A stretch of DNA of 64,000 nt from assembly GCF_000344685.1 (NCBI RefSeq), contig NW_006920430.1:34869-98868 (forward strand), written 5' to 3'. Numbering within the stretch: the stretch's first letter is position 1; each line of letters begins with the position of its first letter. Shown here piece after piece: positions 1 to 64,000 of the stretch. Source of the DNA: Gloeophyllum trabeum ATCC 11539 (Eukaryota; Basidiomycota; Agaricomycetes; Gloeophyllales; Gloeophyllaceae). A model generated the notes under the pieces. The model had not been told where the DNA came from. It saw only the letters and a list, made by a program, of their open reading frames with translations, and searched no databases. Both the position numbers and the translations under genes were made by a program.

Positions 1-1991
1 GTCCGGGCTTGAAGTCATTGTCAAATATGAATCTCGCCATGATAGGGATGGAGTAGGCTACGTATGGTGCCGCTGCTGCGAGGGTAAACACTGCCCCAAT
101 AGCGGCAGATCCGGCGAAAGACAATAGGCCTAAGACACCGGCGAGCCCTGCAACCAACCAAACACAGTTGACAGGCGTCTGAGTACGTCTGTTAATGCGA
201 TATAGACGGCTTGAGAATGGTAAAGCCCCATCACGGGAGAAAGCAAAGCTTTGTCTAGAAGCAACGGTTAACTGTGAATATCAAAGGTTATACCGATTGT
301 CGCCCGGCGTGACTCGTATAGAACATACGGTGCTAGTCCCCATCATGAATCTGTCCATAAGATCAGCGAAAATTGTTAGAAACTGAGATCGATGCAGTCG
401 TACTGCAAAGTAATAATTATGGACCACATCGCAAGCGCTCCTGGCTTTCCAAAGCTGTTGAGGAAAACCTGTATCATCTGGTGAGATATGCGGGCCAAGA
501 AATGGCACCAAGTCAGTGGTGCTTCAACTCACGACCGCCAGAGGTTGTCCGATGGTGCTGTCTACTATGTCACCGAGGTCTGTTCCCATACAGAACGCCA
601 CAACGACGTTGAGCACTGTTTGACAGAAGTATGTTGAATGCATGAGGTCCTTGTTGGGAAGTGAGAAACGCACCCCATCCAATGACAGCTGGTGCGGAAG
701 TTCCCATGATAATGGCCCATGGCACCGCAGTACTCGCGTTTGATGCTTCTTCGCTGATATGGACGGGATCGTCAAAGCCACCTAAGCGAGTAATATATGT
801 GGGTCATTTGGTAATTCACACTGTCGTGAGGACGACTCACCGACTGCCCACAAAGGAGCCAGGAAGCTCATGATAAACGCAAATCCAGGCGACCATCCAG
901 TAACTGCGAGATAGTTAGCGCCACGTGCTGACATGCGCAAAATACGTGCGATTTTGAAAGTTCCCGAAGGTAAAGCTGGCCGTGTTCCTATGCTCCTTGG
1001 GTGTGGCAGCAGGAAGCGCGACGACGATCGCAATGAAACATCTATCAATGACGTCGATGCGCGAGCGTACCGGTCATGAAACGTGACTTTAAACTCACAA
1101 GAGATTCAAGGCGATGTGGAGGGACTGTATCCTCGCGATATATTTCGTAGCTGTGCTGCGTACCGTAGCTTGAACCACGAGTATTGCGCAATAGACGCCG
1201 CTAAAAGCGCATAAGCCATGTCTTTAATGCTTTCCAGAGAGGGACGAACAATATATGGGCATTACTCAACGCAAGTCGTTCGTCGGAGCCGATGGAGATT
1301 GCTGCATTCAGCTGTACGGCAAGGCCCCACTCCACTGCGGCGACCCCCGCGACAAGGCCGATAGTATTGAAATCTAAGAGCCTCGGTCAGGCTGGGATAC
1401 AGGAATGAAGTTGAATGTTGCAGCTCACAACCAACTGAGCGGAGAGTGGATCGATTAGTCAGTCAATTCTTGCAAGCGGCTTGATGTTTACGCACCAAGC
1501 CAACAGAGCAGACAACGCCAGCGAGGAGAAGAAAGAGAGTAAGTCCAGTAATAAAGACCTCCAGACGTTGGCGCAGCAGATCCTAATTCTGCTATAGCTA
1601 AACCTATGAGGACGATGAAGATGGTACAAATGGCCCACTTGTGATCACCGAGTTCAGTATGATGAAAATGAAGCAGAGAATGCGAAGCCGATAGACGGCA
1701 CTTACTCCCCACACCATCGCAACGGGACCACCGTTCGGTATAGCGTAGATAAGAACAGACCTAGAGTATGTTTATGGTCAGACTTGAATCAGACACAGTT
1801 GCTGCGACGGGTGCTAACGCAAAGGACGGGACGGCACCGATAGCGCTGAACATGACTCCGAAGAGTTCCCAAGGCGTGAATTCCCGCTGAAACTCTTGCT
1901 TGTAGCCAAGGCTCTCGAGGCGGGCAACGTCTCCACTTTTGACCTCGAGAACCGACTCACGAGGGGGGGCCGCCTCTTTACGCATTGTCAT
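1..1991 (-). CDS. APC-family amino acid/choline-type permease, 3' end outside the window
   Basis: Plasma-membrane or vacuolar amine/amino-acid transporter of the APC superfamily (fungal GABA/choline permease group). The start ATG is at 1991-1989. Recognisable pieces follow in family order on the minus strand: LGYKQEFQREFTPWELFGV near 1850-1910, VLIYAIPNGGPVAMVWG near 1700-1755, the AELGSAAPTSGGLYYWT segment near 1540-1600, NTIGLVAGVAAVEWG near 1310-1370, GWSPGFAFIMSFLAPLWAVG near 835-895, an HISEEASNAS loop near 750, AFCMGTDLGDIVDSTIGQPLAV near 535-600, then FSRDGALPF and NRRTQTPVN near 170-240 and further membrane segments up to position 1. At least seven short introns separate them. No stop or frame break was found in the conserved pieces, so the gene looks intact but is cut by the window edge. 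The substrate cannot be told from sequence. It is divergent from the DUF1989 gene at 2578. Confidence 0.85.
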
Positions 1992-2577
1992 GTCTACAAT
2001 GGAGGACAGGACGGCTCCTCTTGCAGATAATTAACATATATAGCGCGGATGATAACATCTCGATCATGGATAAGAGAGAAGCTCTCGATGAATGGGGGAG
2101 GTGGGAAATTCAAGGTGTCCTGGGTAAGGTATCATAGTCAAAAGTCCAAATATCCAAGGCGATGTGGCACCCCTAGGGACGAGATTCAGCTGCGTAGTAC
2201 ACTCGGGCTCGCCCTTCGGCCTTGATAGCAGGTGTAGCGTATCTCCTCGCAGCAGGACCTCCCAAAATAGAACGGTGAGCGAGAGGCGTCCGAAGGTCTT
2301 GGAACCTCACATTGCATTTATTTCCGTCCCGAAGTGAAGCTATCGCTTCACAACCAGGATAAGGCCCTGCAGCTATCTCCTTCCACACCGTGTGCTGCCG
2401 TCGGTCCGGGTGGTACTGACTTCTCGATAACAGCGCTAGAATAACATCGGGGCCGACCGTCGCCGTCTCGATCCTCTTACTCCTTGGAGCATCGCACACC
2501 CTCCTCCCAACTACTTGAGAGGACGCACGACGGTGCAAACGCACGAGCATCTCGCCCACCTTCATAGCCTGCACGCG
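1992..2577. promoter_or_regulatory. Shared intergenic region between divergent permease and DUF1989 genes
   Basis: The 586 nt between the minus-strand permease start and the plus-strand DUF1989 start must hold both promoters. No TATA box or known operator stands out. A long minus-strand open frame across 2173-2907 runs antisense into the DUF1989 gene and is read here as a shadow of its GC-rich coding sequence. Co-regulation of the two genes is an inference from the arrangement only. Confidence 0.4.
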
Positions 2578-3171
2578 ATGCCAGAAAAGACCATCATCCC
2601 CGCGCGCACGGGTGCCGCATTCAAAGTCCCCAGCGGCGCCACCATGCGCATCAGCACGCCCTCGGGCACGCAGGTCGTCGACCTCTTCGCCTTCGCCGCC
2701 GCCGCCCCGCGCGACGAGCACCTCTCCATGGCGCACACGCGCGCGGCGCTCACGAGGCTCACGCCGCGCGTGGGCGACACGCTCACGAGCAGCCGCCGCG
2801 CGCGGATGCTCACCGTCGTGGCCGACAGCACGCCCGGCGTGCACGACACGCTCATCGCCGCGTGCGACGCGTACCGCTACCAGGAGCTGGGCGTGCAGGG
2901 CTGGCACGCGAGCTGCGCGGAGAATTTGGAGAGGGCGCTGGAAGGGGTGGGGTTGAGCGTGCCGTTCACACCGGCGCCGTTTAATCTGTTTATGAATATA
3001 CCGGTGAGGGAGGATGGGACGCTGAGTTTTGAAGAGCCGGTGACGGGCCCTGGGGAGTATATCGAGATGAGGGCGGAGATGGACTTGATTGTGGTGTGCA
3101 GTGCGTGCCCGCAGGATATTCTAAGCATCAATAAGAGGAATCCTACAGAGGCGGTCTTTGAGGTCTTGTAA
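2578..3171 (+). CDS. DUF1989 / urea carboxylase-associated family protein
   Basis: A single-exon 197-residue protein. The ATG at 2578 begins MPEKTIIPARTGAAF; an in-frame TTG further upstream at 2515 was not taken as the start. Family features are visible: the SGTQVVDLFAF strand-turn near residues 29-39, HLSMAHTRAAL near 48-58, DTLIAACDAYRY near 89-100, CAENLERAL near 112-120, the FNLFMNIPV segment near 134-142 and a C-terminal DLIVVCSACPQDI stretch. This family (domain of unknown function 1989) accompanies urea carboxylase or aminomethyltransferase-type genes in bacteria and is found as single genes in fungi; its reaction is not established. The length fits the domain alone. The first two thirds are very GC-rich with strong C/G third positions and the last third is not. 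It is divergent from an amino-acid permease, which fits a nitrogen-metabolism role (inference). Confidence 0.85.
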   Translation: MPEKTIIPARTGAAFKVPSGATMRISTPSGTQVVDLFAFAAAAPRDEHLSMAHTRAALTRLTPRVGDTLTSSRRARMLTVVADSTPGVHDTLIAACDAYRYQELGVQGWHASCAENLERALEGVGLSVPFTPAPFNLFMNIPVREDGTLSFEEPVTGPGEYIEMRAEMDLIVVCSACPQDILSINKRNPTEAVFEVL

Positions 3172-4200
3172 TGTAGCGACAGCTTGTACTCACGTTTTGC
3201 CCGCTCTAAAAAGACAGACCAAGCCATGATGACCTGTGGCCTACGATAATTAATGCAAAGATGGCGGTTGGGGAATGGCTACTTCACGATGCTTGGGTAA
3301 GCGGGGACTTTATGCTCCTCGGCATGTCTCTGATACTCATGTTTCTGGTATTAGAAACATTCAAGCACCCGATCGCTGACCCATAGCAAAGTCCAGAGTC
3401 ACCTTGGAATCAGACAGTGGGCGCACATAGCTTAGGTTCACCAGTGCCAATGTGAAACGGAGTGACTTGGAGCATACCCCCAGTTCGAGCGTCTTCTGGG
3501 CAAAGGCCAACCCAAGCAAAAGATCATGCACCATCCCGATCCCGTCGCTCCCACCTCCAATACTAGATTCACGTACCACTCCAGCGACAGCTACGTCACC
3601 TCGTGATACTGAGATAAAATCCCAGCGCATCACAACTATACCCGCGAGGGACGGACGCCGACCAGAAGTTCGGTGGGCACATTTTTGCCTCCGCCCTGCC
3701 AGACATCCGAAATAGGGACTGTCTACGGATATCCGGGAACGCCTGCCAGTCCATCACATGAGAGAATCCACGCCCAGGGACATGTCAAACCCAGTTGCGA
3801 ATCCACAGCTCATACCTCGCCGGACCAGAAGGACAGAAGCCCTTGGCATTCCAAGTCAGCGACGTTTATGCAGACGAGAAGCCTCGGTGGAGGGTGGACG
3901 CGAAGCAGGCAGGGTACCGTAGGATCAGGTACCGCCCCCTCAGGGTCCGCAACTGCTTGATAAAGTTCCCAGAAGGCTTGGTCCTCGAGCGAGGTGGGCC
4001 AATGCCCTCGTGCGGTTTGTGCGGCATCTTGGAAATGGCTGCCATCGCGAGCAGAGGGATCCCGATGACGCTTGATGCCACATCGCCCCCGCGAAACGTC
4101 CGTCGCCAAGCAGGGATATATAGTCTTGGAATTCTCTCGTAAAATACAAAGACAGCGATGGAAGAAGGCCTCTGCAGGTAAAGCAGGGCAGCTTGAGTGT
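3172..4200. other. Intergenic region with short unassigned minus-strand frames
   Basis: About 1 kb without a gene I can name. Open minus-strand frames at 3361-3633 and 3810-4234 could be exons of an unrecognised or decayed gene, since they have no plus-strand counterpart, but I could not connect them through splice sites or match them to a family. Confidence 0.3.
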
Positions 4201-4208
4201 TATAAAAG
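4201..4208 (+). promoter_or_regulatory. TATA-like box upstream of the DUF1275 gene
   Basis: TATAAAAG lies 178-185 nt before the chosen ATG at 4386 and is followed by a CT-rich stretch near 4318-4385. The distance suits a fungal TATA box with a 5' leader of about 150 nt. This is a prediction from the motif alone. Confidence 0.4.
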
Positions 4209-4385
4209 AGTTGAGTGCCAAGGAAGCCGAGCATTAGCCGAGCAGCGTCAACGAAACAGAGGGGGCAGCGGAAAAAGAGCGGCGCTCCGACGTGGAGTTA
4301 CCGATGGCGTCCTTTATCAAGCCTTTGCTCCCAACCCGTCCGTCGTCTCCTCGACCCTCCTAGTCCTAGTACGTGTGCCCCCGCG

Positions 4386-5632
4386 ATGGCTGTTGAAAAG
4401 CACGAGACTGAGGCTGGCGCGTCAAGACCGGTGTCGGCGAAACCCTCCAGCTTGACTCTGGCCGGCGCGACGATGGCGGACGCGGGCGATGCGGAGAACC
4501 AGGGGCAGCGCATGTCCCAGCGGGAGTACTACAAGAACTACCTCATGACGAATGTCAAGGGCGAGTGGGCGACCGCGCCGTTGGTTGCGTTTTGTTTCAT
4601 GACCGGGTTCATGTGAGTACTGTCTTGTCGTACGGAGGTGCCTCGCACCCTGCAGACAGAACGTCTGAGTAGGGCTGGCTGGCTCGGGACTGGGTTCGTC
4701 GTGTTCAGAGCGTCGCATCGTCGCTGTATGCGCGTTTGTGGGCCTTCGCCTTCGTCGGCGCACACCTACTTCAATGTCCTACTCATCTGCGTGCCACTTT
4801 GAGGCTAACTACTGCACTGGTACAGTGATGCCGTCGGATTCACAGCCGTCTTCGTCTGGCCAGGATTCCAGACGGGCAACTCAGTCCAGGTACGTCATTG
4901 CGCCCCCGCCCCCTCCCCCTCCCAACTAACCCGCCCCCAGCTCGCCCTCGCCCTCGCGCGCCTCTTCTCGCCCGGCAACACCGACTACTCCTTCCGGCCA
5001 CCCGACCGCGCCGCGCTCGTCTCCCTCCTCACCTTCGTCTTCGGCGCCTTCCTCGGCCGCATCGGCGACCGCATGGGGCCCAAGACGCGGCTGTGGCTCT
5101 TCCTCGGGACGATGATCCAAGCCCTGTTCACGATGGCCGCCGCCGTGTGCGTGTGGCAGAGCGGCGACCCGAGCGTGGCGGACGAACGCGGCGACCCGGC
5201 GTGGACCGCCCCGCTGACGTACGTCGCGCTCGGCTTCATGAGCGCGAGCTTGGGCCTGCAGGGGATCATGGGCAAGCGGGTGAACGGGCAGTTTGCCACC
5301 ACGAGTGCGTCGCCGCGCCGCTCCCCAGTTTACGACGACTAGCACTGACCGCGCGCGGGCTGGGGACAGTCGTGCTCACGACGATCTGGTGCGAGCTCAT
5401 GGCGGACCCGAAGCTGTTCAGCTTCAAGAGCTGGGTCGTCTCGCGCGACCACAAGATCGTGGCCATCCTGTGCCTCTTCTTCGGCGGCTTCTGCGGGCGC
5501 GCGATCATCGACTCGATCGGCTCCGCGGGCGCGCTCGGCGTGGGCACGGGCATCCGGGTCGTCATCGCCGTCGGGTGGCTCTTCGTCACCGAGAAGAAGA
5601 ACTCGGCGAAGCCGGGGGTGGGGAAGAAGTGA
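4386..5632 (+). CDS. DUF1275 (YoaK-type) multi-pass membrane protein
   Basis: Model join(4386..4612,4826..4889,4941..5304,5370..5632), 305 residues. All three introns are GT-AG (GTGAGT, GTACGT, GTGCGT donors) and the frame is kept through each. Exon 1 gives a hydrophilic cytoplasmic N-terminus of about 55 residues and ends in the first membrane segment (PLVAFCFMTGF). The junction restores I-DAVGFTAVFVWPGFQTGN, the signature start of DUF1275 proteins, near residues 76-95. Exon 3 (98-218) holds further helices, including LTFVFGAFLGRIGDR and LWLFLGTMIQALFTMAAA. Exon 4 starts IVLTTIWCELMADPKLF and ends with a last helix and a Lys-rich tail. Bacterial and fungal DUF1275 proteins are predicted six-helix membrane proteins of unknown substrate. 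Length and motifs suggest an intact gene. Confidence 0.9.
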
Positions 5633-7103
5633 TTGGGCTTGAGCTTGGGGTGCACATGGGGATTTGGGGGAATACGATACGACGATAATGCTTCTTGGTT
5701 TCCACTACTTATTATCTTCGTTAACGAATAGAATGACTGGAATAGATTGTATCCGACATCAAGAGTATCTGACGACCTGTGAGCTTTTCGGACGGCTGTA
5801 CCCCAAGCGTCTGAGCATTCATGGCAGGCAGTAAACTTGGCTCTTGGAATCTTTATTTTCCGACTTCAGAATCGTAGAGCACACAACCGCAGGAATTGGG
5901 GGAGACGCATATGCAACAAATGATTGAATCGTGCAGATAAAATCGTACGAAATCGGATACTCTAGAAATGTAACATCTCTGGTAAGGAACACCGCTCCAC
6001 GTCCTGCATTCCACAGAACCAGTCGCGCGCTCCAGCTAGAGACGTCCAGTGACTCTGGGACCCGCTGTAGGCTCCTGCGAGAATAAGCAGAGCAAATCAC
6101 AGGGGGACAATAATGCGAGTCCGCGAAATGAGTGAGGAGAACTGACGCGGGTGAGCAGGTTTTTATGCCAGCGGGGACGTCACGTGCTGGTGTCGGGCAG
6201 GTCGGAGGGGACTTGTGCTCTGACCCATGGAGGTGCTCGACTGCTTGCGCTCATCCCACCCAATCACCCGGATTGGTCATACCAAACGTCGGAAGATGCT
6301 TGTATCTGTGCCGACATGGCACGTAATAAAAGCCTCAGCCAGACAGAGGAGAGAGAGTGGAGGTCAGACGTTGCAAGGTATCTCTTCGGTACGTCGCGCG
6401 CGGGTGCAATCCGCCGAGAGCAGCGGATGGACTACCAGCAGTCGTGGTCCAACAAGTGGCATCATATCGTCGAACTTGACGAACGCTCCTAGGCCTTGGG
6501 GAACTCGAATCGGCGAACACAGGGCATGGGGCGCCTGTTCATGTTCGTGCGGTCTTTCAATCACTGCCATGCCCCTTCGACGTGCATGATTATTGCCTAT
6601 ACGACATTTCGTCACCCCCGCGACATCCTCTCATTCACTTCTTGACTCCACGGCTCGTTTTCGTCCGACTCTTGCCATGGGCAATCCCCCGGAAGGCCTT
6701 GCTCCTTCTGACAGCTCCTGGGACGCAATCCTTGCAGATGGAGAGCCGGCTCGCGTCTCTTTCTTCGTTCCTCGCTTCGCTCCCGGTAATGTAGCATTCG
6801 TCAGTCTTGTCGGTCGGGAACTGTCTCCCAGTCTTTTAGCCGCGCGGCCGCACTCGAAGGTGGGGAACAGGTCCGGTGCGAGCGGGAGAATCGTGGCCAA
6901 TGTGCACTTTATTTCAGTGAATCGTGGTGTCGTGCATATACATCCGGCTGATCAGGCATGATTTCCTGCTGTTGAGGGAGCTCGTACCCACTCCGTATGT
7001 GCGTCAACATCAGTGCACTTTCGGAGGTGTATCTGCCCCTTTCCACTCGTGTATCTTTCCTTTTCCGCTCCGCTTCCAACATTCTTCTCCAGTCTCATCG
7101 AAA

Positions 7104-7165
7104 GGGGCTTGTTCCAGGCTCTCTGATGTATGTCCCGCCGCATTGGAGGTCGTGGAACAAGCCCC
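7104..7165. repeat. 12-bp perfect inverted repeat
   Basis: GGGGCTTGTTCC at 7104-7115 is followed by its exact reverse complement GGAACAAGCCCC at 7154-7165, so the 62-nt stretch could fold as a stem with a 38-nt loop. The second arm is also the first copy of a motif seen again at 8503 and 8964. Confidence 0.6.
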
Positions 7166-9000
7166 GTCCGAGCGGGTATCGTTGGATGGCCAGTCCCTGA
7201 GGATGGCGCCGCCCGTCGGTAGTGTCCTCTTCGCAGTTGGCATGTATATGCGCGCTGGTCAAGGTTGGCTGGCCAACCCCACCTTGCGATCTTCGGTGGC
7301 TTACTTAGATTTACGCCGCCGTTAGCGCGGCACACGAACTCTTCCTGGTTTTTGCCAGCGGTGTACGCCCGACTCGAATCGTTACCTGTCTTCCAGCTGC
7401 CGACCCATCCCCTGCGCCGGTCGACGCCCCAGGGAAGTGTCGAGAAGGCTCTATCACACATGCGCTGACACCGATTCTCGGCCTCTCTAGGCTTGATCGT
7501 CTCAACCGCCGCGATTCAAGTCGTCCCGACACTACCGCAACGACATGCTTGCGCAAGTACGGTGCTTACTGCATTCTTTCTTCCGGACGTCGTCGTGCGC
7601 TCCTTCGCGTCCAGGCACTCCTCGTTCACCATAGCAGGAATTGAGACGGACGGGCTGATGGGCACCGGACGCGGTCACGATGCCCCCACGGTGCGTGTTT
7701 CGCCACCCCCGGAGCTAGGGATGCACCTGACCCCATTTCAGACCCGTCGCGCACTTCAAGCTCGTTAACCAGATATTCGGGGTTTTCAGACCACGCGCGA
7801 GTGGTGTGCCCTACTAAGAACAAGGAAGAGACGGTGCAAGGTGCGTCAGATCCGAGTCACAAAGAAACGTCAAGGGAAGCAGAGCCTTGCGGTCTCGTTC
7901 AATGTCTAACAGAACCAGAATTTGGATCTTGGCATCGTGAGCGTCCTTTGATTGCGCGGAATAGCGAGTCGTAATGAAGAACAAAGAACAACGGAAAACG
8001 AATCATACTCATGCTCATGCCACTGGCCCTCTCTCGCTCTTTGCAGGTCGACGCCCGAGCTGAGACTCTTGTCTTCAGCGAGGACTCCCTGGCCTCATAA
8101 GGCATTCTCGCCACTTCCGACTCTTCTTGTGGGCATCCTCAGGAGGTCACCTCGCAACGCCGCACGCCACACACCGAACGACCACTCTCCGGGATGCAGT
8201 CCGCGCAGATTCCTATCCGAATCACGTCTCATTCGTTCCCTTTGCCCCAACAATGGTCACTCCGATCGAGCGTGGCTGATTCGAGGAAATCCATCAGCAC
8301 CGGATCTTCTGCCACTCACGCCTCTGCATAATATCCCTTGTCTCAGAACCTCCACCCCCGGCACTCGGCGGACTCGTAGTGAACGGCTTGGAAGCAGTCC
8401 TCAAGGAGACACGTCGCACCGCCTCTCACGTCCTGAGCCCCCCCGGTACTCGTCAGCTTCGCTGTTCTAGGATGCCCAGGACACGACTGTACTGGGTGCT
8501 TTGGAACATGCCTCGTCCGCTCGAGTCTGTCCTCCGAATGAGTCGCGGTGCCACAGGCGTGCGCTCTGGTCTGCTACGATCTATACGCTTTGTGACGCTG
8601 GTCCATTGGTAGCTTTCGCGGCGAGCTAGGCTGCCGTTGAACTGAGTTCCTACCGGTCCAGCGGGATGCGTCCATGCTCTTCTCGTTACAGGCACAGACT
8701 GCTCTCCTGCCGCCCATCTTGTTCATAGTGCACTTTCGCGCGCGATGGTGAGGGACTGGCTTTCCGAAGTACAGCGGTGGGCTTCCCCGTCTCGAGATTT
8801 CTGGTTCTTTGGTGTTCATTTTCTCGACTCAGTGCCCGCGTCGCTGGCTTTTCCCGTGGGAACTGCTCTGGAAGACACCATGCTACGGCACCCGTAAGAC
8901 TCACTGCGTACTTGACAGCGGCGTATTCTAAAAGCACCAATACGATGGCGTACTGGATCCTGGGGAACGCGCCTCATCCAAGCGAGAGTAGTTGACGGTC

Positions 9001-9018
9001 GCGTTTTCATGAAAACGC
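9001..9018. repeat. 18-bp perfect palindrome
   Basis: GCGTTTTCATGAAAACGC reads the same on both strands with no spacer. No gene start lies close by, so a regulatory role is not supported. Confidence 0.6.
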
Positions 9019-11416
9019 TCGGCGTGGTCTCTTTGGTGAGTATCGGATATTGACGAGTCGTGCTGTCATGAATATGCGGGTGTGATCAAGGTTGGCTGGT
9101 CAGCTATGGTAATGGCGCGTGTTGGTACGGGATTGTCGTTGCCCCGATCCCTCTATCATCGGATCGAAGACCATCAACTCTATTGAGGTGCGTCGATACG
9201 CAGCATTGTAGGTGGCCTTGTTCTGGCCAATGCCCATGTCCTACCATCTGGTTCCTTAGGTACAGGCACTCACTGGCGCGGGTACATCCGCTCGGGACAG
9301 TTCTGTTGGCGGCGGGCGTCATGCCCCGCATCGATGCCCGTCAGTCCCCCGTTCGGACCCGCCAGCGGGGTACCGCCTGCTTTCACTCAAGTCACACCGC
9401 TCGCATCTATGGCTCTGGCCCGTCCGTCATCGAGGGTCTGTCACGGCTTCCTGTCCTCCAAAACCCCTGTCGTTGCCTCTAGGCCCTGTTTGGTGCACCG
9501 TGCACGCAACAATGGCCTGTCGCCGTGAGTTACCGCGCGAGCGCTCGCTGCGGTGCTAGTGCAGGTACGCCCGTTCAGACTGTATATGGTTCTGTCAGTG
9601 GCGGCCAACGCTCTACCTTCGTTCCCGGTGTCTTTCCGGGACGAATGACCTGCGATGTGGCCGGTGGTCTACTCTTGCCGCCGCGGCTGCCCCAGCGGTG
9701 AGTGGTCTCCTCATTCGATCGTGCTGCAGCGCTTGTTTATGTCTATTCTCTGGGCACGCCCTGTCCCTCAATCACTTGCGACAGTCCGCCCTACCAACGT
9801 GCGTCGCTATAACCTTCGCCATTCCCGCTCTGGGTGCTCTTGTGGGCTTGCCTGCATATGTGGTGGTCGCACATCCTCTTGGCATCTGCGTCTGCACGCG
9901 ATGTCCATCTTCCCTGTAAACTTATTTGTAGATAAGATTGCATTGCGGCGCACATCCGGGCAGATTTGACGTCGCTTCAGCCGCTTCGCGGTGTCATCAT
10001 GGCTCAAACGTCATTTAGACCGTATCGATAACATTTGTTTGTGTAGGACACACGTCTACGCCAGCGTTGTCAGCCTGGTCCAACATTTCAGTACGGCGTA
10101 CGCATCTCCTCGAGGCGTGCGTATCACGCGGGCCGAGAAAGAAGCGGCTCAACAAGAAACCTGCCTCGTATTCCCGGGCTTATCTTGTACGTTGATCTGC
10201 ATGTACATAGACGGCCCCTCCCCCTGCATTCCGCGACTCGACGAGCGCGTCAGCGCCGAGAGCACACCCATGTCAATTGCAGGCGTAAATAATGAAGGCC
10301 CTTGTAATTTCTTGCTGGTCCGGGGCGATGTTGTTTCAGTTTGACAGAGGTCCAGGGTCAGGTATGACGCAAGCTGTCAAGAGAGCGAGACAAGTATCGC
10401 CGGCGCACCGGGGGTCGGTGTCGGTGCCCTCGAAATTCTTGACAGATAGAAATCACGAAGATCATGGATGGAATTGATCCGGTGCTGTTGGTAGATGTCT
10501 GACATACATGTACATACCGCGAAAGCTCGAGCTCGAGTTCAAAAGTACAGAGGGCTGGAAAGACGCGAGGTGGCCGTGTACTCGGATTTTAATCGTAGCT
10601 ATAGCTACCCCTACCGGATTGAATGTGTTTGGCACATGGTAGTAAGCGCGCGTTATTTTAGCGCGAGGCGTGAGACTGACGTGTGATGAGGTGGGGCAAA
10701 GCCTGATGGTCGTGGTTATGGGCCGCCATCAGGACCCGGAGAACATTTCGGGAAGCTTTACAGCCGTTTGCAGATCGATAGACCACCAATTCAGAAAATC
10801 GCGTATAGTCGGAGTGGGTCGGAGTGGGTGCCAGGGACGTCGGAAGAAGGTGGGGAAGTCCAAATGGTCTGATTTCCGTCTCTCGGGGACTTACAATTGC
10901 TTGTCCGACGTGGTCCGACTGTAAATGATTTTTGAAAAGTGGGCCCATCAATCTGCAAACGGCTGTAGGCGGGAACGAATATTCAGAAAACTGCAAACAA
11001 TTCCGAAGAGTTTCGAGGAGGAGGATACGAGGCCGGCGGACAGAAAACGTGGGCGTCGGTACCGAGGCGTATTAGGGTTGGGCCGCCGGTCCGGGATAAG
11101 CAGTGGCCGGAAAAGGGCAAGAAGCCGGAAGCCCGGCCGCGGCAGGGAAGAGAAGGGGGCAGTTAGATTGACAGGTCTCGCAAATAACTGGACGTGTACG
11201 GCCGACGTGCCTCCTCGCTGAGTCTGCGCAATGCGGTACGTCGCTCTCCGAGAACGACTTATGTTTCTGTTCTGATAATATTCTCCGCGGTTTCGCAGTT
11301 GGGTGCGTCCCGCAACTTGTCGGAGCACCGTTTCGCATACGCTTTGCTTTACATGAGCCGCAGCCTGTGGACGCCCTCCCAGCCAACACTCGGGCGGACA
11401 AGGATTCATCCTGAAA

Positions 11417-14400
11417 ATGAGAGTCGATCGATACCCCCGATGTCGATGTCGCGCACAGCTACAGTCCCAGTCCACCCCCAACGCTACCCTAGACACGTCC
11501 GCGATGAGACGTCCAACTGCCCACTCCCAGGCGGAGGCAACCCACTCTCCTTCATGCTCAGCCTCGGGTCGCTCGGCGGCGCTTCGTTCTTGCTCTGCAA
11601 TGGTGCTCTCTCGTTCACATTCCGGCGAGCTGGTCTCAAGTTCGACGTCTGACTCGTCCCCCACGGCTTCTGCTCCACGACATATCAGCGAAAGGACGGC
11701 GACGAAGAGGCCGCGGTGCGGTGGTAGTTTAGAAAACAGGACCAAGAGATTGCTCCGTCCCCCGTTCATTGCGTGCGTCTATCTTTCAACCCTGCCGCAT
11801 AGCAACCAGATTCTGACATATGCCTTATTCGGATCCCCCCGCCCCCCTTTCCATCTATCAACGTCGTTCTTTAGCGAACTGCTGCCGCTCCTCGACGTCC
11901 TGGTGTGCCGCGGGACGCGGGCGAAGGCGCGTGCGGCACTCGTGATATTCTTTTGGTGGAGCTCCACTTTGGCAGCAGGGCCAGGAGGCGTCGGCGTCGC
12001 CGCGTCCCCTGCGCCCCAGGCGTCCTCCGATGCACCACCCTCCCCGTCTGAGACGCCGTCCCCCTCTTCGTCACTGTCGCCTACGGACGTCGACTCGACG
12101 GCGACCTCAGCTTCGCACGAGTCGACGTCCGTGAGTCCTACTACCATCTCGCCACCCGCGCAGCTTTCGACGACGTCGACCGCGATGCCCCTCCCCACCT
12201 TAAGCATCTCCGACCCCTTCAGCTTGCCGCCTGATACCTCTCTGTCGCTCTCCCTGCCTGCTATCGGTCCTTCCACGTCGTACACGGATACCACCACTAC
12301 CACCACTTCAGATACCACCATGACCACCACCTCGTATACCACCTCCACGTCTACAACATACACGACCACCACGAGCACCACTACCGACTCGCCGTCCACC
12401 TCCCCTCCGTCTTCTTCGACATCCTCCTTCTCCTTCCCCACGACGCTCTCCCTGCCGACCACGCTATCGTCGTTCTCCTTTCCGACCACGCTCTCCCTTC
12501 CGACGACGCTCTCCCTTCCGACGACGCTCTCCTACCCCTCGACGGTCTCGCTCTCCATCCCGCCGACGACCTTGTCGTACTCTGGCTCGTTCTCGCTATC
12601 CCTGCCCATCCCGCCCACGACGTATTCTGGCACGACGTCGTCTACCCCCCCCACCACCACCACTTATCCCAGTTCCACCACCACGTCTACCTCCTCAAGC
12701 TCGGTTTCGTCAGGGTCATCAAGCTATTCCTCGGGTTCAATGTCAGTCCCATCTTCCTTTCATCCTCTTTCAACTCCAAGTTCTTCAAGTTCAAGTTCAA
12801 GTACGGATACACGTACCATTGTACAATCTTCTTCTTCTTCATATTCAGCATCTTCGTTTGGGAATTCGGGCGCCGGATCTACAGGTACGGTTTCTTGGAC
12901 GGGGGAGGGCTCGACGGCGGTGTCTAGCACTGGCGCGTCGACTTCTTGGGTTCCGACAGCAGCATCTACAGGTACTCCTTCTTGGACGGGGTTGAGCTCG
13001 ACCGCGATTGGCGCGTCGACTACAACTACAACAACTTCTACTTCTTGGGTTTCGACACGATCATTGGACTCGTACACGGCTTCACCCTCTGCGCCGCCAG
13101 CTGCATACCAAAGCCCTACCGCTACGTCTGCTCCATCTTACCCCGACTCGGCGGCCTTCTCATCGACGTCTGCGAGCGCCACGACAGCGCCTTCAGGGGC
13201 GGCATCGTACATTCCGACTTCGACAGCCACGACGAGCAGCCCGCGCGAGCGGTCCTCTTCCCGCGCTCCGACGTCTTCCGTGCCCCCCGCGGCGGCGCCC
13301 GGATCGAGTGCGCATAGCAGCGCGGGCCGGTCAAGTCTGTCGGGCTCGGTGTCACTTGGTATGCTGCCAACGAGCGCAGGCCCGGACTCGGTTTCTTCGC
13401 TCGCGTACACCAGCCCCTCCTCGTCTGCTGTCTTGTCTTCCGCTGCTGTATTGCCTGCTGGCTCTGTCTTCTCTGTTTCGTATACGCCCTCACGTTCAGT
13501 TACGAGTGCTACGTCTATGTCGCCCCCTCTTGTCTCCTCTGCGCTCTCGTCGCCCTCCAATCCCCCGTCCTCCAATCCATCCTCGACGACCGTATCTCGC
13601 CCCGCCTCCTCCTCATTTCCTCGCGCATCGTCCTCTGTAGACACATTTTATACTGTTTCTTATACTTCTTGGCCCGCTTCATATTCGAATAGTGTTTCAT
13701 TTTCATCTTCGTCGCCTTATTCCCTCTCTTCGTCCGCGTCGCTAAACTCTCATTCCTATAGGACTTCTTACAGCGACTCGACTTCGGCGACATGGTCGTC
13801 GACGTATCCACCCACGTCTTCGCAGTCGTGGAGCTCGAGCTCGTCAAGCAGCTGGAGTTGGCGGTATACCAGGCATGTCGCACCTCCATCTCTTAATGAT
13901 TGTCTCCCTCACGCAGAGCTTGTCTCGACAGCGTCGGAGGAACGCCCACGCCGACGATCCGGTCGTCCTACCCGTCTTCGACGCACTCGGAATCCTCGTC
14001 GTCTTCGCAGGATGCGGCGACGACGTCGCACACGACGACCCGCGGGCGTTTCACGACGTCGACGATCAGCGTCACCACGGTGTACACGTCGACGCTGTCT
14101 GGCGGAGGGACGACCATCGTCAGTACGGTCATCCCAACCGGGACGCTGGTACCCCAGACCGGCGGATGGAACGGGTGCGTGCCACGTTTGGCGTTGCCGG
14201 TGTGGTGCTAACATTTGCGCAGCATTCGCCGCAACTCCGGCGCCATCGCCGGGATCGTCATCGGCTCGGTCGTCGCGCTCGCGCTCCTTTCTGCGTGGAT
14301 GTTCATCCTGTTCCGGAGACACAAGATCCGGAAGCTGGAAAGCGCGGCCGTACGGAGCGACCGCGAGGCCGCAGCCCTCCGAGGGCCGTTGGCTGACGAA

Positions 14401-15965
14401 GACGACGATCTCCCGCCAGGCGGCGCAACACCTAGTATGGAGGAGCTCCCCGGCCCTGTGGTCGCGGCAGCAAGTGAAGGCCACGGAGCGCGTATTCGAG
14501 GCGGCGACGACGACTTTGCGGTGGTGTCCGACGAGGACACCAGCGCGTACGGGCATTCGTCGGAGGCCGCAGCCGCTGCTCAGAGGTCTTCCGCGGCGCT
14601 GCTCGCGTCCGTGGCTCTCCCCCGCTCCCCGCCGACCGCTACCGGTCTCGTCCCTCCAGCCGGTGCTCTTCCCCAGGTACCTGGGTCACCGACGTCCGCC
14701 TACGGTACGGGAACCTCGAAGCGGAGGTCCAGCGCCAGCGGGCTTGATCCAGGAGCGTGGTTAGGTGGAATGACGTACGTCGGCGCCAAGTCGCGACCCG
14801 GCTCCTCGGGCGTCGTATCCCCTCCAGTGACGTCTATGCCAGCCGGTATGAGTGCCACGTTCGGCATGTCAGGGCCGTCGTCGGCTGGCCATGGTACTGG
14901 CGACGAGCAGGAGATGTTGATGAGTCCCGGATGGGGAGGGGCGTACGCGAGCGGCGGAGAGAGTGTCGACGAGTTCGGCGTCGGCCCGTCTTCGACAGGT
15001 CACGGCGCCCCTTCGTCTCAGGGTCATGAAGCGGGGCACGGATCTTCTTCGCAAGGTGGTGGGACGTCAAGCAGCGGTCACGATCGCGGATATGCGCCCT
15101 CGTCGCAGTCGCATTCAGGGCCGTCTCAGGAGGGCGGTCGCAAGTCCCCTGGGGTGCGCGCGAGCTTGGGCAGTGCACCGCCCAGCAGTTATCCCTACAA
15201 GTCCGACGACCGCAAGGACCCTCCGGATGCCCCGCCGCGGACGACAAGCCCGATATCCTTCCTGTCTCGCAGTCTCCGGTGGCGGCGAAGAGGCTCCCAG
15301 TCGACGCATACCCTCCTAGACAACGCGGGCGACGACGAATCCGCTGCCGGCCCTGCATTCGGTTCTCGCGGTCGGTCTCGCTCTGCTCTCGTCACCCCGA
15401 CTTTCTTCGAGCCTCCGCCCGAACTGGTCGCACCCTCTCCGAAGCAACAGCGTCCTCCAGCTACTCCTCTCTACTCTCGGGTTCCTGCGCGGATCGAACG
15501 CCCAGCGCACCCCGGACAGCTCCCGAACCTTGTCTCGCCTTCGTTATCTGCTCTCGTCCGGGAAGAACGCGCTGCTCAGGGTGAGTGGCCGCGACCGAAC
15601 CCTTCACTGACGCTGCCGCCTCTTCCTTCGCCTGCAATCACCGATGGCGCATCCGTTCGCGAAGGCCTCCTTAGAGTCGGTGGTCAAGGCATGTATAGTT
15701 CAGGAACCCTGAGTCTTCGAGACGAGGTCGACTACTCGAGACCGATAGGCGGGGTACGATTTTGTTTCTTTATTTCTGTTTCTGTTGGTGCTTAGCTGAT
15801 TTGTACCTGCAGGTGGTGTATAACCGGATGTACAGCACGACTACGTTCAATTCCACGGATACGCGGGAGACTACGGATACCGAGACGGACCACCATGGGC
15901 CTGCGGACGGACATGATTCGCAGGACCTGTTACCTACACATTCACATCGAGAACCTTCATCGTAA
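11417..15965 (+). CDS. Mucin-like Ser/Thr-rich single-pass membrane protein (sensor-like)
   Basis: A long first exon is open from 11417 to 13863. Introns 13864-13916, 14175-14222 and 15754-15812 connect it to exons 13917-14174, 14223-15753 and 15813-15965, all in frame and GT-AG. The true start is uncertain: the first in-frame ATG is 11417, but the likely signal sequence (basic TRAKARAALVIFFWWSSTLAAG, near 11915-11980) has no close ATG and may be joined to an upstream exon. After it come about 700 residues almost wholly Ser, Thr and Pro, with short repeats such as FPTTLSLPTTLS. A single membrane helix (SGAIAGIVIGSVVALALL, about 14236-14290) is followed by basic RRHKIRK, and then a 500-residue hydrophilic cytoplasmic tail. 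The shape resembles fungal wall-stress sensors (Mid2/WSC-like), but no WSC cysteine domain is present, so the function is inferred only from architecture. Confidence 0.75.
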
Positions 15966-16429
15966 GAGTAGCCTAGTCCTCTGTTGCTTGCGCTGTCGAT
16001 TCGCTGTCTGCTCTGATGCTCACCTTCGCTTCGGACTAATGACTTTCAAAACCTTTGCTCCTTTCGCTATAGTATAGTACACGTTTAAAAGGAGGTGAGA
16101 GATTACCGCCTTAATGCCAGCATACACGACTCGGGCATGACTTCTCATAATATCGACAACTGTATAAACCGAGAAAGGCACCACCCGCTTTTCGCTGAAG
16201 ATGTACAATAATAGTTGTACACTATTAGTGCTTCTGCATCCTGGAACGCGTGCATAGCTAGCACCATCATATGTTGCATACCGATCGTCATGTGGTAATG
16301 CAGAATCGATAGCGTCACGCATTCGCTGCCGCCTCGTATCGCGTCCGAGTGAAAGGGATACCCGTACTCACAAGGACATATTCCAAACCACTTTAATCAC
16401 CCGAGAAGCGCCGACGGCTGTCGGCAGTG
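15966..16429. other. Intergenic stretch without clear features
   Basis: It contains the 3' end region of the mucin-like gene and AT-richer sequence leading into the repeat zone. No coding frame or repeat could be supported. Confidence 0.4.
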
Positions 16430-16639
16430 CCCCTCCTTTGAGAGGGGTTATGCCAAACCCGCAATACGTCGCACTTTTCGACCAACCGGCAAGTACCAGC
16501 GTGCCATGTTTGGTTCCAGTGGCACACGGCTACATAGCGCGGACTTAGAATTAGACTCCGCTCCATGCATAGACTATACTTTGCATCCCACTTACATATC
16601 GAAGTAGACAATCAGTACTAAATTCCATCTCAATTCACC

Positions 16640-16693
16640 GCAGCAGCTACATGCTGTGAACTGCACTCCACAGCAGCTACAGGCTGTGAACTT
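16640..16693. repeat. Short direct repeat inside copy D
   Basis: Two near-identical 22-nt units beginning CAGCAGCTACA and ending GCTGTGAACT occur about 31 nt apart, differing at one base (T or G after CTACA). Confidence 0.5.
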
Positions 16694-16781
16694 TGCAGAC
16701 CAAACCAAGGAGGAGCTAAATATCTCTTGTATATGTCAAAGATTCGAAATAATTACTTTGAATTATATCCATCGGGACATG

Positions 16782-16824
16782 CCTGCGCAGTCCGGGAGAC
16801 ATCCCGTCTCCCGGACTGCGCAGG
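16782..16824. repeat. 19-bp perfect hairpin with 5-nt loop
   Basis: Arm 16782-16800 (begins CCTGCGCAG) is exactly reverse-complementary to arm 16806-16824, with loop ATCCC between. The stem is GC-rich and lies inside element copy D. Confidence 0.8.
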
Positions 16825-16916
16825 ATGGCAATAAGTGTTCAGCTGGCCAGCCAAACCACCTCTCTCTAGCTGCATTTGTGCAAGCACCTATGTGATAATT
16901 AATTCATCCCATCCCG

Positions 16917-16974
16917 CAAAGGAGGGGTAAGATGCCGGCGCCAGATGGAGCTTCCCGAGTTTACCCCTCCTTTG
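16917..16974. repeat. Back-to-back element ends forming a 14-bp inverted repeat
   Basis: CAAAGGAGGGGTAA at 16917-16930 faces TTACCCCTCCTTTG at 16961-16974 across 30 nt. The left arm is the right end of copy D. The right arm looks like the end of a second, opposite or truncated, element. Confidence 0.65.
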
Positions 16975-17089
16975 TGCATAAGTTGAGCTTGAGTACTATT
17001 CCATACCCATTATTGTATCATATGGTGCGGGACACCTGGTCACCGCCACTTGTGAACAACATTTATGGCACCCCTAGATTTCGACCTTG

Positions 17090-18203
17090 CCCCTCCTTTG
17101 GGAGGGGTTCTGGCACCCTTGAATTGCGTCACACTTTTCGTCGCACCGGCAAACTCCGGCGTGCTATGTTTGGCTCTAGTGGCGCCCTTACTGAACATGG
17201 ACTTAGCCATGGTTGGGCATGCATCTCAATGTTCACACTCAAGTCCCTCTCAACTATGTAATTAGTGTTGGTTTGTGGATGCCACAAGGTACAGGTGGAG
17301 GCCTATTATGAGGTAAAACTTAGAGAGCATAGTATTAAACATAGATCCTTGTACCTCAAAATTTTTGAGTGTTGGCTTGAGAAGGATTTGAGTGTATGTG
17401 CACTCCATCTAACATGTGTATTCAATCATTCCAGTTTTCTGTGCCATACATAAGTCTGTGATGGACAATTCACAAATTAGTAGAATCAAGAAATTCCATG
17501 TTATTCCATGGCTTATGATCATGAGGCCCAACATACTGTAAGATAAAACTATGATGTGAGATGGATGTCAGATGTCCAGGCAAGAGAGACACACCATTAG
17601 GCATTCTTGGTGAGGGGATAAGTATCTCTTAGACTACGACAGCACGGGACATTCTACCGGGCCCTAGATGGAGCTTGACTGAAAGAGAACCGGGTCCCCT
17701 ATATATATTACTAACAATATCCCTTGCATTATCTTACATGGTAGAAATACTGTCCTTATGATGATTTGCCAACCTTGTGTAGCAGCCACAACATCTTGAA
17801 CTTAGTGCACACTGCGGGCAAGCACTGATGTCCCGCCTCCTGACATTGGTCTTTCATGGGATGGGTGGGAGAACACCTTCCTTGGATGTTTCTCAGCGGA
17901 ACATGAGACAGGACATAAAGAATGACAAGACAATGCTAATTGAATGTCCTGTATATTTTAGTGACCATAGTAAATGTACTGCAGAACTTCTTTTGTTCCT
18001 TCAAAGGACATTCTGCATGTCCGGGCTATGGTCCAGCAAGGACCATTCGAGGAAGATGTTCTCCCACCCCGGAGGTGCCTTTTACATGTCCACCGGCAGA
18101 ACATCAGCCTTTGCCCTCAGTGGCAAGTTCTCAAGGTCAATTTCTTGAACAAAGGAGCGGTAAGTTGCTGGCGCCAGACAGCGCTTCACAAGTTTCCTTA
18201 GCC
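17090..18203 (+). mobile_element. Copy A of the CCCCTCCTTTG transposon family
   Basis: It starts with CCCCTCCTTTGGGAGGGG (17090-17107) and TTCTGGCACC. The right end near 18150-18203 has CAAAGGAGCGG then TAAGTTGCTGGCGCCAGA. Positions 17090-17815 are closely matched, in reverse complement, by copy B at 22400-23147, including a 62-codon frame (17265-17453) that recurs at 22784-22972. Copy A has about 310 extra nt (17820-18130) absent from copy B. No intact transposase was found, so it looks non-autonomous or decayed. Confidence 0.7.
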
Positions 18204-18369
18204 ATCTTGGGAAAACACTCTATTTATGATAAGGATCAATGGCCCAAGAGGGATTTTCGATGCCTTCAAAATTGAAGCAGTTATAATTTTGGACTTGCCA
18301 GCTGACATAATATCAATTATGTAATCACTATATTGGGTAATATAGATGCCTAATTGAGTATCTATGAAT

Positions 18370-19381
18370 CAAAGTGATGTGCCAAAGCTTCCAGAACATG
18401 CCTGTGTGATGTGTATTGCTTGGAACTGAATTGCCGCACCTTAGCTTGGCATCTTTAGCCCCCAGCCCTTCATGATAAGCATCCATCCAACGGATCATGC
18501 GATGTTCCCAGCGCCATATTGTCTCCAATTTGACCTGTGCCATGGCCTTAGTTTACACCTCCATTCCAGCGACAAACTTCGGAATCACTTTCCAAGTCAG
18601 AATCTAAGTTGATTACTGAGACATCAGGGTGTGGCCGCCGTTGCTCTGCAAGAGCTGCATGAGCCCGAGCAGCTGTGTCCTTCTGCGCTTTCCTGCGAGG
18701 CGGCATAGTCAGGCCAGTGTGAAGCTCCAGCTCAAAATTGTCAGGTAAATTAACATATATTACTGGGAGCCAAGTTCAGCCCTGCCGTTGCCCCTTGTTT
18801 CACTATGCTACAATGCTAGACAATATATGGCAAACAAATACTGTAAATATGAATATAATATTTGTACCCAGATGGATTTTGCCGCTCTCCAAAAGTGGCA
18901 GTGACTAGGTGTCCTGCACCATAGCATATTGAAATCAACGTTAACACCTTGAGTCATAGTCAGTTTGCATGCTGTTAATCGGGCTGGGTGAGTTTCCAGG
19001 TCCGGGAGGTCCAGTGGAATCCTACAACGGGCAGTTCAAGAGACGTTCCATGTGTACATTTATCTGGATTGCATGGGTTTCCAAGGTTTATTCAATCATT
19101 GCATGCAAATGAAATTTGCAGCTATAAGTGGTCACAAAACAACATAAAACATGGAGGTGAGTTTGAATTCCATACATTCCATCCCGAGTGGACTGCACAC
19201 ATCTTATTGAAGCAACTGTGTACTGAGCGCATGACTCTGTCAGGTCTGACTGATGCAAGAGCTGATTTGAGAACAAGTCCTCATTCAGTAGTGGCGCCAC
19301 TAAAGTCAAACATGGCACGCCGGGATGTGCCGGTCAGTCGAAAAGTGGTTGGGGGTGCCAGAACCCCTCCCAAAGGAGGGG
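18370..19381 (-). mobile_element. Copy C of the transposon family, with coding remnant
   Basis: The end hairpin CCCCTCCCAAAGGAGGGG (19364-19381) and the adjoining 90 nt match the starts of copies A, B and D in reverse orientation. Reading leftwards, about 650 nt of leader precede an ATG at 18706 and a broken protein frame. The far end is not defined. This is the only copy with recognisable element coding sequence, so it may derive from the autonomous form. Confidence 0.55.
18380..18706 (-). pseudogene. Decayed transposon protein, N-terminal part
   Basis: From the ATG at 18706 the frame reads MPPRRKAQKD, then an Ala/Glu-rich stretch, an acidic NLDSDLESDSEV segment, and stops at 18548. A second frame resumes at once with RWEHRMIRWMDAYHEGL and AKDAKLR, then slips frame into a segment with SSKQYTSHR character. 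The order of a basic start, an acidic linker, an aromatic WMDAYR-like motif and a Lys/Ser/His-rich motif resembles N-terminal leaders of proteins encoded by basidiomycete DNA transposons, from memory of such families and not from a search. At least one stop and one frameshift show that it is dead. Confidence 0.45.
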
Positions 19382-19561
19382 CATCATACTTCGCATTATA
19401 TAAGTCGCTTTGCCACAGACTCACCTGGCGATCGATAGATTATCGAGCATCTCTATACCAGTGCCACCACCTGGGTACTTGCGGTTCGCTAGCACCTCGG
19501 CTCCTTGATGGGCGGCATTCACTGGGCTTATAGGATTTTGATCACGAGGAGCGAGGATTTG

Positions 19562-21838
19562 ATGTCAATCTCAAAAGATACTGATATTACCCTACCTCGG
19601 ATGCTCTCTCTGCGCGCAGATACGGTGCCTTCGAGCACATCCAATCCCAGACCGCAGCTAGGGCCAAATATTCCTCTTCCCCCTCAGTTCGACAAGCTCC
19701 CTGACCTGGAGAAGGTCAAGAAGGAGGCTGAACAAAGTACGAGTAGCAGGTACACCATCGGGCTCACCTCCACCTGCTTATAATACAAAAACAGTACCAG
19801 GCTTCCTATGCAGGACTGATGAATTTCAGGATAGCGTAAGACACATAATCGTCCCTAACAAACATGTTGCACAGGAGGACCCGCTCGTAGGCCTTATGTG
19901 GAATGCCACATTCTCCAACTTATCGGAGTTTAGCTTCTATTGCCGCATTGGAGACAGTAAGCCTCACCAAGTCACAGCCTTGGAGGATTGAACAAGAAGC
20001 TTTGCAGTTGGAACAGACCTGCTCCCAGCCGTGATATGGACTCTCCAGTGTATGCTGAGAAACTTGGAGGTGTGCAGTGACGAACAGTTACAGGCCCAGT
20101 GCCGTCCTAAGGCAGGCACACAGAGTCTAGACCATTCTTGGTGCGTTACCGGTGCTTTCGTTCGCTGGATTCTGCTAGACGAGGTCAACACCAGTTGATG
20201 ATCATAAACTTCGCTACCACTACCTGTAAGTTTGAGCAGTCCAGCTCATACAGTATCACCCTATCTGACTCCTATGTCGACAGCCATCCAGCAGTCGATC
20301 AGCCTGGAATGGCGCTCCCGCTCATCAGACAGGCGATCGACACTGATACGAAAGTGAGCAGATGGACAGAGCCGGAGGCGAAACACTGGTACCGGAATCC
20401 GTGAGTCCCTCACTCGTTACACTTCATTTCAGTCTGTACCAAAGAGCTTGAGCACAGACTATTGTACGATCAGTTTGCAGAAGCCCTGGCTTTATCGGGA
20501 GAATTTACCAAGGAGACACGGACCGCGCTGGAGCGCGTCCTAGACGCCTCGCAGAACTGTCTGGCTGCGAAACAGCAGCCATGAGAGTTCTACATGATGA
20601 CAGTACAGCCACACATCCATCTGGCGCGTGTGCTGCATGCAATGGACATTGAACCGGAGGCACAGAAGGAGTCCGTGCCTCTTCTCACTGTCAGTGTGAG
20701 CTGCTCACTGGTTTTTACAATGGCAGACACACACGCTAGGCGGTCGAATACCTCCGGAAGCAACCAAAGCATATTCCTGACGGTGTTCTACGCCAGTTAC
20801 TTGTCCGTCCCGGGCAAGACGTCCATCCCGTCCTTGCCGCTCTTGGTGGGAGCAAGTGGCTGGAGAACAGACAGTCTTTTCAACATAACAAACGGGATAT
20901 GAGGCAGTGTAGGGGGTGTAACACACGAGACATCATCACGCCTGTCTTTCGCTGTGCCCAGTGCCAGTTAGCATTCTATTGGTAAGTGCATTGGCCCTGC
21001 CCATCGTGATTCCACCGGACTCGTTGTCGTAACAGTTCTAAGAAATGTCAGAAAGCGGACTGGCCGCTCCACAAGTGAGTATATGGCACTGGTATTTATT
21101 CCAGAATTATCTACTCATTGAACCTGTAGAGCCCTGTGCAGGTGTGTTCTCTTTCAAAGAGTACCTGGACTTCACTGCTAACTGCGTACTGTACCCAGTC
21201 CAGAGAAATTATGTCATCAAAAGGAAAGGTAGAGATCTTAAAGTACATCGATCCAGCAGCATCCCAGTGCAACGCCGACCATATCCAATGGCGGAGCGTG
21301 CGGAATCAGGCCCGAAACACGGCATTCCACTGTGCACTGGGAATCCATCGGGACCCATCGCGTGGGCACACGCACATGATCATCATCCATCTGCAGTGGA
21401 CACCCATCAACAAGGACCCGTGGTTCAAGTTCCTTGTTACCGAGTGCGGGGTGTTCAAGATGGCCGACGTGCTCCCGGAGATTGAGGGCGCACTGCACCT
21501 AGGAAAGGGTGAAGGGTGCGGGTACGTGTGCGACTTTGTTGGGCGGCAAGAGGCACAGTGGTCCTCGTCCTCGGGCATGACGATGGCACCAATTCTCATC
21601 CTGGCGATCGGCGAGGGGGTGGAGTCAGTATTGATGCTTTGTGAGTTGCTCTGTACAACTGTTGCACTCAATAGCGCCTGTTTGATGCGGGAATTCTTTA
21701 GCTGGGATCATTCTGGAGACACAGAGGCCTGATACATACAGCGCAGAATGGCGTAAGATGGTTAACAAGGACCCGACGGACGCACCGAAGCCGTTGACAC
21801 TCTTGAGTGGTGCCAAGAACGCCGAGCATATATTCTGA
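19562..21838 (+). pseudogene. MYND-type zinc finger protein, copy 1, with in-frame stop
   Basis: Exons that can be joined in frame: 19562-19736, 19795-19956, 20008-20140, 20284-20400, from 20458 on, then through the finger. The finger has CRGC (from 20908), CAQC and, after a GTAAGT intron at 20982-21035, YCSKKCQKADW with a closing HK (ends 21074), the full Cys/His set of a MYND domain. MYND fingers bind proline-rich partners and are very abundant in mushroom genomes; the job of this protein is unknown. Downstream are ALGIHRDPSRGHTHMII (near 21330) and a C-terminus ending at 21838. A TGA at 20582-20584 interrupts the conserved frame between ASQNC and HLARVLHAMDIEP, and alignment with copy 2 suggests a 1-nt shift near 20735. 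Either it is a pseudogene or an unrecognised intron removes the stop. Its 4.3-kb neighbour is copy 2. Confidence 0.65.
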
Positions 21839-22344
21839 CCACCTACTTATTCTCTCGTATGTTCAGTCAGCCCTGATCCCTGGGGTATGTTCTTGCTCAT
21901 TGCATGTCAACAAGTTGCGGTTCTCATGTTTTGATTTGGAATTGTTCGACTTTGCGCTGCCAGTACTAGTGGATCATGTCAAGTCTTGTCTGAAGAGCTA
22001 ACAGGGATGCTCTCCAATCTCGATATCTATGACACCGTCGATCAGATCGCAGGCTGACCTGTACTGCTAGTTGTACTCCGATTTGTAGATCTCTCACATC
22101 TTGTAGGCTTGATACTGCGCCTCCTAAATAAGACTTACTCCCCCGCTTACGGTACGCTTCGCAAGCAGCGTGACACTGAGCGTGAGCTGTCCGGGCAGCT
22201 CCGGCGACTTTCCCGGCTGTGCTCCGTGTCCTCAAGCGTGCACCGAGGCGTACGCTGCCAATTTTGGCAGAGAAGCGTAGCATAAGCGGGGCAGCCGAAC
22301 GGGCCCTTAGTAGACGAGCAACATCTTGGATTTGCGGACGCGTC
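21839..22344. other. Spacer between MYND copy 1 and element copy B
   Basis: No gene is supported. Minus-strand frames near 21966-22283 are short and unrecognised. Confidence 0.35.
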
Positions 22345-23147
22345 TAAGTAACTCATGAAGTGCCGTCTGGCGCCGGCAACTAACCCCTCCTTTGTTTAAG
22401 AAATTGACCTTGAGAACTTGCACTAAGTTCAAGATGTTGTGGCTGCTACACGAGGTTGACAAATTCATAAGGACAGTATTTCTACCATGTAAGATAATGC
22501 TAGGGATATTGTTAGTGATATATATAGGGGACCCAAGTTTTCCCCAGTTCTCTTTCAGTTCAGCTCCATCTAGGGCCAAGTAGGATGTCCTGTGCTATTG
22601 TAGTCTAAGAGATACTTATCCCCTCTCCAAAAATGTCTAATGGTGTGTATCTGACGCCTGGACATCTGGCATCCATCTCACATCATAGTTTTATCTTACA
22701 GTCTGTTGGGCCTCATGATCATAAGCCATGGAATAACATGGAATTTCTTGATTCTACTAATTTGTGAATTGTCCATCACAGACTTATGTATGGCACAGAA
22801 AACTGGAATGATTGAATACACATGTTAGATGGAGTGCACATACACTCAAATCCTTCTCAAGCCAAAACTCGAAAATTTTGAGGTACAAGGATCTATGTTT
22901 AATACTATGCTCTCTAAGTTTTACCTCATAATAGGCCTCCACCTGTACCTTGTGGCATCCACAAACCAACACTAATTACATAGTTGAGAGGGACTTGAGT
23001 GTGAACATTGAGATGCATGCCCAACCATGGCTAAGTCCATGTTCAGTAAGGGCGCCACTAGAGCCAAACATAGCACGCCGGAGTTTGCCGGTGCGACGAA
23101 AAGTGCGACGCAATTCAAGGGTGCCAGAACCCCTCCCAAAGGAGGGG
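22345..23147 (-). mobile_element. Copy B of the CCCCTCCTTTG transposon family, inverted relative to copy A
   Basis: The outer end hairpin CCCCTCCCAAAGGAGGGG is at 23130-23147. The other end near 22350-22392 carries the GGCGCCGGCAACTAACCCC junction and CCTCCTTTG. The body matches copy A in reverse complement almost throughout. Together A and B form a long inverted repeat that encloses MYND copy 1 and copy C. Confidence 0.7.
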
Positions 23148-23818
23148 CACGAGGCACGTATCACGTGAACGTGACTCGCGGGTTCATGATTCGGAATCAT
23201 TGAATTCCATTGAATGATTCATTGCCGCTCACTCATCCGCACCCAACGCTTGGTAGGATGTCTGACGCGGATCCCCGCCGGTTTGTGTATTCTGTGTACG
23301 TGTCTGAAACCAGTGCAAAGTAATTAACGAAGGTAACTCTGCCACAGTATTAGGAAATAGACCAGACCCAGCGTCTCATGGGCCGCTTGGCTGAGATTGC
23401 CTAGCTGGCTGGGTCTCAAAACATACCAGCTCCTGGAACGTTATAGTGGTCGCAACGGTCTCATATCTGAATTGGAATGGTATCCCTTAGACCTATTGAG
23501 TCGAACCCGTGTCCCTTCTTCGCATGTATATTTATAACCGGTGCATCGATGTCTGATTCTTACCTCCTTCAGCAGTCGGAACTAGGTCCTCCAGGGTCCG
23601 GAACGTCTTCATCAAGTGCATCACCACGCCATTCATTCCAAACGCGTGAATTCGGTGAGTAGCGCAGATGCTCAATGAACCTCCCACCATACTAACCCTG
23701 CTCTTGATCTACGATTCCGCCACAAAATCGCTCAGTCCTCCGGACGCACTAGAGTTTGACAGTAGATGCTTCTTGGGACGAGGACAGCATCTGCTTCAAC
23801 TAGCTCTTCGCCACATTT

Positions 23819-26096
23819 ATGGACGCCTCCAACCCTCATTTCAACACGCCGACGATGCTAAGCTTGCGGAGCGGCGTCGTCCGTGTTCCGACGTACAATC
23901 CCAAGATGGATCTCTTGGGTATGCCCGTGCTAGACTCCTGCAAAGTTCCTAGCTTGGACCTGGTAGGCCAGGATGCAGCCAAATGTAAGAGCCTGTATCA
24001 CACACAGCTGTCGGTCTACGATCTAATATGCTTTTTTGCAGTGCCTACTCTCGTTCTCCATGGGATCCCGCGGGTGCTAGAACTGGAAGTCTCGAACTCT
24101 ACTCAAGAAGACAACATCCTCGTGAATCCTTCTGAATGCCTCGTGTGGAACGCTATGATGCCGCAGCTATGTGTATTTAGTCTCTATTGCCGCGCTGAGG
24201 ATGGTATTATTTCCATTAGTATAGCTCCGCCCATGATAGACTAACTACGGTTGATTGTGGTAGTCGGAACCGACTTGCTCCCTGCCGTCATATTCGCTCT
24301 TTAATGGACCATCCGTGTTCTGGAGGAGTGCAGTGATCACGAGCTCCGCATGACCCTCTGGCTCGCACCGCACCAGACTGGCGAGGTGGCAAACTACGTC
24401 AGACGTACCAATGTCAGTACGCGTTAATTTTTAATCTTTCATCTTTCGTGAGTCATGGTCGCTGAGATGATTCACTCATTAGTTATGGATTGCCCGTAAC
24501 AAGGTTTCTCGGCACTTAATGTCAGTACAATGCTTGTTTAGCCTATTAGTAGATGGGTGCGATGTTGTGCTCACTTGCTCTGCTGCTGCAGGGATCCAGC
24601 GGTGAATCAGCCTGCTATGGCTGTCCCCTATCTGAGTGCGAGTATCGAGATGAGCATAGCAATCGAGGGAGCACGAGGGTGGGAACATTACAGACATCCG
24701 TAAGTTCATGATTCCTTCATCATAACGTCTTCCTACTACTCTTGGCAGAATGCTATACTGCCTATATGGCGAAGCACTCAGTCTGTCTGGAGAGCTTACC
24801 CATCAGACCAAGATCATCTTGGAACGTGCCCTTGACGCCGCCGAGAATTCGCCTACTGAGCAGTCTATCCCACATGATTTCGGGGCAGCGATAATCAAAA
24901 TCCGAACTCATCTCGCGCGCGTATTACATGCTCTAGATATCGAGCCAGATGCACAGAAACGGTTCGTTACGCCGTTTCGATGGAATTTGTGGGCGTTCTC
25001 GCCGCTGATCCACTCTAGGCACACGGAGCAAGTCGTTAAATTTTTAAAGAAGAACCCGACACTTTTTTACGAAGGCGATCTACTCCAACTCTTGGTGCTT
25101 CCTGAAGAAGTCGAGCACCCAGTGCTTACCGCTCTTGGTGGTCCGAGATGGATTGAGAGCCGGCGAGCGTCTGTGAGAGCTGATGAGCGCCAGATAAAGC
25201 TCTGCCGTGGTTGTGGCGCGAGAGATATCAATAATTCTCTCTTCCGCTGTTCTCGGTGTCAGCATGCGTATTATTGGCAAGTAATACCACTCGCATTCGC
25301 CAGAACCCCTATTGAGCTTTCTCTCGGGCAGCTGCAGGAAGTGCCAGAAATCGAATTGGAATCAGCACAAGTAAGCGAGATTCGTCGCCTCGTTCTGACC
25401 AGGGCTGACCTCCGAGTCCACTGAAAGAAAGGATTGCAAGTGAGGTACATACAGTCTCTATCGGCACATTTCTGACTCCTCTTCAGCGAAATCGTACTCT
25501 CGAGGGAGAAAGCACGGGTACTAAGTCAAACGAACCCCACAGCAGGTCAGAGATATCTTGCATGGTCGAGATGGGCTACCCTTCCAAACTCGAGTCGAGA
25601 CCGTGCCTTCTGCTCTGCACTTGGACTTCATCGAGACCCGTCTCGAGGCCAGACGCATATGATCATCTGTAAGGTCGAGTGGGTACCGGAAAACAAAGAC
25701 CCGCGTTTCCAGTTCCGCATAACACGCTGCGGAGTGGTCCGGATCAGTGAGATGGCGGCACGCGCAGAGACTGTTTTGAACTCGGAAAGGGACGAAACTC
25801 AGGCATATATCAAGACGGCAGTGGATGCCCTGGAAGTGGGCAATCCCTGGGAGTATGTCCAGATGGTACCCATTTTACATATGCTTCATGATGAAGCCGG
25901 CAACAACAGTTCTCTACGGACCAGTATGTCTTTGGTATTCAACTCCCCCCACAGCTCACTCATGTACGCAGGCGGAGTTACGCTAAAAGGGTTGCGATAC
26001 ATACCTTACAATGCGGAGTGGCGGAAGACCATCAACCAAAGTGGGGACGACGCTCCCGGTGCCCTTGGTGCTCACGACCACGAGCATGACTTCTGA
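23819..26096 (+). pseudogene. MYND-type zinc finger protein, copy 2, with GC-AG intron and in-frame stop
   Basis: Exon 1 (23819-23984, start MDASNPHFNTPTMLSLR) and exon 2 (from 24042) match copy 1 in phase and sequence. Exon 3 has VGTDLLPAV as in copy 1 but then a TAA at 24302-24304 where copy 1 has CAG. Later exons include ALSLSGELTHQTK, HLARVLHALDIEP and the finger: CRGC (from 25203), CSRC, then YCCRKCQKSNW and a His on exon 25332-25370. The intron inside the finger (25277-25331) begins GCAAGT, not GT, and is the only junction that restores the MYND cysteines. The C-terminal part includes ALGLHRDPSRGQTHMII, and the stop is at 26094-26096. An optional 48-nt intron lies at 25924-25971. An upstream ATG at about 23550 (MSDSYLLQ) could add an exon. 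The stop, plus a junction near 24420 I could not phase, suggest a pseudogene. Confidence 0.65.
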
Positions 26097-28687
26097 ATGA
26101 TGTATTCCGGGCATGCAGCGGGCACTTCTTCACTTCTTGGCGTGTAGCTCTTGCTGTACACCCGTCTCTACGTGCACGGATATGTAGCGAGGAAGTCCTT
26201 TATCGATGTCTGACTCGATGGCCCCATTTTCCGACTAGGATCCTGTCCAAGACTGCGAGACCCGGGCGATATGGGGAATGGCGCAGATTACGAGCCTGAA
26301 TGGAAGTTCGAATATGTCCGTATCGTATTCGACATCTAATCTCCGTCGCGTTCCTGCAGGGGGGCGAGTGTATTAGCGAGTGCGGCAGCCGCCCGAGAGA
26401 CATCGGGCGGCCACAAACCATTTTCCGCCGATAAACCGACACTCATGAGTTGTACATACCTATAAGGTCTCGCGGCGTCAGCTCGCGGCGAGGTCGGGAG
26501 AGAGAGGGGTCTCAACTCTCAATGCCGCCCGCACAGATGGCCTGCACAATGTCTCAGAAACCGAGTCGCAGCTCATAGGGCTGGCCAGCGGAAGCGCAGT
26601 GCCACAGAGCCTCGCCCCGAGCGTCGACTCGGAGATTAGACTCGCCGAAACGGAGTTTTGACGACGATTATAATCTGAAAAAGGAGACGCGCTCGCGTCG
26701 TCTGTCATGTGCCAGATAAAGGTCCCCAGACTCGGAATGAGATCGACTGTCGACGGTACTTCGGGCCAACTTGAAGTTTTGCTGCGGTGGGAGGGGGCGT
26801 ATCAAGAATCGCCCCGGAGCCCTGTATGATAAGCGCATACTGGTACAGTACATTTACTTATGTATCGCTCGTGTATCCCTCCGCATGAGACTCAAGAGTT
26901 TGCGGTGGTCCCAGGGTAGCAAGGGAGATTCGGACCCTCTACCACTCAGGCCGACATATCTATAGCCCAGTCGGCGCAGCATTCTTGCAGCGACTGTCCT
27001 CAAAGCGCGCGAGGAGGCGTCGGACCAAACGACCCGGGAGACGCGGGCGAGGAAACGTCCCGCGGGTGTTGCAGAACCCAGGCTTGACCGACGTGCCAGG
27101 GTTGCCCTCGCTGGGGGCACAGAGTGCGTAGTGCAGGACGATATACGCACTGAGAAGCGGGAAGGACTGGTCTTGGTACCCCCACTCGGGGTCAGCGTGC
27201 GTCCCCGAAACTTGCCGGTACGTGAGCCGGCACGTAGCGGGAGTCGGCATGGACGTTCGAAGTTACGAACCTCGCTCACGGGTTCTACTCGGTTCTCGGA
27301 CTGATCCACGGAGCTGGATCCTGCAGCAAACGCGCCATCCTTCGAGCTAGCTTAGAGCCAGCGACTTATGGCCATTCGAGCTCCGCAGACCTTCTGTATT
27401 CCGGGTTAGCCTACCGCGGAGGGCCCTCGAAGTTCCAAGTACCAGCCTGAGCGGTACCGGTCAGATTTCACATTCTACCGCCAGCCGCGTTCTGATCCTG
27501 CAGGCCAGAACGCGCACTGATATCTTGCTCAGGCGATATCCAAAGGGCATTGTTCCGGAGAGGTGACCATCCATCAGCGCTCGGCGCTGGATGGACGGCG
27601 GACAACACCGGACGCGGGTACACCGGCGAGCGGGGGGGTTATCTGAACGATGAGCGCTCACCTATGTACAAGTGAAGTCCGAGTCGAGAGAGTTGGATGA
27701 GTTGCTTAAATGACGTCTTCCCGCTGACCCAGTGGGAATGAGACGTACGCGAACTAATCGGCAGGCAATGGGGAGGAGGAGCTTACAACCAGCGCATGGA
27801 CGCATGACAACGCACACGCAAAGACTGTCAGCGATCAGTGGGGGTCAGAGCTCAACTGTTCACCCATGTTCTGATTGCGCCGTCAGAACGCATCCCAGCG
27901 CTGGGGGTCCCCGGATCGGCGAATAACGGGTATACCGGAGAAGACGGAACGCGCTGAGTGCCAGGACGACCGGTGGTAAGTTTAGCTCGTGGTCGTTCTT
28001 TACGTATTTGTGGGCGTCGCAGATCTTCCTTGCGTGAGACGACGTCCAGAGTCAGACGGAGCTTATAGGGGTGGCTCGAAAGAGAATGATAGGGGATGGC
28101 CGCCGCGCTGACGGCTGGAGAGCGGGGTCGACGTATGTGGCACTCTTGGGAGTAGAGCGGATATGACTCATGAGGGACAGATGTGGCATACGGTAAATAA
28201 AGCCAAGGCACTCGGTCGCCCATGCGATGAACGGACTATTTCATAGCAAGGACGGCCGCTTGGCCTTATTTATCGCGGCACGCCTCCCAAGGTATCGACG
28301 TCGTCTGGACCATCGTCTGAGCACAAAATTTGCAGGGCGACACCAACGAGAAAGGCAAGTGTCGGGCCCGGCACGCGCCGAGTCCGGAGAACGGTACCTG
28401 CTGACACCGCCACGAGCCTCATTCCTTGGCCGCTGGCTGCGCTCAGATCCGATGCCGATGCCTCCCCAAATCTCGGATGTGCTTCGTAAAGGAAAGCGCA
28501 GATCTGCGAGTCATGCTGGCAATGACTCGCAGCTAACGGGCGGGCAGTCTTGCGCGTCGATACGCCCAAGCCCCCCCGCCCAGGAAATGGAACGCCCGGT
28601 GGTAACTATCTAGCGGTGCTATGAAAGCAGGTGTTGGTGAGAAATGGGTGCTAGCAATCACAATAATAACGAGCATCAAGCGCCCAT
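26097..28687. other. Region without a recognised gene before the tandem array
   Basis: Overlapping minus-strand frames (26854-27309, 26960-27250) and short plus-strand frames (28227-28613) are not supported by motif or splice structure. The segment does not resemble the sequence preceding units II or III, which places the outer boundary of the tandem array at about 28688. Confidence 0.4.
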
Positions 28688-28849
28688 TTACCGTCCCAGG
28701 CCCCCGTCCGTTTATAGCAAGTGAGGCTTCCTTTCCCCCTTCGATCCCCACAACTTAAATTTAAACCTAGGCCCTCGTCCGCAACGGGGAAACGCGAGAA
28801 TGAAAAGAAGTTTGCGCGGTTCTATATACGCGTTCTGACCACCGATCGT

Positions 28850-28919
28850 CGTTCTCCGAGCTTGTTTCTCTCTCCCCGGCTCGCATCGTCCCCCCACTCG
28901 TTCTTTCCCCCAACGCGCC
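28850..28919 (+). promoter_or_regulatory. Pyrimidine-rich leader before the DUF6533 start
   Basis: A C/T-rich run leads directly to the ATG at 28920, a common start-site context in fungal genes. It is kept in units II (41680-41746) and III (54350-54418) with small indels. No TATA box was seen. Confidence 0.4.
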
Positions 28920-30679
28920 ATGTCGCTCTCGTCGCTCGCTGATGCGTTCGCCCCGTTCGTTAGGGAGATCCAGTCGACCCGGTACGCGGAACGTAAGTCA
29001 TAATATATGTCAAAATACTCGCTAGCATCCCGCTCACGTCACCCCAGTCGCGTCAAGTACTATCGTAATATACGACCATTGTGAGTGAGACTATCCCTTA
29101 CGCAGAACGCGACTCGGACTCAAGTATGTCCCCGCAGTGATCACATTGGACCAGGAGGTGAGCTACATCTAGCTTGTCTCTCGGCGAGACTGACGGTGCA
29201 TCTCAGATAGACCTAATATGGGTGCGCTCGCCTTGCGTACCATCCACTCTCACAAGCTGAACTCCATTTCCCCGTCTTCAGAAGGCTTCATGGACACCCG
29301 GAAAAGTATTGTTCTTAACGGTACGCATACACACTGTTATCCCCTTGTCGCAAGGCGTACCCAACGCCCGCGCGTGCAGAACCGCTATTACGTTCTTGCA
29401 AGTGTAATGTGAGTGCTGCATCTATTCACTCGCCAGGCCCGGTTCCTGACGCGTGCGGGTCCATGATGCAGATTCAACAACTACGGTATGCGTCGTCCCT
29501 GACTTGGACCGAAGGTTCCGCTGATATGCGGCTCCGGAACAGTTCTTTTCACCACACATCTCTCCGACTCGGTATGACATCATTCAATCTCGTGTCAAGC
29601 GTGTTCTAATCCGTGATATGCAGTTGTACGTGCCTTCGTATCAAAGATGTTTCTCAGGTTCATTCTCACACCTTTCGCCCTTCCCTCGCCGCAAATAGCT
29701 GTATGTATTCGCTCTCTTGCTGTAGACGCGCGTCTAACGTGGTGTGCAGGTGTTAAATGGTTTCGATGGCAAGGGACGACGGGCTTGCTAGTGTCCATGA
29801 TCGCCGAAAGTACGCTTCTGGCCTCCCTCGCATACCCCCCCTAACTTCTCCCGCGCCAGTCATCCTCCAACTGCGATTATACGCGCTGTACCACCTCAAC
29901 CGACGCGTGCTCGTGCTCATGTGCGGGGCGTTCCTGGTCTCAGCAGGCACAGCGGCCGTGATCATGGGCATGGTGCTCGCGCGCATATCAGGTGCGTCTC
30001 CTCCGCGCGTCCTCTCTGCGCCCTTCCAACGCCGGCCCAGCGCACTCGGGCCTGATCCCGGGCCTGCCGTTCTGCATCCCGGTGAACGTGCCCTCGTGGT
30101 TCTACACGTTCTGGATCCCGACGCTCGGCTTCGAGAGCCTGCTCTGCGCGCTCGCGTTGTTCCGCGCGTTCAGGGACTTTCGCAGCCGCACGAGCCTCTT
30201 CCAGAGCGGGCGGCACATCGTGAAGATATTGATCCGGGACTCGGTGATTTATTACCTCATGTGCGCGCGTTCTCTTCTGCTCGGACTCGGGCCTGACGGT
30301 GTTTAGTATGTTCGCGACGTACTTTACCAACCTCGTCATATTCCTCACTGGCAACGTGCGTCCCGCCTTCCGCCCTTCTCTGCTCACCACTAACACCCCC
30401 CAGGTCGGCGTGCTCGAGTCCGGGATCGGGTTCGCGGTGACGATGTCGTGCGTGATGGGCAGCCGGCTGTGCCTGAACATCCGCGACGTGCACCACGAGC
30501 TGGAGGCGTCGACCGCGTCGCAGCAGCAGCACCTCACGCAGCCGTCGTTCGTGTCCGGCGGGCGGAGTGCGTACGGGACGGCGAGCCGCGGGACGAATAT
30601 CGTGGTTTCGAGCACGTATGCGCTGACGGAGTTTGAGCTCGTGGAGTTGCGGAATTTGCGGGCGCAGGGGAAGGTGTAG
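28920..30679 (+). CDS. DUF6533 seven-helix-type membrane protein, unit I copy
   Basis: Fifteen exons: 28920-28992, 29048-29080, 29138-29157, 29207-29221, 29282-29320, 29380-29408, 29472-29485, 29543-29571, 29624-29625, 29699-29700, 29750-29809, 29860-29991, 30041-30260, 30307-30355, 30404-30679; 330 residues, every junction GT-AG and in frame. Exons 2-7 assemble the DUF6533 domain: IVIYDHLITLDQEIDLIW, KASWTPGKVLFLTNRYYVLA, VIFNNYVLF (about residues 25-78). Exons 8-11 give THLSDSFCVKWFRWQG. Helices follow: TGLLVSMIAEIILQLRLYAL, VLVLMCGAFLVSAGTAAVI, SWFYTFWIPTLGFESLLCAL, IMFATYFTNLVIFLTGN and GFAVTMSCVMGSRL, then a cytoplasmic tail with three Gln and a Ser/Thr-rich end. DUF6533 proteins are predicted membrane proteins, highly expanded in Agaricomycetes, function unknown. 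All introns are short (46-73 nt). Confidence 0.85.
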
Positions 30680-31199
30680 GGTGGGTGGGTGTCGTTGTCC
30701 CTCGCTGCTGTATAACATCGTTCTGTTTCTCGTGTATACGTACTCCGGTTAGGAAAAATATATTTAGAGCACGCGCGCGTCAACACCATTCCCTTATGCG
30801 GCGCCGGAAAACATAGGGAGCCAATGAGGAGGGAGATGGCAGGGTTAGGGTGTTGAAAGTGTTGCAAGTCCGACGCCGTTTTTCGTGGTTCGCTCGAGCA
30901 TAGTCTCCCCCTATATGGGGTCTCGTGGATTCTGGAAAAAGGGGCTTGCCCTTGTGTATTTGTGCACCGTACAAGCGTGACTACTCTACTTTACGGATGG
31001 GCGCGGAACAGGCGTGACCTTACCTCCAGGTCGTCGCGAGTGGGAGGTTGGCGTCCATGCAAGTGTCGTGACTTCCACTTGATACGCGGGTGCAATATTA
31101 TTCATGCTGACCTTCACAAGTTGGTTAGACATGCGGATGGAACACACGGAAAAGCACTCACCAAGAATTTAGAGTGTCTCACTGGCTTATCTTGACCCA
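30680..31199. other. Highly conserved 3' flank of the DUF6533 gene
   Basis: It follows the stop codon and is almost identical at 44352-44880 and 56830-57360. It holds an AT-rich possible polyadenylation region (AAAAATATATTTAGAG near 30754) and no frame worth calling. Confidence 0.45.
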
Positions 31200-34130
31200 T
31201 AGTCACTCCACCGTCAGTTGCGTCTTGATGGAACTGCCCGTGAGTGACCTCGGAAGGTCCCAAGGCAGTCTTCGTGAGCGCGCATGGTCCATGAGCCTGG
31301 GAGAGCTGCCGACGGTCACCACACCGCTTGAGTAAAATAGAAAGCCGGGTTAGACATGAGTGAGAGCAAGATGACGGAATAGCACTCACACCATGGTACC
31401 ATCACTCGTCTCTCAAGCTCAACCCAGCCCGTGACATCGACTCAGGCTACCTTCCCTCTTGAATTGACAGAGTCCACGGGAGGACGCGGGAGACGGCCAT
31501 AAACGGGGGCCTGATCACCGAGACAGGACGGTGACGAGAGCGTCGAGATCCAGCATCACGTCATTGAAGAGGGTGATCACCAGAAGACCAACATGGCATC
31601 GGCAGTGAGCGCGAGAACCCAAGGCATGGGCCATGGTCGATATTGAGATGAGTGAGATCCCGGCGATGGCTATGGCATTCGTGACGTGGACCACTGTACG
31701 GGACACGTAGAGGTCGATAGAGACTTTGCAATGGCGCAGAGACGGGGACATGCGAGCGGAAGACACTGTGCTCCAACACCGGTTGCGGGACGAAATTCTA
31801 TACCCACAAAGTCGAACAGGGTGGCGACGTCGGATGCAGCGGGTGTGAAGACCGCGTTGACGACTGAGACGTTGGTAATGTGGGCGAGTAACATAGAGGT
31901 CGTCAATAGACACTCTGCGAGGGGGGAGCCATGGGGACGGGCAGGGGCAGGTAGAGGATAGCGCGCTGGGAGGCCGGTCATGGGATGAAAGTCTATACCT
32001 ACAACGTCGAACAGAGTATCGAGGGCGGATGCGGTGGGTGTGGAGAAGCAGTAGCGCGTCGAGTGGCAGTATGGCAGTGGCGGGAGGACCTCGTCGTGAC
32101 GGCGACATGCGAAGCCATTGGCAGCACCGATGATCAGGCCCATCGTCACCTTGATGTGTGCCATGCATCGGGCTTGCACGCGGCATGGTGCTGCTCGCCG
32201 GACGCAATTCGGTATATACGATGTTGAGGAGAGACACCGCTGGCCGGAAGACAATTTGTCCCTGCCCGTGGGAGCAGGGACCCCGAGAATCGCCTCGTCG
32301 ACTTTGTCGAGAGACTTTCCCCCAGTCAAGCCGAAGCGTTTCTATACACGCATCGGTGGAGATGATGTATACAGAGGTGGGGGAAGCTTGCTCTGACCGG
32401 TAGCACATGAATCACCATGCGATAGGCCGCCCGGCGGACGGCGATAATCCCTACATTGTTGAGCAAGGCACGCCAGAGACGGAGGCGTCAACGACGGCAT
32501 GATGAGCCTTCTTCCACATCGGGCTGCTCACGCGAAGGCTTCCTGTATCCACATCTTCGAGCGGGTTGCGACCGAGGCGGGCCAAGGGCCAGACAACATG
32601 GAAGTGCGTCGGAACACTGAGGTAGGGCTGCGCAAGGCACTTGCAGGAAGCATTTCTGTATATACACGGTGCGGCAGGAGGGAGTCGGTCCACAAGGCGC
32701 TAGGTGGTCTGGATGAATCTGCCTACGCTGTGGAAAAGGCCCATGCATCGCCGACGCCTCGCACGCGCTTGTCGGTATCCACCTCAGCAAAGGGGCTATC
32801 TGGTATCAGCCCACATCCATATGGCGGGGGTGGGAGAGTATTGTGGTGAGCATGGTAGGCATCGCGAGTGGTGAGTAGTGTTCGCTGACGGATACAGGTC
32901 AGTACGAGGCCTGCTCACGAGGCTTCCAAGACATACCTAGCAAGTCGGATGTCTGTGATCACGGCTAAGTCTTGGAAGTAACCACCCATGCATTATCCAC
33001 GGTGTCTTATCCTCGAGGTTCCGAAGCGTCTGCCCGGTGACCTTCTGTCCGCAGGCTAGTATCAGCCTCGCGGCAGCGTCTCTGTGCTCGCCATGGTGAC
33101 ATGTAGACGGGTACTGGGAGTGAGGCGCACAGAACGCAGACGTAGGTGATAGGATGGCACGGGACTATGGTGAGATGAGCTGATGTCCTATGTCCGCGAC
33201 GAGGCAACAACATACCATCATCCGGCAGTGTGGCGTCGCCGTAATCATCCTCTTCCGCGCGCTCCATTGGCAGGCTCGCCCTCTCCCCCATCCAATCAGG
33301 TTAATTGGTGTTGACCCGAGCGAGAGTGAGGAAGATGTAGACAGTGCACAGGATAGGGAGGATCTGGGACGGTCGCATACAATCGAAGTTGACATCGGAG
33401 CCTTCCCAGAAGCACTGGGCTAGCGCTGCGTGTCTATGGGAGTGCTGATGAGGTAGAGGGGAAGTCGGCAGTAGATTCACTAACCATGACGCGTTAGTTC
33501 GAGTATATCGGTGCAAAAGACACAACAACATACACGTCTCATTTAATGCTCCATCCCAGTCTGTTGCTCATACTCCATCTGCTCTCCAATAACTCCCGCC
33601 CTTCGCCTTAAATTCGTAGTTGCAGCTGGTGGTGCACGGGGCAGACAGTGAGAAACACATGTAAGTCGCCATTGACCCTGAGGGGAGAGACGGTAGGCGG
33701 GCGCAGGGCACCAAGGACCGAGACGGAAGCAGAGGATCATGGAGAACGATCATAGAACTGGGACAGAGAGTCTGACTGCACTACAGTTAGCGACCGAGTC
33801 CTCGTTGATAAAGCGCACGACGCGGACGCACCTTGACTTGCGTTGGCGTGTGGCAGTGTCAATTGCCTAGATTGGACGATGTGGCGGATCTGTCTACGCG
33901 GTCAGCATTCTCCCTTGTTCGTCGCAGCAGCGCAAAGAAATACCTACGCAGCTATAGATTCAGACCGTATAACTATGATGCAGCCGAGGGACGAGCAACG
34001 AAGGACAGATGGGTGTCTGAGCGAGCAAGCGAGGGTGGCGGCAGATGGGCGATGGCGGCAGATGGGTGATGGCGGCAGAGCAGAATGTATGGTCAACCAG
34101 TCGAGCATAATGAGGGCATAGTGACGGGCT
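31200..34130 (-). other. Possible minus-strand multi-exon gene or remnant, unit I
   Basis: Minus-strand segments with protein-like character keep their order in all units: MATYMCFSLSAPCTTSCNYE (near 33600-33680), SDVNFDCMRPSQILPILC and a hydrophobic run (near 33320-33400), MERAEEDDYGDATLPDD (near 33215-33270), GQTLRNLEDKTPW (unit III form near 59300), PMWKKAHHAVVDASVSGV (near 32460-32520) and the 190-bp exon-like repeats near 31790-32110. I could not join them into one frame or name a family. Frame changes between segments are consistent with introns or with decay. Confidence 0.3.
31790..32110 (-). repeat. 190-bp exon-like tandem repeat, unit I (two copies)
   Basis: Repeat anchors (TATACC, on the plus strand) lie at 31799 and 31994. 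On the minus strand each unit has an acceptor-like CTCAG, a 60-nt open segment (VVNAVFTPAASDVATLFDFV in one, CFSTPTASALDTLFDVV in the other) and a donor GTATAG. A length divisible by three would let exons be added without a frameshift. Confidence 0.55.
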
Positions 34131-34263
34131 ATGGAGGTCGACTAAAGTGAGAACCAGCCTTTATACTTGACAACCCCTCACTTGATCCCCGTGTTGACAG
34201 CCACCTTCCAAGCAACTGAAGCCAGAATCCCGCCCGAGGACAGGAAGGCTTGTCAACAATGTT

Positions 34264-34346
34264 GGTCCGATGGGCCCGGATTGCGGAGATTATGCGTCGT
34301 TCAATTTGATCCAGGCATAATCTCCGTACCCCGAGATGCTCGGACC
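34264..34346. repeat. Cruciform-capable inverted repeat
   Basis: Outer arms are GGTCCGA (34264-34270) and TCGGACC (34340-34346); inner arms are CGGAGATTATGC (34284-34295) and GCATAATCTCCG (34315-34326). The equivalents in unit II (48058-48137) and unit III (60536-60618) carry mismatches in the arms. Confidence 0.65.
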
Positions 34347-34578
34347 CACCGCGAAGCTGTCAGAGTGAAACATCCTGGCACAGCCCTTTCAATCCTGTGC
34401 AGTGTAAGAAGGCTCACTTCAGAGCTTGGAATTGCGTGCAAAGTCTCAAATCTCAGTAATGTGATTCACTATACTCTCAGAATACCAAGTAGATACGGTC
34501 ACAACCAGTCCCTCATGAGATTTGAAGTCTGAGGTCTCAGGCTGGTACTTAGAGCATAAGCTTCCCAGCTTTCGAAGT

Positions 34579-34626
34579 CCTGTCAAGCTTGGCAGCTCCT
34601 TGACAGGATACAGGGTGTCACCCTGT
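34579..34626. repeat. Pair of adjacent small palindromes
   Basis: CCTGTCAAG (34579-34587) pairs with CTTGACAGG (34599-34607). It is followed at once by ACAGGGTG-T-CACCCTGT (34610-34626). Both are kept in unit II. Confidence 0.6.
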
Positions 34627-35389
34627 CTTCGGTACATGAAGACTTGGAAGTGTACACTCTGAAACACACTCTCAGATTAATATGGAAATTGACTTACCAG
34701 GAACTATCTGGCATGCTATGGAAGCGGCCACTTCGAACGCATACCACACAGTTCCCTGGAAAGCTGATGGCTACGGAACGGACTCAGGGGCAGTGAGACC
34801 TTGTTCAAGCTCGCGCAGGGTACGTAGCTGCTGTACAGCTCCGGTCATCAGGAACACAATGAGTCAATTGAACAGTCGCAATGAGATTGTTGATCGCGAA
34901 CTCTGCCGACGCTGCCCCTTCGGACTATTCTCGGGACTGTAGTGAACTTGAATACTGCATTGTGACGCAAACTGGACCAACAGGATGCCACAATGGACTG
35001 GCGACGGTCTATTATTCAAATGTGGTGAGCTCGCGGTTGGACAACAAGTGCTAGGACCGGACCCGTGCAAGTGATACCTTCCCAGTGAAGTTAAACCACG
35101 GTGGGTTGAGCACCCTTCAGCACGATTGTCCGGGACAGTGCCAGACAGCTAGCTTACCGTCTTGACCGCTCGGAGCTCCGATCCCGGTGCTGGAACTTGC
35201 ACCGAGATGATGGAGGTGCATACTTGCGGTTGTCGAGATCTGGTAGGATCCATTGATCACACACGTTCAGTGCCGTTACTACCGAGCCATAGCGTGCGTG
35301 CAGTCAGCCCTAGAATCGACAGTCGTTGCTATGCCAGTGGTCAATCATTGAGACTTACCGCGTCGTCTGCATGTCAACAAAGACAAGTC

Positions 35390-36048
35390 NNNNNNNNNNN
35401 NNNNNNNNNNNNNNNNNNNNNNNNNNNNNNNNNNNNNNNNNNNNNNNNNNNNNNNNNNNNNNNNNNNNNNNNNNNNNNNNNNNNNNNNNNNNNNNNNNNN
35501 NNNNNNNNNNNNNNNNNNNNNNNNNNNNNNNNNNNNNNNNNNNNNNNNNNNNNNNNNNNNNNNNNNNNNNNNNNNNNNNNNNNNNNNNNNNNNNNNNNNN
35601 NNNNNNNNNNNNNNNNNNNNNNNNNNNNNNNNNNNNNNNNNNNNNNNNNNNNNNNNNNNNNNNNNNNNNNNNNNNNNNNNNNNNNNNNNNNNNNNNNNNN
35701 NNNNNNNNNNNNNNNNNNNNNNNNNNNNNNNNNNNNNNNNNNNNNNNNNNNNNNNNNNNNNNNNNNNNNNNNNNNNNNNNNNNNNNNNNNNNNNNNNNNN
35801 NNNNNNNNNNNNNNNNNNNNNNNNNNNNNNNNNNNNNNNNNNNNNNNNNNNNNNNNNNNNNNNNNNNNNNNNNNNNNNNNNNNNNNNNNNNNNNNNNNNN
35901 NNNNNNNNNNNNNNNNNNNNNNNNNNNNNNNNNNNNNNNNNNNNNNNNNNNNNNNNNNNNNNNNNNNNNNNNNNNNNNNNNNNNNNNNNNNNNNNNNNNN
36001 NNNNNNNNNNNNNNNNNNNNNNNNNNNNNNNNNNNNNNNNNNNNNNNN
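35390..36048. other. Assembly gap (659 N)
   Basis: A run of N. The 498 nt before it (34892-35389) and the 499 nt after it (36049-36547) are the same sequence apart from a missing A in the first (GACAGTCG against GACAAGTCG). Units II and III hold this sequence once. Confidence 0.95.
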
Positions 36049-36849
36049 GATCGCGAACTCTGCCGACGCTGCCCCTTCGGACTATTCTCGGGACTGTAGT
36101 GAACTTGAATACTGCATTGTGACGCAAACTGGACCAACAGGATGCCACAATGGACTGGCGACGGTCTATTATTCAAATGTGGTGAGCTCGCGGTTGGACA
36201 ACAAGTGCTAGGACCGGACCCGTGCAAGTGATACCTTCCCAGTGAAGTTAAACCACGGTGGGTTGAGCACCCTTCAGCACGATTGTCCGGGACAGTGCCA
36301 GACAGCTAGCTTACCGTCTTGACCGCTCGGAGCTCCGATCCCGGTGCTGGAACTTGCACCGAGATGATGGAGGTGCATACTTGCGGTTGTCGAGATCTGG
36401 TAGGATCCATTGATCACACACGTTCAGTGCCGTTACTACCGAGCCATAGCGTGCGTGCAGTCAGCCCTAGAATCGACAAGTCGTTGCTATGCCAGTGGTC
36501 AATCATTGAGACTTACCGCGTCGTCTGCATGTCAACAAAGACAAGTCATCGATGAGCTCGCGCTGCAGCTCTATGGCTTGCAGGTGACGTACCTCGACCT
36601 ATCTCTAGTCGCATGACTGTTCGACATTGAGACGCGAGGAGCAACACAGTGTCATTGGCCATATGTGTGAGTGCTACATGTTTTCAGGCTTGGGCATGGC
36701 CGTAGAACTGATCTACAGCGCAATCTTATTACATTTCAGTCAGTATCTCGCTCACAATGGCCTGACGGCATGCGTTCGAGCAATACTTATGAGGACTTGC
36801 ACCAACGGCAATACAACATACCGTATACCACCAGACATAGAGTAAATAG

Positions 36850-37500
36850 GAGCATATATAATGTCCTGAGCGGCGAGAGATGGGCTGCGATGACGGGTCC
36901 GTAATACAGCGCAATCGCAAGGACGAGCAATTAGATAAGGACTTACAGATATCAATCACATTGTACGCGCTACACGGAGCTTCTTCTGGTCCAACGTTTA
37001 GAAAGAACGTCCTGAACACTAAAAGATGGGCTGCGATGACGGGTCCGTACTACTGCACAACATGAAAGGAAAGAGGAGACGGATGAGCTCTCACAAATAA
37101 CAAATGCATTGTGTGCACTATAAGGTAGCTTCTTCGAGCTATCGTCTAGACGTGCCGTCCTGAACGGCGACGGATGGACTGCGATAGCGGGATCATATCA
37201 GCGGGGATAAGTAGAAGTGAATACAAACACTTACTGACTATACACACCTTGTATGCCCGTTAGCTTGAATGATCCCAAGGTCTCTGTGCGAATGGGGACA
37301 GATGGGCTGCGATGACGGGTCTTGACCCGTCCACAGCCTGGGCATTATTCAATACCCTGGAAGCGACGGATTGATTGTCATTAGCTACACCATACTACCC
37401 TCTCGTCTCAGGCTGTAACTCAGGCTGTAATAATTTACTTGTTGTAACATGTTCAGGGACGTCCTGAACGGCGACGGATGGGCTGCATCGTGATTGTCGT
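36850..37500 (+). repeat. About 145-bp exon-like array, unit I
   Basis: The core GATGGGCTGCGATGACGGGT, or variants of it, recurs at 36879, 37025, 37173, 37301 and 37477. Read on the plus strand each unit gives a related end: IYNVLSGERWAAMTG, NVLNTKRWAAMTG, AVLNGDGWTAIAG, CANGDRWAAMTG and VLNGDGWAA. The second unit (acceptor ACTTACAG, then ISITLYALHGASSGPTFRKN) is fully open. Others contain stops, so copies have decayed to different degrees. Confidence 0.55.
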
Positions 37501-39194
37501 GGAATGCTTACTGGTTAATCACAACCCACTGCCCGTCCTTGCCATATACACTCGGATCAATACTCTACGCCGATTTGTAGACAGTGTCGGAAATCATATC
37601 CAGTGATCATCCAGGCGTGCATCTGCTGGAGAATGCACTCTCGATGGACGCGGACAAGGCTCGATTGCAACTCCGACGCACGACGCGTCTCGAGCCCGAC
37701 GCGTCTTGTGCTCCCTCCAACTCTGGGTGATATGCCCGCTTCCGTACATCCCGACCGACTTTCAGCTTATAGTCAATGTTCATGGTCTGAACGAAGCTGA
37801 ATTTCTTCTTTTACGCGTCTTAACGCCTCCGCGGGACTGGTTCTTGCTGCGCGCGAAGCCTTCGAGCAGCAAGTAACATATCCATGTTATTGCTGCTGCT
37901 GCATACGATGGCAATGCTGGACACCGACATTCATCCAGAGCCTATTCAGTAGATAGACGCGTTTGACTGCCTCTGACGACATTCAGAGATCTACAGAACC
38001 CATCAACCTCAGCTGTCCGATCCTGCATTGATGGGACCTGTCCCTGACTTGCCCTGCGCGTCGTTAGCCACGCAGCTCGTCGAGGACTGCGCTACGGACG
38101 ATTCTGAAGGCAGCGCGATGCGGAGGGATGTCGAGGCAAGTGGGGAAGACAACGGAGCTTACGCGGTGCGTCTTCCTGTTCGTACGCTTCGCCTACGGAC
38201 CTGCCGATTCTGTTCCTATGCCACGGAGTGGAGTTACCGTGCGCGTACGAATGCGCGGCCTCTGCTCTCTGTTGACGGAGATAGCGTTGTTTTGCGCCAT
38301 CTCCGCTGACAGCGGGGATGGGGCAGTAAATTCAGTTCTCGGACGGCCCTCGATGCTTGCGCGCGCATTACACATTCCCCGAAGCTTCGCTCCATTCCAT
38401 GGGCGCAGGAGTGAGTATCCGTACTGTCTGCACTGAAATCCCTGAGGCTCGGCCTACCGTCTCGTATGCTGTGAGTGTCTATTTCGTCGCTAATCATAAT
38501 CAGCGTACGACGTCTGTGCATCGGCTGGTCAACACGAAGCAGGACTCGGCAGAGGGGAGCTCTTACCCTTGCCGAGAACTCTCGCGCCTTGCGCGGTTTC
38601 CGCGGACGAATGAGAAGCGGAAGCAGCCGATCGTTGACTCACTCCGTCGAGGAGTAATGGCGTCGGCTTCCCCTTCGCATTCGCCGCAGTCAAGAGGGAG
38701 CTCGTCTTCCTACCTGGCGGTAGTGTCATACGGCTGCTAGTTCGCGAAGCAGGTACGTGCCGTGAACCCGCGTTGTTGATTGAAACGCAGAAGCTAGTCA
38801 ACGGCGAGTGCTCCATTCCTGCTGGTCTGACGTGACAGCGGGAGTGGCACCGATCTCTTGGAAGGATTCATGTTGATGGATTGATTTTTTGGCCTTCTTC
38901 CACGGTTCAGCCTCTTCCGCGTCTCTCGGTAAGGCCAGATGCTATCCAAGGCTTATCCTCGTGTGTAGCGAATTCTCTGGCCTCCCAGCGCGGTGCGATA
39001 ACTCTCGCGTGATGTACGTTCACGGATATCCTACAAGAAAGTACCGCTTCTGGGGCGTCCGCGGACTAGACGGACACCTTGCAGAGATGTCAGTGATGGA
39101 AGCCGGACGGCGAGTGCCGCTCGCCGCTGACTCCCCGCGGAAGAAGGCACCTGCCACTCCGCGTCCCTGCTTCGCGAAACTCTGAACCGCGTCC

Positions 39195-40050
39195 CCGTTC
39201 GTCTCCCTTCCAACTACGCCGGGAGAAGCTGAGATCGGTGCTTCTGGTAAGGATCCTCTCGGGCTCCCTGATGATGCTGATACGCCGCGCGAGACCTTCC
39301 CATGGGACGCCGTCGGCGGGGAGGGTGGCAGCATTGCCGGTCGGGGGGATGGATGGAAGTCGGGCCTTGCGAGGTACGTACGTCCACGGATTCACCCACC
39401 AGCCTTCCCCACTCGTCGGGGGCGGAACGAGTCGATTCTTTCCGTCATCTCGGCGGCCGCAGGCTGCATGGTATGGCTTCGCCACCGTCGGCGGTGACGA
39501 GCCTCCTCACCAGTGCTACGGGTGTCGTTTTCTCGCGGCAGAAGTGCTAGACAGTCAAGCCGCGGAATGGCGAGTCGGAGTCTGTCGCCCCGTGCGTCCC
39601 GCGGTTGACAGACGCGGAGAAGCACGCGCGCGCACGCGCGCTTCCCCGAGTCCGCCAACGCCTAGATTCCCCATCTCCCAGCCTCTCGTAACCGCTTCCA
39701 GGTCCCCGCGCGGCGCAATTTTCCAGCCGCTCGATGGCGAGCAGGCAGGGAGGGAGGGAAGGAAGACGGGGGCGTTTCCGGCAATCGCGTTGCATTCCAT
39801 TCCGCTGCCGTCGTCTGGGGTCGGGGTTCGGGGTTTGTCGAGTGCGGCGGTATATATGCTACGAGTTGCCGTCGTGGCTTTCTCCATCCCTCCATCGCAT
39901 CCCCCTTCAGAGACACCCGCATACTCTCGCCCTCTCATCCTAGTCGTAAATACCCGGTCGTCTACGTTGGATGTGACACGTCGTTGAGTATGTACCCTTG
40001 CGCGCTGTAAGCGCCTGCTGACTGAGTGATTGCGATGCAGTGCCACGAAC
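39195..40050 (+). other. Candidate coding or promoter segment, unit I
   Basis: A plus-strand frame reads PTTPGEAEIGASGKDPLGLP and continues to ADTPRETFPWDA (about 39207-39315); the unit II equivalent (near 51860-51960) keeps the residues PTTPGEA-I-ASGKDPLGLP. A 1-nt difference after PWDA changes the following frame between units. Beyond it is a GC-rich stretch, (GC)n-like near 39628, then a TATA-like site. No family was recognised. Confidence 0.3.
39851..39858 (+). promoter_or_regulatory. TATA-like site, unit I
   Basis: TATATATG is followed by a CT-rich run (39877-39945), as expected of a fungal promoter, and by small exon-like pieces with AG/GTAAGT and AG/GTACGC borders between 40040 and 40330. 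Unit II has the same at 52497-52504. Confidence 0.35.
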
Positions 40051-40589
40051 CTCCGCGTGTACTAGACTACGCTGGTAAGTTACGCAACACATCCGCGCTG
40101 ACGTGAGATATGTAGAGGATGCTTCCGCATGTAAACGGCCGCTTACTCCCGGTAGCGTGTCACGTCCACACAGTCTGCATTGACTGGTCACTAATATCAT
40201 CCACAGTAGAAATATTACAACAACAGCCGTTCAAACTGCGGATATTGTCAGGTACGCGCACTCCGCATCTGCATGCTCACCGCTGACCGCCATCCTTAGG
40301 ATCCTATAAATGCAGGACCATGACTACACCCTACACCTTGGACCCGGCCCTGGGCACTTCCGACGCAGGGCACGCGGGGCTAGTCGGGAGCGTCGACGCT
40401 CTTCCCGCCCGATAAGCCACTCGCGTACGTGCACGCCTCCCGCTACGACTAGTCACTAACGTATGCATTGCAGGGACACTAGCGCGATCGAACGACTCTT
40501 TGCGCACGGCCGTTCAAGCCTGATACATGCTGCCAGCACTGTTAAGTTGGAGCTCGTGACTGAACTCGATCCATAGGAACATAGTAAAT

Positions 40590-41550
40590 ACTCGAGGTTA
40601 CATAGTGACATACATAGTATCGTACACTAGCCCGCACCGTCCACGGGCTCTCGCGAGCCACCCGAGCTCGTCGCGTGCCCTGCGAACACGTCGTGCCGGC
40701 GTCTCGGACGCGGCGGTAGCGCGTCGCTCGTGACCCCACACGCCGGCGTCGAGTATGGGCCCTCGCGGCGAGGTCCGGTCTGAGGCCATGCGCGGACTGC
40801 CAGCGATTCGATGGCAGTCCGAAACAGGACCCCAGCCGAAGTTGAACCGGCGCGTTCACGGGGGAGGGTCCGCACCACGACGCGAGCGGATCGGCGCACA
40901 CCCCTGAGCCTGGACCGACATACGGGACGACCCCCGAATATAGATGGCCACCGTGGCGAGCGCGCAGTGAGCGTCGCGGACGTAGAGTGGTGGGAGAGTC
41001 GATGAAGCCAACGCCGTCGGCGCGGAGACGATGGGCCGGTTCCCGATCAACCATGCTGGCGGCAACTCACGGACGGTGCACGGCGTACGCAGCAATGTCG
41101 AGCCCGCTCGATGGGCTTTGCGTGGCGGTGGCTGTTGCATACATGCATGGGGCGCCGTGCAGCACGGGAACGGAGCGGCGGCGAGGCGGCGTCGGCGATA
41201 CGCGGACGTGTGGGTTGGCGGTGGTGTCGCAATATTGTCAGTAGATACAAGCAACGAAATATGACATGCCACGTACGATTGGACTCTGTCACACGCACGC
41301 AGCCCGATGTTTTGACCATGGCCCCGCCCCACGTCCCGCTCTCCCGCGATCCTGTTATTGTAGCTCGAGCGCGGGGCAGGCGTGCTTGACGTGGCTGATG
41401 CAGGGGGACGACGAGCGGAAGAGAGCGGGCGTCGACGGGCCGGCGACTCGCAGTACATAGCACCGCCACCGTGCTTCCCGAGGCGCGATCGACGCGCCTG
41501 GGAAGCGATGCTAGAGAGCGAGTGAGGAGCGGGTCTCGCAACAAGGCTCA
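40590..41550. other. GC-rich tail of unit I, no gene assigned
   Basis: Several overlapping frames exist on both strands (for example minus 40542-41054 and 40856-41551), as expected from GC-rich sequence. None has a recognisable motif. The equivalent in unit II is 53240-54204. Confidence 0.35.
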
Positions 41551-42079
41551 TTCACCGTCCCAGGCCCCTGCCGCTGAGGCTTCCTTCGATCCCCACAACT
41601 CGTTTAAATCCAGACCCTCGTCCGAGAATGAAAAGAAGTTTGCGCGGTTCTGTATGCGCGTTCTGACCACCGATCGTCGTTCTCCGAGCTTGTTTCCCTC
41701 TCCCCGGCTCGCATCGTCCCCCACTCGTTCTTTCCCCCTACGCGCCATGTCGCTCTCGTCGCTCGCTGATTCATAACATATCTCAGTACAATCGATTGTT
41801 CACGTCACCCTAGTCGCGTCAAGCACTATCGTAATCTACGACCATTGTGAGTGACGCTATCCCTTTCGCAGAACGCGACTGCAGCATGTCCCCGCAGTGA
41901 TCACATTGGACCAGGAGGTGAGCTACCCCTAGCTTGCCTCTCCGCGAGACTGACGGTGCATCTCAGATAGACCTAATATGGGTGCGCTCGCCTGCGTACC
42001 ATCCACTCTCACCATCTGAACTCCATTTCCCCGTCTTCAGAAGGCTTCATGGACACCCGGAAAAGTATTGTTCTTAACG

Positions 42080-42788
42080 GTGAGTATATGCGCTGATGTG
42101 CCGGCCTCCCCTTTGTTCCTTCCCGGCTCCGCGACCGGTTTTCTCGCGTCCCCTCGCTTCGTTATCCGAGCTGTCCCCGAGCTGGATGGTGCCCGGAATT
42201 CGCTGCGTACCAGAGACGTCTCTTTTCGTGGCCTCGTCATCACGCCGAAAGTCTCGCGTTCGGCTCGCCAGAGGTCGTCCCTCAGCCTGCGCGAGGTACG
42301 AGTTCATACAAGCCCTGTTGAGCCGCCAAGCTTGGTGCGAGACGCACAGAGTACGCGATATTTCCCAGTGTCATCGATACCTCAGCTTCCCTACCATGTC
42401 CTCGGTATTATGTTTGCTCGCCAGCTTAGCCTCCCCATACGCCAACTCAGGGAGCATCACGCTTCGTGCGTTGCACACATTCCGTTGACTGCCTATGATA
42501 TATTGCTTTATTTCAGGCGCAGGACTTTCCACTCTAATCAGTGTGGCTTTTCACCAACTATCTACCGTGCATGCTCCTCGGCTGCCCGCCCTGTTTTCCC
42601 ATTATCGTGTACTGCTCTACTCACCAGGGGTATCGGAAGGCGGCGTGCACCGTGGCCACTTGGGCTTCCGACCAGGGCACGGTGCTCGTATGTACCATCG
42701 CGCGCCGTCCCAGTACGAGACATCTCATCACTCCCCATGATTTCTCACTTAACGCTTCCTTACCTTGGCTAATGCACATTCATTCCAG
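42080..42788 (+). other. Enlarged intron 5 of the unit II DUF6533 copy
   Basis: The same intron is 59 nt in unit I and 448 nt in unit III. A 234-codon open frame runs through it, but it has no recognisable motif and no counterpart in unit III. The 3' third is related to the unit III intron (GTGCTCGTAT-TACCATCGCGC region), while the rest is much more diverged. Confidence 0.6.
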
Positions 42789-44167
42789 AACCGCTATTAC
42801 GTTCTTGCAAGTGTAACGTGAGTGCCGCATCCACTCCCTTGCCAAGCACAGTTCCTGACACGTGCGGGTCCGTGTCGCAGATTCAACAACTACGGTACGC
42901 ATCTTCCCTGACTTGGACCAAAGGTTCCGCTGATATGCGGCTCCGGACCAGTTCTTTTCACCACACATCTCTCCGACTCGGTATGACATCATTCAATCTC
43001 ATGTCAGAAGTGTTCTAATCCGTGATATGCAGTTGTACGTGCCCTAGTGTCAAAGAAATTTTGCAGAATCAATCTCACATTGCTCGCTGTCTTTTCCGCG
43101 GGATTAGCTGTATGTCTCCGCACTGCTAGCATGCACGTACGTCTAACCCACCGTGCAGGCATTAAATGGTTTCGATGGCAAGGCACGACGGGCTTGCTAG
43201 TGTCCATGATAGCCGAAAGTAAGTCTATCTCTCTCTTGTCCCTCTCAGGGCCCGTGACACTGCGCAGACGGCTTTGAATTCCATGTGTGCTGTGCTCAGT
43301 GCCGTGTTTTCAAAGCTGTCGGCGCGTCTAGCCTCCATCGAGCCACTCGAAAAGCAAGGGGGGGTCTCTGTAGGATAGATGTCCCACGGAAGTCCTGTCA
43401 GACGGTCACAAAGAACGGGCTTCTATGTCATACCCAAACTGCCCATCTCTCCCTCGCTCCGTCGTATACACTCATCTTACACGCACTCTCCGATAGTCAT
43501 CCTCCAACTGCGCCTCTACGCGCTGTACCACCTCAACCGACGCGTGCTCGTGCTCATGTGCGGGGCGTTCCTGGTTTCAGCGGGCACAGCGGCCGTGATC
43601 ATGGGCATGGTGCTCGCGCGTATATCAGGTGCGTCTCCTCCGCGCGTCCTCTCAGCGCCCCGTCCAACGCCGGCCAGCGCACTCGGGCCTGATCCCGGGC
43701 CTGCCGTTCTGCATCCCGGTGAACGTGCCCTCGTGGTTCTACACGTTCTGGATCCCGACGCTCGGCTTCGAGAGCCTGCTCTGCGCGCTCGCGTTGTTCC
43801 GCGCGTTCAAGGACTTTCGCAGCCGCACGAGCCTCTTCCAGAGCGGGCGGCACATCGTGAAGATATTGATCCGGGACTCGGTGATTTATTACCTCATGTG
43901 CGTGTGTTCTCTCCTGCTCGGAATCTGGCCTGACGGTGCTTAGTATGTTCGCGACGTACTTTACCAACCTCATCATATTCCTTACTGGCAACGTGCGTCC
44001 CGTTCCCGTTCCGCCTTCCGCCCTTCTTTGCTCACCACTAACACCCCCCAGGTCGGCGTGCTCGAGTCCGGGATCGGGTTCGCGGTGACGATGTCATGCG
44101 TCATGGGCAGCCGGCTGTGCCTGAACATCCGCGACGTGCACCACGAGCTGGAGGTGTCGACCGCGTC

Positions 44168-44168
<1 letters not shown>

Positions 44169-44201
<33 letters not shown>
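44169..44201 (+). repeat. CAG trinucleotide run (11 units) coding polyglutamine
   Basis: Eleven CAG codons after ACCGCGTCG in the last exon of the unit II copy. The same place holds 3 CAG in unit I (30521-30529) and 7 in unit III (56659-56679). Each change is a whole number of codons. Confidence 0.9.
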
Positions 44202-44203
<2 letters not shown>

Positions 44204-44869
44204 CCTCACGCAGCCGTCGTTCGTGTCCGGCGGGCGGAGTGCGTACGGGACGGCGAGCCGCGGGACGAATATCGTGGTTTCGAGCACGTACGCGCTGACG
44301 GAGTTTGAGCTCGTGGAGCTGCGGAATTTGCGGGCGCAGGGGAAGGTGTAGGGTGGGTGGGTGTCGTTGTCCCTCGCTGCTGTATAACATCGTTCTGTTT
44401 CTCGTGTATACGTACTCCGGTTAGGAAAAATATATTTAGAGCACGCGCGCGTCAACACCATTCCCTTATGCGGCGCCGGAAAACATAGGGAGCCAATGAG
44501 GAGGGAGATGGCAGGGTTAGGGTGTTGAGGATGTTGCAAGTCCGACGCCGTTTTTCGTGGTTCGCTCGAGCATAGTCTCCCCCTATGTGGGGTCTCGTGG
44601 ATTTTGGAAAAAGGGGCTTGCCCTTGTGTATTTGTGCACCGTACAAGCGTGACTACTCTACTTTACGGATGGGCGCGGAACAGGCGTGACCTTACCTCCA
44701 GGTCGTCGCGAGTGGGAGGTTGGCGTCCATGCAAGTGTTGTGACTTCCACTTGATACGCGGGTGCAACATTCCTGCCCGCTATTCTAGGATGTCCTTCAC
44801 AAGTTGGTTAGACATGCGGATGGAACACACGGAAAAGCACTCACCAAGAATTTAGAGTGTCTCACTGGC

Positions 44870-47800
44870 TTATCTTGACCCATACTCACTCCACCGTCAG
44901 TTGTGTCTTGATGGGACTGGCAGTGAGTGACCTCCGAAGGTCCCAAGGCAGTCTTCGTAAGGGCGCATGGTCCATGAGCCTGGGAGAGCTGCCGACGGTC
45001 ACCACACCGCTTGAGTAAAATAGAAAGCCGGGTTAGACATGAGTGAGAGCAAGATCACGGAATAGCACTCACCACCCATCCTGAAACCACTCCCATCCGG
45101 TGACTTTGACACGGACCACCTTCCTTCTTGATTTGATGGATAGCCTACGAGAGGACGCTGGAGAAAGCCATACGGAGATCACCAGGACAGGACAGCGACG
45201 GGGAGCACTGACATCCAGCATCGCGTCCTCCGAGAGAGCGATCGCGAGAAGACCAGCACATAATCGGCAGTCTGCATGAGAGCCCAAAGGCATACTCGAT
45301 GCTGACACAGGTTACGGCTAGGCGAGCGAGACTCCGGCGATGGCGATGGCATTGGTGATGTGAACAAGTGTGTGCGACATGCTAACATTTACAGAGACTG
45401 CGCGGATGGGGAGCCAGGTCAACATGCGGGTAGAGGACAACGTGCTCGGAGGCCGGTCGCGGGATGAAATTCTATACCCACAAAGTCATACAGAGTGTCG
45501 ATGTCAGATGCAGCGGGTGTGAAGACCGCATTGACGACTGAGATGTTGGTGATGTGGGCAAGTGACGTAGAGGTCGCCAACAGAGACATCGTGAAGGGGG
45601 GGCCAAGGGGACGGGCAGATAGAGGACAGCACACTCAGATGCTGGTCACGGGATGAAATTCTATACCTACAAAGCCGAAGAGGGCGTCGATGTCCAGTGC
45701 AGCGGGTGAGGTGACCGCAGTGATGACAGACATTAGTGACATGGGCGAGAAACGTAGGGGTTGCCAATAGAGACTTCGCGAAGGGGGAGCCATGGGGACG
45801 GGCAGGCAGTGGATAGCGCGCTGGGAGGCCGGTCACGGAATGAACGTCTATACCTACGACGTCGAACAGGGGATCAACGGCGGGTGCGGTGGGTGTAGAG
45901 AAGCTGTAGAGCGTCGAGAGGCAGTATGGCGGTGGGAAGACTCCATCATGTCGGGGACATGCGAAGCCATTGGCAGTGACGTGCGGGATGCAGGCAGCAC
46001 GGTGCTGCTCGCCGGATGCAGTTCTTTATGTACATAGTCGAATACAATCAGCAGTGAGAAGGGGAAGGTGGCAACCAGGGGAGACGCCGCTGGCTGGACG
46101 GCGACCCTACTCGAGTGGCAACACCGCTGCGGGACGTCCTCGCAGTCAAGCGGCTCGCTAGAAGCATTTCTATACACACATCGTCTGAGTGGAGGTATAC
46201 AGAGGTGGGGGGAGCTTCAGCTAACTGGCAGCGCACGTATGACCAGGCGAGAGGCCGCCCGGCGGACGGCGATACATCCCTACGTTGTTGAGCAAGGCAC
46301 GCCAGAGACGGAGATGTCGACGACAGCACGATGAGCCTTCTTCCACATCGGGCTGCTCACGCGAAGGCTTCCTGTATCCACATCGTCAAGCGGGTTGCGA
46401 CCGAGGCGGGCCAAGGGTGAGACAACATGGAGGTGCGTCGGGACACTGAGCTGGGGCTGCGCAAGCCGCTTGCGGGAAGGAAATCTGTCTATACACCGTG
46501 CGGCAGGAGGGAGTCGGTCCACAAGGCTCTAGGTGGTCCGGATGAATCTGCCTATGCTGTGGGTGGAAATGGCCCGTGCATTGCCGACGCCTCGCATGCG
46601 CTTGTCGGTATCCACCTCAGCGAAGGGGCAATGTGGTATCAGCCCACATCCATACAGCGGGGGGTGGGAGAGTATCGTGGTGAGCGTGGTAGGCATCACG
46701 GGTGGTGCGTAGTGTTGACTGACGGATACAAGTCAGTACGAGGCCTGCTCACGAGGCGTCCAAAACATACCTAGCAAGTCAGATGTCTGTGATCACAGCT
46801 AAGTCTTGGAAGTAACCTCCCGTGCACTATCCACGGTGTCTTATCCTCCAGATTCCGAAGCGTCTGCCCGATGCCTTTCTGTCCGCAGGCTAGCATCAGC
46901 CTCACAAAAGCGTCTGTGTGCTCGTGCTGGTGACATGTGGACGGGGACTGGGAGTGAGGCGCACATAACGCAGACGTAGGTGATAGGATGGCACATGACT
47001 ACGCTGAGATGAGCTGATGTCCTGTGTCCGCGACGAGGCAACAACATACCATCATCCGGCAGTGTGGCATCGCCGTAATCATCCTCTTCCGCGCGCTCCA
47101 TTGGCAGGCTTGCCCTCTCCCCCATCCAACCAGGTTAAACGGTGTTGACCCAAGTGAGAGTGAGGAAGACGTAGACAGTGCACAGGATGGGGAGGACCTG
47201 GGACAGTCGCAACATCGGAGCCTTCCCACAAGCGCTGGGATAGCACTGCGTGACTATGGGAGTGCTGATGAGGTAGAGGGGAAGTCGGCAGTAGATTTAC
47301 TAACCATGACGCGTTAGTTTGAGTATATCGGTGCAAAAGACACAACAACATACACGTCTCATTTAATGCTCCATCCCAGTCTGTTGCTCATACTCCTTCT
47401 GCTCTCCAATAACTCCCGCCCTTCGCCTTAAATTCGTAGTTACAGCTGGTGGTGCACGGGGCAGACAGTGAGAAACACATGTAAGTCGCCATTGACCCTG
47501 AGGGGAGAGACGGTAGGCGGGTGCAGGGCACCAAGGACGGAGACGGAAGCAGAGGATCATAGAGAACGATCATAGAACTGGGACAGAGAGTCTGACTGCA
47601 CTACTGTTAGCGACCGAGTCCTCGTTGACAAAGCGCACGACGCGGACACACCTTGACTTGCGTTGGCGTGTGGCAGTGTCAACTGCCTAGATTGGACAAT
47701 GTGGCGGATCTGTCTACGCGGTCAGCATTCTCCCTCGTTCATCGCAGCAGCGCAAAGAAATACCTCGGAGCTACAAAGTCAGACTGTATAACTATGCTGC

Positions 47801-47940
47801 AGCTGAGGAACGAGCAACGAAGGACAGATGGGTGTCTGAACGAGCAAGCGAGGGCAGCGGCAGACAGGCAGTGGTGGCAGAGCAGAATGTATGGTCAACC
47901 AGTCGAGCATAATGAGGGCATAGTGACGGGCTAGGGAGGT
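44870..47940 (-). other. Possible minus-strand multi-exon gene or remnant, unit II
   Basis: The unit II equivalent of 31200-34130, with the same segment order and many small substitutions. No complete frame or family identity could be established. Confidence 0.3.
45440..45880 (-). repeat. 190-bp exon-like tandem repeat, unit II (three copies)
   Basis: Anchors are at 45473, 45662 and 45849, spaced 189 and 187 nt. The middle copy, which encodes VITAVTSPAALDIDALFGFV on the minus strand, is missing from unit I. Confidence 0.6.
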
Positions 47941-48474
47941 CGACTAAAGTGAGAACCAGCCTTTATACTTGACAAACCCTCACTTGATCCCCGTGTTGAC
48001 AGCCACCTTCCAAGCAACTGAAGCCAGAATCCTGCGTGAGGCTTGTCAACGGTGCTGGTCCGATGTGCCCGGATCGCGGAGATTATGCGTGGTTCAATTT
48101 GATCCAGGCATGATCTCCGTACCCCGAGATGCTCGGACCCACCGCGAAGCTGTCAGAGTGAAACATCCTGGCACAGCCCTTTCAATCCTGTGCAGTGTAA
48201 GAAGGCTCACTTCAGAGCTTGGAATTGCGTGCAAAGTCTCAAATCTCAGTAATGTGATTCACTATACTCTCAGAATACCAAGTAGATACGGTCACAACCA
48301 GTCCCTCATGAGATTTGAAGTCTGAGGTCTCACCCGAGGACTTAGAGCCCAAGCTTCCCAGCTTTCGAAGTCCTGTCAAGCTTGGCAGCTCCTTGACAGG
48401 ATACAGGGTGTCACCCTGTCTTTGGTACATGAATACTTGGAAGTGTACACTCTGAAACACACTCTCAGATTAAT

Positions 48475-51460
48475 ATGGAAATTGACTTACCAGGAACTAT
48501 CTGGCATGCTATGGAAGCGGCCACTTCGAACGCATACCAGACAGTTCCCTGGAAAGCTGATGGCTACGGAACGGACTCAGGGGCAGTCGAAGTGAGACCT
48601 TGTTCAAGCTCGCGCAGGGTACATAGCTGCTGTACAGCTCCGGTCATCAGGAACACAATGAGTCAATTGAACAGTCGCAATGAGATTGTTGATCGCGAAC
48701 TCTGCCGACGCTGCCCCTTCGGACTATTCTCGGGACTGTAGTGAACTTGAATACTGCATTGTGACGCAAACTGGACCAACATGATGCCACAATGGACTGG
48801 CAACGGTCTATTATTCAAATGTGGTGAGCTCGCGGTTGGACAACAAGTGCTAGGACCGGACCCGTGCAAGTGATACCTTCCCAGTGAATGTTGAACCACG
48901 GTGGGTTGAGCACCCTTCAGCGGGATTGTCCGGGACAGTGCCAGACAGCTAGCTTACCGTCTTGACCGCTCCGATCCCGGCGCTGGAACTTGCACCGAGA
49001 TGATGGAGGTGCATACTTACGGTTGTCGAGATCTGGTAGGATCCATTGATCACACACGTTCAGCAGCGTTACTACCGAGCCATAGCGTGCGTGCAGTCAG
49101 CCCTAGTATCGACAAGTCGTTGCTATGCCAGTGGTCCATCATTGAGACTTACCGAGTCGTCTGCATGTCAACAAAGACAAGTCATCGATGAGCTCGCGCT
49201 GCAGCTCTATGGCTTGCAGGTGACGTACCTCGACCTATCTCTAGTCGCATGACTGTTCGACATTGAGACGCGAGGAGCAACACAGTGTCATTGGCCATAC
49301 GTGTGAGTGCTACATGTTTTCAGGCTTGGGCATGGCCGTAGAACTGATCTACAGCGCAATCTTATTACATTTCAGTCAGTATCTCGCTCACAATGGCCTG
49401 ACGGCATGCGTTCGAGCAATACTTATGAGGACTTGCACCAACGGCAATACAACATACCGTATACCACCAGACATAGAGTAAATAGGAGCATATATAATGT
49501 CCTGAGCGGCGAGAGATGGGCTGCGATGACGGGTCCGTAATACAGCGCAATCGCAAGGACGAGCAATTAGATAAGGACTTACAGATATCAATCACATCGT
49601 ATGCACTACACGGAGCTTCTTGTGGTCCAAATGTTTAGAAACAACGTCCTGAACACTGACAGATGCGCTGCGATGACGGGTCCGTACTACTGCACAACAT
49701 GAAAGGAAAGAGGATACGGATGAGCTCTCACAAATAACAAATGCATTGTGTGCACTATAAGGTAGCTTCTTCGAGCTATCGTCTAGACGTGCCGTCCTGA
49801 ACGGCGACGGATGGACTGCGAAAGCGGGATCATATCAGCGGGGATAAGTAGAAGTGAATACAAACACTTACTGACCATACACACCTTGTATGCCCGTTAG
49901 CTTGAATGATCCCAAGGTCTCTGTGCGAATGGGGACAGATGGGCTGCGATGACGGGTCTTGACCCGTCCACAGCCTGGGCATTATTCAATACCCTGGAAG
50001 CGACGGATTGATTGTCATTAGCTACACCATACTACCCTCTCGTCTCAGGCTGTAACTCAGGCTGTAATAATTTACTTGTTGTAACATGTTCACGGACGTC
50101 CTGAACGGCGACGGACGGGCTGCATCGTGATTGTCGTGGAATGCTTACTGGTCAATCATTACCCACTGCCCGTCCTTGCCATATACACTCAGATCAATAC
50201 TCGACGCCGATTTGTAGACAGCGTCCGAAATCATATCCAGTCATCATCCAGGCGTGCATCTGCCGGATAGTGCACTCTCGATGGACACGGACAAGGCTGG
50301 ATTGCAACTCCGACGCACGACGCGTCTCGAGCCCGACGCGTCTTGTGCTCTCTCCAACTCTGGGTGATCTGCACGCTCCCGTACATCCCGATCGACTCTC
50401 AGCTTATAGTCAATGATCATGGTCTGAACGAGGCTGAATTTCTCTTTTTACGTGTCGTAACGGCTACGCGGGACTGGTTCGTGTTGCGCGAGAAGCCTTT
50501 GAACAGCAAGTAAGATATCTATGTTATTGCTGCTGCTGCATACGATGGCAATGCTGGACACCGACATTCATCCAGAGCCTATTCAGTAGGTAGACGCGCT
50601 GGAATGCCTCTGACGACATTCAGAGATCTACAGAACCCATCAACCTCAGCTATCCGATCCTGCATTGATGGGACCTGCCCCTGACTTTGACTGCACGTCG
50701 GTAGCCACGCAGCTCGTCGAGGACTGCGCTACGGACGATTCTGAAGGCAGCGCGATGTGGAGGGATGTCGAGGCAAGCGGGGAAGACAACGGGGCTTACG
50801 CGGTGCGTCTTCCTGTTCGTACGCTTCGCCTATGGACCTGCCGATTCTGTCCCTATGTCGCGGAATGGAGTTCGCGTGCGCCCAGAGATACCGCTGCTTT
50901 GCGCCATCTCCGCCGGTAGCGGGTGCGAGGCCGTAAAATCAGTTCTCTGGCGGCCCTTGACGCTCTCGCACGGATTACACCATGAATGGGATTCTCCGGT
51001 AGATTCGCTTCATTCCAATGGCCCACGGAGGTGTAGGTATTCGTACTGTCTGCGCTGAATTGCCCTACCATTTCATAAGTTGTGTGTGGTTATTTCCTCG
51101 CCCGTCGTAGTCAGCGTACGCCGTCTGTGCATCAGGCTTGGAGGGAGCCTGGACTCGGCTGAGGGAAGCTCTTACCTTCGGCCAGGACTCTTGCGCCTTA
51201 CGCGGTTTCCGCGGTCGAATGCGAAGCGGAAGCAGCCGATCGTTGACTCACTCCGTCGAGGAGTAATGGCGTCGGCTTCCCCTTCGCATTCGCCCGCAGT
51301 CATTTGTAAGACTTGCAAGAGGGAGCTCGTCTTCCTACCTGGCACGAGTGTCACACCGCTGCTCGTTTGCGAAGCAGGTACGTGCCGTGAACCCGCGTTG
51401 TTGATTGAAACGCAGAAGCTAGTCAATGGCCAGTGCTCCATTCCTGCTGGTCTGACATGA
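48475..51460 (+). CDS. Uncharacterised multi-exon gene, unit II copy
   Basis: Same segment order as the unit I copy: MEIDLPGTIWHAMEAAT at 48475, DHGLNEAEFLFLRVVTATRD near 50415, SVATQLVEDCATDDSEG near 50700. The final exon is uninterrupted to a TGA at 51458-51460 and contains ICKTCKRELVF, then LVCEAGTCREPAL. Two Cys pairs 20 residues apart suggest a small zinc-binding end (inference). A TGA at 48782-48784 interrupts the ELEYCIVTQTGPT segment, so either that segment is not coding here or the gene is also damaged. Exon borders are not resolved, and there is no family name. Confidence 0.35.
49480..50125 (+). repeat. About 145-bp exon-like array, unit II
   Basis: The same five cores are present with small substitutions (for example GATGCGCTGCGATGACGG in the second). 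Confidence 0.5.
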
Positions 51461-54418
51461 CAGCAGGAGTCGCACCGATCGATTGTTCTCGTAAGGGTTC
51501 ATGATGATTTGTTGATTCGTCAGTCTCCTCACATTGTTCAGCCTCTGCCGCTCCTCTCGGTAAGGGTAGATGCCATCCAAGGATCATCGTCGTGTGTAGG
51601 GGAATTCTCTGGCCTCCCAGCGCGGTGCGATGACTCTCGTTTGATGTACATATTCACGAATATCCTGTAGGAAAGCACCGCGTCTGGCGCGTCCGAGGTC
51701 TGGAAGGCTATCCTTACAGAGACGTCAGTGATGGAAGCTGGACGGCGGGTGCCGCTCGCCGCTGACTCCCCGTGGAAGAAGGCACCCGCCACTCCGCGTC
51801 CCTGCTTTGCGCCGTTGACTGAAACATCGAAGCGCGTCGGCCATTCCTCTCCATTCCGACTACGCCGGGAGAAGCTGACATCAATGCTTCTGGTAAGGAT
51901 CCTCTCGGGCTCCCTGTTGATGCTGATACGCCGCGCGAGACCTTCCCCTGGGACGCGTCGGCGGGGAGGGTGGCAGCATTGCCGTTCGGGGGGATGGATG
52001 GAAGTCGAGCCTTGCGAGGTACGTACGTCCACGGATTCACCCACCAGCCTTCCCCACTCGTCGGGGGCGGAACGAGTCGATTCTTTCCGTCATCTCGGCG
52101 GCCGCAGGCTGCATGGTATGGCTTCGCCACCGTCCGCGGTGACGAGTCTCTTCACCAGTGCTACGGGTGTCGTTTTCTCGCAGCAGAAGTGCTAGACAGT
52201 CAATCCGCGGAATGGCGAGTCGGAGTCTGTCGCCCCGTGCGTCCCGCAGTTGACAGACGCGGAGAAGCACGCGCGCGCACGCGCGCTTCCCCGAGTCCGC
52301 CAACGCCTGGATTCCCCATCTCCCAGCCTCTCGTAACCGCTTCCAGGTCCCCGCGCGGCGCAATTTTCCAGCCGCTCGATGGCGAGCAGGGAGGGAGGGA
52401 GGGAAGGAAGACGGGGGCGTTTCCGGCAATCGCGTTGCATTCCATTCCGCTGCCGTCGTCTGGGGTCGGGGTTCGGGGTTTGTCGAGTGTGGGTGGTATA
52501 TATGCTGCGAGTCGCCGTCGTGGCTTTGTCCATCCCTCCACCGCATCCCCCTTCAGAGACACCCGCTTACTCTCGCCCGCTCGTCCTAGTCGTAATTACG
52601 CGGTCGTCCCCGTTGGATGTGACGCGTCGCTGGTTGAGTATGTACCCTTGCACGCTGTAAGCGCCTGCTGACTGAGTGATTGCGATGCAGTGCCACGAAC
52701 CTCCGCGTGTACTAGACTATGCCGATGAGTTACGCAGCACATCCGCTGCTCTGCGCTGACGTGAGATATCTAGAGGATGCTTCCGCGTGTACACGGCCGC
52801 TTACCCTCGGTAGCGTGTGACGTCCACACAGTGTGCATTGAGTGGTCACTCATATCATCCCCAGTAGAAATAATACAACAACAGCCGTTCAAATCGGGGA
52901 TATCATCAGGTACGCGCACTCCGCATCCGTATGCTCACCGCTGATTGCCATCCTTAGGATCCTGTAAATGCAGGACCCTGACTACACCCTACACCTTGGA
53001 CCCGGCCCTGGGCACTTCCGACGCAGGGCACGCGGGGCTAGTCGGGAGCGTCGACGCTCTTCCCGCCCGATAAGCTAGTCGCGTACGTGCACGCCTCCAG
53101 CTACGACTAGTCACTGACGTATGCATTGCAGGGACACTAGCGCGATCGAATGACTCTTAGGCCTGATACGTGCTGCTGGCGCTTTGAACATGGAGCTCGC
53201 GATTGAGCTCTATCCATAGGATCATAGTAAATACTCGAGGCTAAGTAGTGACATACATAGTATCATACACTAGCCCGCGCCGTCCACGGGCTCTCACGAG
53301 CCACCCGAGCTCGTCGCGTGCCCTGCGGACACGTCGTGCCGGCGACTCGGACGCGGCGGTAGCGCGTCGCTCGTGACCCCACACGCCGGCGTCGAGTATG
53401 GGTCCTCGCGGGGAGGTCCGGTCTGAGGCCATGCGCGGACGGCCAGCGATTCGATGGCAGTCCGAAACAGGACCCCAGCCGAAGTTGAACCGGGGCGGTC
53501 ACGGGGGAGGGTCCGCACCACGACGCGAGCGGATCGGCGCACACCCCTGAGCCTGGACCGACATACGGGACGACCCCCGAATATAGATGGCCACCGTGGC
53601 GAGCGCGCAGTGAGCGTCGCGGACGTAGAGTGGTGGGAGAGTCGACGAAGCCAACGCCGCCGGCGCGGAGACGATGCGGCGGTGCCCGATCAACCATGGT
53701 GGCGGCAACTCACTCTGGCTGTAAGGACGGTGCACGGCGTACGCAGCAATGTCGAGCCCGCTCGATGGGCTTTGAGTGGCGGTGGCTGTTGCATACATGC
53801 ATCGGGCGCCGTGCAGCACGGGAAAGGAGCGGCGGCGAGGCGGCGACGGCGATACGCGGACGTGTGGGTTGGCGGTGGTGTCGCAATATTGTCAGTAGAT
53901 ACAAGCAACGAAATATGACATGCCACGTACGATTGGACTCTGTCACACGCACGCAGCCCGTTGTGTTGACCATGGCCCCGCGTCACGTCCCGCGCTCCCG
54001 CGATCCTGTTATTGCAGCTCGAGCGCGTGGCAGGCGTGCTTGACGTGGTTGATGCAGGGGGACGACGAGCGGAAGAGAGCGGGCGTCGACGGGCCGGCGA
54101 CTCGCAGTACATAGCACCGCCACCGTGCTTCCCGAGGCGCGATCGACGCGCCTAGGAAGCGATGCTAGAGAGCGAGTGAGGAGCGGGCCTCGCAACAAGG
54201 CTCATTCACCGTCCAGGCCCCGGTCCGCTGAGGCTTCCTTCGATCCCAACAACTCAATTTAAACCTAGGCCCGCGTCCGCAACGGGGAAATGCGAGAATG
54301 AAAAGAAGTTTGCGAGGTTCTGTATACGCGTTCTGACCACCGATCGTCGTTCTCCAAGCTTGTTTCTCTCTTTCCCCCCTGGACGCGTTTCCCCACTCGT
54401 TCGTTCCCCCAACGCGCC

Positions 54419-56829
54419 ATGTCGCTCTCGTCGCTCGCTGATGTGTTCGCCCCGTTCGTTAGGGAGATCCAGTCGGCCCGGTACGCGGAACGTAAGTCAT
54501 AACATATCTCGACATAATCGCTAGCGTCCCGCTCACGTCACCCCAGTCGCGTCAAGCACTATCGTCATCTACGACCATTGTGAGTGACGCTATCCCTTTC
54601 GCAGAACGCGACTGCAGCATGTCCCCGCAGTGATCACATTGGACCAGGAGGTGAGCTACCCCTAGCTTGCCTCTCCGCGAGACTGACGGTGCATCTCAGA
54701 TAGACCTAATATGGGTGCGCTCGCCTGCGTACCATCCACTCCCACGAGCTGAACTCCATCTCCCCGTCTTCAGAAGGCTTCATGGACACCCGGAAAAGTA
54801 TTGTTCTTAACGGTGAGTATATGCGCTGTTGTCTCTTATTACTTCGGACCCTCCCAGAGGCCCTACGAGGATGCTCGGTACATATCTCGCCCGTGTCTCA
54901 TTCCTTTCTGCTCAGCATGGGCTGCAGTCTCTAATTTCCCTGCCTCGACGACTAATTTCCTCGTGCCCGCTCGCTGCATCCTCCGTACCTTTCTCGAGCT
55001 GGGTAGTGCTTCGGTATTGGTTGCGTCTCAAGAGCACCTGTTTCCGTGGCTTCGTCATCGCGCTGTACGCCATACGTGCGGCTCACTGACGTCCCTCCCT
55101 CTGCTGGCCCGAGGTACGAATTGAAGAGGACATTGTTGCTTCTTCGGTTTCCCGCCCACGCACGGTGCTCGTATTTACCATCGCGCTCCGTCCCAGTACT
55201 GGACATCTCATTACTCCCCATAATTTCTCACTTGCTGTGGCTGACACTATTGCATGATAGAACCGCTATTACGTTCTTGCAAGTGTAATGTGAGTGCCGC
55301 ATCCACTCCCTTGCCAAGCACAGTTCCTGACACGTGCGGGTCCGTGTCGCAGATTCAACAACTACGGTACGCATCTTCCCTGACTTGGACCAAAGGTTCC
55401 GCTGATATGCGGCTCCGGAACAGTTCTCTTCACCACACATCTCTCCGACTCGGTATGACATCATTCAATCTCGCGTCAAGCGTGTTCTAATCCGTGATAT
55501 GCAGTTGTACGTGCCTGAGTATCCAGGATTTCTCGTTCAATCGTTCTCACATGCATTCACTGTCTCTGCACGGAAATAGCTGTATGTATTCGCACTCTTG
55601 GCGTAGACGCGCGTCTAACGTGGTGTGCAGGCGTTAAATGGTTTCGATGGCAAGGGACAACGGGCTTACTGGTGTCCATGATAGCCGAAAGTAAGTCTAT
55701 TGCTATCTTGTCTCTCTCAAGTGACTGCGACGGGGCCTCTTTTGCCGTAAACCCGTGGGCACATATACCGCACAGGCGGTCTTGGAGTCCCACGGGCGCT
55801 CTACCAAGTGTTCTGGATCCAAGGATATTGGCACGTCTACTCTCCATAGAGCCACCCGAATCCAAAGGAGGATCTCCATAGGATAGATGCGCCCTGGAAG
55901 TCCTGTTAGACTGGTCAACAAAGACCGAGTTTCTGTGTTATACCGTTTATCCCTCTCTCGGTTGTATGCACTCGACTCACCCTCACCCCCCGACAGTCAT
56001 CCTCCAACTGCGACTCTACGCGCTGTACCACCTCAACCGACGCGTGCTGGTGCTCATGTGCGGGGCGTTCTTGGTTTCAGCGGGCACAGCGGCCGTGATC
56101 ATGGGCACGGTGCTCGCGCGTATATCAGGTGCGTCTCCTCCGCGCGTCCTCTCTGCGCCCCGTCCAACGCCGGCCCAGCGCACTCGGGCCTGATCCCGGG
56201 CCTGCCGTTCTGCATCCCCGTGAACGTGCCCTCGTGGTTCTACACGTTCTGGATCCCGACGCTGGGCTTCGAGAGCCTGCTCTGCGCGCTCGCGTTGTTC
56301 CGTGCGTTCAAGGACTTTCGCAGCCGCACGAGCCTCTTCCAGAGCGGGCGGCACATCGTGAAGATATTGATCCGGGACTCGGTGATTTATTACCTCATGT
56401 GCGCGCGTTCTCTTCTGCTCGGACTCGGGCCTGACGGTGTTTAGTATGTTTGCGACGTACTTTACCAACCTCATCATATTCCTCACTGGCAACGTGCGTC
56501 CCGCCTTCCGCCCTTCTCTGCTCACCACTAACACCCCCCAGGTCGGCGTGCTCGAGTCCGGGATCGGGTTTGCGGTGACGATGTCGTGCGTGATGGGCAG
56601 CCGGCTGTGCCTGAACATCCGCGACGTGCACCACGAGCTGGAGGTGTCGACCGCGTCGCAGCAGCAGCAGCAGCAGCAGCACCTCACGCAGCCGTCGTTC
56701 GTGTCCGGCGGGCGGAGTGCGTACGGGACGGCGAGCCGCGGGACGAATATCGTGGTTTCGAGCACGTATGCGCTGACGGAGTTTGAGCTCGTCGAGTTGC
56801 GGAATTTGCGGGCGCAGGGGAAGGTGTAG
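54419..56829 (+). CDS. DUF6533 seven-helix-type membrane protein, unit III copy
   Basis: Fifteen exons: 54419-54491, 54547-54579, 54631-54650, 54700-54714, 54774-54812, 55261-55289, 55353-55366, 55424-55452, 55505-55506, 55580-55581, 55631-55690, 55997-56128, 56179-56398, 56445-56493, 56542-56829; they sum to 1005 nt, or 334 residues, with consistent phases. The domain order is as in the unit I copy, and the tail has seven Gln. The Cys codon across the second micro-exon is TGC here and TGT in unit I, a silent change that supports the junction. Introns 54813-55260 (448 nt) and 55691-55996 (306 nt) are long. No defect is visible, so this and the unit I copy are the probable working genes. Confidence 0.85.
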
Positions 56830-57349
56830 GGTGGGTGGGTGTCGTTGTCCCTCGCTGCTGTATAACGTCAGTCTGTTTCTCGTGTATACGTACTCCGGTT
56901 AGGGAAAATGTATTTAGAGCACGCGTGCATCAACACCATTCCCTTATGCGGCGCCGGAAAACATAGGGAGCCAATGAGGAGGGAGATGGCAGGGTTAGGG
57001 TGTTGAAAGTGTTGCAAGTCCGACGCCGTTTTTCGTGGTTCGCTCGAGCATAGTCTCCCCCTATGTGGGGTCTCGTGGATTTTGGAAAAAGGGGCTTGCC
57101 CTTGTGTATTTGTGCACCGTACAAGCGTGACTACTCTACTTTACGGATGGGCGCGGAACAGGCGTGACCTTACCTCCAGGTCGTCGCGAGTGGGAGGTTG
57201 GCGTCCATGCAAGTGTCGTGACTTCCACTTGATACGCGGGTGCAACATTCCTGCCCGCTATTCTAGGATGTCCTTCACGAGTTGGTTAGACATGCGGATG
57301 GAACACACGGAAAAGCACTCACCAAGAATTTAGAGTGTCTCACTGGCTT

Positions 57350-60300
57350 ATCTTGACCCGTAGTTAGTCCGCTATCAACCGCATCTTGATGGAACTGCCC
57401 ACGAGTGACCGCGAAAGGTCCCAAGGCAGTCTTCGTGAGCGCGCATGGTCCATGAGCCTGGGAGCGCGGCCGATGGTCACCACACCGCTTGAGTAAAATA
57501 GAAAGCCGGGTTAGACATGAGTGAGAGCAAGATGATGGAATAGCACTCACCACCCATCCTGAAACCACTCCCATCCGGTGACTTTGAGACGGACCACCTT
57601 CCTTCTTGATTTGATGGATAGCCTACGAGAGGACGCTGGAGAAAGCCATACGGAGATCACCAGGACAGGACAGCGATGGGGAGCACTGACATCCAGCATC
57701 GCGTCCTCCGAGAGAGCGATCGCGAGAAGACCAGCACATAATCGGCAGTCTGCATGAGAGCCCAACGGCATACTCGATGCTGACACAGGTTACGGCTAGG
57801 TGAGCGAGACTCCGGCGATGGCGATGGCATTGGTGATGTGAACAAGTGTGTGCGACATGCTAACATTTACAGAGACTGCGCGGATGGGGAGCCAGGTCAA
57901 CATGCGGGTAGAGGATAACGTGCTCGGAGGCCGGTCGCGGGATGAAATTCTATACCCACACAGTCGAACAGGGGGTCGATGTCAGATGCAGCGGGTGTGA
58001 AGACCGCATTGACGACTGAGATGTTGGTGATGTGGGCAAGTGACGTAGAGGTCGCCAACAGAGACATCGTGAAGGGGGGGCCAAGGGGACGGGCAGATAG
58101 AGGACAGCGCACTCAGATGCTGGTCACGGGATGAAATTCTATACCTACAAAGCCGAAGAGGGCGTCGATGTCCAGTGCAGCGGGTGAGGTGACCGCAGTG
58201 ATGACAGACATTAGTGACATGGGCGAGAAACGTAGGGGTTGCCAATAGAGACTTCGCGAAGGGGGAGCCATGGGGACGGGCAGGCAGTGGATAGCCGGTC
58301 ACGGGATGAACGTCTATACCTACGACGTCGAACAGGGGATCAACGGCGGGTGCGGTGGGTGTAGAGAAGCTGTAGAGCGTCGAGAGGCAGTATGGCGGTG
58401 GGAAGACTCCATCATGTCGGGGACATGCGAAGCCATTGGCAGTGACGTGCGCGATGCAGGCAGCACGGTGCTGCTCGCCGGATGCAGTTCTTTATGTACA
58501 TAGTCAAATACAATCAGCAGTGAGAAGGGGAAGGTGGCAACCAGGGGAGACGCCGCTGGCTGGACGGCGTCCCTACTCGAGTGGCAACACCACTGCGGGA
58601 CGTCCTCGCAGTCAAGCGGCTCGCTAGAAGCATTTCTATACACACATCGTCGGAGTGGAGGTATACAGAGGTGGGGGGAGCTTCAGCTAACTGGCAGCGC
58701 ACGTATGACCAGGCGAGAGGCCGCCCGGCGGACGGCGATACATCCCTACATTGTTGAGCAAGGCACGCCAGAGACGGAGATGTCGACGATGGCATGATGA
58801 GCCTTCTTCCACATCGGGCTGCTCACGCGAAGGGTTCCTGTATCCACATCGTCAAGCGGGTTGCGACCGAGGCGGGCCAAGAGCGAGACAACATGGAGAT
58901 GCATCGGGACACCGAGCTAGGGCTGCGCAAGCTGCTTGGGGAAGGAAATCTGTCTATACACCGCGTGGCAGGAGGGAGTCGGTCCACAAGGCTCTAGGTG
59001 GTCCGGATGAATCTGCCTGCTGTGGGTGGAAAAGGCCCACTCATCGCCGACGCCTCGCACGCGCTTGTCGGTATCCACGTCAGTGAAGGCGAAATCTGGT
59101 ATCGGCCCACATCCATACGGCAGGGGTGGGAGAGTATCGTGGTGAGCGTGGTGGGCATCACGAGTGGTGTGTAGTGCTGACTGACGGATACAAGTCAGTA
59201 CGAGGCCTGCTCACGAGGCTTCCAGAACATACCTAGCAAGTCGGATGTCTGTGATCACGGCTAAGTCTTGGAAGTAACCTCCCGTGCACTATCCACGGTG
59301 TCTTATCCTCCAGATTCCGAAGCGTCTGCCCGATGCCTTTCTGTCCGCAGGCTAGCGTCAGCCTCACGAAAGCGTCTGTGTGCTCGTGCTGGTGACATGT
59401 GGACGGGGACTGGGAGTGAGGCGCACAGAACGCAGATGTGGGGGAATAGGACGGCACAAGACTACGCTGAGATGAGCTGATGTCCCGTGTCCGCGAGGAG
59501 GCAACGACATACCATATCATCCGGCAGTGTGGCGTCGCCGTAGTCATCCTCCTCTGCGCGCTCCATTGGCAGGCTTGCCCTCTCCCCCATCCAATCAGGT
59601 GAAACGGTGTTGACCCGATCGAGAGTAGGGAGGGCATGCACAAGATAGGGGAGGACCTGGGACAGTCGACAGTCGAAGTCGTTATCGGAGCCTTCCCACA
59701 TGCGCTGGGCTAGCGCTGCGTGACTATGGGAGTGCTGATGAGGTAGACGGGAAGTGCGTAGTAGATCCACTAAACATGATGCGTCAGTTCGAGTATATCG
59801 GTGCAAATGGCACAACAACATACGCATTGCAATCAAAGCTCCATCCCAGTCTCCTGCTCATACTCCTTCTGCTCATCCATACCTCCCGACCTTCGCCTTA
59901 AATTCATAGTTGCAGCTCGCGGTGTACCAGGCAGACGGTGAGAGACACGTGCAAGTCGCCATAGACTCTGAGGGGAGAGACGGTAGCTGGGCGCAGGGCA
60001 CCAAGGACGGACATGGAAGCGGAGGATCATAGAGAATGATCATATAACTGGGACAGAGAGTCTGACTGCACCACAGTTAGCAACCGAGTACTCGTTGACA
60101 AAGGGCACGACGCGGACGCACCTTGACTTGCGTTGGCGTGTGGCAGTGTCAACTGCCTAGATTGGACAATGTGGCGGATCTGTCTACGCGGTCAGCATTC
60201 TACCTTACTCATCGCAGCAGCGCAAAGAAATACCTCAGAGCTATAGATTCAGACCGTATAACTATGCTGCAGCTGAGGGACGAGCAACGATGGACAGATG

Positions 60301-60420
60301 GGTGTCTGAACGAGCAAGCGAGGGCAGCAGCAGACAGGCAATGGTGGCAGAGCGGAATGTATGGTCAACCAGTCGAGCATAATGAGGGCATAGTGACGGG
60401 CTAGGGAGGTCGACTAAAGT
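57350..60420 (-). other. Possible minus-strand multi-exon gene or remnant, unit III
   Basis: The unit III equivalent. It shows the segment LACGQKGIGQTLRNLEDKT and a Cys-rich segment (near 59880-59990) more diverged from units I and II, including a change that alters the segment's end. It is unassigned. Confidence 0.3.
57920..58345 (-). repeat. 190-bp exon-like tandem repeat, unit III (three copies)
   Basis: Anchors are at 57951, 58140 and 58315. The last interval is shortened to 175 nt by a small deletion near 58290. Otherwise it is as in unit II. Confidence 0.6.
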
Positions 60421-60952
60421 GAGAACCAGCCTTTATACTTGACAAACCCTCACTTGATCTCCGTGTTGACAGCCACCTTCCAAGCGACTGAAGCCAGAAT
60501 CCCGCGCGAGGACAGGAAGGCTTGTCAACAATGTTGGTCCGATTGGCCCGGATCGCGGAGATTATGTGTGGTTCAATTCGATCCAGGCATAATCTCCGTA
60601 CCCCGAGATGCTCGGACCCTCCGCGAAGCTGTCAGAGTGAAACATCCTGGCACAGCCCTTTCAATCCTGTGTGGTGTAAGAAGGCTCACTTCAGAGCTTG
60701 GAATTGCGTGCAAAGTCTCAAATCTCAGTAGTGTGATTCACTATACTTTCAGAATACCAAGTAGACACAGTCGCAACCAGGCTCTCATGGGATTTGAAGT
60801 CTCACCCGAGTACTTAGAGCATAAGCTTCCCAGCTTTCGAAGTCCTGTCAAGCTTGGCAGCTCCTTGACAGGATGCAGGGTGTCACTCTGTCTTCGAGAT
60901 GCGAAGACTTGGAAGTGTACACTCTGAAACACTCTCTCAGCTCAATATAGAA

Positions 60953-63942
60953 ATTGACTTACCAGGAATTATCTGGCATGCTATGGAAGCGGCCACTTTG
61001 AACGCATACCAGACAGTTCCCTGGAAAGCTGATGGCTACGGCACGGACTCAGCTCACACCGTGGTCAGTCGAAGTGAGACCTTGTTCAAGCTCGCGCAGG
61101 GTACATAGCTGCTGTACAGCTCCGGTCATCAGGAACACAATGAGTCAATTGAACAGTCGCAATGGGATTGTTGATCGCAAACTTTGCTGACTTCGGACTA
61201 TTCTCGGGACTGTAGTGAACTTGAATACTGCGTTGTGACGCAAACTGGACCAACATAATGCCACAATGGACTGGCGATGGTCTATTATTCAAATGTGGTG
61301 AGCTCGCGGTTGGACAACAAGTGCTAGGACCGGACCCGTGCAAGTGATACCTTCCCAGTGAATGTTAAACCACGGTGGGTTGAGCACCCTTCAGCACGAT
61401 TGTCCGGGACAGTGCCAGACAGCTAGCTTACCGTCTTGACCGCTCGGAGCTCCGATCCCGGCGCTGGAACTTGCACCGAGATGATGGAGGTGCATACTTA
61501 CGGTTGTCAAGATCTGGTAGGATCCATTGATCACACACGTTCAGTGCCGTTACTACCGAGCCATAGCGTGCGTGCAGTCAGCCCTAGAATCGACAAGTCG
61601 TTGCTATGCCAGTGGTCCATCATTGAGACTTACCGAGTCGTCTGCATGTCAACAAAGACAAGTTGATCAGTTCGCGCTGCAGCTCTATGGCTTGCACGCG
61701 ACGTACCTTGTCCTATCTCTAATCGCATGACTGATCGAGATTCAGATGCGAGGAGAAACGCAGTGTCATCGGGCATACGTGTGAGTGCTGCGTGTTTTCA
61801 GGCTTGGGCATGGCCGTAGAACAGATCTACAGCGCAATCTTATTACATTTCAGTCAGTATCTCGCTCACAATGGCCTGACGGCATGAGTTCGAGCAATAC
61901 TTATGAGGACTTGCACCAGCGGCAATACAACATACCATATACCACCAGACATAGAGTAAATAGGAGCATATATAATGTCCTGAGCGGCGAGAGATGGGCT
62001 GCGATGACGGGTCCGTAATACAGCGCAATCGCAAGGACGAGCAATTAGATAAGGACTTACAGATAGCAATCACATCGTATGCGCTACACGGAGCTTCATC
62101 TGGTCCAACGTCCAACGTTTAGAAACAAAGTCCTGAACACTAAAAGATGCACTGCGATGATGGGTCCGTACTACTGCACAACATGAAAGGAAAGAGGAGA
62201 CGGATGAGCTCTCACAAATAACAAATGCATTGTGTGCACTATAAGGTAGCTTCTTCGAGCTATCGTCTAGACGTGCCGTCCTGAACGGCGACGGATGGAC
62301 TGCGATAGCGGGATCATATCAGCGGGGATAAGTAGAAGTGAATACAAACACTTACTGACTATACACACCTTGTATGTCCGTTAGCTTGAACGATCCCAAG
62401 GTCTCTGTGCGAACGGGTACAGATTATAATGGGCTGCGATGACGAGTCTTGACCCGTCCACAGCTTGGGCATTATTCAATACCCCGGAAGCGACGGATTG
62501 ATTGCCATTAGCTACACCATACTAACCTCTTGTATCAGGCTGTAATAATTCAGTTGTGGTAACATGTTCAGGGACGTCCTGAACGGCGACGGACGAGCTG
62601 CATTGTCGCGGAATGCTTACTGGTTAATCACTACCCACTGCCCGTCCTTGCCATATACACTCGGATCAATACTCTACGCCGATTTGTAGACAGTGTCCGA
62701 AATCATATCCAGTGATCATCCAGGCGTGCATCTGCTGGAGAATGCACTCTCGATGGACGCGGACAAGGCTCGATTGCAACTCCGACGCACGACGCGTCTC
62801 GAGCCCGACGCGTCTTGTGCTCCCTCCAACTCTGGGTGATATGCCCGCTTCCGTACATCCCGACCGACTTTCAGCTTATAGTCAATGATCATGGTCTGAA
62901 CGAGGCTGAATTTCTCTTTTTACGTGTCGTAACGGCTACGCGGGACTGGTTCGTGTTGCGCGAGAAGCCTTTGAACAGCAAGTAACATATCTATGTTATT
63001 GCTGCTGCTGCATACGATGGCAATGCTGGACACCGACATTCATCCAGAGCCTATTCAGTAGGTAGACGCGCTGGAATGCCTCTGACATTCAGAGATCTAC
63101 AGAACCCATCAACCTCAGCTGTCCGATCCTGCATTGATGGGACCTGCCCCTGACTTTGACTGCACGTCGGTAGCCACGCAGCTCGTCGAGGACTGCGCTA
63201 TGGACGATTCTGAAGGCAGCGCGATGTGGAGGGATGTCGAGGCAAGCGGGGAAGACAACGCGGCTGACGTGGTGCGTGTTCCTGTTCGTACGCTTCGCCT
63301 ATGGACCTGCCGATTATGTTCCTATGCCACGGAGTGGAGTTACCGTGCGGGCACGAATGCGCGGCCTCTGCTCTCTGTTGACGGAGATAGCGTTGTTTTG
63401 CGCCATCTCCACTGACAGCGGGGATGGGGCTGTAAATTCAGTTCTCGGACGGCCCTCGATGCTTGCGCGCGCATTACACATTCCCCGAAGCTTCGCTCCA
63501 TTCCATGGGCGCAGGAGTGAGTATCCGTACTGTCTGCACTGAATTCCCTGAGGCTCGGCCTACCGTCTCGTATGCTGTGAGTGTCTATTTCGTCACCAAT
63601 CATAGTCAGCCTACGGCGTCGGTGCATCGGCTGGTCAACACGAAGCAGGACTCGGCAGAGGGGAGCTCTTACCCTTGCCGAGAACTGTCGCGCCTTGCGC
63701 GGTTTCCGCGGACGAATGAGAAGCGGAAGCAGCCGATCGTTGACTCGCTCCGTCGAGGAGTAATGGCGTCGGCTTCCCCTTCGCATTCGCCGCAGTCAAG
63801 AGGGAGCTCGTCTTCCTACCTGGCGGTAGTGTCACACGGCTGCTAGTTCGCGAAGCAGGTACGTGCCGTGAACCCGCGTTGTTGATTGAAACGCAGAAGC
63901 TAGTCAACGGCGAGTGCTCCATTCCTGCTGGTCTGACATGAC
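60953..63942 (+). pseudogene. Uncharacterised multi-exon gene, unit III copy, interrupted
   Basis: Same order of segments. The first Met codon is ATA here; the segment reads IEIDLPGIIWHAMEAAT and continues to RSETLFKLAQ before a possible donor. TAA at 61256-61258 replaces the Gly codon of unit I. About 24 nt are lost near 61190. The last exon has the same 16-nt deficit as unit I, so the Cys-rich end is out of frame. Confidence 0.35.
61955..62605 (+). repeat. About 145-bp exon-like array, unit III
   Basis: The same cores, with a local 10-nt duplication (GTCCAACGTCCAACG near 62102) and an insertion TATAA near 62425 beside the fourth core. Confidence 0.5.
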
Positions 63943-64000
63943 AGCAGGAGTCGCACCGATCGATTGTTCTCGTAAGGGTTCATGTTGATTTGTTGATTCA

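Follow-up and report, generated by a model that had tools for sequence, protein, structure and literature searches.

The exons that come closest to those described here are single exons of 1 nt. In the passages cited, a single-nucleotide exon is described for the APC11 gene of Arabidopsis (PMC4674806; PMC8831610), and VPS55 is given as a further gene with a single 1-nt exon (PMC8831610). An exon of 1 nt, covered by RNA reads, is also reported for the CYP621A P450 genes of Fusarium, and its authors count it as the second such case and as the first from a fungal gene (PMC12940212). Adjacent microexons of 5 and 12 nt occur in a rice gene (PMC8831610), and the P450 genes of Phanerochaete chrysosporium contain microexons of which the shortest is 6 bp (PMC1184071). 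Work on fungal microexons has been called limited (PMC11121469). The DUF6533 family, to which the genes discussed here belong, is described as basidiomycete-specific, and one of its members is SNB1 of Coprinopsis, a protein with seven predicted membrane helices (PMC10949477).

The stretch of DNA analysed here (the window) comprises 64,000 nt and is part of contig C21 of a genome of 35.5 Mb in 34 contigs, most likely a basidiomycete one in view of its DUF6533 genes. Three DUF6533 gene copies (units I, II and III) lie within the window, and a further one (unit IV) is located elsewhere on contig C21. The Pfam profile PF20151 gave 58 matches in the genome, from which 54 loci were collected, namely the four copies and 50 others, all from this one genome. 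In the first-pass annotation, unit I had been read as containing two consecutive 2-nt micro-exons, separated and flanked by three introns (29572-29749), and on recheck these intron and micro-exon coordinates proved to be exact. The layout of the gene is as follows, with L047/L068 denoting a distant paralog that is described below.

28920..30679, plus strand: unit I DUF6533 gene, 15 exons and 14 introns, 330 codons when spliced
28920-28992, 29048-29080, 29138-29157, 29207-29221, 29282-29320, plus strand: exons 1-5
29380-29408, 29472-29485, 29543-29571, 29624-29625, 29699-29700, plus strand: exons 6-10
29750-29809, 29860-29991, 30041-30260, 30307-30355, 30404-30679, plus strand: exons 11-15
29543..29571, plus strand: exon 8, 29 nt, ending ..CTC TCC GAC TCG in phase 0; a 29-nt exon is also present in L047/L068
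29572..29623, plus strand: intron A, 52 nt, GTATGA..CTAAT..GCAG; position common to 30 of 54 loci
29624..29625, plus strand: micro-exon 9, TT, bases 1-2 of the Phe codon TTC; 2-nt exon here in 22 of 54 loci
29626..29698, plus strand: intron B, 73 nt, GTACGT..CTCAC..ATAG; position common to 29 of 54 loci
29699..29700, plus strand: micro-exon 10, CT, base 3 of the Phe codon and base 1 of the Cys codon; 2-nt exon here in 5 of 54 loci
29701..29749, plus strand: intron C, 49 nt, GTATGT..CTAAC..GCAG; amongst the 54 loci only in units I-IV and L068
29750..29809, plus strand: exon 11, 60 nt, opening with the final two bases of the Cys codon

The gap occupied by TT and CT sits between THLSDS and KWFRWQG. 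Joining TT, CT and GT restores the frame, as had been claimed, and the unit I model is then open over all 330 codons, with a predicted spliced junction of GACTCG-TTCT-GTGTTAAATGG. With 64.6 bits, the spliced protein clears the PF20151 cut-off of 24.1. We regard the two consecutive 2-nt exons as confirmed as a feature of the sequence and as very likely real in the mRNA, with a probability of about 0.92. This reading is supported by the four near-identical copies, by the distant paralog, by paralogs that have either intron A or intron B alone, and by paralogs in which the Phe and Cys codons are unbroken.

The corresponding features of the other two copies in the window are:

54419..56829, plus strand: unit III DUF6533 gene, 15 exons, open when spliced
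55505..55506, plus strand: unit III micro-exon TT
55580..55581, plus strand: unit III micro-exon CT
43033..43034, plus strand: unit II micro-exon TT
43108..43109, plus strand: unit II micro-exon CT

The exons of the four copies are 97.2-97.9% identical in pairwise comparison. Intron lengths (52, 73 and 49 nt) and the micro-exons TT and CT are constant in all four, as are the splice signals, which are GTATGA/GCAG for intron A, GTACGT with either ATAG or TTAG for intron B, and GTATGT/GCAG for intron C. Within intron B, 43-51 of the 73 bases are conserved in five of the six copy pairs, and 70 of 73 between units II and IV. The earlier statement that splice signals, TT and CT are kept while the intron bodies differ therefore holds for the three copies in the window and for unit IV as well. 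The same is true of the silent change in the Cys codon, which is TGT in unit I and TGC in units II and III, and is also TGC in unit IV. The predicted spliced junction of unit III is GACTCG-TTCT-GCGTTAAATGG.

It could be argued that these are decayed gene copies, no longer properly spliced, in which the micro-exons are accidental. Unit II, in which the end of exon 1 is missing together with its donor, would suit such an explanation. However, three of the four copies (units I, III and IV) have an uninterrupted reading frame from start to stop codon and all splice sites intact, codon differences per copy pair (214 codons) comprise 11-19 silent changes versus only 3-5 that replace an amino acid, and the distant paralog retains the same pattern; decay is thus a most improbable account of the micro-exons. 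In unit II the damage lies at 41747-41846, and the ATG meets a stop after nine codons. This copy carries the three introns and the micro-exons like the others despite its damaged exon 1, and it may be a pseudogene or may use another start.

Units I-III form a tandem array (28738-63999) with gene starts approximately 12.7-12.8 kb apart. The repeats of the array are piecewise ~78-98% identical, and one intron measures 59, 709 and 448 nt in units I, II and III, respectively. Intron B (29626-29698, 43035-43107 and 55507-55579) is strongly divergent among unit I, unit III and the II/IV pair, with exons ~97.5% identical. Introns A-C of units II and IV are near identical (52/52, 70/73 and 48/49 bases), and this sharing suggests gene conversion or copies of mosaic origin. 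Unit I also contains a direct duplication of 499 bp (34892-35389 and 36049-36547; 99.8% identity), apparently a recent one, and elsewhere in the window there is an inverted repeat pair of ~730 bp with 95% identity (17088-17809 and 22419-23149). Genome and viral contigs scanned with exon 13 as the query yielded no relative. GH7 was found neither in this genome nor in any of the control genomes, and its absence therefore carries no weight.

Parses of the gap were enumerated from the codons before TCG to the codons for KWFRWQG, using strict splice sites (donor GT[AGC]NG, acceptor [CT]AG, introns of at least 35 nt). With these sites, a single-intron in-frame parse is absent from all four copies, and to that extent the claim that no direct junction of exon 8 to exon 11 keeps the frame is upheld; when any GT..AG is permitted, one single-intron parse appears in each of units I, II and IV, and none in unit III. 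The sole strict three-intron parse in each of the four copies is 52/73/49 with TT and CT. Strict two-intron parses leave a 43-nt exon (units I, II and IV), a 55-nt exon (unit III) or TT alone (units II and IV), and the four copies have no two-intron parse in common.

These two-intron parses would allow the gap to hold a longer exon, of 43 nt in units I, II and IV and 55 nt in unit III, ending in CT, with intron A running to a later acceptor. Although a strict in-frame parse of this type exists in each copy, we consider such an exon very unlikely. Its length and acceptor vary between copies, its sequence changes in an intron-like manner, and the peptides it would encode are unrelated (VHSHTFRPSLAANSC in unit I, NQSHIARCLFRGISC in units II and IV, DFSFNRSHMHSLSLHGNSC in unit III), whereas the remaining protein is nearly identical. 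It would moreover disrupt the LS-x-x-x-C spacing that is kept by many paralogs, and in L068 there is no strict two-intron parse to the C-HNFFIFQ exon, loose ones being present.

The distant paralog was encountered when the genome was searched with the protein around the site, which gave a weak match on contig C5 (L047, L068) with 31% identity in the aligned portion. Under strict sites, L047/L068 has a single three-intron parse, which consists of GTCAGT..CTAG (53 nt), GTAAGC..CTAG (70 nt) and GTATGT..TCAG (50 nt) and leaves GG and AT as exons; the predicted spliced junction of L068 is GATGCA-GGAT-GTCATAAT. Its exons are 64, 33, 20, 15, 39, 29, 14, 29, 2, 2, 60 and 132 nt long, and the first 12 exons of unit I (73, 33, 20, 15, 39, 29, 14, 29, 2, 2, 60 and 132 nt) have the same lengths after exon 1. 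Between the two genes, LSDAGCHNFFIFQG can be aligned to LSDSFCVKWFRWQG with no gap, and the spliced L047 protein scores 63.6 bits against PF20151 (cut-off 24.1). Two strict single-intron parses are also present in L047/L068; they would add 16-17 residues and lose the Cys. The gene model of L047 was initially set by hand, and when the locus was aligned with the unit I protein alone, the micro-exons were not chosen by the aligner. They were found with a profile containing the hand-made L047 model, and also with a profile that contained no locus with both introns A and B (A+B locus).

All loci were aligned to a profile using a custom spliced alignment program, in which introns may lie in any phase and exons may be as short as 1 nt. 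As a control, both micro-exons of unit III were recovered from the unit I protein. Intron A precedes the codon before the conserved Cys, intron B lies inside that codon, and intron C lies inside the Cys codon. Intron A was found in 30 of the 54 loci, B in 29, A and B together in 22, and C in 5. The bases of the first micro-exon across the 22 A+B loci are TT, AA, AT, GG, AG, AC or GT. Internal exons of at most 5 nt number 29 across all parses: 22 are delimited by A and B, 5 are delimited by B and C, and the remaining two comprise a 5-nt exon ending at B (L013) and a 3-nt exon at another place in unit II. Where A and B are present and C is not, the following exon is 62 nt (2 + 60) in 14 of 17 loci, and insertion of intron C would split the second micro-exon off this 62-nt exon.

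Eight loci have A without B, and in these the exon after A opens with the whole codon and the Cys (e.g., ACATGC, ACGTGT). Two of these A-only paralogs contain TTCTGC (L079) and TTCTGT (L072) unbroken, and a third A-only locus (L051) has a GC donor. In the seven loci with B but no A, two bases of the codon stand before B and the third base follows it together with the Cys (e.g., TA then CTGC); the exon ahead of B is an ordinary one in six of them, and is 5 nt in L013. One locus (L059) has neither intron, and LSQHGC is encoded in one exon. Since A and B are each seen alone where there is no 2-nt exon, such an exon necessarily results when a gene carries both. In L013 and L015, which are sister paralogs on contig C10, a 5-nt exon (GCAAG) may lie directly before intron B; under a later profile, a 130-nt intron replaces it in L015.

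In recursive splicing, a donor GT follows directly on the acceptor AG and nothing is retained, whereas a stwintron is formed where the splice signal of one intron is split by a second intron, again with no coding bases left. Recursive splicing had been put forward in the first-pass annotation as an alternative to the micro-exons. It has no literal fit here, because 2 nt stay each time and the frame needs them. The three introns might represent steps in the removal of one long intron (or twin intron) with no bases kept, and the spacing of 2 nt between each acceptor and the next donor does suggest stepwise removal. Against this, removal of the whole 178 nt leads out of frame, and none of the four copies offers a strict single-intron parse. 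In the A-only and B-only paralogs, furthermore, the 2 nt in question form part of a codon, and the removal of one long intron is hardly credible as an explanation of the gap.

Besides the longer exon, three candidate structures for the gap were tried and rejected, recursive splicing and the twin intron in their literal sense. Zero-length recursive splicing fails as the sequences read AG-TT-GT and AG-CT-GT, with no AG placed directly on GT, and 4 nt are needed for the frame. A stwintron was discarded on the grounds that every one of the three introns has complete signals and that full removal destroys the frame. A single intron across the gap is out of frame with strict sites.

The 2-nt exons are not an artefact of alignment to profiles that already contain them. 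With a profile built from 23 loci without A+B and the default intron penalty, A and B were recovered in 20 of 22 loci and C in 5 of 5; L011 and L014 were missed. Recovery falls at higher penalties: at intron penalties of 9 and 11, A+B was kept in 17/22 and 11/22 loci and C in 4/5 and 2/5, respectively. When short cut-outs were used, 16 of the 22 real A+B loci kept the exon and 6 lost it, including L068. In dinucleotide-preserving shuffles of the gap, restricted to the 22 loci that had been selected as carriers of the exon, a single 2-nt exon arose in 44/1320 and 42/660 shuffles and a double one in 0/1320 and 0/660. The double 2-nt exon pattern exceeds chance.

A strict single-intron in-frame parse is absent in 16 of the 22 A+B loci (it is present in L017, L022, L050, L068, L073 and L074), and one can be found in 18 of 22 if any GT..AG is accepted. 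Amongst the 17 loci with a single micro-exon, the 2-nt parse uses strict sites in 8 and requires weaker sites in 9.

A tree was generated for 45 of the 54 loci, nine having been dropped for poor coverage, and trait columns were excluded. The five loci with intron C form one group on this tree (support 92/82). Introns A and B each require eight changes, which is a rough count, given that the tree leaves 16 of its 41 inner branches without resolution and that the bootstrap had yet to converge. Both introns look old, with repeated loss or gain. We suggest that A and B are old positions of the family, and that C joined once, in the lineage that comprises the unit I-type gene and L068. Beyond this genome, we lean towards the view that an ancient 2-nt exon is widespread in the DUF6533 genes of mushroom-forming fungi, occurring in dozens of genes in each genome and mostly overlooked by gene prediction, and that some lineages have gained an extra intron that creates two such exons in series with an obligatory order of removal.

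The unit I gene encodes a DUF6533 membrane protein, very probably from an mRNA with two constitutive 2-nt exons. The micro-exons arise from three spliceosomal introns that lie 2 nt apart: A before the codon that precedes the conserved Cys, B after its second base and C one base into the Cys codon. These introns with their splice signals, the frame and the shared intron positions in paralogs are evident from the sequence itself. In the mechanism we propose, introns of 49-73 nt would be recognised across themselves (intron definition), and the tiny exons would then need no recognition as exons. With an acceptor and the next donor only 2 nt apart, two spliceosomes could hardly occupy both sites together, so sequential removal of the introns is probable, with each splicing step attaching the 2 nt to an exon of normal size before the next takes place. 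Stepwise splicing of introns A-C, akin to recursive splicing, is therefore likely by virtue of this spacing. Skipping both micro-exons would remove 4 nt and shift the frame, and their inclusion is thus needed for the protein. The two exons are probably included constitutively, although a regulated switch is conceivable.

If the 2-nt exons are real, the content of an exon would contribute almost nothing to its recognition in DUF6533 genes, where such exons occur in series and with varied bases. The splicing machinery seems to handle coding pieces far under the usual size. Paralogs with A only, B only, A+B and A+B+C in one genome provide a natural series for studying whether closely spaced introns are removed in a fixed order. 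If the ancient, family-wide 2-nt exon is also true, DUF6533 would be the largest natural set bearing on the lower limit of exon size. Gene prediction programs that impose a lower limit on exon length would misread such genes, and database proteins of the DUF6533 family may consequently be wrong at the conserved Cys.

Among the matches listed from the open-licence literature, neither a pair of successive 2-nt exons nor a micro-exon in a DUF6533 gene was described. The one paper listed for 2-nt exons concerns HLA-F in primates. The micro-exons show the characteristics of an ultra-small constitutive exon of the APC11/CYP621A type, in that the frame needs them, canonical sites flank them on both sides, they are conserved in homologs within this one genome, and there is a relative in which the bases are part of a large exon. 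As far as the cited accounts describe it, the APC11 exon is likewise tiny, constitutive, required for the frame, flanked by splice sites and conserved, and some relatives hold its base in a large exon (PMC4674806; PMC8831610). APC11 differs in being a plant gene with one 1-nt exon and experimental proof, whereas the present case concerns a fungus and two 2-nt exons in series that are predicted from the sequence. The likeness to CYP621A extends to the host, a filamentous fungus, to the way the exon was revealed by a break in frame at a conserved motif, and to aligned splice sites and an intronless relative (PMC12940212). There, however, one 1-nt exon is found in a set of orthologs, and here two exons follow each other, the first of them in 22 of 54 paralogous loci and with varied bases.

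The rice microexons are also in series but larger, those of DUF6533 being 2 nt each (PMC8831610). The P450 genes of P. chrysosporium resemble the DUF6533 genes in their very small exons, in introns of 45-55 bp and in forming a large basidiomycete gene family (PMC1184071). SNB1 belongs to the same DUF6533 family as the unit I and L047 proteins, and the passages describing it make no mention of micro-exons (PMC10949477). Single 1-nt exons were thus known already; what is new is the occurrence of two 2-nt exons in series, the first of which recurs in 22 of the 54 loci.
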